A DNA stretch of 38,487 bases, taken from the IMG/VR virus record IMGVR_UViG_3300043410_000397, positions 1 to 38,487 of that record; one strand, 5' to 3'. Numbering within the stretch: position 1 is the stretch's first letter; each line of letters starts with the position of its first letter. The notes beneath the pieces were generated by a model. It was not told the DNA's origin and searched no databases. It was given only the letters and a program-made list of their open reading frames with translations. Made by a program: the position numbers and the translations under genes. Shown here piece after piece: positions 1-38,487 of this stretch. Source of the DNA: a virus.

Positions 1-127
1 TCCAGAACTCTTCATTAGGCTGTCTTGGGTCTGCAGGGCCTAAGCCATGCTCTTCAATGGTGGAGAGATGATTCTTTACATTCAGTTTATTGTTCTGAAG
101 AGGTAAAGGGCAATTGTCTAATTTAGA
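1..127. repeat. Left copy of 127-bp terminal direct repeat
   Basis: These bases are identical to the last 127 bases of the window. The repeat lies inside a protein-coding gene that reads in frame across the junction, so it marks the point where a circular (or circularly permuted) molecule was opened. An exact 127-base overlap is also what an assembler using a 127-mer graph leaves on a circular contig, so it should not be read as a proven physical terminal repeat. Confidence 0.97.
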
Positions 128-136
128 TAAGTCCAT
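1..136 (-). CDS. Cys-rich late protein, 5' part (split by the window junction)
   Basis: This is the first 45 codons of a 165-codon leftward gene that runs off the left edge and continues at 38360. The start codon (136-134) overlaps the terL stop codon (TAA at 138-136). Joining the ends through the 127-bp overlap gives 498 bases without a stop. The N-terminal part contains a Cys-Pro pair and the peptide ADPRQPNEEFWR; the conserved-looking cysteines lie in the other part. Position between terL and portal on a late operon suggests a head or packaging accessory role, but the family is not recognised with certainty. Confidence 0.85.
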   Translation of the reverse strand, partial: MDLSKLDNCPLPLQNNKLNVKNHLSTIEEHGLGPADPRQPNEEFW

Positions 137-1395
137 TAGTATCCTGATATAACATCAATAGGTTCATAATCGTCTTCACCGTCATCCGTGAAGTAACTGG
201 TTGTTGCAAGTTGGTCGACATAAGATAAAGCATCAACTAAGTCATCATGTACGCCAGAAGTTGGAAACATTAACAACTGGTCAACAAACTCATCAAAGTC
301 TTCTTCAGTATTTAGAATCACTCGACCGTGTTCATAACGACCTTGTAAAGCCCAAATAACTCTATCTGCTTTTTTCTTGTTTCCGTGCGTCAAATCCTGA
401 ATATGACAATACACATTATTCTTACGCATTAAATCGCTTAGATAGGGCAATACAGCGTTTTTTAGTGCTCCTCGCTCTATACCTACAGCAACCGGCTGAT
501 AGTCTCTAATAGCCTTTAAAATGCGTACAGCAGTCTCTCTAATATCCCAGCGACCAGCATCAATCTTTTTAACAAACCATTTACCATCATCAGTGACTTT
601 CACCACAGCAACCGCTGTTTGGTCTAATCGTTTCTTTGATGCACCAGCAGACTTAGCCACTTCTTCAAAACCAGCTAAGTCCACTGCAATGTAATATGAA
701 CCGTATTGAGGTTCTTCACCCCATTTAATCCATTCTTCTTTAAACAATCCGCTACCAGCATTGTTGAAGGAAGACATATATTCCTGATTGAAAGCAAAAC
801 TAGATAATGTTCTCTTAGCAGCTTCAATCTCTTTAGGGTCAATCGTTTCGTTGTCCGCTGTGGTAAAGTGCCAAGACTTCCAATCTTCATCCTCACCGCT
901 TTGTCCTAGTTGAAACCACTCATAGAAGTGATTCCTGCCAGAAGGAGTAGAGATGAACATGGCTCTACCTTTTTTATCCGACAAAGCAGCACGAAGCACT
1001 CGTTCCCAAATCTCTGGCTTAATAAACGCTACTTCGTCCATTACTAAGTAGGTTAATGACACACCACGGAGTGAATCTTGGTTATCCGCACCACGAACTA
1101 ATATCTTACGACCATTAACCAGAGTAATCTCTAGGTTGTTAATGTGTGCAGACTTGATAATCGGTCTGCCTAAGTCCATCAACAAGTCCCACATAATCGT
1201 TCTGGCTTGTCCGAGGGTTGGTGCAACATACATCACACTAGAACCTTCAGGACAGTTTAAACCTTCAATCAACAGCGTTACTGCAGACAATCTGGACTTA
1301 CCACAACGACGACCAGCAGCAATAACTTTAAATCGAGACTGGTCTTTAAATACTTCTTGTTGCCACTTCAGTAACTGAAAATTAAGTTCAGCCAT
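136..1395 (-). CDS. terL: Terminase large subunit (TerL)
   Basis: This is the packaging motor ATPase and nuclease, which pumps DNA into the prohead through the portal and cuts it. The 419-residue protein shows a Walker A motif GRRCGKS (residues 28-34), a Walker B YLVMDE (116-121) and a C-terminal RNase H-like nuclease half: an aspartate in YYIAVDLAG and the late HDDLVDALSYV (around 383) are the expected metal-binding acids. The length is usual for a compact TerL of the P22/phage terminase_6 kind and shorter than T7 gp19. Its ATG overlaps the end of the small-subunit gene by 8 bp, and its stop overlaps the start of the next leftward gene, so all three are translationally coupled. Confidence 0.96.
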   Translation of the reverse strand: MAELNFQLLKWQQEVFKDQSRFKVIAAGRRCGKSRLSAVTLLIEGLNCPEGSSVMYVAPTLGQARTIMWDLLMDLGRPIIKSAHINNLEITLVNGRKILVRGADNQDSLRGVSLTYLVMDEVAFIKPEIWERVLRAALSDKKGRAMFISTPSGRNHFYEWFQLGQSGEDEDWKSWHFTTADNETIDPKEIEAAKRTLSSFAFNQEYMSSFNNAGSGLFKEEWIKWGEEPQYGSYYIAVDLAGFEEVAKSAGASKKRLDQTAVAVVKVTDDGKWFVKKIDAGRWDIRETAVRILKAIRDYQPVAVGIERGALKNAVLPYLSDLMRKNNVYCHIQDLTHGNKKKADRVIWALQGRYEHGRVILNTEEDFDEFVDQLLMFPTSGVHDDLVDALSYVDQLATTSYFTDDGEDDYEPIDVISGY

Positions 1396-1792
1396 TTGAT
1401 GTATCCTCTACATCTATAATACCAGTTTCAATTACTTCATGCTGCGTAGCATCCACCACAGGACTAGTGATACCAGAAATATTAATACTAATTTGAGGAG
1501 TACTTCCACCATTCTGTTTATCTTTTTCAAAGTAAGACAAAGGTAATACCCTGTCAATACACATCTTCAATGCTGCACCCTGCACAGGATGTCCGTCACT
1601 CATGGCAATCTCAATAATCTTATTGATAACTTTATCACCAGTAGTGGCTAACAATCTTGCTTTTAATTCTGCAATCCGTGCTCCATCTCCTGCAGGTCTT
1701 CCGACCACACCCCGGCTACCCTTCTTTTTGGCAGCAATGGCTGCTTTAGGTGGTCGTCCTTTGCGGACCTTTGTTTCGACAGAGTCAGACAT
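1388..1792 (-). CDS. terS: Probable terminase small subunit
   Basis: This 134-residue basic protein sits immediately upstream of terL with an 8-bp overlap, the usual place for the small subunit that recognises phage DNA. The N-terminus is Lys/Arg/Gly-rich (KGRPPK and VVGRPAGDGARIAELK), as in AT-hook-like or DNA-binding terminase small subunits. A helical middle (KVINKIIEIAMSDGHPVQ) is followed by an acidic tail. The start has a good ribosome site, AAAAGGATGTA, before the ATG. It is the first gene of the long leftward late unit. The function is inferred from position and composition; no diagnostic catalytic motif exists for this family. Confidence 0.75.
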   Translation of the reverse strand: MSDSVETKVRKGRPPKAAIAAKKKGSRGVVGRPAGDGARIAELKARLLATTGDKVINKIIEIAMSDGHPVQGAALKMCIDRVLPLSYFEKDKQNGGSTPQISINISGITSPVVDATQHEVIETGIIDVEDTSNG

Positions 1793-1907
1793 TACATCCT
1801 TTTATCCCAATAGGGGAAAGACAATTAAAAAATAAATTCTTTACAATTTTTCTTTACAGTCCTATTATCTATATAGGTCTCTGTAAGTGTACTTTGATAT
1901 TACTCTA

Positions 1908-1942
1908 AGGGGATTCAACCTATCGGTTGTTATTAATCCCCT
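1908..1942. repeat. Branched inverted repeat (hairpin/cruciform)
   Basis: An outer 8-bp stem, AGGGGATT (1908-1915) with AATCCCCT (1935-1942), encloses an inner 5-bp stem, CAACC (1916-1920) with GGTTG (1925-1929), around a TATC loop; the five bases TTATT are bulged. The hairpin is not followed by a T-run in either direction, so it is not a standard terminator. It lies about 115 bp upstream of terS and could be a protein-binding site, a 5' leader structure for the late transcript, or part of an origin or packaging site. Confidence 0.6.
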
Positions 1943-2259
1943 ATGCTACAGTCTCTCGAAGAGGGCGTTATTGGTTCTATAGAGAGCATTATAACAAACT
2001 ATGTCAATTCTGTCAAGTACTTTCGACAAAGAAAGTTACCTTGAATCTGACAAAGTTATCTATGTCGACCTAAAGAGCACAGCGGGACTTCATAGTCATT
2101 ATAGGTACTCCGCTAGACCTAAAGTGTGCAGTTTCTTCACAGCCTTTATCATAACTTTTAGTTATATCAATATAGTCTTTTATTTCAATTAGTTATACTG
2201 CATTGCAATATAGTCTATTTTTACTCTTTTGTATGTCTATGGTGTAGCATGAAATTATT

Positions 2260-2388
2260 ATTGACATCACCACCCCTCCCCCGTGTCAATATTGACCTAT
2301 AAAGTAATTGGGGACAGAGTCAATGATGGGTAAGCGTATGGCAGTGATGCACCTCTATTGACCTACCTAACACTGACCAACACTGACA
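2260..2388. promoter_or_regulatory. Cluster of ATTGAC motifs (iteron-like; candidate origin or operator array)
   Basis: ATTGAC occurs at 2260 (+), 2285-2290 (as GTCAAT, -), 2291 (+), 2319-2324 (as GTCAAT, -) and 2357 (+), followed by the tandem pair AACACTGACC and AACACTGACA (2369-2388). The first two form an inverted pair, ATTGACA and TGTCAAT, around a 17-base very C-rich spacer. An AT-rich tract follows directly (about 2390-2465). Repeated short binding sites beside an easily melted tract is the usual architecture of an iteron origin or an operator cluster. The same hexamer TTGACA is also a -35 box, so promoter function is an alternative. Confidence 0.4.
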
Positions 2389-2476
2389 CCAATTAAGACA
2401 ATAAACAATTAAGCAATTTAGTAATTGTAAATTAGTATTTTCATATTTGGTATTTTGATATTTAGGGACAGAGTCA
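2311..2476 (+). repeat. 12-bp direct repeat pair GGGACAGAGTCA
   Basis: The 12-mer GGGACAGAGTCA occurs at 2311-2322 and again at 2465-2476, 154 bp apart and in the same orientation. The copies flank the AACACTGAC tandem pair and the AT-rich tract. A perfect 12-bp repeat in this short non-coding region is unlikely to be chance and may be a regulator or replication-protein site. Confidence 0.55.
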
Positions 2477-2483
2477 GATTGTC

Positions 2484-2505
2484 ATTGTCTTTATAGTTAG
2501 ACAAT
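2484..2505. repeat. Perfect 7-bp inverted repeat (operator-like)
   Basis: ATTGTCT (2484-2490) and AGACAAT (2499-2505) form a perfect inverted repeat around the 8-base loop TTATAGTT. The spacing, about one and a half helical turns centre to centre, fits a dimeric repressor operator better than a terminator, since no T-run follows. It is adjacent to the second copy of the 12-bp direct repeat and upstream of the early genes. Confidence 0.45.
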
Positions 2506-2529
2506 ATAGCTAACTAACTCTTCTATAAG

Positions 2530-2567
2530 ACATAAGATATAACATATAAGATAATAGACATAAGATA
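2530..2567 (+). repeat. ACATAAGATA repeats in AT-rich tract
   Basis: ACATAAGATA occurs exactly at 2530-2539 and 2558-2567, 28 bp apart, with the variant ACATATAAGATA (2542-2553) between them. The tract is very AT-rich and lies about 115 bp before the first early start codon. It could be an unwinding element, or contain overlapping -10-like sequences; neither is proven. Confidence 0.45.
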
Positions 2568-2680
2568 ATTTTACAGGCTTAAAAGTTTATCACAATGTGG
2601 AATGAAATAATTGTATTTGTCAGTTACCTGTAAGTTTAAAGGACTAAATTGTAGTCATGAACAACAACACAGAGGAAATC

Positions 2681-2764
2681 ATGAAGCTAACAACTAAACA
2701 ACTAATTACTATTAACCTTGCAATATTTGTCTTAGCACAAGTAATCTTTTATATCACTAAATAA
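2681..2764 (+). CDS. Tiny single-span membrane peptide (27 aa)
   Basis: This ORF opens the rightward operon. The chosen ATG at 2681 is preceded by GAGGAAATC, a good Shine-Dalgarno site; an in-frame upstream ATG at 2657 would add eight residues but lacks a site as good. The peptide has a short polar N-terminus (MKLTTKQ) and then a hydrophobic stretch (LITINLAIFVLAQVIFYI) able to span the membrane once. The next gene follows 15 bases after its stop with its own GGAG site. The function is unknown; early membrane micropeptides of phages often act on host envelope or lysis-inhibition functions, which is inference only. Confidence 0.5.
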   Translation: MKLTTKQLITINLAIFVLAQVIFYITK

Positions 2765-2779
2765 TAGGAGTATTAAACC

Positions 2780-3019
2780 ATGAAAAACACAACATACAAC
2801 GGATGGACTAATTACGCTACTTGGAGAATCAATCTTGAAATGTTTGATGGATATGAACATGATGGAGAATCCATGTCTGCAGATGATTATAAATTTATGG
2901 CTATTGAAATGCTTGAAGCTGATTGTCCACTAGAATCCTTAGCGTTCGATTACGCTATGGCATTCTTAGATGAAGTTAATTGGCATGAGATTGCAGAAAA
3001 CCATAAAGCGGAGGTGTAA
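2780..3019 (+). CDS. Small early protein with NGWTNYATWRINLE motif
   Basis: This 79-residue acidic protein begins with TYNGWTNYATWRINLEMFDG, a Trp-rich motif I recognise from many small proteins of phages and plasmids that have no assigned function. The rest is helical and acidic (EMLEADCPLESLAFDYAMAF). A TAGGAG ribosome site precedes the ATG. It is part of the early small-gene run and only three bases separate it from the next start. Conservation of this motif across unrelated mobile elements hints at a general host-interaction or counter-defence role, but that is inference. Confidence 0.8.
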   Translation: MKNTTYNGWTNYATWRINLEMFDGYEHDGESMSADDYKFMAIEMLEADCPLESLAFDYAMAFLDEVNWHEIAENHKAEV

Positions 3020-3021
3020 TC

Positions 3022-3204
3022 ATGAAATATGCAATTAGAGCACAAGAAACATTATATTACTATTACGAAGTAGAAGCGGATTCACTCGAGGAAGCTACTC
3101 AGAAAGCGTCAGAATTTGTCGTTAATGATAGCGACATTGTAGATTCTGATTACTTCGATATCACAGACATTATCCCTTTAAACATGGAAGAGGCTACAAA
3201 ATGA
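3022..3204 (+). CDS. Small acidic early protein (60 aa)
   Basis: This protein starts MKYAIRAQETLYYYYEVEAD and continues as an acidic alpha/beta chain with SLEEATQKASEFV. The pattern (a strand rich in aromatic residues, then an amphipathic helix) is typical of small phage proteins that model as one beta-alpha unit. It is separated from the upstream gene by two bases, and its stop overlaps the next start as ATGA. No catalytic motif is seen and the function is unknown. Confidence 0.7.
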   Translation: MKYAIRAQETLYYYYEVEADSLEEATQKASEFVVNDSDIVDSDYFDITDIIPLNMEEATK

Positions 3205-3383
3205 AAACTTATAGAATCACTGTGGAATTAAGAGTTAAGGATTATCCTGACCTAGAAGATGATGACTTCATTTATCGTGCGATTGAAGAGCAACTAGAAA
3301 GAGGCGAGGATATATTAGACTATGACCTTGAAGAAGTTAAACCTCAAGGATATATCTGTCCAAAATTTGAACCAATGGTGTAA
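3201..3383 (+). CDS. Small acidic early protein (60 aa)
   Basis: The sequence begins MKTYRITVELRVKDYPDLED and is strongly acidic, resembling the preceding gene in its order of strand, acidic turn and helix (FIYRAIEEQLERGED). The two may be diverged duplicates, although identity is low. The start is ATGA-coupled to the previous stop. No recognised function. Confidence 0.7.
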   Translation: MKTYRITVELRVKDYPDLEDDDFIYRAIEEQLERGEDILDYDLEEVKPQGYICPKFEPMV

Positions 3384-3385
3384 CT

Positions 3386-3625
3386 ATGAAACTATATGAC
3401 TACGAAACTATAACAATGAATGGGGATGTTTTAGATGATGGCTCTCATGTTATCAATTTTGATGTTGTTGATGAATACAACATTCCAACACGGCAGGGAG
3501 GATATGTCATGACACGGAAAGAAGAAAATTGTTTTACCGTCTCTGTGTTTAATCAAAACGGAGATATTGTGTCTGAAACTGTAGTGCCTTTTAATTTTAC
3601 TGAATTTGAGGAAGAAAATACATGA
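3386..3625 (+). CDS. Small hypothetical protein (79 aa)
   Basis: A mostly beta-strand acidic protein (MKLYDYETITMNGDVLDDGS and later ENCFTVSVFNQNGDIV). It is placed two bases after the previous gene, and its stop overlaps the next ATG. No motif that fixes a function is visible. It belongs to the coupled early small-gene run. Confidence 0.65.
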   Translation: MKLYDYETITMNGDVLDDGSHVINFDVVDEYNIPTRQGGYVMTRKEENCFTVSVFNQNGDIVSETVVPFNFTEFEEENT

Positions 3626-3732
3626 ATTATGATTGGGTAGAGGAAGAGTATTGGGAATTGGTGGAATGGCTCAAAATCCATGCACCATTAACGCTACAGG
3701 CATTTAAAACAAGGAAGCTAAACAATGACTAA
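3622..3732 (+). CDS. Trp-rich micropeptide (36 aa)
   Basis: A 36-residue ORF with an acidic Trp-rich first half (MNYDWVEEEYWELVEWLKIH) and a basic tail ending KTRKLNND. It is coupled by ATGA overlap to the gene before and overlaps the following start by 8 bases. The reading of this gap as two overlapping micro-genes rests on the unbroken chain of start/stop overlaps and ribosome-site-like GAGGAAGAAA upstream. Function unknown. Confidence 0.5.
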   Translation: MNYDWVEEEYWELVEWLKIHAPLTLQAFKTRKLNND

Positions 3733-3868
3733 GATTAAAGAATCTAAATATACTAATGAGAATCCACCGATTAACGATAAAAAGTGGTCTTATCATAAAT
3801 ATAATGACCTTATGGCTCGTTTTAAAGCTATGGGCTGGACTCCACCAAGTGAAAGGGTTAAGAAATGA
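3725..3868 (+). CDS. Small basic protein (47 aa)
   Basis: This 47-residue protein has a polar Lys/Asn-rich N-terminus and a compact C-terminal part KYNDLMARFKAMGWTPPSER. AACAAGGAAGCTAAAC upstream contains an AAGGA ribosome site. Its TGA overlaps the next ATG (ATGA). The tail looks like a short helix followed by a Pro-turn, as in small DNA- or protein-binding modules, but the family is not recognised. Confidence 0.55.
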   Translation: MTKIKESKYTNENPPINDKKWSYHKYNDLMARFKAMGWTPPSERVKK

Positions 3869-4287
3869 TTAAGAGAATAACTAAGCGGGATTTGGTGCTG
3901 GCAGTATTACGGGGAAAGAAATTGACTATGTATGAGGTAGCAGACCACTGCAGGCAGTTTAATATCATGTCTTTCCAAAATGCTAAAGATGCCATGAATT
4001 CTATGGCTTATAGCAAGGTTATTATTAAAGTAGGGGAAAAGCCTAATCCTGCATTTTATAACGGTGGGCATCCTATTGTATCGGTTTACGCTATCAATGA
4101 AGATAAACCAAGGGAACGAGTAGGCGGTTATAGACCATCAAAGAAACAGAAAGAGAAAGGCTATCCACATAGAGGATTAGCTCGCACCAATGTGTCACCA
4201 GACTTTAGACGGAAAATGATGGTTAAAAACTCGCCTTTAGTGATGCTATATGCTAAAGAGTTACAACTTACAAAAGAGATGCTATGA
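3865..4287 (+). CDS. Hypothetical basic protein, possible winged-helix DNA-binding (140 aa)
   Basis: The largest early small-gene product. Residues 1-55 (KRDLVLAVLRGKKLTMYEVA, then a second helix and SMAYSKVIIKVGEK) look like a helix-turn-helix with a wing: it predicts as helix, turn, recognition helix, then a beta hairpin. The C-terminal half is Lys/Arg-rich (YRPSKKQKEKGYPHRG). A DNA- or RNA-binding regulator of the phage programme is the simplest guess, although no family can be named. It is coupled at both ends by ATGA overlaps. Confidence 0.7.
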   Translation: MIKRITKRDLVLAVLRGKKLTMYEVADHCRQFNIMSFQNAKDAMNSMAYSKVIIKVGEKPNPAFYNGGHPIVSVYAINEDKPRERVGGYRPSKKQKEKGYPHRGLARTNVSPDFRRKMMVKNSPLVMLYAKELQLTKEML

Positions 4288-4445
4288 ATAATCTTGTTGC
4301 AATGCAATTAAAACTGTATGAGCTTTGTCGCTATGATGACAATGAACCTAACTATCAAAAATATAACGATTTGATTATGGACACCATCAATAAGATGCCT
4401 TTACAATCAGTTATTTACGCTTTAGAGGACTTTAAACATGAATAG
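4284..4445 (+). CDS. Small helical protein (53 aa)
   Basis: A 53-residue helical protein (MNNLVAMQLKLYELCRYDDN then KYNDLIMDTINKMPLQS). The ATG is in an ATGA overlap with the previous gene, and its end overlaps the next start by 8 bases. It shares the short KYNDL turn with the 47-residue protein upstream, possibly by chance. No function recognised. Confidence 0.6.
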   Translation: MNNLVAMQLKLYELCRYDDNEPNYQKYNDLIMDTINKMPLQSVIYALEDFKHE

Positions 4446-4629
4446 ATATATTTTGCTTGTTAAAACTGTATTGATAAGTGACTTAAACCACGCTGACTTA
4501 TGGAATACTGTAGGTAATCAATTATCGGATACAGTAGCTATTAGATTAGACTCACTCACTAATAATAAATTTATGTATAGAGGTGTATCTGTAGAACTGA
4601 TTGGAGATGAAAAGAATGAAGAAGTATGA
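4438..4629 (+). CDS. Small hypothetical protein (63 aa)
   Basis: Starts MNRYILLVKTVLISDLNHAD and continues as an alternating strand/helix protein with a C-terminal acidic tail. GAGGAC upstream of the ATG is a plausible ribosome site. It overlaps the next gene by 14 bases. Function unknown. Confidence 0.6.
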   Translation: MNRYILLVKTVLISDLNHADLWNTVGNQLSDTVAIRLDSLTNNKFMYRGVSVELIGDEKNEEV

Positions 4630-4795
4630 ATTAAGAGATTCTGACGGGGATTTGGTCAGAGTTTTTATGTCGCATGATGAAGCGGTGAAAATGATGGTAG
4701 CAGGTGATTATTTAGTGGAAATTAAGACTATCCAAGCACCTAAAATCAGTCTATATAACTTAGCTATGAAGAAAGTAGGGGAATGCTTACTATGA
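4616..4795 (+). CDS. Small hypothetical protein (59 aa)
   Basis: The ATG at 4616 is chosen over a TTG at 4601 because GGAG (4603-4606) lies nine bases before it. The product (MKKYELRDSDGDLVRVFMSH) is a small beta-rich chain followed by a helix with DEAVKMMVAGDY. The end overlaps the next start as ATGA. No family recognised. Confidence 0.6.
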   Translation: MKKYELRDSDGDLVRVFMSHDEAVKMMVAGDYLVEIKTIQAPKISLYNLAMKKVGECLL

Positions 4796-4866
4796 ATATC
4801 GATTTTGAGGCTGTTTTTAGGGCTTTAGAGCAGTTTTTATGGTACACTGCATATATAGGTATGTAA
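4792..4866 (+). CDS. Micropeptide (24 aa)
   Basis: A 24-residue ORF coupled by ATGA to the gene before it. The peptide is aromatic and hydrophobic (ALEQFLWYTAYIGM at the C-terminal end) and may lie on or in the membrane. Support comes only from the coupling and from continuity of the operon, so it may be a chance ORF. Confidence 0.35.
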   Translation: MNIDFEAVFRALEQFLWYTAYIGM

Positions 4867-4898
4867 TTTAACTTAAATTGATTGTAGGAGGTTTTAAA

Positions 4899-5147
4899 AT
4901 GAGCAGATGTCAATGCTGTAATGCTGATTTGACAGATTATGAGTCTACTTTAAGACATGGAGTAACTAGGCAATTCTTAGAGCTTTGTCAAACCTGTATT
5001 AACTCTATGGATTTTAAACTACCGATTATTGGTAGAAGTGATTTGATGTCGGAGATGGACACCACGCTATCGGAGAATCTATTTGATGATGATGAATACT
5101 TACCAGAGGAGAATGATGACTATGATGAATATTGGGATGAACGATAG
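4899..5147 (+). CDS. Small zinc-binding protein with acidic tail (82 aa)
   Basis: The ATG at 4899 has a near-perfect AGGAGG seven bases upstream (4886-4891), which overrides a TTG start at 4878. Two cysteine pairs, CQCC near residue 4 and CQTC around 32, frame a loop with YESTLRHGVTRQFLELC, a treble-clef or zinc-ribbon arrangement common in small T4- and T7-like phage proteins. The last 30 residues are almost all Asp, Glu and Tyr. Such small acidic zinc proteins often bind host or phage nucleic-acid enzymes. It is the last gene before a 176-bp gap with a promoter. Confidence 0.75.
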   Translation: MSRCQCCNADLTDYESTLRHGVTRQFLELCQTCINSMDFKLPIIGRSDLMSEMDTTLSENLFDDDEYLPEENDDYDEYWDER

Positions 5148-5271
5148 CCTATAAAGTATCTATATAGACTATGATGAACCTTATAGAGCACTGTAGAGCA
5201 ATAAACCATAATTACAGAAAACATTCAGTAAAGAATCGTTATAGAAAGCATTATACTGAAATTTAAAAATG

Positions 5272-5300
5272 TTGTCAAGAACTTTATTTATGTCTATACT
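5272..5300 (+). promoter_or_regulatory. Sigma70-like promoter, TTGTCA-17-TATACT
   Basis: A -35 box TTGTCA (5272-5277) and a -10 box TATACT (5295-5300) are separated by exactly 17 bases. The expected start is near 5307, leaving a short leader with AGGAGG (5314-5319) before the ATG at 5324. The promoter is flanked by an inverted pair TTGTCAA (5272-5278) and TTGACAA (5302-5308), which could be an operator. It would boost transcription of the replication genes by host RNA polymerase. Confidence 0.7.
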
Positions 5301-5323
5301 ATTGACAAACACAAGGAGGTTTT

Positions 5324-5488
5324 ATGATTCACTTACAAACTATGTCGAAAGAAGAATACGAAGAATTTATGTTACACAATGTTTTACATGATGTCGCTGA
5401 TTTAGTCTTAAAATATGGCTATGACAAAGTGATGGCAGATTTGTCGGAAATATTAAACGATAAACTAGATAGGTTAGAACCATGCTAA
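5324..5488 (+). CDS. Small helical protein (54 aa)
   Basis: First gene after the 5272-5300 promoter, with a strong AGGAGG site. The product is helical and acidic (MSKEEYEEFMLHNVLHDVAD, then DKVMADLSEILNDKLDRLE). No membrane span or motif is evident. It overlaps the next start by 7 bases. Function unknown; similar helical proteins often precede phage replication genes. Confidence 0.7.
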   Translation: MIHLQTMSKEEYEEFMLHNVLHDVADLVLKYGYDKVMADLSEILNDKLDRLEPC

Positions 5489-5691
5489 TACACTCAATTG
5501 CTTTTGTTGTCGTTTTCTTAGGTGGTTTTGCTTATGGGTCACTATCGAACTATGTCGATAACATTAGTGACTGCACAAGCTATAAGGGCTGGGTGGGCTA
5601 TCGTGCCATCAATGAACACAATGAGAGAAGATGCTTTTGGATAGAGCAAAACTATCCTAAACGAATTAAATCAGGAGTAGAAGTATCATGA
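5482..5691 (+). CDS. Small exported or membrane-anchored protein (69 aa)
   Basis: The N-terminus MLIHSIAFVVVFLGGFAYGS is a strongly hydrophobic segment that could serve as a signal anchor. It is followed by a soluble part with two cysteines (SDCTSYKGWVGYRAINEHNE and RRCFWIEQ) that could form a disulphide in the periplasm. Such a topology suggests action on the inner membrane or periplasm. It is coupled to its neighbours by overlaps at both ends. Function unknown. Confidence 0.65.
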   Translation: MLIHSIAFVVVFLGGFAYGSLSNYVDNISDCTSYKGWVGYRAINEHNERRCFWIEQNYPKRIKSGVEVS

Positions 5692-5951
5692 CATACATAC
5701 TAACTTGCGGATGCGAATCAAAGTATGGTGGTTTTCCTAGTGAATGGGATGGTGAATCTAGGGAATGTGAACCTGCTGTATTTTACGGATGCTTATGTGA
5801 TAAACATTTTGGTGAATATGATGCTAGACCTGCACAATTATCACCAAGAGAGTTAAGTGATGAGGAAATAATTGACTGCTTAAAAGATGTAAATATGTTT
5901 GATATGAAAGCAGTTGCTAGAGCAATACTAAAGAAAGCGAGTAAGAAATGA
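5688..5951 (+). CDS. Small Cys-rich protein (87 aa)
   Basis: Contains clustered cysteines (LTCGCESKYGG, RECEP, YGCLCDKHFGEY) in its first 50 residues, suggesting a metal-binding fold, followed by a helical C-terminus (SPRELSDEEIIDCLKD). Start and stop are both ATGA-coupled. The CGC..C..CLCDKHF pattern recalls small phage zinc proteins, but no family can be named. Confidence 0.65.
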   Translation: MTYILTCGCESKYGGFPSEWDGESRECEPAVFYGCLCDKHFGEYDARPAQLSPRELSDEEIIDCLKDVNMFDMKAVARAILKKASKK

Positions 5952-6139
5952 ATGACGATTTGAAAGAATTATTTGACTTGAACCGCAAGATGGTTAATGA
6001 CATCATGGCAAATACAGACTCACCGAACCACGGATTACTAGAAGAAGCACTGAGCTTTTTCTTCCTTGATGGTATCGGTGAAGTTGATAGACTGAAAGAG
6101 ATATACGAAGATGCAAAACGAAAAATCAAAGTTTATTAA
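5948..6139 (+). CDS. Small helical protein (63 aa) overlapping the primase-helicase start
   Basis: A helical acidic protein (MNDDLKELFDLNRKMVNDIM) ending in a basic tail. It begins in an ATGA overlap and its last 29 bases overlap the primase-helicase start in another frame. Function unknown; tight coupling suggests co-expression with the helicase. Confidence 0.6.
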   Translation: MNDDLKELFDLNRKMVNDIMANTDSPNHGLLEEALSFFFLDGIGEVDRLKEIYEDAKRKIKVY

Positions 6140-7703
6140 ACATACACCATGCTCTGAGTGCGGTAGTAGCAATGCGAACAGTTTATATGACGATGGTCAT
6201 GAATACTGTTTTGCTTGCGAAACCTATAGAGATGGTGATGGCACAACCACTAAAACTGAAAAGAAACCTATGAACAAGGATTTAAAATTTTATGACACTT
6301 CTTCTATTGCTAGTATCGCTGACCGTAGTATTACTTCGTCTACTTGTGTAGCTTATGGTGTAAAACAATCCAACGATAAACACTTCTATCCTTACTATGA
6401 CGCTGATGGGGTAATGGTAGCGGTTAAGACTAGAGATGTAGCTACAAAACAATTCAGCATTGCCGGTGAATTTAAAGATGCAATGTTATTCGGGCAACAG
6501 AACTTCACCAAAGGTGGACGCTATCTAACCATCTGTGAGGGCGAATTAGACGCTCTAGCGGCTTATCAGATGCAAGGCAGTAAGTATCCCTGCGTATCTG
6601 TTCGTAACGGTGCTCAAGCAGCTCTAAAGGACTGCAAAGCACAATATGAATGGATTGATAGCTTTGAAAACATTGTTATTTGTTTTGATGGTGATGAGCC
6701 GGGCTTAAAAGCCTCTCAAGCAGTGGCAGAACTCTTTGGCGGTAAAGTCAAAGTAATGAAGCACAAGAAAGGATATAAAGATGCATGTGATTATCTTACG
6801 AATGGTTCTACTAAAGAATTTATTGATTCTTGGTGGGCTAGTGAATCTTATATACCTGATGGAATTATTCAAGGTAACAGTTTATGGGAAGTTGTATCAA
6901 CTCCTATTGAACAGGCTGATTGCGACTATCCATACGAGGCACTTAATAAGCTCACCTACGGCATTAGAAAAGGAGAGCTTGTCATGGTTACTGCTGGGTC
7001 AGGACTCGGGAAGTCACAGTTTCTTCGAGAGATTGTATGGCATATTCTCAACAAGACGACCGACAATATCGGACTTATGTTCCTTGAGGAGGGAGTGCGG
7101 AAGACAGCTCGTAGCCTTATGTCTTTGGCAGTGAATAGACCCATTCATTTACCTGATGTAGAAGTAACTTCGGAGGAATTAAAAGATGCATTTGATAGAA
7201 CTCTTGGAACTGACCGGTTATATTTGTTTGACCATTTCGGTTCTACTTCTCTTGAAAACATTGTTAACAGGGTCAGATACATGGCTAAAGGTCTCAACTG
7301 TGGCTATGTGTTCCTCGACCATCTTTCTATTATTGTATCTGGTGGCGATGTTGGTGACGAGCGTAAGGCTCTTGATGCCATCATGACTAAACTTCGTATG
7401 TTAGTGCAGGAAACAGGAATCAGTCTCATTTGTGTCTCACACCTCAAGCGTCCGGAAAGTAAAGGACACGAGGAAGGTGCGGCAACTTCATTAGCACAGC
7501 TTCGTGGCTCAGGTGCGATTGCACAGTTATCTGATATAGTGATTGGTTTAGAGCGAAACGGACAGGCAACGGATTTGATTGAACGCAATACAACTCATGT
7601 CCGTGTTTTAAAGAATCGCTTTAGTGGATTCACTGGACAAGCCGGACATTTGCTTTATCAGAGCCATACAGGTAGAATGCTCGAAACTACGGAGGAATTA
7701 TGA
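6111..7703 (+). CDS. Bifunctional DNA primase-helicase (T7 gp4-like)
   Basis: Unwinds the replication fork and lays primers for the phage polymerase. The 530 residues contain, in order: a primase zinc motif with Cys14, Cys17, Cys33 and Cys36; a TOPRIM domain with ICEGELDA (E143) and CFDGDEPG (D193, D195); and a DnaB-family helicase with Walker A AGSGLGKS (295-302), the catalytic LMFLEEG, Walker B YVFLDH (399-404) and QLRGSGAIAQLSD (463-475) in the arginine-finger region. All parts of T7 gp4 are present. The start is placed at the only Met before the zinc motif, forcing a 29-bp overlap with the gene upstream. It is coupled to the next gene by ATGA. Confidence 0.97.
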   Translation: MQNEKSKFIKHTPCSECGSSNANSLYDDGHEYCFACETYRDGDGTTTKTEKKPMNKDLKFYDTSSIASIADRSITSSTCVAYGVKQSNDKHFYPYYDADGVMVAVKTRDVATKQFSIAGEFKDAMLFGQQNFTKGGRYLTICEGELDALAAYQMQGSKYPCVSVRNGAQAALKDCKAQYEWIDSFENIVICFDGDEPGLKASQAVAELFGGKVKVMKHKKGYKDACDYLTNGSTKEFIDSWWASESYIPDGIIQGNSLWEVVSTPIEQADCDYPYEALNKLTYGIRKGELVMVTAGSGLGKSQFLREIVWHILNKTTDNIGLMFLEEGVRKTARSLMSLAVNRPIHLPDVEVTSEELKDAFDRTLGTDRLYLFDHFGSTSLENIVNRVRYMAKGLNCGYVFLDHLSIIVSGGDVGDERKALDAIMTKLRMLVQETGISLICVSHLKRPESKGHEEGAATSLAQLRGSGAIAQLSDIVIGLERNGQATDLIERNTTHVRVLKNRFSGFTGQAGHLLYQSHTGRMLETTEEL

Positions 7704-8026
7704 GCAAAGATTTATTAGAAGCTGCACGAGAATATGCGAAGCATGATGACTATTCAGTCACTCGCAACTACATTACAGCATTGTGCAACGAGATTGAACG
7801 CTTACGAAGTATCAACAAAGATGTGTTTAGTCGTATTCAAGACAATCGAGATATCTTTGAAGATGCTGAACGCTATTATTGGCTCAAAACAAACTCATGG
7901 GACTTACCAGAGGATGTCGTTGCTCCAACTGTTTTGTTGTGCGATGGTCGTATGACTAAGTGGGAATGGGTTACAGGTATTGGCTTAGATGAAGCTATTG
8001 ACAAGTTTAGGAAGGAAGAGAAATGA
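7700..8026 (+). CDS. Hypothetical protein (108 aa)
   Basis: A helical first half (MSKDLLEAAREYAKHDDYSV and ALCNEIERLRSINKDVFSR) is followed by a motif I have seen in many phage proteins of unknown role, DAERYYWLKTNSW. It is coupled to the helicase stop by ATGA and overlaps the next start in the same way. The family is probably a small replication accessory, but that rests only on position. Confidence 0.7.
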   Translation: MSKDLLEAAREYAKHDDYSVTRNYITALCNEIERLRSINKDVFSRIQDNRDIFEDAERYYWLKTNSWDLPEDVVAPTVLLCDGRMTKWEWVTGIGLDEAIDKFRKEEK

Positions 8027-8226
8027 AAGCATTTCCATCAACATTGGAATACATACCTGACGATAGAGCTTATGAGCAAGAAGATGGCATGGATTTAAGA
8101 GATTATTTTGCTGCTAAAGCTATGCAAGCTCTTACTGAAAGAGTTGGGATTCGTGAAGAATATACACAAAGAGCTAGAGAGTCTTATAAAATAGCAGATG
8201 AAATGATGAAAGCGAGAGAACTATGA
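8023..8226 (+). CDS. Hypothetical protein (67 aa)
   Basis: A polar helical protein (YIPDDRAYEQEDGMDLRDYF, then a long helix with REEYTQRARESYKIADEM). Start and stop are ATGA-coupled. The first half resembles many short phage ORFs containing G-M-x-L-R-D-Y-F-A, whose function is unknown. Confidence 0.65.
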   Translation: MKAFPSTLEYIPDDRAYEQEDGMDLRDYFAAKAMQALTERVGIREEYTQRARESYKIADEMMKAREL

Positions 8227-8435
8227 TTAACGAACACGATATTGCAGATATGATTGAGATTAACGGAATGTTTATCAATCCTAAACAAATCGCTACTGTT
8301 GACCCAAAGAGTAGAAGAGTTGTGTTTAGTAGTGGTTTTATCATGGAATTCACAACACCAGACTTTGAGAAACTAATGAACTTCTTGATGCCTAAGAAGA
8401 CTACACCACCTGCTGTTAAGAAAGCTAAGAAATGA
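8223..8435 (+). CDS. Hypothetical protein (70 aa)
   Basis: A compact beta-rich protein: MFINPKQIATVDPKSRRVVF and FIMEFTTPDFEKLMNFLM, ending in a Lys-rich tail KKTTPPAVKKAKK. The strand-turn-strand layout is like a small barrel. The basic tail could contact nucleic acid. Coupled at both ends by overlaps. Function unknown. Confidence 0.65.
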   Translation: MINEHDIADMIEINGMFINPKQIATVDPKSRRVVFSSGFIMEFTTPDFEKLMNFLMPKKTTPPAVKKAKK

Positions 8436-8578
8436 TTGAGCAGCTCATTGTCGGTGCTACAGGTATCGGATATTTGATTGTCGGAATCCTGCAGTTAACT
8501 AAAGGGTCTATACCTAATGCCATGATATGGGTTGGTTATGCTTTTGCACAGGTGGGACTATGGTTAACTTTAAAGTAA
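8432..8578 (+). CDS. Small two-span membrane protein (48 aa)
   Basis: A hydrophobic protein with two likely membrane segments (LIVGATGIGYLIVGILQL and AMIWVGYAFAQVGLWLTL) joined by a short loop TKGSIPN. The ATG overlaps the previous stop as ATGA. It overlaps the next gene by 19 bases. Two-span micro-proteins inside replication operons may anchor replication or disturb the host membrane; neither is shown here. Confidence 0.6.
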   Translation: MIEQLIVGATGIGYLIVGILQLTKGSIPNAMIWVGYAFAQVGLWLTLK

Positions 8579-8943
8579 ATCACGATAAACGATTTGATTT
8601 GGATTTGGCTTATGGACAAGTGTTTGAACAGAAAGTTGCAGAGATACTCGGACAGAGTAAGATTGAGGTTAAGACGGAGAAGGACAAGTGGAAACAAACA
8701 GGCAATATCGTCATTGAATTTGAATCCAGAGGTCGCCCGTCAGGTATCGCTACTACAGAGGCTGGATATTGGATACATAATCTTGCAATGGGTGACGATA
8801 TTGTGTTTAGTTTACTTCTGCCTGTACGAACCCTTAGAACCTATATTGAAGCAAATAATCCTCGAGTAGTAAGAGGTGGTGACGACATGACTTCAAAGTT
8901 GTACTTGATTAAATTAACAGATTTGGTTACACTAATCCAATGA
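8560..8943 (+). CDS. Probable PD-(D/E)XK-like nuclease (127 aa)
   Basis: The ATG at 8560, after GGTGGGACT, is preferred over an in-frame ATG at 8527. A core with FEQKVAEIL, IEVKTEKDKWKQTGN and VIEFESRGRPSGIATTEAGY fits the restriction-endonuclease fold: an early Glu, then the E-x-K strand (EVK) and a further Glu, with the SRGRPSGI turn I recognise from numerous phage nuclease-like proteins. Its place between helicase and polymerase matches the slot where T7-like phages keep a Holliday-junction endonuclease. It may resolve branched DNA before packaging or degrade host DNA. The catalytic assignment is by motif only. Confidence 0.65.
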   Translation: MVNFKVNHDKRFDLDLAYGQVFEQKVAEILGQSKIEVKTEKDKWKQTGNIVIEFESRGRPSGIATTEAGYWIHNLAMGDDIVFSLLLPVRTLRTYIEANNPRVVRGGDDMTSKLYLIKLTDLVTLIQ

Positions 8944-10589
8944 GAATAGTATTAGACATTGAAACAAACCTAGAATTTGATAGAATCTGGTGTGTTGTTG
9001 TGCGTGATATTGATACAGGCTTAGTCAATACATGGACTGACGACCATCCATCTTTGCAAGCATTCCTGACTAAAGCAGATAAGATTATTATGCACAATGG
9101 TGTTTTCTTTGATGCTCCAATACTCAAAAAAGTATGGGGATATACCATGAGAAAATCACAAGTAGTAGATACATTGGTAATGTCTAGGCTTTACAATCCA
9201 TCATTAGAAGATGGACATAGTTTAGACTCATGGGGTAAAAGATTAGGATTCTTGAAGACTGAGTTCAATGATTTCAGTAAGTTTACTCAAGAGATGTTAG
9301 ATTATTGTATTCAAGACACATTAGTAACACAGAAACTTTATGAACACTTAACTAAGGAGATGAAGAATGACTTCTCGCAAAAAAGCATCGACCTCGAACA
9401 CGAAGTCGCAATCATTATCGCAGAACAAGAACGCAACGGTTTTAAGTTGGATGAGAAAGGAGCTACACAGCTTCTATGTGAACTTAAGACTAAGTTGGAC
9501 GCTATTCAGGTTGAAATGCAAAGCATCTTCCCTGCCAGAGTTGAATCTGGGAGAACCAACAAAAGAACAGGAAAACCTCTCAAAGACATCATCACCCCAT
9601 TCAACCCCGGAAGCAGACAACAAATCGCAGAGCGTCTCCAAGAAAAAGGCTGGAAGCCGAAAAAGTTCACAGAGAAAGGCACAGTCATTGTTGACGAAGC
9701 CGTCCTCGAAAAGCTCGACTTCCCCGAAGCGAAAGCCATCGCAGAATATATGATGCTTCAGAAGCGGATAGCACAGATTGAATCGTGGCTAGAAGCTGTA
9801 CAAGCAGATGGTAGGGTACATGGTAGAGTGATTACTAACGGAGCTGTGACAGGTCGTATGACTCATCACAGCCCTAACATGGCTCAAGTTCCTAACAGCG
9901 GTGCTGTATATGGACCTGAATGTCGAAACCTATGGACAGTAGAGAAAGGCAATAGTTTAGTCGGTATTGACGCTTCAGGTTTGGAGCTGAGGATGTTGGC
10001 TCACTATATGAATGACAATGCGTATACAAATGAAGTTGTTTCAGGCGATATACACACAGCGAACCAAAAGGCTGCAGGGCTTGAAACGAGGAATCAAGCT
10101 AAGACATTTATATATGCCTTCTTATATGGGGCGGGAAGTGCCAAAATCGGGACGATTACTGGAGGTGGTGCGAAAGAAGGACAAAAGCTCATTGATAGTT
10201 TTCTTAAAAACACACCGAAGCTCAAAGCCCTTAGAGAGAAAGTATCTAGGATATTTAACGATAAAGCATGGCTACCGGGTCTTGACGGACGGAAACTATT
10301 GGTTCGTTCGGAGCACTCAGCGCTTAACACGCTATTGCAAGGCGCTGGTGCGATAGTGATGAAACAAGCAGTTGTGTTATTATCTAATCGTTTAAAGCGT
10401 GAGAAGATAGAACATAAGTTTTGTGCTAATGTGCATGATGAATGGCAGATTGAAACAAAAACTGAGACAGCAGATTTAGTAGGTCAGTATGGTGTCTGGG
10501 CTATTGAAGAAGCAGGTAAAGTTCTTAAAATGCGTTGTCCTTTAACTGGCGAATACAGGACAGGCTTAACATGGAAGGATACGCACTAA
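8940..10589 (+). CDS. DNA polymerase, family A with 3'-5' exonuclease domain
   Basis: Copies the phage genome. The 549 residues contain a DEDD exonuclease domain (VLDIETN with D6 and E8; HNGVFFDAPIL; YCIQDT around 122) and then the polymerase: motif A VGIDASGLELRMLAHY (341-356), motif B RNQAKTFIYAFLYGAG (384-399) and motif C NVHDEWQIE (497-505). It is well below the 704 residues of T7 gp5, so some thumb or insert loops are short. Its ATG overlaps the upstream stop, and it is coupled to the next gene by TAATG. Codon choice changes sharply for residues about 143-271, where a second ORF lies in the +1 frame. Confidence 0.97.
   Translation: MRIVLDIETNLEFDRIWCVVVRDIDTGLVNTWTDDHPSLQAFLTKADKIIMHNGVFFDAPILKKVWGYTMRKSQVVDTLVMSRLYNPSLEDGHSLDSWGKRLGFLKTEFNDFSKFTQEMLDYCIQDTLVTQKLYEHLTKEMKNDFSQKSIDLEHEVAIIIAEQERNGFKLDEKGATQLLCELKTKLDAIQVEMQSIFPARVESGRTNKRTGKPLKDIITPFNPGSRQQIAERLQEKGWKPKKFTEKGTVIVDEAVLEKLDFPEAKAIAEYMMLQKRIAQIESWLEAVQADGRVHGRVITNGAVTGRMTHHSPNMAQVPNSGAVYGPECRNLWTVEKGNSLVGIDASGLELRMLAHYMNDNAYTNEVVSGDIHTANQKAAGLETRNQAKTFIYAFLYGAGSAKIGTITGGGAKEGQKLIDSFLKNTPKLKALREKVSRIFNDKAWLPGLDGRKLLVRSEHSALNTLLQGAGAIVMKQAVVLLSNRLKREKIEHKFCANVHDEWQIETKTETADLVGQYGVWAIEEAGKVLKMRCPLTGEYRTGLTWKDTH
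9367..9753 (+). CDS. Candidate overprinted gene inside DNA polymerase (128 aa)
   Basis: This ORF lies wholly inside the polymerase gene in its +1 frame. Its ATG has AAGGAG (9354-9359) seven bases upstream, as good as any start in this genome. The product is Ser/Lys/Thr-rich and very basic (MTSRKKASTSNTKSQSLSQ at the N-terminus, KPSSKSSTSPKRKPSQ at the end), with a hydrophobic middle (HSFYVNLRLSWTLFRLK). Polymerase codons in two blocks inside this span switch to C-ending forms, which is what makes the +1 product Ser/Thr/Pro-rich. The alternative is an imported polymerase segment with other codon use that left this frame open by accident. No homology is claimed. Confidence 0.3.
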   Translation: MTSRKKASTSNTKSQSLSQNKNATVLSWMRKELHSFYVNLRLSWTLFRLKCKASSLPELNLGEPTKEQENLSKTSSPHSTPEADNKSQSVSKKKAGSRKSSQRKAQSLLTKPSSKSSTSPKRKPSQNI

Positions 10590-10792
10590 TGAATACAGAT
10601 GAATATTACGAAGATGAAGAGAATATTGTCGGCATGGTTCTTATCACAGCTTACAAAGACAATACATACTTTCTCAAGACAGACATGAGTGCTGATGAAA
10701 CAACGCAGTTGGTTGTAGATGTCGGTGATGACCTGATTGAAGGAAATATAGCAGGTTTTTCACATGGCGAAATCAGTAATGAAATACATTGA
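10589..10792 (+). CDS. Small acidic protein (67 aa)
   Basis: The start at 10589 is chosen because its ATG overlaps the polymerase stop as TAATG and AAGGA lies ten bases upstream; an in-frame ATG at 10571 would lie inside the polymerase. The product is acidic and beta-rich (MNTDEYYEDEENIVGMVLIT, later DETTQLVVDVGDDLIEGNI). No family recognised. Its location between polymerase and ssDNA-binding protein suggests a replication accessory role. Confidence 0.6.
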   Translation: MNTDEYYEDEENIVGMVLITAYKDNTYFLKTDMSADETTQLVVDVGDDLIEGNIAGFSHGEISNEIH

Positions 10793-10843
10793 TGTATAAT
10801 GTAAATGCAGTATCTTATAAACGCAGTATCTAAGGAGAATCAA

Positions 10844-11260
10844 ATGAGTGATATTAAACCAGTAAAACTTAACGCTGAAATCAAATGGGCTTTCTTTGAC
10901 AAGGTATCTGAAATGTCAGGTAAATACCAAGTTGATTTGACAAACCTAAGCGAACAAGCTGTTAAGGCTTTAGAAGCTATCGGTGTTACAGTTCGTAAGC
11001 GTGAAGACAAGCCTGAGAATGGATGGTATGTGACTGTGAAGTCAAACAATCCTATCAAGCCTGTTGATGAAAAAGGTAATTCAATTACTGCTATCGTTGC
11101 TAACGGCTCAAAAGCTACAGCATTGGTATCAGCTTACAACTGGACATGGAAAAACAAGTCTGGTGTAAGTCCTTCTTTGATGAAGATTGTTATTACAGAC
11201 CTAAAGGAATATGTTCCTGAAGGCGGTGTTGCTGACTTAGAAGATGACGACATCCTGTGA
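10844..11260 (+). CDS. Single-stranded DNA-binding protein (T7 gp2.5-like)
   Basis: Coats single-stranded DNA and recruits the replisome. The ATG at 10844 follows AAGGAG (10832-10837) by six bases; an in-frame ATG at 10805 has no such site. The 138-residue protein has an OB-fold-like body with WAFFDKVSEMSGKYQVDLTN, ENGWYVTVKSNNPIKPV and WTWKNKSGVSPSLMKIVI, and ends in the acidic tail GVADLEDDDIL, the hallmark by which phage ssDNA-binding proteins contact polymerase and helicase. A TATAAT hexamer at 10795-10800, without a clear -35, could add local transcription. Its stop overlaps the exonuclease start. Confidence 0.88.
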   Translation: MSDIKPVKLNAEIKWAFFDKVSEMSGKYQVDLTNLSEQAVKALEAIGVTVRKREDKPENGWYVTVKSNNPIKPVDEKGNSITAIVANGSKATALVSAYNWTWKNKSGVSPSLMKIVITDLKEYVPEGGVADLEDDDIL

Positions 11261-11937
11261 TAACGGCTTTTATCGACGCTGATTCCCTCTGCTATGCAGT
11301 AGGATTCTCATCGAATGATGTTGATGAGGCTCTTGCTGTTAGCAGATTAGAATCAACGATGGTAGAGCTTTGTATGGACATTGAATGTGATGACTATAAG
11401 GGATTCCTTACTGGTAAGGGTAACTTCCGAAATGACATTGCAGTCACTGTTCCATATAAAGGAACTCGACCTACTGAGAAGCCAAACCACCTACAAGCCC
11501 TAAGAGACCATTTAGTACTCTCTTGGGGTTTTGTTGTTGTGGACGGTATAGAAGCTGACGATGCTGTCGGCATCGCTGCTTATGCGCTTCCTGAAGAAGA
11601 ATCAATCATGGTTCATATCGATAAAGATTTAAACCAGTTCAGAGGATGGCATTACAACTATCGTAAGAAAGAAAAATATTATGTATCTGAGTTTGAAGGA
11701 TGGCATAATTTTTATCTTCAAATATTGACTGGCGATAGAATTGATAACATCGAAGGTTTAAAAGGTATCGGACCTGCTAAAGGAACTAAGATTTTAAAAG
11801 ACTGTCAAACAATTCAAGAAATGTATGATGCTGTTTTAAAAGCTTATGATGGCGATGAAAAAAGAGTATTAGAAAACGGACAACTGCTGTATCTACAGCG
11901 TAAAGAAGGAGATGTATGGCAACCTCCCCGAAAATAA
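11257..11937 (+). CDS. 5'-3' exonuclease (FEN/T7 gp6-like)
   Basis: Removes RNA primers and degrades DNA 5' to 3'. It starts with GTG in a GTGA overlap with the ssDNA-binding gene. Metal-binding acids lie in FIDADSLCYA (residues 5-14), VVDGIEADDAVGIAA and VHIDKDLNQF. A helix-three-turn-helix follows, LTGDRIDNIEGLKGIGPAKG, with the conserved D-R-x-D-N. Length (226) is short, as is usual for phage FEN-like exonucleases. It ends with a 22-bp overlap with the next gene. Confidence 0.93.
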   Translation: MITAFIDADSLCYAVGFSSNDVDEALAVSRLESTMVELCMDIECDDYKGFLTGKGNFRNDIAVTVPYKGTRPTEKPNHLQALRDHLVLSWGFVVVDGIEADDAVGIAAYALPEEESIMVHIDKDLNQFRGWHYNYRKKEKYYVSEFEGWHNFYLQILTGDRIDNIEGLKGIGPAKGTKILKDCQTIQEMYDAVLKAYDGDEKRVLENGQLLYLQRKEGDVWQPPRK

Positions 11938-12233
11938 TTCAGGTATCATGGATTGATGCTGTAGCTGATGTCGGATGGGAAGAAAAAACTAAAGCTAATA
12001 TTCATCACTGTATTACTGTTGGATATTTAATCGATGAAACTGACGAAGCATTATGTCTTGCATCAACATGGTCTATTGACCAGACAAATGCTCGTATGCA
12101 TATTCCTAAAGCATGGATTAAAAATAGAAAGGTACTTGTTAATGCCATTAAAGAAACAAAGAGACAGCCTAGAGGTCTCTCTAAAAACAAAAAAAGCTCT
12201 ACTAAAACCAACAAAAAAATGCTCAAGATGTAA
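11916..12233 (+). CDS. Hypothetical phage protein with altered C-terminus (105 aa)
   Basis: AAGGAG precedes the ATG, which lies inside the exonuclease end. Residues 1-85 form a compact alpha/beta domain (IIQVSWIDAVADVGWEEKTK, STWSIDQTNARMHIPKAWIK) that I recognise as frequent in phages, without known function. After RQPR the sequence becomes a low-complexity Lys/Ser tail (SKNKKSSTKTNKKMLKM), read from DNA that is also the start of the HNH gene. The natural C-terminus was probably lost or extended when the HNH gene was inserted. Confidence 0.75.
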   Translation: MATSPKIIQVSWIDAVADVGWEEKTKANIHHCITVGYLIDETDEALCLASTWSIDQTNARMHIPKAWIKNRKVLVNAIKETKRQPRGLSKNKKSSTKTNKKMLKM

Positions 12234-12747
12234 AGAAGAAAAACCTAAGTCAGAATATGGTGTACATTCTAATAAATTTGACGGTTTAAACACATATTGT
12301 AAACCTTGTAGTAGAGTTGTTCAAAAGACACCTAGACGAAAAGAAATCGATAAAAGAGCAGCTGTAAAAAGCAAAGCTAGAGATATTGTAAGATTTAGAT
12401 GTATGACATTTAAAAACAATACTAAGAAACGACACGAATCAACTCCTCCTACGATAGATGAGTTAGTCATTTTAGTTAATGAACAACTACCCAAAGGATG
12501 TTATTACACTGGCGATAAAATAACTGGAGCAACATTTGGAATAGACCATAAGATACCCCTAAGTCGAGGGGGTACAAATGACTTGTCTAACCTATGTGTG
12601 GTTACCCAGTCTATCAATAAAGCAAAAGGTAACATGACGGAAACTGAGTTTAAACAATTGATTAAATTGATTACCAAATGGGAAGATAAAGGTGTTTCCA
12701 TGTTGACAAGATTAAGACTTGCTGGCACAATATTTAAAAGAGGCTAA
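12142..12747 (+). CDS. HNH endonuclease (free-standing, homing-type)
   Basis: The product has an N-terminal zinc ribbon (CSRC near residue 29, CKPC about 25 residues later) and an HNH nuclease core FGIDHKIPLSRGGTNDLSNL followed by CVVTQSINKAKGN, with the expected His, Asn and Asn/Lys residues. Such genes cut phage DNA lacking the insert and spread by repair. The start is uncertain: ATG at 12142 is the last Met before the zinc ribbon and lies 92 bases inside the previous gene. An earlier ATG (12034) would add 36 residues read from the other gene. The next gene begins two bases after the stop. Confidence 0.85.
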   Translation: MPLKKQRDSLEVSLKTKKALLKPTKKCSRCKEEKPKSEYGVHSNKFDGLNTYCKPCSRVVQKTPRRKEIDKRAAVKSKARDIVRFRCMTFKNNTKKRHESTPPTIDELVILVNEQLPKGCYYTGDKITGATFGIDHKIPLSRGGTNDLSNLCVVTQSINKAKGNMTETEFKQLIKLITKWEDKGVSMLTRLRLAGTIFKRG

Positions 12748-12748
12748 T

Positions 12749-12928
12749 ATGAGTGCAATTAAAGAAGCAATGGAAGAAATGAGTAGTATTGTCTCTACAT
12801 TAGAACTAGAAGCTCGTTATATGCGTGAGCGTAATGAACGACTAGAAGCTGAGAATGAATTTCTGAAGAAGCAGGTTGATACTTTGTTATTGATTATCGG
12901 AAAGGAAAAAGATGGAAATCAAGATTGA
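12749..12928 (+). CDS. Small coiled-coil protein (59 aa)
   Basis: ATG at 12749 follows AAAAGAGGCTAAT, a usable ribosome site. The product is a single continuous coiled coil (ELEARYMRERNERLEAENEF, then LKKQVDTLLLIIGKEKD) with Leu/Ile at heptad spacing, so it probably dimerises. The last 17 bases overlap the next gene. Function unknown. Confidence 0.65.
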   Translation: MSAIKEAMEEMSSIVSTLELEARYMRERNERLEAENEFLKKQVDTLLLIIGKEKDGNQD

Positions 12929-13124
12929 TATTGATAACGAGTTCTGTGATGAAATTGTCGCAGCAAGGCTCGTAGACACCTATAGATGCTTGTCTGCTGA
13001 TGTCGAAAGTGGTTTCGTAGGTCCATTAGACCTTGAAGACTATAAGCGTGTTCTAGAAGGTTTAGACAAAGCTGCTCCTTGGTTTGTTCATAATTGGGAC
13101 AAAAAGAAAAAAGGAAAGAAATGA
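12912..13124 (+). CDS. Hypothetical protein (70 aa)
   Basis: A polar helical protein (MEIKIDIDNEFCDEIVAARL, LDLEDYKRVLEGLDKAAPWF) with a Lys-rich end (KKKKGKK). Ribosome site GGAAAAAG lies upstream, inside the coiled-coil gene. This type of VAARLVDTYRCL helix is seen in many phage small proteins, all of unknown function. ATGA overlap with the exonuclease that follows. Confidence 0.65.
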   Translation: MEIKIDIDNEFCDEIVAARLVDTYRCLSADVESGFVGPLDLEDYKRVLEGLDKAAPWFVHNWDKKKKGKK

Positions 13125-13855
13125 GAATACTTCTTCTTGATATCGAAACATCTCCCAACAGTGCTTATGTCTGGGGGTTGTACGACCAAAACATTGGCAT
13201 CAATCAAATGATAGATTCATCTCAAGTTCTTTGTTACTGTGCTAAGTGGCTCGGTGATAAAGAAGTTGTGTTTGATTCAATTCACAAATCAACTCGTAAG
13301 AAAATGTTGAAAGGCATTCATGGACTTATCGACCAAGCAGATGGTGTTGTTACTTATAATGGCAATAAGTTCGATTTACCTATACTCAACAAGGAATTCT
13401 TACTTCATAATCTTAATCCACCATCGCCTTCTAAGAAAATTGACTTACTTCGTACTGTTCGCAGTAATTTTCGTTTTACTTCAAATAAATTAGATTATGT
13501 CTCACAACAATTAGGATTAGGTAAAAAAGTAGACCATGAAGGATTTGAACTCTGGCTTAAGTGCATGGATAAAGACAACGCTGCATGGAGTCGTATGGAA
13601 AAGTACAATATTCAAGATGTCATGTTATTGGAAAAACTTTACTATAAACTTCTTCCTTGGATTAAATCGCTTCCAAATCGCAATCTTAATACGGATAATC
13701 ATGTATGCCCAAGCTGTGCTTCGACAAAGATACAAAAGCGTGGATTTGCTTTGGCAACGACAGGAACATACCAAAGATACCAATGCCGTGCGTGTGGTTC
13801 GTGGAGTCAAGGGACAAGTGCGATTAAGAAAGGTATTAAAATCAAAGGACTATAA
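13121..13855 (+). CDS. DEDD 3'-5' exonuclease with C-terminal zinc ribbon (244 aa)
   Basis: A second DEDD nuclease besides the polymerase domain. The ATG at 13121, in an ATGA overlap and after AAAAGGAAAG, is preferred over an ATG at 13094. Motifs: LLLDIETSPN (D7, E9), GVVTYNGNKFDLPILNKE and YNIQDVMLLEKLYYKL. After the nuclease a zinc ribbon follows (CPSC then CRAC, about residues 197-230, with KIQKRGF and YQRYQCRACG), as found in transposase- and RNA polymerase-type ribbons. The ribbon would bind DNA or RNA and direct the nuclease. It resembles the RNase H-like YprB group. The substrate is unknown. Confidence 0.8.
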   Translation: MRILLLDIETSPNSAYVWGLYDQNIGINQMIDSSQVLCYCAKWLGDKEVVFDSIHKSTRKKMLKGIHGLIDQADGVVTYNGNKFDLPILNKEFLLHNLNPPSPSKKIDLLRTVRSNFRFTSNKLDYVSQQLGLGKKVDHEGFELWLKCMDKDNAAWSRMEKYNIQDVMLLEKLYYKLLPWIKSLPNRNLNTDNHVCPSCASTKIQKRGFALATTGTYQRYQCRACGSWSQGTSAIKKGIKIKGL

Positions 13856-14166
13856 TGATGGAAAATAAATTTGACGATAACCCAATAGCAATGCCAAATG
13901 TGTGGTATAATGATGACCCTTTTGAAAGAGAAGGATTAGAAGACCAAGGAGACATTCTTAGTCGTCAAGTCGGTGGTAATCACTATCGACGAGCACATCA
14001 ACCTTGGGAAATCATTGAAGAATGGAATCTTAACTTTTGGGCTGGCAATGTCCTTAAATATCTGTTACGATATCCTTACAAGAATGGTGTTGAAGATTTA
14101 GAAAAAGCTAAACACTACTTAGAATATCTCATCGAGAAAGAAAAGAATGCCACTACTGCTTCATGA
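13855..14166 (+). CDS. DUF3310-family protein (103 aa)
   Basis: The C-terminal two thirds show the DUF3310 signature: SRQVGGNHY at about 36, HQPWEIIEEWNLNFWAGNVL and YLLRYPYKNGVEDLEKAKHY. This small family is very common in phages, where it is often labelled nucleotide kinase-like without firm evidence. The N-terminal 30 residues are acidic and specific to this phage. ATG starts at 13855 and 13858 are both possible. The gene overlaps its upstream neighbour by one base (TAATG). Confidence 0.88.
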   Translation: MMENKFDDNPIAMPNVWYNDDPFEREGLEDQGDILSRQVGGNHYRRAHQPWEIIEEWNLNFWAGNVLKYLLRYPYKNGVEDLEKAKHYLEYLIEKEKNATTAS

Positions 14167-14302
14167 AATTAAAGAGCGTCTTACTGAGCTTGATGAAATA
14201 ACCTTGTTGGAGCTGTTGAACATCACTAGCGAAGATTTGGTTACAGCATTTGCTGATATTATTGAAGAGAGAGCTGATAGCCTTGAAAAAGAAATTCGCT
14301 AA
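14147..14302 (+). CDS. Small helical acidic protein (51 aa)
   Basis: A 51-residue helical protein starting MPLLLHEIKERLTELDEITL with a Leu-rich helix, then LNITSEDLVTAFADIIEERA. It overlaps the DUF3310 gene end by 20 bases, with AAAGAAAAG upstream of the ATG. Small proteins of this type often sit beside DUF3310 in phages. The last 20 bases overlap the HNH gene. Confidence 0.6.
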   Translation: MPLLLHEIKERLTELDEITLLELLNITSEDLVTAFADIIEERADSLEKEIR

Positions 14303-14636
14303 CGATGAAGAACGACAGTCTTATAAAAAAGACTGGATGAAAGCATATCGTGAAAGAAATAAAGAAAAATTATATGCTAACGATAAAGAACGAACTCAAA
14401 AAAGAAGAAAAGAAAATAAACAAAAAGCTGTCGACTACTTAGGAGGATGTTGTAAACACTGCGGATTGACAACACCTCATTTAAGTGTGTATGATTTTCA
14501 TCATGTAAACAGAAAAGAAAAGGAGAGCGACCCGGGAAGTTTATTACATTATAGTTGGATACGAATACAAAAAGAACTAGATAAGTGCATACTGTTGTGT
14601 GCAAACTGTCATAGAATTGAACACGAAAAAGGATAA
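14283..14636 (+). CDS. HNH endonuclease (second free-standing copy)
   Basis: The core shows CCKHCGLTTPH, then YDFHHVNRKEKES and CILLCANCHRIEHEKG: two CxxC knuckles around a His-His and a final C-x-x-C-H-R-x-x-H, the arrangement of small HNH endonucleases of phage genomes. The N-terminus is Lys/Arg/Glu-rich (DWMKAYRERNKEKLYAND) and probably binds DNA. The start is uncertain: TTG at 14283 after AGAGAG, or ATG at 14337. It ends two bases before the ribonucleotide reductase start, a gene often associated with homing nucleases. Confidence 0.8.
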   Translation: MKKKFANDEERQSYKKDWMKAYRERNKEKLYANDKERTQKRRKENKQKAVDYLGGCCKHCGLTTPHLSVYDFHHVNRKEKESDPGSLLHYSWIRIQKELDKCILLCANCHRIEHEKG

Positions 14637-14638
14637 TA

Positions 14639-16540
14639 ATGTTTAACACACCATTTAGTACAGTAGGATATATTACCTACAAAAGAACATATGCTCGTCG
14701 TTTGAACGAAGCAGACGCAAGTAGTCCGACAGAAGAATTTGAAGATACGGTAGACCGTGTAATAGCTTCTGCAAATAATCAACTTAATGTTGGATTTGAT
14801 TCAGATGAAAAAAATAGATTAAGAAAATATTTAATGGAATTAAAAGGAACGGTCGCTGGTCGTTTTTTATGGCAAATGGGTACAGGTACTGTTGATAAAC
14901 TAGGTCTTGCTAGTTTACAAAACTGTGCTTTCACCGTTATTAACGAGCCTGTTCGTCCGTTTACTTGGGCGATGGATATGCTTATGTTAGGCTCTGGTGT
15001 TGGATATAATATTCAGAAAGTTAATGTTGATAAACTGCCTACTGTTAATGCCGATTTTACTGCTCCGACTCGTCTTGATGTTGCCGATGCTGATTTTATT
15101 GTTCCTGATTCTAGGGAGGGATGGGTTGCACTTCTCGGTAAAACGCTTAAAGCGGCTTTTTTAAGCGACAAAAAGAAAACATTTACATTCTCTACCATGA
15201 ATATTCGTGGTAAAGGTGCTCCTATTAAAGGATTTGGAGGAACTGCTAGCGGTCCTGAAGACTTGTGTTGGGGTATTGCGAAGATTAGTGAAGTACTAGA
15301 GAAAAGAGCAGGTCGTAAACTTCGTCCTATAGACTGCCTAGATATCATGAATATCATTGGTGCAGTTGTTGTTGCAGGTAATGTGCGTCGTTCAGCACAG
15401 ATTGCTATTGGCGATGCTGATGATGTTGAATACTTATTAGCGAAGCGTTGGGACATGGGAAATATTCCATCATGGAGAGCTATGTCTAATAACTCTGTGG
15501 TATGTAATGATATTAAAGATTTACATGAGTATTTCTGGGACGGTTATGAAGGTAAAGGAGAGCCATACGGTTTAATCAATCTAAAATTGAGCCGTAAAAT
15601 TGGTCGTTTAGGAGAGACGCATTATCCTGACCCAGATGTTCAAGGCTACAATCCTTGTGCAGAACAATCTTTAGCAGCTTATGAAACTTGCTGTCTTGCT
15701 GAAGTATGGCTACCTAATGTTACAAGCTATGAAGAATTTGTTGATATTTGTCAGTTATTATACCGAATCAATAAACATTCTTTAGCTTTGCCTTGTCATT
15801 TAGATGAGACTGCTGACATTGTCCACAAGAATATGCGTATGGGTATCGGTGTTACAGGTGTGCTTCAAGCAACTGAAGAACAGAAATCATGGTTAAGACC
15901 TGCATATACTCAACTTCGTGAGTTTGATAAACAATATAGCGAAAAACACGGTTTCCCTACATCAGTAAAAATAACTACTGTTAAACCTAGCGGAACTTTG
16001 TCATTGTTACCGGGCGTTACTCCGGGTTGTCATCCTGCCTATGCTCAGTATATGATTCGTCGTATCCGCATCTCTGCTGACCATCCATTAGTAAATGTAT
16101 GTCGTGAACACGGATATCCTATTGAGTATCAGCAAAACTTTGACGGTTCTGAAGACCATAGCACTGTAGTTGTGTCTTTCCCGTTTGCATATCCTGAAGG
16201 AACTATATTAGCTAAAGATATGACTGCTATTTCTCAGTTAGAGACAGTTAAATGGTTACAAGAAGTTTGGAGTGATAACTCTGTATCTTGTACTGTTTAC
16301 TATCGTAAAGAAGAGCTACCTGAGATTAAAAAGTATTTAGCTAAGAACTACAAAAATAATCATAAATCTTTGTCTTTCTTATTACATAGTGAGCATGGCT
16401 TTAAGCAAGCACCTTATGAAGAAATAACTAAAGAAGCTTATGAAGAGTTAGTTGCTAAAACAAGATTGATTACTAAGATTGATGAAGCTAGCTTTGAAGG
16501 CGGTGAAGAATGTGCTGGTGGAGCTTGTCCAGTTAAATAA
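14639..16540 (+). CDS. nrdJ: Class II (adenosylcobalamin-dependent) ribonucleotide reductase
   Basis: Makes deoxyribonucleotides from ribonucleotides, using vitamin B12 coenzyme, without oxygen dependence or a second subunit. The monomeric 633-residue protein shows YNPCAEQSLA (N338, C340, E342 as radical-site residues), redox-active cysteines in SLQNCAFTV (C96) and ETCCLAE (C351/C352), and a C-terminal shuttle pair C625-x4-C630 (CAGGAC), matching the layout of Lactobacillus leichmannii RTPR. It is shorter than that enzyme (about 740), so part of the allosteric insert is probably missing. It is the last gene of the rightward unit and ends just before a terminator. The host or environment must supply cobalamin. 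Confidence 0.93.
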   Translation: MFNTPFSTVGYITYKRTYARRLNEADASSPTEEFEDTVDRVIASANNQLNVGFDSDEKNRLRKYLMELKGTVAGRFLWQMGTGTVDKLGLASLQNCAFTVINEPVRPFTWAMDMLMLGSGVGYNIQKVNVDKLPTVNADFTAPTRLDVADADFIVPDSREGWVALLGKTLKAAFLSDKKKTFTFSTMNIRGKGAPIKGFGGTASGPEDLCWGIAKISEVLEKRAGRKLRPIDCLDIMNIIGAVVVAGNVRRSAQIAIGDADDVEYLLAKRWDMGNIPSWRAMSNNSVVCNDIKDLHEYFWDGYEGKGEPYGLINLKLSRKIGRLGETHYPDPDVQGYNPCAEQSLAAYETCCLAEVWLPNVTSYEEFVDICQLLYRINKHSLALPCHLDETADIVHKNMRMGIGVTGVLQATEEQKSWLRPAYTQLREFDKQYSEKHGFPTSVKITTVKPSGTLSLLPGVTPGCHPAYAQYMIRRIRISADHPLVNVCREHGYPIEYQQNFDGSEDHSTVVVSFPFAYPEGTILAKDMTAISQLETVKWLQEVWSDNSVSCTVYYRKEELPEIKKYLAKNYKNNHKSLSFLLHSEHGFKQAPYEEITKEAYEELVAKTRLITKIDEASFEGGEECAGGACPVK

Positions 16541-16567
16541 TTCCTTGTGTGTTGTTGTACTTTATAG

Positions 16568-16591
16568 CCTCCCTACGGGGAGGTTTTTTTT
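16568..16591 (+). terminator. Intrinsic terminator ending the rightward unit
   Basis: A 6-bp GC stem CCTCCC (16568-16573) and GGGAGG (16578-16583) around TACG is followed by eight Ts (16584-16591). It sits 27 bases after the nrdJ stop and ends at the endolysin stop codon on the other strand, so it stops rightward transcription at the convergence point. On the opposite strand the stem is preceded by A and not followed by a T-run, so it is a poor terminator leftward. Confidence 0.9.
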
Positions 16592-17066
16592 ATGATTCAA
16601 ACATCTCTTTTTCGTGAGTTCTTCGCTTAACTAGACCCGGAAGAACTTTACCACCAGCTTTTGTCCATACTAAAAACTGTTCTGCAGCACCTTCCATGTC
16701 TCCACGATTGACCTTCATACGAAGTGTAGAGTTCTGTAGATTACCTAGTCCGACATTGAAAGAAAAGCTCACCAAGGCATCAAATTGACCCTGTGTTAGC
16801 TTTATAGGACAAAGACGGGTTACACCAGCCTCAAAGCGAGCTAAGTCCTTACGGAGGATTTCATCAATCTCTTCGTTGCTTAGAATCCTATCCCAACCTG
16901 CAGGAATAGGTAGCCCCTTTCTATCTGCAAGAGGAATCCTACCGTGAGCAGGGTCGATAACATGACCGACCCCAACCGTCCACAGCAACGCTGGACATTG
17001 ATACGGTTTATTTCTGACACCTTCATCTTTTTTAATATTGTCGATACAATGTTGACTTACTTTCAT
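16590..17066 (-). CDS. Endolysin, GH24 lysozyme (muramidase)
   Basis: Cleaves the peptidoglycan sugar backbone at lysis. The 158-residue protein shows the GH24 catalytic region: KKDEGVRNKPY (E15) followed by LLWTVGVGHV (Thr and Gly-His), with the usual aspartate position occupied by Cys (YQCPALL), as in the P21-type branch. SFSFNVGLGNL and ILRKDLARFE complete the fold. No signal peptide or SAR segment is apparent, so export needs the holin. Its start overlaps the stop of the holin gene. It is the last gene of the leftward late unit. Confidence 0.95.
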   Translation of the reverse strand: MKVSQHCIDNIKKDEGVRNKPYQCPALLWTVGVGHVIDPAHGRIPLADRKGLPIPAGWDRILSNEEIDEILRKDLARFEAGVTRLCPIKLTQGQFDALVSFSFNVGLGNLQNSTLRMKVNRGDMEGAAEQFLVWTKAGGKVLPGLVKRRTHEKEMFES

Positions 17067-17566
17067 TTCTTCTGCCAGCCACGAGAACCGAACCAGTAAC
17101 CAATAATACCGCCTAACATAGCCATCTCATCAGTGCTAAAGATAACATCAGTAGCTTTGATAAAGTCGTCTACATTGTGGATTAATTCGTGATGAATGAA
17201 CATATAAGCAGTAATACCGATGTTAACCAAGAACAATTCAGCGACAAAGATATAAGTCACTAAAGGACGAACCATCGCTGTGAAATTAACAACCCACAAT
17301 GATGCTTTTTCCATCAACTTAGCATCATGTTCATAGGCAGCCTTAGTCATTTCAGCATCAGTCTGCATCATGATTTGGTCTGTACGAATCTCTTCAACTT
17401 TAGCTTGAGCTGCATAGCCTCTTTCAAGCATCTGCATTTCACGCTCAGTCTGCATCTTAGCTAGTTCTAACTCATGTGCTTTGTCTGCCTTATCTTGGAA
17501 CATCTCCAATAGTTTAGGCAAGCCAGAGACTAATAAGCCTCCAAGTGTTGAAATAAGGGATAGCAT
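17063..17566 (-). CDS. Holin-like protein (3-TM GTA-type)
   Basis: The 167-residue protein has a short hydrophobic N-terminus (LISTLGGLLVSGLP), a charged coiled coil (residues about 22-75) and then membrane segments (RPLVTYIFVAELFLVNIGIT and MAMLGGIIGYWFG) ending FGSRGWQKK. The R-P-L-x-T-Y start of the helix and the final W-F-G-x-R-x-x-x-K-K are characteristic of the holin family of gene-transfer agents. Its position directly before the endolysin in the same operon supports a holin role. Coupled to the endolysin by overlap. Confidence 0.8.
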   Translation of the reverse strand: MLSLISTLGGLLVSGLPKLLEMFQDKADKAHELELAKMQTEREMQMLERGYAAQAKVEEIRTDQIMMQTDAEMTKAAYEHDAKLMEKASLWVVNFTAMVRPLVTYIFVAELFLVNIGITAYMFIHHELIHNVDDFIKATDVIFSTDEMAMLGGIIGYWFGSRGWQKK

Positions 17567-17567
17567 A

Positions 17568-18005
17568 TTAGTCCTTTCCTGCTAGTGGGTTATCGAGAGC
17601 TTTTTTAATTTTATTATCTACTTCTTTACGCATCTCTCTGATATCTTTTTCAGTTTCTCTTTGAGACTGTTTTGAAGACCTTTCAACCTGCTCAACTACA
17701 TTTTCTAGTCTTCTAATGTCTTGTTTGAGGTCATTCTTGATGTCTCTTGTATAATCAGCGGACTTCTGAGAACTTTCTTCAACCAACGCAATTCGTTTGT
17801 CATATTCAGACAAATCAGGTGCGACATAGCCGTCTATTTTCTTTTTATAAGACTGGTCTTTAGCATACCATTCAAAAGCACCCCACAGTGTGCCTCCAAT
17901 AATAGGTAGAATTGTAACAATCATTGCTAATAATTTATTAGAATATTTTAGCTTGTAACCGCCAACGCTAAATTCATACCCTTCTTTTTTAACTTCTTCT
18001 GCCAT
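17568..18005 (-). CDS. Membrane-anchored coiled-coil protein (possible spanin-like)
   Basis: One membrane span (about residues 24-46, LLAMIVTILPIIGGTLWGAF) is followed by a long charged coiled coil (SEYDKRIALVEESSQKSADY through EVDNKIKKALDNP). An N-terminal anchor with a coiled periplasmic arm is the topology of an inner-membrane spanin, and the gene lies in the lysis cassette. No lipoprotein partner with a clear lipobox is seen, so the spanin call is inference. The stop is separated from the holin start by a single base. Confidence 0.6.
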   Translation of the reverse strand: MAEEVKKEGYEFSVGGYKLKYSNKLLAMIVTILPIIGGTLWGAFEWYAKDQSYKKKIDGYVAPDLSEYDKRIALVEESSQKSADYTRDIKNDLKQDIRRLENVVEQVERSSKQSQRETEKDIREMRKEVDNKIKKALDNPLAGKD

Positions 18006-18006
18006 A

Positions 18007-19314
18007 TTACCTCTGATATTGTGTGTTAATCATTTCTTCAAATCGTGAGTCATTATTAAGACTTCTTAGTATTCTTGCATTATCAACTACTCGTTGATTC
18101 TTATATACTTCTTTAGGTTTATAGAAAGCAATGTCTGGTAAAATCATTGTCGTATATAGTGCAAAACCCGGTAATTGATTACCAAGTTCAGTATTAACCC
18201 CTACATTCTTGTTAATACCTTTTGATTTATCTTCTTGCCTTGCTTCTTGTTTATCTAAATTATGTAAAACAAAAAACTCTAAAGCATCTTTCTTTTCTGA
18301 GTTTGTTGTAGACTGTTGTGTATAATCTATCTGCTCTACTACTTGTCTTTGCGTTGTTGTCTGATTATTTGCCTGTTTAAACAATGAAACTGAGTTTGAC
18401 AGGGAAACATTATTAGATACAACAACTTGCTCATTAACAGACTGTGTAGCACTTGTCATCGCTATTGCTATTGCAGCATCAACTACCGACATATCTACCT
18501 GTTGAGCCTTAACAGCTACTTTCTTTTCAGTTGTCTTAACTGGCTCTGCTATTGCCACAGGCTGTGCAGCCGCAGGAGATGGTGTAGAGGCAATTGTAGT
18601 CGTTGTCGTTGCTGTTGGAGTCGGTGCTGGAGATGAAACAGTCTGCACAGGCTCTGACATAACAGGTTGCTCAATTACTGGCTCTAGTATAGGTTCTTGC
18701 TTTACTGGAGCAGGTGCTGGAGCTATAGTTACTTTTGTATTTGCTGTCCAATCCGTTTGAGTATTAAGTACAGTTCCAAAAGGATAGTACGCAATCTGCG
18801 TATATTCCGTATCTCCCTTATAACCAATACTAATGTTAGAAGTACGAAGATTAAGACCAAAATACTTAGTAGCAATATCTCCAGACGCATTTATTTCCAC
18901 ACTAAATGTATTTAAACGCAAATTACCACCTTGTGAGTAGTATTCTGCTATGTTGCTCCATGTAAACTTTTGACTTGTATCAGTACCAGATGTGAAATAC
19001 TTTGTTCCAGATACAGGAGCAATATCAGCCCATAGAGGAGCAATAAAATATTTAGCATTGGTTTGACTAATAGGTGTTGAAGACCATTGCCATTGATTTA
19101 ATGCATTAGGTGTTCCCGGTTGTAAAAAACTAAGAACACCATTGTCGTACATATACGCTTTATTGAATGTCTGGTCATAAAACGGAAATGCAAAATTTAA
19201 ATTAATAGCCGAGCTTCCGTCATCGCCCATATAGAGCTGTGTTTCTGCTTTAGAAGATAGCGAAAACCAACATACCAAGCAGAGCACCAAAGCCAATCTT
19301 CTTGTAGTTGTCAT
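18007..19314 (-). CDS. Sec-exported protein with NIDO-like domain and Pro-rich linker (435 aa)
   Basis: The ATG at 19314 has AGGAGGAG (19329-19322) seven bases upstream, so the 65-bp overlap with the gene before is real. A signal peptide (MTTTRRLALVLCLVCWFSLS) ends near SKA. Residues about 25-200 resemble an extracellular nidogen-like domain (FAFPFYDQTFNKAYMYDNGV, FIAPLWADIAPV). A Pro/Thr/Ala-rich linker (200-270) and a polar tail with Gln/Asn follow. No lipobox, lysozyme or fibre signature is present. It is expressed late, between the ejection proteins and the lysis genes. A role at the host surface is likely, but the function is unknown. Confidence 0.75.
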   Translation of the reverse strand: MTTTRRLALVLCLVCWFSLSSKAETQLYMGDDGSSAINLNFAFPFYDQTFNKAYMYDNGVLSFLQPGTPNALNQWQWSSTPISQTNAKYFIAPLWADIAPVSGTKYFTSGTDTSQKFTWSNIAEYYSQGGNLRLNTFSVEINASGDIATKYFGLNLRTSNISIGYKGDTEYTQIAYYPFGTVLNTQTDWTANTKVTIAPAPAPVKQEPILEPVIEQPVMSEPVQTVSSPAPTPTATTTTTIASTPSPAAAQPVAIAEPVKTTEKKVAVKAQQVDMSVVDAAIAIAMTSATQSVNEQVVVSNNVSLSNSVSLFKQANNQTTTQRQVVEQIDYTQQSTTNSEKKDALEFFVLHNLDKQEARQEDKSKGINKNVGVNTELGNQLPGFALYTTMILPDIAFYKPKEVYKNQRVVDNARILRSLNNDSRFEEMINTQYQR

Positions 19315-20071
19315 CTACTTTCTCCTCCTGAACTGTAGGAATCTTGTCAGGGTTAGCTAACCAAGCTTCTTTAGCTTGAGCACCAATTTTTCCATCAAAA
19401 GGACAAGGTGTACCAGCGTCCATCATAGCGTCAAACACACGCTTATCTTGACACATTGTAGCGACAGCAGCGACCTTCATACCCATGTCATATAATGTCT
19501 TAGATAGCTTTAGTCTTTCACAGTTCATGTCTCTGATAGTACCGCCAGAAGAGACACCAAAGATTTGAGTCTGAACTGAAGAACTAGAACCTGTAGAACA
19601 TAAATCACTATTACCACCAGACATCATAGTTGGAGACATGGCTGTAGGAGGAGGCTGAATAACCTTCTGTGTTACAGTTGTTTCATTAAGGTTTTTGTTA
19701 GTCATCTCACCTTGCTGAATGTTTGTATTTACATTGCTTGATGAACTAACGCTATTATTATTGTTTGTGTTGGTACTGGTTGATACAGAATTGTTATTAT
19801 TGTTGTAAGTAACTTCACCTGAGTTAACATTGTTGTTAGTATAAGTTACTGAACCAGACATATTGTTATTATTGTTGAATGTCTGTGTACCGCTGTTAAT
19901 ATTGTTGTTAGTATTAACATTGGTATTATTATTAGTAGAAGTAGAAGTAACAGCACTTGTACTATTTACAGTATTTGTATTGTTACTATCTACTAATGAT
20001 TTAGTATCATAAACTGTTTGAGCGCTTACGATACTGGAGATAAAACACAATAACGAAAGTACTTTTTTCAT
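19250..20071 (-). CDS. Sec-exported Asn/Ser/Thr-rich protein with C-terminal anchor (273 aa)
   Basis: A signal peptide (MKKVLSLLCFISSIVSA) precedes a low-complexity region (residues about 20-130) of Asn, Ser and Thr runs with repeated VTYTNNNVNSG-like units. A Cys-containing domain follows (DLCSTGSS, DMNCERL, MCQDKRVF, GTPCPFDG), and the protein ends in a hydrophobic stretch, IGFGALLGMLVFAIF. The ending could anchor it in a membrane. The last 65 bases overlap the next gene in another frame. Exported Asn-rich proteins are uncommon in podoviruses; host-surface or superinfection exclusion is one inference. Confidence 0.75.
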   Translation of the reverse strand: MKKVLSLLCFISSIVSAQTVYDTKSLVDSNNTNTVNSTSAVTSTSTNNNTNVNTNNNINSGTQTFNNNNNMSGSVTYTNNNVNSGEVTYNNNNNSVSTSTNTNNNNSVSSSSNVNTNIQQGEMTNKNLNETTVTQKVIQPPPTAMSPTMMSGGNSDLCSTGSSSSVQTQIFGVSSGGTIRDMNCERLKLSKTLYDMGMKVAAVATMCQDKRVFDAMMDAGTPCPFDGKIGAQAKEAWLANPDKIPTVQEEKVDDNYKKIGFGALLGMLVFAIF

Positions 20072-21831
20072 TATTGCTCCTGTGACGGAAGAGTTAATGC
20101 TTTAGCTCCTTTTCCTGCTTGTTTAAATGCTTCATCTCGAATCTTCATATATAATTCTGGATTCTTCAAGGCAAGTTTACCTAATAATTCAGCTGTTAAA
20201 CCTACAGTAGCGCCAGCAGCAAGAACAACAGGATTCAATAGACCTGTATATCCTAAACCAGTAGCAACACCAATATTCTTCAAATCAGAAGGAGTGATGT
20301 TTTCTGTTGTGTCTTTACCAATAACACGCAAGGCTTCCTTAGCATATTGCTGTAATGGTCCTTTACCAGCACCACCAACTAAAGTGCTTGTTTGTGTTGT
20401 TGCTGAACGCATTAATTGCTCAGGACTAAAATTACCAGAATTAGTTGCTGCTTTTTTAGCGGCATCTGCTACACGATACATATTAGACCATGCAGTATCT
20501 GCTGCTTTGATAGCTCCGGTAGGGTCTACACGATAGGTATAGTCCTTAAAACCTTCCATAACTTGGTCGTATAACCCTTTTCTTGTCATACCAAGCTCAT
20601 CTGTCGCATTAGATAGATTATCCAATCTAGCCTGAAGAAAACGCTTAATATTGTGCAATCCTTGACCATCAATCTCGTAAGGAACACCTTCACCTAAACG
20701 ATTACCCGGAACATTCTTAAACTTATTAGTAAAATTCTTACGAATTTCTTGTTCAAATTTTTTAAAATCGTTGAGGTCTAATGTGTTCTGAGCATCGTCT
20801 AAAACAGAGCGAATAGATGTAAATAAGTCTTGGTCTGGAGATACTTTACCAATTTTACTAAAAGCATCATTATAAGCTTCAGAAGCTAATTTTCTTCCTT
20901 GCGAAACCATTGCAAAACCATCATCACTTACTTTTGAAATTGTTTTACCAATAGGAGATAATGCTTCGTTAAGAGTTACATAAGTAAAGGCTTTATTAAG
21001 TTTTTCTGAAGAAGTTTCTTTACCTGTAAACTTTTTAAGTGTGTTAATAATATCTTCGCCAGTCCTCATAGCAAAGCCGCCCATACCTCCAAAAGCTTGT
21101 CCCGGAGATAACTCAGCACCAGCATTTAATAGTTTTTGAGCACCTTCACGCAATGCAGGTAATAAAGTTTTAGTGCCAGCACCAAAAGCACCTCCTAAAA
21201 CAGCTTGTTCTATTTTACCTCTAAGAACATCTTCACCACTTAAATCTTTACCAGTTACTGGATTTAATACAGCACCAACAACACCGCCTGTTATTGCTCC
21301 ACCGGGAAGAACTCTATTAACAGGACTAATTAAAGCACCGCCTAACTCAGCCCAGTCAAATCCTTCAGCACCTGCATTAGCTCTTTGTGTTTCATAAGCT
21401 GTTTGTGCTTCTTGAGCAAACTGACGACCAGTTTCACCACCCATTGCCTGAGCTACAGCTGCTACTGGGTTGATAACAGCACCTTTAGTTAAACCAGCAC
21501 CTACCTGAACAGCACGATTAACTCCTTGACCTACTGCTTGCATAGCAGGACCTTGTTCTTGCTTTTGTGCTTCAGACAAATAAGCCATTGGATTAGTTAC
21601 ATCTCCCCCAGCTGCTTGTGCATTAGCATCATCCCATCCTTGTCCCGGCTTTGATTGCATCCATTGAGGAACACCTGTAGGAAGAAAATCCAATATACCA
21701 GTCTTTGCAGCTGGTGCAGCGACAGTTTTACCTGTCATTGCATTGTATTTAGCGAGTACTTGCTCTTTAGTTGTACCGTCAGGAATATCTTCAATAATTG
21801 TTCCATCAGGCATTTCGACATCAAATGGCAT
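20071..21831 (-). CDS. Internal virion / DNA ejection protein (586 aa)
   Basis: The N-terminus MPFDVEMPDGTIIEDIPDGT followed by TKEQVLAKYNAM is a motif I recognise from internal-virion or DNA-transfer proteins of podoviruses. Gly/Ala-rich hydrophobic stretches (VGAGLTKGAVINPVAAVAQA, GGVVGAVLNPV) lie in the first third, consistent with membrane insertion during ejection. The remainder is long and helical. It lies downstream of the tail and fibre genes on the late operon, like T7 gp14-gp16. Its ATG overlaps nothing upstream, but its end shares one base with the next start. Confidence 0.75.
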   Translation of the reverse strand: MPFDVEMPDGTIIEDIPDGTTKEQVLAKYNAMTGKTVAAPAAKTGILDFLPTGVPQWMQSKPGQGWDDANAQAAGGDVTNPMAYLSEAQKQEQGPAMQAVGQGVNRAVQVGAGLTKGAVINPVAAVAQAMGGETGRQFAQEAQTAYETQRANAGAEGFDWAELGGALISPVNRVLPGGAITGGVVGAVLNPVTGKDLSGEDVLRGKIEQAVLGGAFGAGTKTLLPALREGAQKLLNAGAELSPGQAFGGMGGFAMRTGEDIINTLKKFTGKETSSEKLNKAFTYVTLNEALSPIGKTISKVSDDGFAMVSQGRKLASEAYNDAFSKIGKVSPDQDLFTSIRSVLDDAQNTLDLNDFKKFEQEIRKNFTNKFKNVPGNRLGEGVPYEIDGQGLHNIKRFLQARLDNLSNATDELGMTRKGLYDQVMEGFKDYTYRVDPTGAIKAADTAWSNMYRVADAAKKAATNSGNFSPEQLMRSATTQTSTLVGGAGKGPLQQYAKEALRVIGKDTTENITPSDLKNIGVATGLGYTGLLNPVVLAAGATVGLTAELLGKLALKNPELYMKIRDEAFKQAGKGAKALTLPSQEQ

Positions 21832-21842
21832 AAGTATCCTTA

Positions 21843-22907
21843 TTACATTTCGTTAAATTTAACACGCTTTTTAGCACCTGCGCCACCTGTACCGCCAGAC
21901 AAAGGTTTAACTTGTACTCTCTGATTGAAACCATACTGTTCAGATTGACGAGCTAAAGAATCTGCCAATTGTGCTTTAGTTTCAGTAACCCATTTTTCTA
22001 ATTGTACAGCATCGCCATAACCGGGAAAACTAGATTTAGCTGCAGCCATATCAGCGTTAGAAGCAGAACCCGGAGGTAGTGATTCAATTTGCTTTAACAA
22101 TTGAGCAGCATTAATTCTTGCTTGAGCACCTACTGTCTTAGAAGCAATTTTACCACCGATTTGTTTTTTATTCTCACCAGAAGTCCAATCAACCCATGAT
22201 TCAGATTGAGTAATGTCTTCTTTAGTGATTTTATTTAAATTGTCTAACAGTTGTTCGCCTTTTTGGAAACCAGCTCTTTGTTTAGACATCTCAGAGCCGG
22301 GGATAATTTCACCAAAAGCATTACGATAAGCGCCTGTTTTACCTACTGGACCAACTCCTTCTCCCTCGCCACCAGCAGCTGTTTTAGACAAAACTAAATC
22401 AGCAACATTACCAGATTGTTGATAAGCAGCAATAGAAGCAGGAGTATACTTACCAGAAGTAGTAATCTGTTGCATCATTGTATCACGAGGCTCACGAGCA
22501 GCTTTGATTGCTTGTGCTTTCTTAAGTTCTGTAGCAGCTTCTTTACTCTCAAAATCAGCAGCATAGGTTGCAGCTAGTTGAGCACCTCTAAAGTCACCTG
22601 CTTGGGTTAATTTTTGTGCTAACATCTTCATACCTTGAGAAGAATTCATGTTCACACCTTGAGCAATTAACTCTTGTGCAAACTGTCTTGCTTGTGCAGA
22701 AGCAGCCTCTTCTTGACTAGGAACACCTAACATTCCAGCAAGACCTTGTGTTAGACCTTTACCTCCTGCATAAGCAGCAGCAGTTCCGATATCTACCGCA
22801 TTCATTCCGTGTAAAGCCGGTAAAGCGTTTGCAAAAGTTGTATCAAAAGTTGCTGGTCTAACACCAAACAAACCTTCTGTGATACCCATTAAGTTATCTT
22901 GAGCCAT
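21843..22907 (-). CDS. Internal virion / ejection protein (354 aa)
   Basis: A helical Ala/Gln-rich protein: a hydrophobic Gly/Ala N-terminal part (GTAAAYAGGKGLTQGLAGML), a long charged helical middle, and a basic C-terminal end GAGAKKRVKFNEM. Composition and place within the internal-virion block suggest a minor core or ejection protein. AAGG is the ribosome site. No enzymatic motif (for example a transglycosylase E-S signature) is evident. Confidence 0.65.
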   Translation of the reverse strand: MAQDNLMGITEGLFGVRPATFDTTFANALPALHGMNAVDIGTAAAYAGGKGLTQGLAGMLGVPSQEEAASAQARQFAQELIAQGVNMNSSQGMKMLAQKLTQAGDFRGAQLAATYAADFESKEAATELKKAQAIKAAREPRDTMMQQITTSGKYTPASIAAYQQSGNVADLVLSKTAAGGEGEGVGPVGKTGAYRNAFGEIIPGSEMSKQRAGFQKGEQLLDNLNKITKEDITQSESWVDWTSGENKKQIGGKIASKTVGAQARINAAQLLKQIESLPPGSASNADMAAAKSSFPGYGDAVQLEKWVTETKAQLADSLARQSEQYGFNQRVQVKPLSGGTGGAGAKKRVKFNEM

Positions 22908-22916
22908 GTTTTTTCC

Positions 22917-24581
22917 TTAAAATAAACTGCTTAACCAGTTACCAGCTGCTGTAACACCTTTATTAATGACCGGTGTTAACAAACCACCTACAATATTACC
23001 AGTTCCTTGTGCAGCACCTGTTAAACCTGCTGTAGTTGCTGTATTGACACCTTGAGCACCTTGTGCTTGTAATAAAGCAGACAACTGAGCTGCTTTAAAC
23101 TGTTGGTCAGCCTGTTGTGCAGCAGCGGCAGCTTGAATCTGTGCAGCTTGGTTAGCAGCGGCAGCTTGAGAAGCAGCAGCGGCTTGAGCAGCTTGTGATT
23201 GCATCTGAGCACCAGCAGTAGCAGCACCGATTTGCTGTTGTCCAGCAGCTTGTTGAGCATTAATACGAGACTGAGCAGCTTGTGTTGCAGCATTCGTTAC
23301 TAGACCACCATAATTCATACCAAGAGTTAATGGTTGTTGTGCTGCTTGTTCCATTACATTAGCTTGATTGAATAAAGTACCGCTAGTAGCAATTTGATTC
23401 GTCAAACGCTGTTGTGCTACATCCTGAGCTGTCAATGCTTGTTGTGCTTGTCGTTGTGCCAATGCATTGTAGTAAGCAGCAACTTCAGGGTTTGTAGCAG
23501 CTAATGCTGTACCACCCATAGCACCTGTCGTAGCTCCATATCCTAAACCAGCTCTACCAGTAGTTTGAATTTGTGCTCTCAATGCTGCTAGTTGTTGCTC
23601 ATCTGTAGGAGCTTGTAATGCTTGTAATTGTTGTAAATAGTTAGCAGTAGCTTGGTCTAAGTTAGTTGTTGTCGGTAAAGCTTGTTGAGACAAAGATAAC
23701 AACTGATTTTGTTGTGCTGCAATATCAGCCGCAGGTGTATAACCAACACTTAATAAACGACCATTAGCATCATAAGTAGGAGTTGTTGTCGCACCAAAGC
23801 GTGTAGTAACCCCTACTGGAGTAAACTGCATCTGAGGAGTTAATTCAGTTGCTAAACCAGTTAATGCACCAGCTTGTTGTTGAGCAAGAGATGTTAATGA
23901 ACCAGCTTGTTGATTTGCTGCAGAATTGATGCTAGCGGCTTGAGAAGCGGCAGCAGCTTGTTGTGCTGCAGATTGACCTTTTGCAGATTCAATCAATGCA
24001 TCTGAAGCTTTCTTAGCAGCATCTACCACTGCTTGAGCTTGTTCAGCTAAAATCTGTGCATTTGTCTTAGCACCTGATATACCAGCAGTAGCTCCTAAAA
24101 CATTACCAACAACATTACCAACTTGATTAGTTAATAAACCAGTTGCTGCGTTAGTTAAAGCTCCTGTAGCAACATTCCCTAATGCAGAACCAGCTAGATT
24201 ACCTAATGTTGAACCAACTGTTGTACCTAATAAACCAGCAGCACCCGGTAAACCTGCCGACAAATAACCACCAGTACTTGCCGCTAATGCAGGATTCAAA
24301 CCAATAGCGCCTGCTCCAGCACCAGCATTAAGACCGATTGTTCCTGCTCCTGCAGCTGGGTTAAGACCAAAACCAGCACCTTCTAGAGCAGTTGCACCGC
24401 CACCGGCTAAAGCACCACTAGCTAAAGCAGCTCCTCCAGCAGCAAGACCAACCGTAGCCCAACCACCCGGAACTACATCATTAACAGCGTCGTCAATTGC
24501 TGCACCAGCATCTTTAACGATATTAACAGCGCCTCCAACAACATTACCAACGCCTTTTACTACGCTCTTAACTGCGCCCAT
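22917..24581 (-). CDS. Internal virion protein, Ala/Gln-rich (554 aa)
   Basis: The ATG at 24581 follows GGAAGG by eight bases and is preferred over a codon 13 residues upstream. Residues about 1-180 are Gly/Ala/Val-rich with repeating GAGAGAIGLN-like units and amphipathic segments (VKSVVKGVGNVVGGAVNIV). The rest is a long Ala/Gln coiled coil (AAQQAAAASQAASINSAAN). The extreme hydrophobic to coiled-coil profile is typical of membrane-penetrating ejection proteins and recalls T7 gp14-like roles. Its start overlaps the previous gene by 14 bases. Confidence 0.7.
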   Translation of the reverse strand: MGAVKSVVKGVGNVVGGAVNIVKDAGAAIDDAVNDVVPGGWATVGLAAGGAALASGALAGGGATALEGAGFGLNPAAGAGTIGLNAGAGAGAIGLNPALAASTGGYLSAGLPGAAGLLGTTVGSTLGNLAGSALGNVATGALTNAATGLLTNQVGNVVGNVLGATAGISGAKTNAQILAEQAQAVVDAAKKASDALIESAKGQSAAQQAAAASQAASINSAANQQAGSLTSLAQQQAGALTGLATELTPQMQFTPVGVTTRFGATTTPTYDANGRLLSVGYTPAADIAAQQNQLLSLSQQALPTTTNLDQATANYLQQLQALQAPTDEQQLAALRAQIQTTGRAGLGYGATTGAMGGTALAATNPEVAAYYNALAQRQAQQALTAQDVAQQRLTNQIATSGTLFNQANVMEQAAQQPLTLGMNYGGLVTNAATQAAQSRINAQQAAGQQQIGAATAGAQMQSQAAQAAAASQAAAANQAAQIQAAAAAQQADQQFKAAQLSALLQAQGAQGVNTATTAGLTGAAQGTGNIVGGLLTPVINKGVTAAGNWLSSLF

Positions 24582-24939
24582 ATTCAACCTTCCAATTGTA
24601 CTGTGGTAAATCAGAGTCAACTACTTCAATACCAACTTTTTTCATCAAATCAATAATCTCAGGGTTAGTTGCTTCGCCATAAATAGCAGTTAATCCTGAA
24701 TTTGCTAATTTTTCATTGAAATACTTTAGACTTCTAGCAAGAGACATCATTCCATCTGTAGTAAATAGATGTATTTCAGCGATACCAGCATCCAATTTCT
24801 TAATAAGAAGAACAGAGTTATTATTTTGTAATAACTTTGCTGTACCATCTTGAGTCATTTGAGCAATAGCTTGAAGAACTTGTTCAGGGTCTTCCCCTCG
24901 TTTTTTTAAGTCTTCAGTTATAATTTCAGAAGGTTTCAT
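24568..24939 (-). CDS. Hypothetical protein, possible GNAT-like fold (123 aa)
   Basis: The alternating helix and strand sequence (NSVLLIKKLDAGIAEIHLFT, SLARSLKYFNEKLANSG, TAIYGEATNPEIIDLMKKVG) resembles a small acetyltransferase-type fold without the pyrophosphate-binding loop (no Q/R-x-x-G-x-G/A). It lies before the internal virion proteins, the place of T7 gp13, so a virion morphogenesis role is plausible. No enzymatic activity is claimed. Confidence 0.6.
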   Translation of the reverse strand: MKPSEIITEDLKKRGEDPEQVLQAIAQMTQDGTAKLLQNNNSVLLIKKLDAGIAEIHLFTTDGMMSLARSLKYFNEKLANSGLTAIYGEATNPEIIDLMKKVGIEVVDSDLPQYNWKVEYGRS

Positions 24940-24948
24940 TATGTATCC

Positions 24949-25683
24949 TTATTTACTGTCTATCATTGCTGCAGCACCACGCCATGTAGTACCGTTGTCA
25001 TCTGTGATAAATACAAGAACATCAACACCAGAAGCTGTCAATGTAGGAGCTGTACCACCAGCCCATTTAACTGAAGCAGGATATGTTACTGAAGCAACAC
25101 CGCCGTTGGTTAATTCTAACACAAAACCACTTGAAACTGTACCACTCGGTACATTATCAAATGTAAATGTTGTAGTTCCAGATACTGTATAACTAAAATA
25201 GTTTCCTTCAGCTAAATCTACTGAAGTAGAAGACATTGCAATACGCTTAAGTGTATAGCTTTCTAGGTTCAAAGGACCTGTCATTGTTCCACCAGTTGTT
25301 GGTAGACCAGTAGAAGTAGCATTATCAATAGCTGTTTTAACAAACGCTGTAGAAGCTGCTTTAGTTGTATTATCCCCAACAGTTGCTGTTGGTATTGTTA
25401 CTGTACCTGTGAATGTTGGGCTAGCTTTAGGAGCATAGCTTGTTAATTCAGTTTGTACAAAAGCTGTTGTAGCAAGTTTAGTTGAACTATCAGCAGCAGT
25501 TTGTGTAGGGGCTGTTGGGTTTCCAGTAAAAGCTGGAGAAGCTAAATCAGCTTTAGTAGCTACGGCTGTAGCAATGGCATCAAACTCAACATTGAACTCA
25601 GTACCTTTAATCTTCTTAGCTGGGTCGCCAGAAGACAAAGCATCTTTTGATGCAAAGTTAGTTGTCTTAGTATAATTACTCAT
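24949..25683 (-). CDS. Tail fibre/tip-like protein (244 aa)
   Basis: Contains two tail-fibre repeats (ADLASPAFTGNPTAPTQTAA and YAPKASPTFTGTVTIPTATV, with STKLATTAFV and NTTKAASTAFV spacers), followed by a beta-rich C-terminal domain (YFSYTVSGTTTFTFDNVP, FVLELTNGGVASVTYPASV, TWRGAA). The C-terminal domain is related to the last about 110 residues of the large fibre at 31778-33529, so the two are partial paralogues. Short fibres of this type sit at the tip of podovirus tails. The first codon overlaps the end of the gene before. Confidence 0.8.
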   Translation of the reverse strand: MSNYTKTTNFASKDALSSGDPAKKIKGTEFNVEFDAIATAVATKADLASPAFTGNPTAPTQTAADSSTKLATTAFVQTELTSYAPKASPTFTGTVTIPTATVGDNTTKAASTAFVKTAIDNATSTGLPTTGGTMTGPLNLESYTLKRIAMSSTSVDLAEGNYFSYTVSGTTTFTFDNVPSGTVSSGFVLELTNGGVASVTYPASVKWAGGTAPTLTASGVDVLVFITDDNGTTWRGAAAMIDSK

Positions 25684-27284
25684 TTAATTTTTCCTTGAAG
25701 CACATAGACATCAATCTTCTGAACCGACAGCGGAGCACCGTTAATGTCTGATTCAATACCTAGTTGTAAAATCTTACCTGCACCACCGGCTTGATAATCA
25801 AAACCAGCCAATACAGTTTCTGTAGAATATTCAGCGATGTTATATTCAGCAATGCCAAATTCTGCAATAACACCGCCTGTTAATACTTTTGTTGCGCTGC
25901 GATATGTTGTTGAATAATCAAAACCCCATTTAGTCACAACTGCTTGTGAAGAAGTGCTAATAAATACAAAACCAATCTTCTTTAATATTTTTGTGATTGT
26001 TGGGGCATTGAAGTCAAAATAATTGGTAAAATATACCATGCGATAAGAAGACCCATTATCATCATATCCAGAGTAGTTTCCAAGATATCCTGCTTGCCCT
26101 GTAAGAAGTCTTCTATCGGATGTTGCACAAAACGCTGTCGGTTCAATAGAGTCCCAAGTTGTTGTTCTAGCTGCGCCATCTTCTAAATTTCCTCTCATAT
26201 CAAAGCAATAAACAACCTTTGAAGTAGGAAGTGCTAATAAATAAAAAGCATCTTTTTCAAAATAAACAGCTTTTACTTCTTTTAATGTTTCTTGATTAAC
26301 ATCGCCAAGTAAATCATCTCGAACATTCTTGCTGATGTCTCGCATCGGCATAGATTTCTCTTGAATTGTTCTTTGAAACGATTTAACACCAGAATCAGAT
26401 AAAAAGACTAAATCACCGCCAGTAGCTACTAAAGAATCTCTAGCGATACAACCTGTACCGTTAATAGTATCTGCTAATGTAATTAAACTAACATCTTCTG
26501 CTCTTGCATAGACAACAATAGTTTTTTGACAGAAAATAACTAAATAACCGTTATGTGCTCCAAGAGCAACGATAGGGTCATTAGCAGGAACAATATTACT
26601 AATATTTAAATAACCTGCTGTTCCAGTTGTTAGTTTAGCACCATCATTGATGTCGCTAAAATATACTGTTTGTCTGTCGTTAGCAATGTCTGCATACCAA
26701 ATACGACCATAAGCCGCTAAAGCCACATTAGGTTTAAAAGTATCTGCAGTATGTCCTACTGGTAAAGACCCAACATCAGCTAATAACTGAAAACCATAAG
26801 CACCTTCATGAGCATGTCCAGAACCTGCTGAAAGCTTATGAAATACTAACGGTTTATGTCCTTCTTGAACTAAATAAGCATGTGCTGAAGAATTTAAACC
26901 AGTGCTGTAAGGTTGTGCAACTATTTGCCAGTGGTTGTCTGTGATTGAATATGTTGCATTGCCGCTATCAGTTGCATTACGAACATTGTAAGCAGTAAGT
27001 GTTGTTTCACCGACAAATAATTTGTTGTTTCCTGCACTGATGAAGTAACTACCTCCTTCATACCTTACCTCTTTAATAGCTTTTATTTTAGCTGTAGATA
27101 AGTCTGAATTGGTAGCACTTAGCTTTTCCCAACCTTGACGAGAACCGATACGACCTGATTTATCAATAATACAGTTAGTAGCAATAGTTGCATAACCGTC
27201 ACTTAAAGACACAGAAGAGTCCTGTGAGTTTAACCCATAGAACCCCGGTGCTTTAACTGTAGCCGATGTGATTTGTTTTGTCAT
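25680..27284 (-). CDS. Tail tubular protein B-like / tail stabilisation protein (534 aa)
   Basis: A large beta-strand-rich protein beginning MTKQITSATVKAPGFYGLNS, with GRIGSRQGWEKLSA, RIWYADIANDRQTVYFSDI and VVYCFDMRGNLEDGAARTTT, typical of the nozzle/propeller tail proteins related to T7 gp12 and P22 gp10. It directly follows the tail tube A gene and shares one base with it. Together they form the short non-contractile tail tube. Confidence 0.8.
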   Translation of the reverse strand: MTKQITSATVKAPGFYGLNSQDSSVSLSDGYATIATNCIIDKSGRIGSRQGWEKLSATNSDLSTAKIKAIKEVRYEGGSYFISAGNNKLFVGETTLTAYNVRNATDSGNATYSITDNHWQIVAQPYSTGLNSSAHAYLVQEGHKPLVFHKLSAGSGHAHEGAYGFQLLADVGSLPVGHTADTFKPNVALAAYGRIWYADIANDRQTVYFSDINDGAKLTTGTAGYLNISNIVPANDPIVALGAHNGYLVIFCQKTIVVYARAEDVSLITLADTINGTGCIARDSLVATGGDLVFLSDSGVKSFQRTIQEKSMPMRDISKNVRDDLLGDVNQETLKEVKAVYFEKDAFYLLALPTSKVVYCFDMRGNLEDGAARTTTWDSIEPTAFCATSDRRLLTGQAGYLGNYSGYDDNGSSYRMVYFTNYFDFNAPTITKILKKIGFVFISTSSQAVVTKWGFDYSTTYRSATKVLTGGVIAEFGIAEYNIAEYSTETVLAGFDYQAGGAGKILQLGIESDINGAPLSVQKIDVYVLQGKIK

Positions 27285-27934
27285 TAGACAGAAATCCAGA
27301 TTTCGTTATCAACAAAGTGACCGTTATCAATTGCAATAGCGTCTGATAATGAGCTTCTATATAAACCATAAGCATCTGCAGAAGATAAACCGGTATCTTC
27401 GCCACGCTCTGCAATGGCTCTAGCATACGCACCTAAAATTACAGGTTCTGAAGGAACTGCAATTACGGCACTATCACTAGATAGAGTATCTTGTGGTATA
27501 TATAAATTAAAACGAATAGTATAAACATCATCAGGAACAGGATATAAATCTACCTGTGTGTCTCCATTTGCATCTACACCGTTAAAATTAAAATATGATG
27601 GACGACCTTTTAAAACTGTATTTTTCAATAAGTTTTGAGCCATCCAATTTGATTCTCTTTGTGTTAAAAATGCATCTGCACCGTCATCAAATACATTTAA
27701 AACTTTAAATCGTTGTCCTGCGCCAACTAGGACATAATTAAATACATTGGCTGTCGTGACGGCTGAAAGAGTATTTCCTAATGCATTCCAAGTATGAGCA
27801 TCTTCAACAGAGCGTTTAGCATCATTGATTAGTTTACCAATTAGCTTAGAATAAGCATTTTCGTTAACGGTTGATACTTCTTCTTCACGAAGACGCACCA
27901 AAACATCGTTAACAGCCTGTAAATATGTAGTCAT
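27284..27934 (-). CDS. Tail tubular protein A-like (gp11-like)
   Basis: The 216-residue protein starts MTTYLQAVNDVLVRLREEEV and has the tail-tube A pattern, with KLINDAKRSVEDAHTWNALG, LVGAGQRFKVLNV and VDLYPVPDDVYTIRFNLYIP. T7 gp11 is of similar length (196). It forms the upper ring of the tail joined to the portal and precedes the tail B gene. It begins just after a possible promoter. Confidence 0.85.
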   Translation of the reverse strand: MTTYLQAVNDVLVRLREEEVSTVNENAYSKLIGKLINDAKRSVEDAHTWNALGNTLSAVTTANVFNYVLVGAGQRFKVLNVFDDGADAFLTQRESNWMAQNLLKNTVLKGRPSYFNFNGVDANGDTQVDLYPVPDDVYTIRFNLYIPQDTLSSDSAVIAVPSEPVILGAYARAIAERGEDTGLSSADAYGLYRSSLSDAIAIDNGHFVDNEIWISV

Positions 27935-27945
27935 AATTATATCCT

Positions 27946-27974
27946 AGTATAACACAATTGTTGCAAAAAAGCAA
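27946..27974 (-). promoter_or_regulatory. Possible leftward sigma70-like promoter, TTGCTT-17-TATACT
   Basis: Read on the minus strand: TTGCTT (27974-27969), 17 bases, TATACT (27951-27946). The -35 is part of a 6-bp hairpin TGTTGC/GCAACA with a T6 loop. The predicted start leaves only about five bases before the ATG at 27934, so the AGGA ribosome site would not be in the transcript; this weakens the call. It could also serve as an RNA-processing hairpin between two genes. Confidence 0.35.
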
Positions 27975-27980
27975 CACTTT

Positions 27981-28163
27981 TTAGCGTCCTCGACCAGCTT
28001 TTTTCTTAGGTTTAGCCATTCCAGCTTGAGATAGTGCAATCGCTACAGCTTGTTTTTTGCTTTTAACGACAGGACCAGTCTTAGAGCCAGTGTTTAAAGT
28101 ACCCGCTTTCCACTCATGCATTACTTTACCGATTTTTGCTGCTTGTGATTTGCTTGCTTTCAT
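27981..28163 (-). CDS. DUF6496-like small basic protein (60 aa)
   Basis: Starts MKASKSQAAKIGKVMHEWKA, continues with SKTGPVVKSKKQAVAIALSQ and ends in a basic tail (AKPKKKAGRGR). This pattern of K-V-M-H-E-W-K then K-Q-A-I-A-I-A-L-S is a widespread phage and bacterial family of unknown function (DUF6496, by memory). Its high positive charge suggests DNA or membrane contact. It lies between tail structural genes. Confidence 0.85.
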   Translation of the reverse strand: MKASKSQAAKIGKVMHEWKAGTLNTGSKTGPVVKSKKQAVAIALSQAGMAKPKKKAGRGR

Positions 28164-28172
28164 GATTTCTCC

Positions 28173-28517
28173 TTAATTAAATCCAGTTGCATTCTTTTGT
28201 TCAAGTTCTACAGTAATAATACAACTTGCTGTAGCCCCTGTCTCTACTTTTACTCTAATTTCATCGCCTTCTTCAAGAGTAACATAAGCGCCACCATCAA
28301 ACTTAAGATATTCTTTAGCTGGTAGAGGATATCCATCAACAATAGCTATTTCAGTATCTGTAGATTTGTCGTACCACCAAGCACTAAAGGCTTTAGCTGA
28401 TGAAGTACTATTGTGTGCATACAATAAATTCCATTTAGCATAGTAATTAGATGGAATTGTATACATTAATGTTTTAGTATTAGCTACTAAATTCTTACCG
28501 ACTGAGAATGGTTTCAT
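28173..28517 (-). CDS. Hypothetical virion-associated protein (114 aa)
   Basis: A beta-strand-rich protein with TLMYTIPSNYYAKWNLLYAH, KAFSAWWYDKSTDTEIAIVD and VTLEEGDEIRVKVETGATAS, consistent with a beta-sandwich. It resembles many structural or fibre-accessory proteins encoded beside podovirus tail genes. An ATGA-type overlap couples it to the small membrane protein before it. Exact role unknown. Confidence 0.7.
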   Translation of the reverse strand: MKPFSVGKNLVANTKTLMYTIPSNYYAKWNLLYAHNSTSSAKAFSAWWYDKSTDTEIAIVDGYPLPAKEYLKFDGGAYVTLEEGDEIRVKVETGATASCIITVELEQKNATGFN

Positions 28518-28687
28518 AATTTAGTGACAATCGTTAGTAAAGTAGCGATAATAAAACCAGCTGCAATAATTAAAATCTGTTCTAAACGCTTTAAACGAGC
28601 ATTAATGCCGTCATAACGAATAGCACATACTGCCTCGTGTGAATTAAGACGAGCCTCTACAGGGTCGATTAAATCCTTCTCTGACAT
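28514..28687 (-). CDS. Small amphipathic/TM protein (57 aa)
   Basis: The ATG at 28687 is chosen because an upstream TTG lies inside the preceding gene's last codons. The product has a charged helical N-terminus (MSEKDLIDPVEARLNSHEAV, then INARLKRLEQ) and a C-terminal membrane span (ILIIAAGFIIATLLTIVTKL). Such a layout is known from XhlA-type lysis accessory proteins and small virion membrane proteins. The function is not shown. Confidence 0.65.
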   Translation of the reverse strand: MSEKDLIDPVEARLNSHEAVCAIRYDGINARLKRLEQILIIAAGFIIATLLTIVTKL

Positions 28688-28689
28688 AC

Positions 28690-29199
28690 TTAAGCCCAAA
28701 CAGTTTCAGGTCTAACAGGGAACTCTACAGAAGCTGTAGGATTCACAGCAATATCACGCAATGCAGCACGATAAGCAATAAACTCATCTTTGTTTGTTAA
28801 AGTTAAGACATCAGGCAACACGACCCAATCTGTTTCTGCTAATAGTTTAGAAGCTTTGTCTTTGTTAGCTTGTGCTTTGTCAGCATCTAACTTAGCTAAG
28901 TGAGCAGTTTCTTGTTCTTCTTTAGTAACTGTAACACCTTCTTCAGTAGTATAAGTAGAAAATTTGTCTACTAATACCCAGTTCTCAATCCAGTTACCTT
29001 TAGAATCTTGAACGACACCTTGTTGAGATACTTGCTGTAGCTCTGTAGGTGTTGGCTGTGGTGCATTAAACACTGGGTCAATATTAAGTAGTTCGCACAC
29101 TGTTGTATCCCATACAGCTGGGAATGAAGTATTTGCATTGTCTCTGCGGATTTCTCCTTGAGTCTTTACTACACCGGTTGTTTTATTACGATATAACAT
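28690..29199 (-). CDS. Tail fibre accessory or tail assembly chaperone-like protein (169 aa)
   Basis: The N-terminal part (MLYRNKTTGVVKTQGEIRRD, FPAVWDTTVCELLNIDPVF) resembles small phage proteins that lie downstream of fibre genes. A charged helix (TAHLAKLDADKAQANKDKAS) leads into LLAETDWVVLPDVLTLTNKD and FIAYRAALRDIAVNP, a motif of tail-fibre or tail assembly proteins (DUF4376/TAC-like). It probably assists folding or attachment of the fibre encoded just upstream in the transcript. Confidence 0.7.
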   Translation of the reverse strand: MLYRNKTTGVVKTQGEIRRDNANTSFPAVWDTTVCELLNIDPVFNAPQPTPTELQQVSQQGVVQDSKGNWIENWVLVDKFSTYTTEEGVTVTKEEQETAHLAKLDADKAQANKDKASKLLAETDWVVLPDVLTLTNKDEFIAYRAALRDIAVNPTASVEFPVRPETVWA

Positions 29200-29226
29200 A
29201 GTTGATTCTCCTATTTGCCTTTGATA

Positions 29227-31188
29227 TTAGGCGATTGCTAAATAAATGAAAGTGCCACCAGAAGCATTGATTGCTGCAGGTGCTGTAGAACTAATCTCAA
29301 AACCTGCTGAGTATGGGTCGATATAGTCTCCACTTGTTGTTTCAGGAAGGTCCACACCATTTAATAATAAGTAGGGGTCATTTCCACTAACAATACCTCT
29401 AGCAGAATCCCATACATACCAATTACCAGTAGAATCTGTGCGCTTAATCATTACAAATCTTGCGCCACCAGTAAATCCACAATTAATCTGATTAGTAGTT
29501 CCTGTGCCTGTGTATGAACCTACTTTTGATACTCCTGCACAAGTAGCAAATAAATAAGAAACATATGTACCTGCGGATTGATTGGTAGCATCTGCGTCTG
29601 CAACTGTAAAAACACTAGATGTCGGAGCGGTATCGTTCCACCAAAAAGACGATGTTCCAGCTTGTCCAGTACCATTTAAAACAAGATATTTTGTTGCTCC
29701 TAAAGCAGAATGATATACAGCCCAGTTTTCTGTAGCTGTGCCAGTCCTTTGTTTTACTAACATCATCTCAGGCGCAACACCTAAATTATGTGTAACCGTT
29801 CTAGTTGAACCAGTCCCTGTATAACAAACTTCATCAAAGAATCCTGGCGCTCTTTTAAAGTTCCAAGAAATTGTTGCAGGATTTGCACCGCCAATATAAG
29901 GACCATAAAAATTGTCTACATATTTTGTATTATTGTCAAAACCAAAACCATAGCCAGCCGTATTAATTTCTGCAAAGCTAGCGTCAGGAATTAAAGCATT
30001 GTTATATGTTTGTGATGTTCCCCGTAATCTATCAATAGCTCTAAAATAAGCAGAGCCGTCCATTGCTCTTTTTGCAGATATATTCATGTCTACAGGGAAT
30101 CCAGTTGTAACATCTACAGTTCCTGAAGCATTGTAAGCATTAGGACTAAACACCTCTGTACCAGTTGTAGGCGGTTTCATTGGTCTACGAATGGCTATGT
30201 AGATGTAGGTTGCAGAAGTCGCTAAAGGATTTGTTGAAAACCCAGTCGAATTAACAAAAACATTTATAGAAGATTCTGCATTAGATAAATTTGGTATTAA
30301 ATTTTTAGTAGTTCCATCTACTGTTAATCCTCGCATATTATCTTGCATATACCAGTTTTGAGCGGCATCTGTTCGTTTAATTAATAACCATTGCGGTTCA
30401 TAACCTAAATTAACTGTAGCAACACCCGAGCTATTAGTAGTAAAACTGCCACAACTAATAACATTATCTGTACCTGCTGTTCCAAATCCACCTGCATTAT
30501 GAGCGAATAGGTAGGCTACATAGGTAGCTCCGATTTGGTTTTGTTTTGCACTGCTTGCACCAACACCAAAATCTGTTGATGTAGGAGCTGCTGTTCCCCA
30601 AATACCAGATGAAGTATCATAAGCTGCAGTGCTATTTAAAAGTAAAAATCTATTTGTTGTCGTTGCAGGAAGGTCTTTATGATAAACAATCCAATCAGAT
30701 GTTGAATTTAACCTTTTAACCATAATACAACCCGGAGCAGACCCTAAATTGTGACTAATTCTTCTATTTGATGTTGTTCCATCACCAGTATAAGTCACAA
30801 TATCAAAAAACTTAGGCTGTTTACGGAATGTCCATGAAACTTCATTTGTATTTGGTGGATTTACATATCCATCAGAAGCATTTATTGCGAATCCATCAGT
30901 ATTAAAAGAAGTTACGCAAATAGATGCGTTTTGAGCAAGAGCTGTATCGCTAGAAATAAATTTATTTACTCCTCTAGCTGTATCCACCAATACATGATTA
31001 TAACTACCATCAGTTCTATTTTTAATCCAAACTAATCCACCTTTAGTGGATAAATCTATACCATTAGTAATAGTCTTTGTAGAGCCATTACCTGTATAAA
31101 GATAAGTAGAAAATACATCATCGACCCAGTTGACAGCTCCTGCCGAACTTCCTCCTGCCGCCATTAACATGTCATGCACAGCCATCAA
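29227..31188 (-). CDS. Tail fibre protein with repeated beta domains (653 aa)
   Basis: Contains about three repeats of a domain with a YTGNGST-like start, a Trp-Ile/Val-Lys strand and a VSYLFA-like end (for example IVTYTGDGTTSNRRISHNLG, VCYTGTGSTRTVTHNLGVAP, VGSYTGTGTTNQINCGFTGG; and YVAYLFAHNAGGFG, YVSYLFATCAG). These domains are known in phage tail fibres (DUF7483-like). The N-terminus MMAVHDMLMAAGGSSAGAVN lacks the coiled coil of the other fibre. Its start overlaps the GIY-YIG gene stop by 4 bp. Host-recognition role is inferred. Confidence 0.85.
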   Translation of the reverse strand: MMAVHDMLMAAGGSSAGAVNWVDDVFSTYLYTGNGSTKTITNGIDLSTKGGLVWIKNRTDGSYNHVLVDTARGVNKFISSDTALAQNASICVTSFNTDGFAINASDGYVNPPNTNEVSWTFRKQPKFFDIVTYTGDGTTSNRRISHNLGSAPGCIMVKRLNSTSDWIVYHKDLPATTTNRFLLLNSTAAYDTSSGIWGTAAPTSTDFGVGASSAKQNQIGATYVAYLFAHNAGGFGTAGTDNVISCGSFTTNSSGVATVNLGYEPQWLLIKRTDAAQNWYMQDNMRGLTVDGTTKNLIPNLSNAESSINVFVNSTGFSTNPLATSATYIYIAIRRPMKPPTTGTEVFSPNAYNASGTVDVTTGFPVDMNISAKRAMDGSAYFRAIDRLRGTSQTYNNALIPDASFAEINTAGYGFGFDNNTKYVDNFYGPYIGGANPATISWNFKRAPGFFDEVCYTGTGSTRTVTHNLGVAPEMMLVKQRTGTATENWAVYHSALGATKYLVLNGTGQAGTSSFWWNDTAPTSSVFTVADADATNQSAGTYVSYLFATCAGVSKVGSYTGTGTTNQINCGFTGGARFVMIKRTDSTGNWYVWDSARGIVSGNDPYLLLNGVDLPETTSGDYIDPYSAGFEISSTAPAAINASGGTFIYLAIA

Positions 31189-31781
31189 ACTTCTCCTTTA
31201 TTTTTACAATTGTCAAAATGCCATCTAAGCATAGCTCTGCTTTCTCCTGTTTTATCACAGTGCGGGCAATTTGTTTTAAATCTTAATACAGCTACTGATT
31301 TTGGTTTTCTCATGTTAGCTTTGTGTTCTTCTGTCATAACTCGTCCTTTTTGAGCCATAGACATTTTTTGTTTTGTTTCTTCTGTGTGTTTTTTTCCAAA
31401 CCAAATAGACTTTATACCTGTGTTTCCATAATTAGGGTTTTTAACGCCTGTATGGTCTTTTCCAACAACCCCTTCACCGCCGTTTGTCATATTAGTCAAA
31501 ATACCCGTTTTATTATCTTTTCTACCTAACATTGCAATAAGCAATTCTTCCATCTCAAAAGCATGTTTTTCGTCAGGAGCTGCTATCTTTTTAATGATAA
31601 CTTCAAACCCTTTATTTAAAATAGCTCTGATAATATTAATTTTATGTCTGTTTGCTCTTTTACCATATTTTTCTTTTTTTGCTTCTTTTATATGGTACTC
31701 ATGTCTATTTCCAGACCCTTTACCAACATAAAAAGGTTGATTATTTTTAGGGTCTATTAATAAATAAGTAAAAAACATCAT
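31185..31781 (-). CDS. GIY-YIG homing endonuclease with NUMOD3 and zinc finger (198 aa)
   Basis: The N-terminus FFTYLLIDPKNNQPFYVGKG (YLL and FYVGKG as the GIY and YIG counterparts) followed by GNRHEYH and an ELLIAMLG helix is the GIY-YIG nuclease of the LEM3-like group. A NUMOD3 DNA-binding repeat follows (WFGKKHTEETKQKMSMAQKG), then a zinc-finger-like CPHC...HFDNC. It lies between two tail fibre genes with ATGA overlaps at both ends, so translation is coupled on both sides. Such a gene would spread into fibre loci lacking it. Confidence 0.88.
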   Translation of the reverse strand: MMFFTYLLIDPKNNQPFYVGKGSGNRHEYHIKEAKKEKYGKRANRHKINIIRAILNKGFEVIIKKIAAPDEKHAFEMEELLIAMLGRKDNKTGILTNMTNGGEGVVGKDHTGVKNPNYGNTGIKSIWFGKKHTEETKQKMSMAQKGRVMTEEHKANMRKPKSVAVLRFKTNCPHCDKTGESRAMLRWHFDNCKNKGEV

Positions 31782-33529
31782 TTAATATCTTTGCCAAGGA
31801 CTAAACCAGTCCATGTTGTACCACCGTCGTGAGTAAAGAAACCTAAAGTATCTCTACCACTAGAAGTTAATGTAGGTGCAGTTCCTGCAGCCCATTTAAG
31901 ACCAGACCACCAAGTAATTGTAGCAGAACCGCCATTGGTAAGGTCAAGAATGAAAGCACTTACTAAGCCACTAGCAGCTGTATTACTAATGCTAAATGTT
32001 AAAGCACCTGAAATAGTCTTAGTAAAGTATGTACCGACAGTCATATCTAATACGCCATTAGAAGGCGCTGTTTTAGTTTGTTTTTGTCCAACAACTGTCA
32101 TAGTACCGGTAAATGTTGGAGATGCTAATGGCGCATAAGTACTAGACGCAGAACTTGTTGTCAAATAACTGGACATTCCTGCTTGTGTCTGATATGTAGA
32201 CGCTGCAGAAGATGTTGTTAAATAACCTGCAGAAGCGTGGTTACCCCAGCCATAAGCTGTATTCCAGTTAGAAGCATTATTAGTTGTGCTATACCAAGAA
32301 GAAGCGACATAAATAGGGTCAGTTTCAGTATAAGACTGAAGTGCTGTATCAGCTTTTGCTCCTTGAGCAGCAGTAGCATACGCTGTAGAATTTGTTGTTG
32401 CTGCAGTACCTAAACCAAGATTAGTTCTTGCTGTGCTTGCTGATGCTAAATCAGACAAATTATTAGCAGAAGCTAAATAACCAGCTCCGGATATATAAGC
32501 AGCAACCCAAGCAGAGCCTGTATATACTTTCATACCTTGACTAACTGTGTCAAAATATAAAGCACCTGCTACAAGAGCATTTCCGTCATTGTCGACAGTT
32601 GGAGCACTGGACTTAGTGCCTAAATATCTGTCATCAAAGCTGTCATAAGCTGCTAAAGTAGCATCTCTAGCTGATTCTGCAGCTGTTTGTGCATTTGCAG
32701 CACTTGTTGCTGATGAAGAAGCACTAGAAGCTGATGTTGCAGCTGCTTGAGCATGGTATTTAGCAGAGTATTCTCCACCTGCTACTGCACCAGATGTTTT
32801 AGTAGCCCAATTATTCGCTGATAATTCGTACGCAGCCGCATTTGTTTCACTCGTTGAAGCGTTTGATGCCGAAGTTGACGCAGCAGATGCACTGTTAGAC
32901 GCATTGGTTGCAGAAGTTGATGCAGAAGATGCAGAACTACTCGCTGACGATGCGGATGTTGAAGCAGAGGAAGCACTATTAGAAGCATTGGTAGCTGAAG
33001 TAGCTGCGGCAGACGCTGAATTAGAGGCATTAGTCGCAGAAGTTGCAGCATTAGAAGCAGCTGTAGATGCAGTAGAAGCATTCGTAGCCACAGAACTCTC
33101 ACTCGCAGCAGCTGCAGTAGCAGAATTTGCTGCGTTGGTTGCTGAACTAGCTGCAGCAGTTGCCGAAGAACTAGCAGAAGACGCAAAGGCACTAGCATTA
33201 GTTGCCGAAGTAGATGCAGCAGCTTCGTAAGTAATTGTTTGTTGAGCATGATATTTTGCTGAATATTCAGAACCTACGACAGGACCTGAAGTTTTAATAG
33301 CCCAATCAGAAGCAGTTGATACAGCACTAGCGACATCAGCAGCAATGTCCGCTGCTGTAGTAGCAGAAGATGCTGCATTAGTTGCTGAAGTTGATGCTTG
33401 TGATGCGGACGAAGCTGCGTCCGAAGCAGCCGCCTGAGCAGCGTCTTTAGCTTCGATGGCTAAGACAGCTTCACTAGCTGCGTCAGCTGTGGCATCTCCT
33501 GCACCGCCCGGTCCGTTATAAAACGCCAT
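31778..33529 (-). CDS. Large tail fibre, Ser/Ala coiled-coil shaft (583 aa)
   Basis: Residues about 1-290 are Ser/Ala/Thr repeats (AATSATNASNSASSA-like) forming a coiled or collagen-like shaft, broken twice by nearly the same unit (WAIKTSGPVVGSEYSAKYHA and WATKTSGAVAGGEYSAKYHA). A fibre domain with TVDNDGNALVAGALYFDTVS and MKVYTGSAWVAA follows, then helical linkers. The C-terminal about 110 residues (YFTKTISGALTFSISNTA, FILDLTNGG) are shared with the 24949 fibre. Low-complexity DNA makes this region prone to length change. It begins the tail-fibre block after the capsid gene. Confidence 0.9.
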   Translation of the reverse strand: MAFYNGPGGAGDATADAASEAVLAIEAKDAAQAAASDAASSASQASTSATNAASSATTAADIAADVASAVSTASDWAIKTSGPVVGSEYSAKYHAQQTITYEAAASTSATNASAFASSASSSATAAASSATNAANSATAAAASESSVATNASTASTAASNAATSATNASNSASAAATSATNASNSASSASTSASSASSSASSASTSATNASNSASAASTSASNASTSETNAAAYELSANNWATKTSGAVAGGEYSAKYHAQAAATSASSASSSATSAANAQTAAESARDATLAAYDSFDDRYLGTKSSAPTVDNDGNALVAGALYFDTVSQGMKVYTGSAWVAAYISGAGYLASANNLSDLASASTARTNLGLGTAATTNSTAYATAAQGAKADTALQSYTETDPIYVASSWYSTTNNASNWNTAYGWGNHASAGYLTTSSAASTYQTQAGMSSYLTTSSASSTYAPLASPTFTGTMTVVGQKQTKTAPSNGVLDMTVGTYFTKTISGALTFSISNTAASGLVSAFILDLTNGGSATITWWSGLKWAAGTAPTLTSSGRDTLGFFTHDGGTTWTGLVLGKDIK

Positions 33530-33579
33530 TTAGTTCTCCTGTGTCTTGTTGAAATGCTCTCTTAGGAACACTTTAACAA

Positions 33580-33599
33580 GACAGCCCCGAAGGGCTGCC
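33580..33599 (-). terminator. Stable UUCG hairpin after the capsid gene (possible partial terminator)
   Basis: On the minus strand, an 8-bp stem GGCAGCCC/GGGCTGTC encloses a TTCG tetraloop, followed by TTGTTAAAG. It sits in the 86-bp gap between the capsid stop and the fibre start. The GNRA/UNCG-type loop and GC-rich stem make a very stable hairpin, but the T-run is weak, so it would be an attenuator or RNA-stabilising end for capsid mRNA. Confidence 0.6.
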
Positions 33600-33615
33600 A
33601 AGTTTAGCTTAGTAA

Positions 33616-34569
33616 TTAAGCTGGTACTGCCAATACGAAGCCAGCTTCTGGGCGAACTGTCTTAGCACCGAAGATTGTGTCTGCAGTGTAAAGAGTTGCC
33701 AAGTTTTCTTGCTTGTACTGAGTTTGTGAACGAACACCTAATTGCTCTGCAAGAACCATAGTATCAGTATGGAACAACAAAGCAGCTTTAACGCCGTCAC
33801 CAGCTGAGTTTTCAGCAGCTGTTTCGATAACTGGACAGTTGCTTGATACGAAAATATCGATACCATACAATGAACCAATCATGCCAGTCTGTGTAGAACG
33901 ACCGTCAACGAAATCAGAGCTGTTATAACGAGTAATACCCATGATGCTGTTACGAACTGATGGAGGTACAACTAACTTACGACCGTCCATTGGAACATCA
34001 GCGTCGTCCATCTTTTGGATTAGCTGACGGAAAGCTACATCAGTAAACACATCTGTTGTTACAACTGTATCAGCAGCATAAGCTGTTAAGTTTGTTGTGT
34101 CATCAGCGTAGTAAGCGTTAGAGTGAATCCAAGAGCTTGTACCGTTACCGAAAGTCTTACCTAATTCAAACAATACATCGTCAACTTTCTTAGCTAATGC
34201 ATAACCAGCGTCAGCTGTGTAGAAACGACGCAAAGAAGCTAAAGCTTGTGTCTCAACGATATCTTCGATAAAGCGTGAATACTCGAAGTGTTGGTCGATT
34301 GAAACAACTACTTCAGATTCAGTATCAGCTTGAATTGTAACAGCTGTGTTAGCTGCTTTAGCTGCTGCAGAACCACGAGTTGGCTTAGGAATGTGAACTG
34401 TGTCACCTTTCTTACCACGCATAGACATCTTGTTAACCAAGTTTGCCAATACTAAGTTCTTCTTATAAGCAGCAACGACCTCGTCACTCCAAATCTCTGG
34501 AATAAACTTGTCTGCTTGTGTTTTTGCTACGATTGAGCCTGAACCGCCCGGGAATGTTGCTGTTGCCAT
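33616..34569 (-). CDS. Major capsid protein (317 aa)
   Basis: The product begins MATATFPGGSGSIVAKTQAD and has the HK97-fold profile: a charged N-arm (FIPEIWSDEVVAAYKKNLVL), MRGKKGDTVHIPKPTRGSAA, EYSRFIEDIVETQALASLRR and a P-domain/A-domain with KKVDDVLFELGKTFGNGTSS, DADVPMDGRKLVVPPSVRNS and IDIFVSSNCPV. It directly follows the scaffold, and the conserved GRKLVVPP is typical of podovirus capsids. No C-terminal decoration domain is fused. Confidence 0.92.
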   Translation of the reverse strand: MATATFPGGSGSIVAKTQADKFIPEIWSDEVVAAYKKNLVLANLVNKMSMRGKKGDTVHIPKPTRGSAAAKAANTAVTIQADTESEVVVSIDQHFEYSRFIEDIVETQALASLRRFYTADAGYALAKKVDDVLFELGKTFGNGTSSWIHSNAYYADDTTNLTAYAADTVVTTDVFTDVAFRQLIQKMDDADVPMDGRKLVVPPSVRNSIMGITRYNSSDFVDGRSTQTGMIGSLYGIDIFVSSNCPVIETAAENSAGDGVKAALLFHTDTMVLAEQLGVRSQTQYKQENLATLYTADTIFGAKTVRPEAGFVLAVPA

Positions 34570-34598
34570 AATTAAATTCTCCTAAAATTACTTGTTAA

Positions 34599-35396
34599 TC
34601 ATTTAACCCGACCTTCAGCATAAGCAGCCATGATTTCTGGTTGAAGCTGCATATATCTGTCTGGGTCGGACATACTTAATTTGATAAGGTCTGCCCTACG
34701 ATAAATAGGTTTACTAGACTCACCTGTACCACCGGCACTAACACCAGCTGCTTTTAATGCTGAATCTGTAGCTTGCTTAGTACTTGTTGAAACTGCTGCT
34801 GTTCTCACTGCTTTCAGTTCTTTATAAGTGCTAAGAAGTTCATTAGCTGCATTAAAATCATACTCGTTATCAGCTTGTTGGAACATTTGTGCTCTGATAG
34901 GTGAAGCGTCAATCCACTGTTTAAAACCGGGGTCGGCGACAACACTTACAAAGTCTGGATGAGCGGCTTGCAGTTGCTGCGAAGTCTTCATCTTTTTCAA
35001 TTCCAACGCAGCTTGTTTAGCTTCCAACACCGCTGGGTGCTGTTCTACTGTTTTAGCTACGGCTTTACGAGGGTCTGTAAAAAATTCATCTTCAGACAAC
35101 TCTTCATTAGGCTGAGGCGTGCTTTGTGTCCTAGCGAGTTGTTGCTTGAGCAATTGGTCTGCGAGAGAACGAACCTCATGTACCTCTTGTGCTTGACGAC
35201 CAATTAGCTTTTCAGCTTCTTGATGCATTCTTGCAATATCGGCAGCAGATTTACCACGATACTTTTCAGGTAAGTCTGACTCTGGTTCTTCAACAGCTTG
35301 CGTTATCTCTTCTTGAGGTGCTGCTTGTTGTTCTTGTTCTGCTACATCAGCGAATTCGCCTTGCAATTCGTCTGGTTCATCAATAAATTCAGCCAT
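34599..35396 (-). CDS. Scaffolding protein (265 aa)
   Basis: An acidic Gln/Glu-rich N-terminus (DEPDELQGEFADVAEQEQQA), a helical middle (RMHQEAEKLIGRQAQEVHEV, LADQLLKQQLARTQ), then a compact C-terminal helix region ending YMQLQPEIMAAYAEGRVK. It lies between portal and capsid genes, exactly where scaffolds are. No protease motif is seen, so assembly is probably scaffold-directed without a self-cleaving protease fusion. Confidence 0.88.
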   Translation of the reverse strand: MAEFIDEPDELQGEFADVAEQEQQAAPQEEITQAVEEPESDLPEKYRGKSAADIARMHQEAEKLIGRQAQEVHEVRSLADQLLKQQLARTQSTPQPNEELSEDEFFTDPRKAVAKTVEQHPAVLEAKQAALELKKMKTSQQLQAAHPDFVSVVADPGFKQWIDASPIRAQMFQQADNEYDFNAANELLSTYKELKAVRTAAVSTSTKQATDSALKAAGVSAGGTGESSKPIYRRADLIKLSMSDPDRYMQLQPEIMAAYAEGRVK

Positions 35397-35469
35397 ATAA
35401 ATCTCCTGTCACCAAATCAAAGTGATTGTAGGGGAATAAACTATTTGAGGGCTTGGTGTTTTCCTCAAC

Positions 35470-35688
35470 CTACTTGCGTTTAGCTCCGTCTTCATGCGCT
35501 TTTGCCCATTTATCATGTGCTGAGACATATACAGGGTCTGTACCGTCTAAGTGAATGCTAATTGGAGACACAATCCGTGTTGCTTCTTTACTACATACAT
35601 CGCACTGAACAGTTTTCGTCTCATAACCGATATACTTTTCAGTGATATGTCCTTCTGTACACTTAAAATCAAACATCCTACGAGTCAT
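35470..35688 (-). CDS. Small zinc-ribbon protein, FmdB-like (72 aa)
   Basis: The pattern FKCTEGHITEKYIGYETKTV then CDVCSKEATRIVSPIS is the FmdB-type zinc ribbon: C-x-x-x-H/C and C-x-x-C. Proteins of this type occur beside phage head genes, usually of unknown role. The ATG may be at 35688 or four codons further on; both give the zinc motif. It overlaps the preceding gene by 11 bases. The acidic-basic tail (HEDGAKRK) is short. Confidence 0.75.
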   Translation of the reverse strand: MTRRMFDFKCTEGHITEKYIGYETKTVQCDVCSKEATRIVSPISIHLDGTDPVYVSAHDKWAKAHEDGAKRK

Positions 35689-35929
35689 TTGCTGTATCTC
35701 CCGACATGAGCTGCTCGTATACTTCTTCTGAACTTTGTTTAAGTGTCAAAATCCATTGCAAAACATCTAATTGTCCTTTTTTGAAGTACAAGTCTTTTTC
35801 ATCTTGCACTGCTAGGACATGATTTCTTGCATCAAACATCTTTTGTGCGTCTTCAAGGAGCTGTTGCCAGCCCTTTGAAGTCATCATCGAAAAGCGTTCT
35901 TCGTAATATTGTTCTAATTCTTTATTCAT
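35678..35929 (-). CDS. Small head-region protein (83 aa)
   Basis: A helical protein (MNKELEQYYEERFSMMTSKG, LEDAQKMFDARNHVLAVQD, FKKGQLDVLQWILTLKQSSE). The K-K-G-Q-L-D-V-L-Q-W-I motif is one I recognise in many phage head-region proteins without assigned function. It begins the leftward run driven by the 35968-35997 promoter. AAAGGACAAAGA precedes the ATG. Confidence 0.7.
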   Translation of the reverse strand: MNKELEQYYEERFSMMTSKGWQQLLEDAQKMFDARNHVLAVQDEKDLYFKKGQLDVLQWILTLKQSSEEVYEQLMSGDTANDS

Positions 35930-35967
35930 TCTTTGTCCTTTTCGGAGAATGTGTTAAATATGTTGTA

Positions 35968-35997
35968 ATTTTACCACACTTTTAGTGGTTTTGTCAA
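35968..35997 (-). promoter_or_regulatory. Leftward sigma70-like promoter, TTGACA-18-TAAAAT
   Basis: On the minus strand, TTGACA (35997-35992), an 18-base spacer and TAAAAT (35973-35968). The perfect -35 consensus overlaps the portal stop codon region. A partial palindrome, CCACTAAAAGTG, lies in the spacer and could bind a regulator. The promoter would drive the 83-aa, zinc-ribbon, scaffold and capsid genes, which need high expression. No other late promoter this good was found. Confidence 0.72.
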
Positions 35998-37997
35998 GCG
36001 TTTTGTGATTTATTCATCTGTAATTCGACAATTTTCTTTTTATTGGCAATATCAGCTTCTTTAATCATCAACTCAGCAATCTTAGCACGCTGCATAAAGT
36101 CTGCACTTTCGTTTTGATTACTTAAATTTGTCGATAAAGCTGCAATTTTCTTAGTTGCTGCTTCTTCAGGAAGTAATTGAGTCTCGACTTGAATCTTTTG
36201 AGCCTCTGCCATATCTTTTTGAGTCTTAGCATTAAGAGAATCAATCTGAGCTTGAGCTGCTGCTGCTTGCGCTTGTGCTTGTTGCATTGCTGCTTGTTGA
36301 GCCGCAGGGTCTTGTTGTCCCATTTGACTTAAAGTAGCTTCTAATTCAGCACGGTTAGACAAGCTAGAATTAGCAATGATACCTTTAAGAATAACTGGAA
36401 GAACAGGTGTATTAGGTCCTAAAGTTTGTAACAAAGCAATAAATTGCTGTTGTTCATATTCACGAGCCATAATACCCAAAGTAGCAGCTGGCATAAACTT
36501 CATATCTGTAGAAGGATAACGCTCTGGGTCAAACTGCATATAACGATAAGCTACTTTCTTAATAAACGGTACTAAAAAGTCTTCTTGGAAGTTAGTTAGC
36601 GTACGCTTATACTTTTTAATAATACCAGCCATTGCCATAGACATACCACCAGCGCCAGCATCACGAGGCGCATTTGTCGGCATACCAGAAGCGTCCATTG
36701 TGCCAGTTGCTTGTAGCAACATACGCTCAAATTCTTTACTTGTGCCTAACATTTGAGGGTCTGTATTACCAAACTTAAACGGCTGAAGAATCTCATTAGG
36801 ATTACCGTTAGTAAGAATAGCCTTCCCCGGACGAATCTCAAACTTAGCACCACGAGGAAGACGAGTAGCATCCATAGCAATCATTGGAGCTGTAGTCAAT
36901 GCTAGAGAATCTAAATGAGCACGAAGTTGTGCGTCAATAGCTTTCTGCATATTGTAAGCTTTCTCTACTGTACCACGACCCCAGAAGCGATTAGGAACTG
37001 TATCATCTTGATAAGCAACAACTGGTCTGTCCTTCATCATGTAAGGAGTAGCTTCAGCTTTTAACAACACGCCTTGGTTGGCAATAACAATGATAGCTTC
37101 TACTAAGTCTTCATAGTCACTAGCTTCAGAGCCTTCTGGGAATAACTCAGCATATTTGCCACCATTGTCTTTTTCTTCTAACTTTTCAAGATACTCACGA
37201 GGAACTAAACCATAGTAAGTCAATAAACGAACCTTGTCGTCTTGGTAGTTAGTGATATCTTGTGTCGGTTCTAAATCATCATCAACTGCTTCAGTACCAA
37301 TATCTACTTTACGATAGATACCTTCTTCAATACCTTTAACCACTTGGTGTAATGAGACATATTTCTCAATAGCAACACCTAAAGCTTCTTCAACAGTTGT
37401 AGCATTAGGGTCAATTAAGAAGTTCTTAGGGTTAACAGGAGAAAGTTTAATACTTGTTCTTTCTGTTTCAGAGACACCAAAAGCAGCTAATCCTTGTACG
37501 CCCGGCATTGCTTGAGTAGCTGGTGTATATACTTTTTCTTTCTTAACTAGAATCTCACCGATACCAGTACCATAAATCTCAGCCATCAATTCGATTTGGT
37601 CTACTGATTTACGAATTTTGTCATTCTCTAAATCTTCACGCAGCATCACACGCACTTGTGCAATATCTGCTGGTTGTTGGTCAGCAACATCATCTTTGAT
37701 GTCAAAGAACTCACCGTTACCAAAAATAGCTTCCATAATTTCAGCATGGCGAGTCTCAACTGCTTGTTGCGTTGCAGGAGAAATGATACGACTACGCTCT
37801 GATTCACGGGTCTTGTCTTCAGCAGCCCATTCGCCTCTAAAGATACGCTCGTATTCTAACCAATCTTGTAAATAGTTTGTATCACGATGGTCTCTCCAAC
37901 GCTCAACATGGTCTAGAACAAAAGCAGTTAGTTCTTTATCTGATTCATCCGGTTGGTCAAATTCGTATTGTTTCATTGCATCATTATTATTAGGCAT
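35994..37997 (-). CDS. Portal protein (667 aa)
   Basis: The dodecameric channel at one capsid vertex through which DNA enters and leaves. The 667-residue length, SRIISPATQQAVETRHAEIM, KDRPVVAYQDDTVPNRFWGR and TVEKAYNMQKAIDAQLRAHL fit podovirus portals. The C-terminal about 120 residues are an Ala/Gln-rich coiled coil (AAQQAAMQQAQAQAAAAQAQ), like the barrel of P22-type portals. Its ATG follows the stop of the Cys-rich gene by one base, and the packaging genes are adjacent across the junction. Confidence 0.93.
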   Translation of the reverse strand: MPNNNDAMKQYEFDQPDESDKELTAFVLDHVERWRDHRDTNYLQDWLEYERIFRGEWAAEDKTRESERSRIISPATQQAVETRHAEIMEAIFGNGEFFDIKDDVADQQPADIAQVRVMLREDLENDKIRKSVDQIELMAEIYGTGIGEILVKKEKVYTPATQAMPGVQGLAAFGVSETERTSIKLSPVNPKNFLIDPNATTVEEALGVAIEKYVSLHQVVKGIEEGIYRKVDIGTEAVDDDLEPTQDITNYQDDKVRLLTYYGLVPREYLEKLEEKDNGGKYAELFPEGSEASDYEDLVEAIIVIANQGVLLKAEATPYMMKDRPVVAYQDDTVPNRFWGRGTVEKAYNMQKAIDAQLRAHLDSLALTTAPMIAMDATRLPRGAKFEIRPGKAILTNGNPNEILQPFKFGNTDPQMLGTSKEFERMLLQATGTMDASGMPTNAPRDAGAGGMSMAMAGIIKKYKRTLTNFQEDFLVPFIKKVAYRYMQFDPERYPSTDMKFMPAATLGIMAREYEQQQFIALLQTLGPNTPVLPVILKGIIANSSLSNRAELEATLSQMGQQDPAAQQAAMQQAQAQAAAAQAQIDSLNAKTQKDMAEAQKIQVETQLLPEEAATKKIAALSTNLSNQNESADFMQRAKIAELMIKEADIANKKKIVELQMNKSQNA

Positions 37998-37998
37998 C

Positions 37999-38487
37999 TT
38001 ATTCCTCTGTTGAATCTTTGAATGGGTCAGTATATTCTGTATCGACTGTTATTTCAATTCCTGCATCTTCCATTGCTTTTAGTTTCATTTTTTCATCATC
38101 AATAGGACCACCCATTTCTTGAGCATCACAAGTACGAACTGGAGAACAGGTAATATCAAACAATGTACAATAAGCAACTGGGTGTGATTCAATATCAGCC
38201 CATTTAGGTTTTAGGGGTAATGCTGAAGCTTTTAATTCGTAGGCAGGACCATTAGCAATACAGTCTTGAATTTGGGTGGTATTAACATAGTGTTCGCAAT
38301 TAGCACAAAGACGACCACGAGCATCGCCTTCTGTACAGTTCCAGCGTAAAGCTTTTTGTCTCCAGAACTCTTCATTAGGCTGTCTTGGGTCTGCAGGGCC
38401 TAAGCCATGCTCTTCAATGGTGGAGAGATGATTCTTTACATTCAGTTTATTGTTCTGAAGAGGTAAAGGGCAATTGTCTAATTTAGA
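37999..38487 (-). CDS. Cys-rich late protein, main part (runs off the right edge)
   Basis: This is the continuation of the 165-codon gene whose start is at 136. The central part has a cysteine cluster: RWNCTEGDARGRLCANCEHY then TTQIQDCIANG, and later YCTLFDITCSPVRTCDAQEM. The C-C-x-x-C spacing suggests a metal site. The C-terminus is acidic. The gene lies between terL and portal; such Cys-rich proteins are found there in other podoviruses without known function. The stop is one base before the portal ATG. Confidence 0.85.
   Translation of the reverse strand, partial: SKLDNCPLPLQNNKLNVKNHLSTIEEHGLGPADPRQPNEEFWRQKALRWNCTEGDARGRLCANCEHYVNTTQIQDCIANGPAYELKASALPLKPKWADIESHPVAYCTLFDITCSPVRTCDAQEMGGPIDDEKMKLKAMEDAGIEITVDTEYTDPFKDSTEE
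38361..38487. repeat. Right copy of 127-bp terminal direct repeat
   Basis: Identical to bases 1-127. Collapsing the two copies gives a circle of 38,360 bases in which the Cys-rich gene is intact. Confidence 0.97.

Follow-up and report, generated by a model that had tools for sequence, protein, structure and literature searches.

What do two consecutive exported proteins, encoded just ahead of the lysis genes, do for a phage? The question is raised by the 38,487-nt DNA of a water-borne bacterial virus, here called the window, whose open reading frames include two successive minus-strand genes, A then B, each with a Sec signal peptide (Table 1). Comparison with homologous loci gives good support for an exported module of three genes, A, B and the following gene, C, which is conserved, specific to phages and equipped with a tip that can be swapped. 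The gene order proposed in a sequence-only reading of the window (ejection proteins, A, B, a membrane coiled coil, holin and lysozyme) is borne out by the family matches of the last two genes, although "ejection proteins" is a name from that reading for genes whose position agrees and which gave no family match here. Spacings from the ejection gene through the lysozyme gene are −1, −65, +1, +1 and −4 nt, and the genes from A to the lysozyme are tightly packed or overlapping. The terminal stem-loop separates these late genes from a convergent, plus-strand ribonucleotide reductase gene (14639-16540; phrog_367, E 1e-134), which carries a B12-dependent insertion domain. A crude export scan of ORFs of at least 60 aa found no plausible exported genes in the window besides A and B; the remaining ORFs that it flagged are antisense to, or overlapped by, better genes.

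Table 1. Features of the late-gene locus in the window
Feature	Position	Strand	Description or evidence
Gene A, 273 aa	19250-20071	minus	signal peptide, N/S/T repeats, four-Cys domain, hydrophobic tail
A, Asn/Ser/Thr-rich repeats	residues ~18-135		
A, four-Cys domain	19337-19633, residues ~147-245	minus	alignments; phage-specific family
A, hydrophobic tail	residues ~257-273		
Shine-Dalgarno sequence of B, within A	19324-19329	minus	AGGAGG, perfect; 9 nt before the ATG at 19314
A/B overlap, 65 nt	19250-19314	minus	encodes A tail and B signal peptide in different frames
Gene B, 435 aa	18007-19314	minus	signal peptide, beta-sandwich, disordered linker, conserved C-terminal domain
B, exchangeable N-terminal beta-sandwich, nidogen-like type	18775-19245	minus	AlphaFold2
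B, conserved C-terminal domain	18010-18189	minus	FYxPKE[IV]YxNQxxVDNxRxLR...QY
Gene C, 145 aa	17568-18005	minus	single membrane segment, coiled coil, C-terminal NPLA
Holin, 3TM type	17063-17566	minus	phrog_6637; weak phrog_3427 holin match
Endolysin (phage lysozyme)	16590-17066	minus	PF00959, E 3.1e-40
Terminator-like stem-loop, strong	16566-16585		late genes end here

Both exported ORFs are real, as the sequence-only reading had it. The signal peptides are of textbook Sec type (MKKVLSLLCFISSIVSA/QT, residues 1-17, in A; MTTTRRLALVLCLVCWFSLSSKA/ET in B), and because they are kept in 83 of 85 A homologues and 82 of 85 B homologues, they are not chance features. The Asn/Ser/Thr-rich region and Cys domain described for A also hold up: an alignment of 43 representatives shows C158, C184, C207 and C223 to be invariant, together with about 30 other positions that are invariant or nearly so. 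The region N-terminal to this domain is of low complexity, varies from 19 to 371 residues (median 69% N/S/T/G/Q) and contains many copies of NSGTMTYNNNN-like repeats. Protein A matches phrog_20531 (E 1.8e-15) and C matches phrog_3999; A and C fall in or near these PHROGs, neither of which has an assigned function. The four-Cys domain has no match in the PDB, and a Foldseek search of the PDB with a low-pLDDT model of A gave nothing significant.

Protein B is modular. AlphaFold2 predicts a mostly confident beta-sandwich for residues 24-180 (pLDDT ~58-95 per 10-residue block), followed by a long, disordered, Pro/Thr/Ala-rich linker. What had been described as a polar tail is in fact a strongly conserved C-terminal domain of about 60 residues, present in 71 of 83 B proteins regardless of the type of N-terminal domain; the exceptions comprise truncated ORFs and, in the annotated isolates, B proteins that have diverged. 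(A mixed-fragment B alignment, in which MAFFT smeared the fragments, was discarded.) The N-terminal domain is nidogen-like in 12-13 loci, jelly-roll-like in most and made of Cys-rich repeats in some, with a CBM_4_9-like match among the tips (E 0.02). The distribution of the nidogen-like type requires six changes when mapped on the A tree, at least three of which are forced by well-supported branches; on this tree the outer domain has been swapped at least three times, with the C-terminal domain retained. The term "nidogen-like" appears a fair description, weakly supported and with membership unproven: the modelled beta-sandwich agrees with it, but Pfam NIDO (PF06119) misses the window copy and matches just 2 of the 11 homologous domains (best E 0.0017). 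With the full-length B model, Foldseek found nothing significant in the PDB, and structure matches in BFVD were just uncharacterised or vaguely named phage proteins.

The 65-nt overlap of the two genes bears on the C-terminal anchor that had been ascribed to A. In 66 of 82 loci the B signal peptide is encoded in the last 59-95 nt of A (an overlap of at least 50 nt), always in the identical relative frame. A hydrophobic A tail is found in all 66 of these loci and is missing from the other 16; of the 66 overlaps, only 3 have a hydrophobic third frame. The anchor is therefore present in the window and is not a core part of A, since it occurs only where the B signal peptide overlaps. The tail would be a by-product of overprinting or else an optional extra, and an A protein that lacks it should be soluble. 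The idea that the anchor is a membrane-disrupting peptide was dropped because the tail tracks the gene overlap.

Gene C encodes a protein whose sole membrane segment (residues 25-42) is followed by a coiled coil; NPL forms the C-terminus in 87 of 92 complete C proteins. Charge bias leaves the orientation ambiguous (45 proteins N-in versus 42 opposite), and the coil may be cytoplasmic. The window C gives only E 0.11 against phrog_214; one of 54 C proteins matches the Rz-like phrog_739 (6.8e-5), and matches to tape-measure coiled coils occur at a similar level. Several homologues carry GenBank names that are likely misannotations: the C homologues of roseophages CRP-207 (L007:3292-3873) and CRP-810 (L008:6174-6596) are called "lysozyme", yet are short membrane coiled coils, the CRP-810 A is assigned to the OmpA family and the MW202481 B is called "transport protein tonB". 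Pelagiphage HTVC115P has two C-like genes (L001:6845-7207 and 7550-7978), the second closer to the window C. In other pelagiphage C proteins (L004:6728-7069, L005:2844-3170, L009:7032-7355) the coiled coil contains a His-rich stretch, e.g., HDFDHTHD, which is possibly metal- or pH-responsive.

The exported pair had been called unusual; in one sense this is wrong, as the pair is widespread across phages. Homologues of A were found by tblastn in 11 phage records, including the pelagiphages HTVC115P, HTVC023P, HTVC033P, HTVC202P and Baldr, the myovirus Mosig, the roseophages CRP-207 and CRP-810, and Manatee Spring phages; the named hosts of annotated relatives are Gram-negative. A pattern scan matched at least 600 IMG/VR stretches and confirmation placed the four-Cys domain in at least 594, of which 80 were kept (contigs of ~4-350 kb). 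Only 31 A loci turned up in a set of 84,980 species genomes of bacteria and archaea, all on metagenome-assembled or single-cell contigs and from discordant phyla. These are best read as binned or infecting phage, and A would then be an essentially phage-only family. Of the 84 loci in which the DNA extends at least 3.5 kb past A, 83 have a C homologue downstream within 4 kb on the same strand; the loci were selected by A and are variously interrelated, so that they are not independent events, and their hosts and phage types are diverse. The features that define the module, namely a four-Cys A, a B with the conserved C-terminal domain and a C ending in NPL, in order and on one strand, were all found.

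The module has two architectures. In addition to A-B-C, 28-31 loci have A, a short B, three more exported proteins of ~165, ~124 and ~135 aa, and C (L063:4356-5678, L075:9243-10525, L057:9130-10396). The extra proteins have no match in Pfam or isolated phages and no significant one in the PDB. An impression by eye that they might be chaperone-usher pili was set aside, there being no Pfam or significant PDB profile match and no usher seen; nor did hhalign find any relation between A and the ~135-aa protein, which had been considered as paralogues. Separately, a two-gene unit recurs either behind C or immediately ahead of the holin (L075:11359-12032, L160:2661-3756): an exported peptide of ~51 aa (YRCVRWxWTGDVYNRKVVCLQW) comes first, then a protein of ~164 aa that has a membrane segment at its C-terminal end (phrog_32327).

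The linkage to lysis genes differs among relatives. With the holin as query, C lies 1-8 nt before the holin in each of the 22 closest relatives whose sequence extends far enough, and in none of 51 more distant holin-bearing relatives. In 55 distant loci the lysozyme adjoins the holin, and the holin-lysozyme pair occurs in 51 relatives that lack the module at that site. In HTVC202P and Baldr the module adjoins the terminase, far from the endolysin, and a survey of mostly larger phages found only a few endolysin matches among module neighbours. The window A matches loci L010-L015 at 75-80%, and A and the C-terminal region of B are closest to other lineages than are C (58-63%) and the holin (74-79%), which are both closest to the podovirus lineage. 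These different nearest relatives imply that the module recombines.

An obvious comparison is with spanins, which consist of an outer-membrane lipoprotein plus an inner-membrane coiled-coil protein, or of one protein doing both (PMC9636201). Like Rz/Rz1 of lambda and gp18.5/18.7 of T7, the window module is late and adjoins the holin and endolysin, and it combines one membrane coiled-coil protein with an exported partner encoded in an overlap, in phages of Gram-negative hosts. Unlike them, it has no lipoprotein and no convincing profile match, its overlap involves A and B rather than C, and it includes two large exported proteins, which bring a swappable beta-domain and N-rich repeats. To our knowledge, no spanin described so far has recognition domains that can be swapped. 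The exported N-terminus and hydrophobic tail of the window A recall unimolecular spanins of the T1 type; however, its signal is of signal peptidase I type without a lipobox, and the tail is missing in 16 of 82 A homologues.

Lipobox scans, which recovered lambda Rz1 and T7 gp18.7 as positive controls, found no credible lipobox ORF in any frame of the window, and a looser scan added only two antisense chance ORFs. No credible lipoprotein o-spanin candidate was present in the window, HTVC202P or MW202481; Baldr yielded one 54-aa lipoprotein candidate, and the relatives examined have no annotated spanin. The suggestion that the exported proteins might replace a lipoprotein spanin is at most compatible with the scan of the window. 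Comparison with relatives is uninformative as a test, because the region around the holin holds no convincing lipoprotein spanin in module-less relatives either (one weak candidate in 41 scanned). A 167-kb contig (G017, locus L040) carries, together with the module, an Rz/Rz1-like gene pair that overlaps and includes a lipobox. In this pair (L213:1059-1770) an i-spanin-like protein overlaps a 128-aa lipoprotein, beside a gene for a BMP-family binding protein; this bacterial-type gene, identified by eye, leaves open that the contig could be a provirus or chimera.

What, then, might the module do? The broader proposal of an envelope system agrees with the conserved signal peptides, the strict joint occurrence of the three genes, and the finding that searches of Pfam, PHROGs and the PDB gave no match to a virion protein. 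Surface decoration, superinfection exclusion and release from aggregates, all suggested in the sequence-only reading, look alike at the level of sequence. We tentatively favour the reading that the three proteins form a late-acting exported complex of the envelope, whose most likely task would be to help open the envelope at lysis. All three would be parts of one phage-encoded system, made late in infection to judge from their place in the late operon. We infer that A meets B in the periplasm via the fixed ends of both, that the tip of B recognises some ligand, probably a glycan, of the envelope or cell surface, and that C tethers the complex to the inner membrane. Once the holin and lysozyme act, the tethered complex would help to loosen or break the outer envelope, allowing the progeny to escape; the job would be comparable to that of spanins, with unrelated parts. 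The sequences themselves show the Sec signal peptides of A and B, the joint inheritance of the three genes, the division of B into an exchangeable outer domain and a fixed C-terminal domain, that of A into a variable spacer and a fixed four-Cys domain, and the single-pass membrane coiled coil of C. The proposal is favoured by the conserved signal peptides, the nearly complete A-B-C linkage across unrelated phages, the position of C directly before the holin in the closest relatives, the close packing of the genes from A to lysozyme, the lack of an o-spanin candidate, the Gram-negative hosts, the swapping of the B tip and the recombination of the module. Against it are the ambiguous topology of C, the terminase-side loci, the scarcity of endolysin matches among module neighbours in the survey, the 167-kb contig with an Rz/Rz1-like pair, the 51 module-less relatives and the swappable tip itself, which has no counterpart in known spanins.

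A second scenario, possible and nearly as likely as a role in lysis, is recognition at the surface or in the periplasm, with the B tip binding a host glycan or receptor and A and B acting as a mask or glue, resulting in superinfection exclusion or in adhesion and aggregation. Exchangeable adhesion-type tips (nidogen-like, CBM_4_9-like, Cys-rich repeats) on variable low-complexity stalks would suit such a role, as would the placement of the module independently of lysis genes in several phages, and secreted curli of pelagiphages have already been proposed to serve similar ends (PMC9599517). The module resembles those curli (type VIII secretion) in its exported repeat-rich proteins, its occurrence in marine phages and its cross-family transfer; however, A and B have no match to curlin, CsgG or CsgF, and no outer-membrane pore was recognised. 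Identity with curli (CsgA/F/G) was rejected, as a Pfam scan up to E 1 found no such family in A or B. Recognition is also disfavoured by the late rather than early gene position, and by the lack of a recognisable secretin, usher or outer-membrane barrel beside the module. Receptor mimicry by the B tip was rejected too: in the five genomes tested the tip is not common to the phage's other proteins, and there is no receptor-mimic signature.

It is improbable that A and B instead become part of the virion, or of its debris once the cell has lysed, and serve in attachment. The genes do adjoin ejection and tail genes in the window and the B tips are lectin-like, but conserved Sec signal peptides would take both proteins out of the cytoplasm, where virions are assembled, and neither matches a virion family. 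Least probable by far is that C would be the i-spanin, and A or B the o-spanin, of a classical two-component pair: despite the N-proximal membrane segment and coiled coil of C, the A/B overlap and the single Rz-like match, that match is at the level of tape-measure coiled coils, no lipobox occurs in A, B or credibly elsewhere in the window, and one contig has the module alongside an Rz/Rz1-like pair. On its sequence features, the module is not a classical spanin.

We found no description of the A-B-C module in the literature searched; the HTVC033P paper does not discuss it, and phrog_20531 and phrog_3999 were not found joined as one system in the searchable literature. What appears to be new is the make-up of the module, which matches no described system. 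It is conceivable, if doubtful, that there is a further route for opening the Gram-negative envelope, beside spanins and disruptins, which would use a lipoprotein-free exported complex with an exchangeable ligand-binding tip, be common to phages from podoviruses of 30-40 kb up to phages of 350 kb, and have spread by recombination. If the module were shown to disrupt the outer membrane, it would join the known envelope-opening systems as a variant; if exclusion or adhesion proved true, phages would share a widespread surface system that swaps its tips and has no relation to curli. Little is known of how phages that infect streamlined Gram-negative hosts in the sea and in fresh water exit through the outer membrane, and the module bears on this problem. 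Because it is present in isolates with culturable hosts (SAR11, roseobacters), the question is directly testable.
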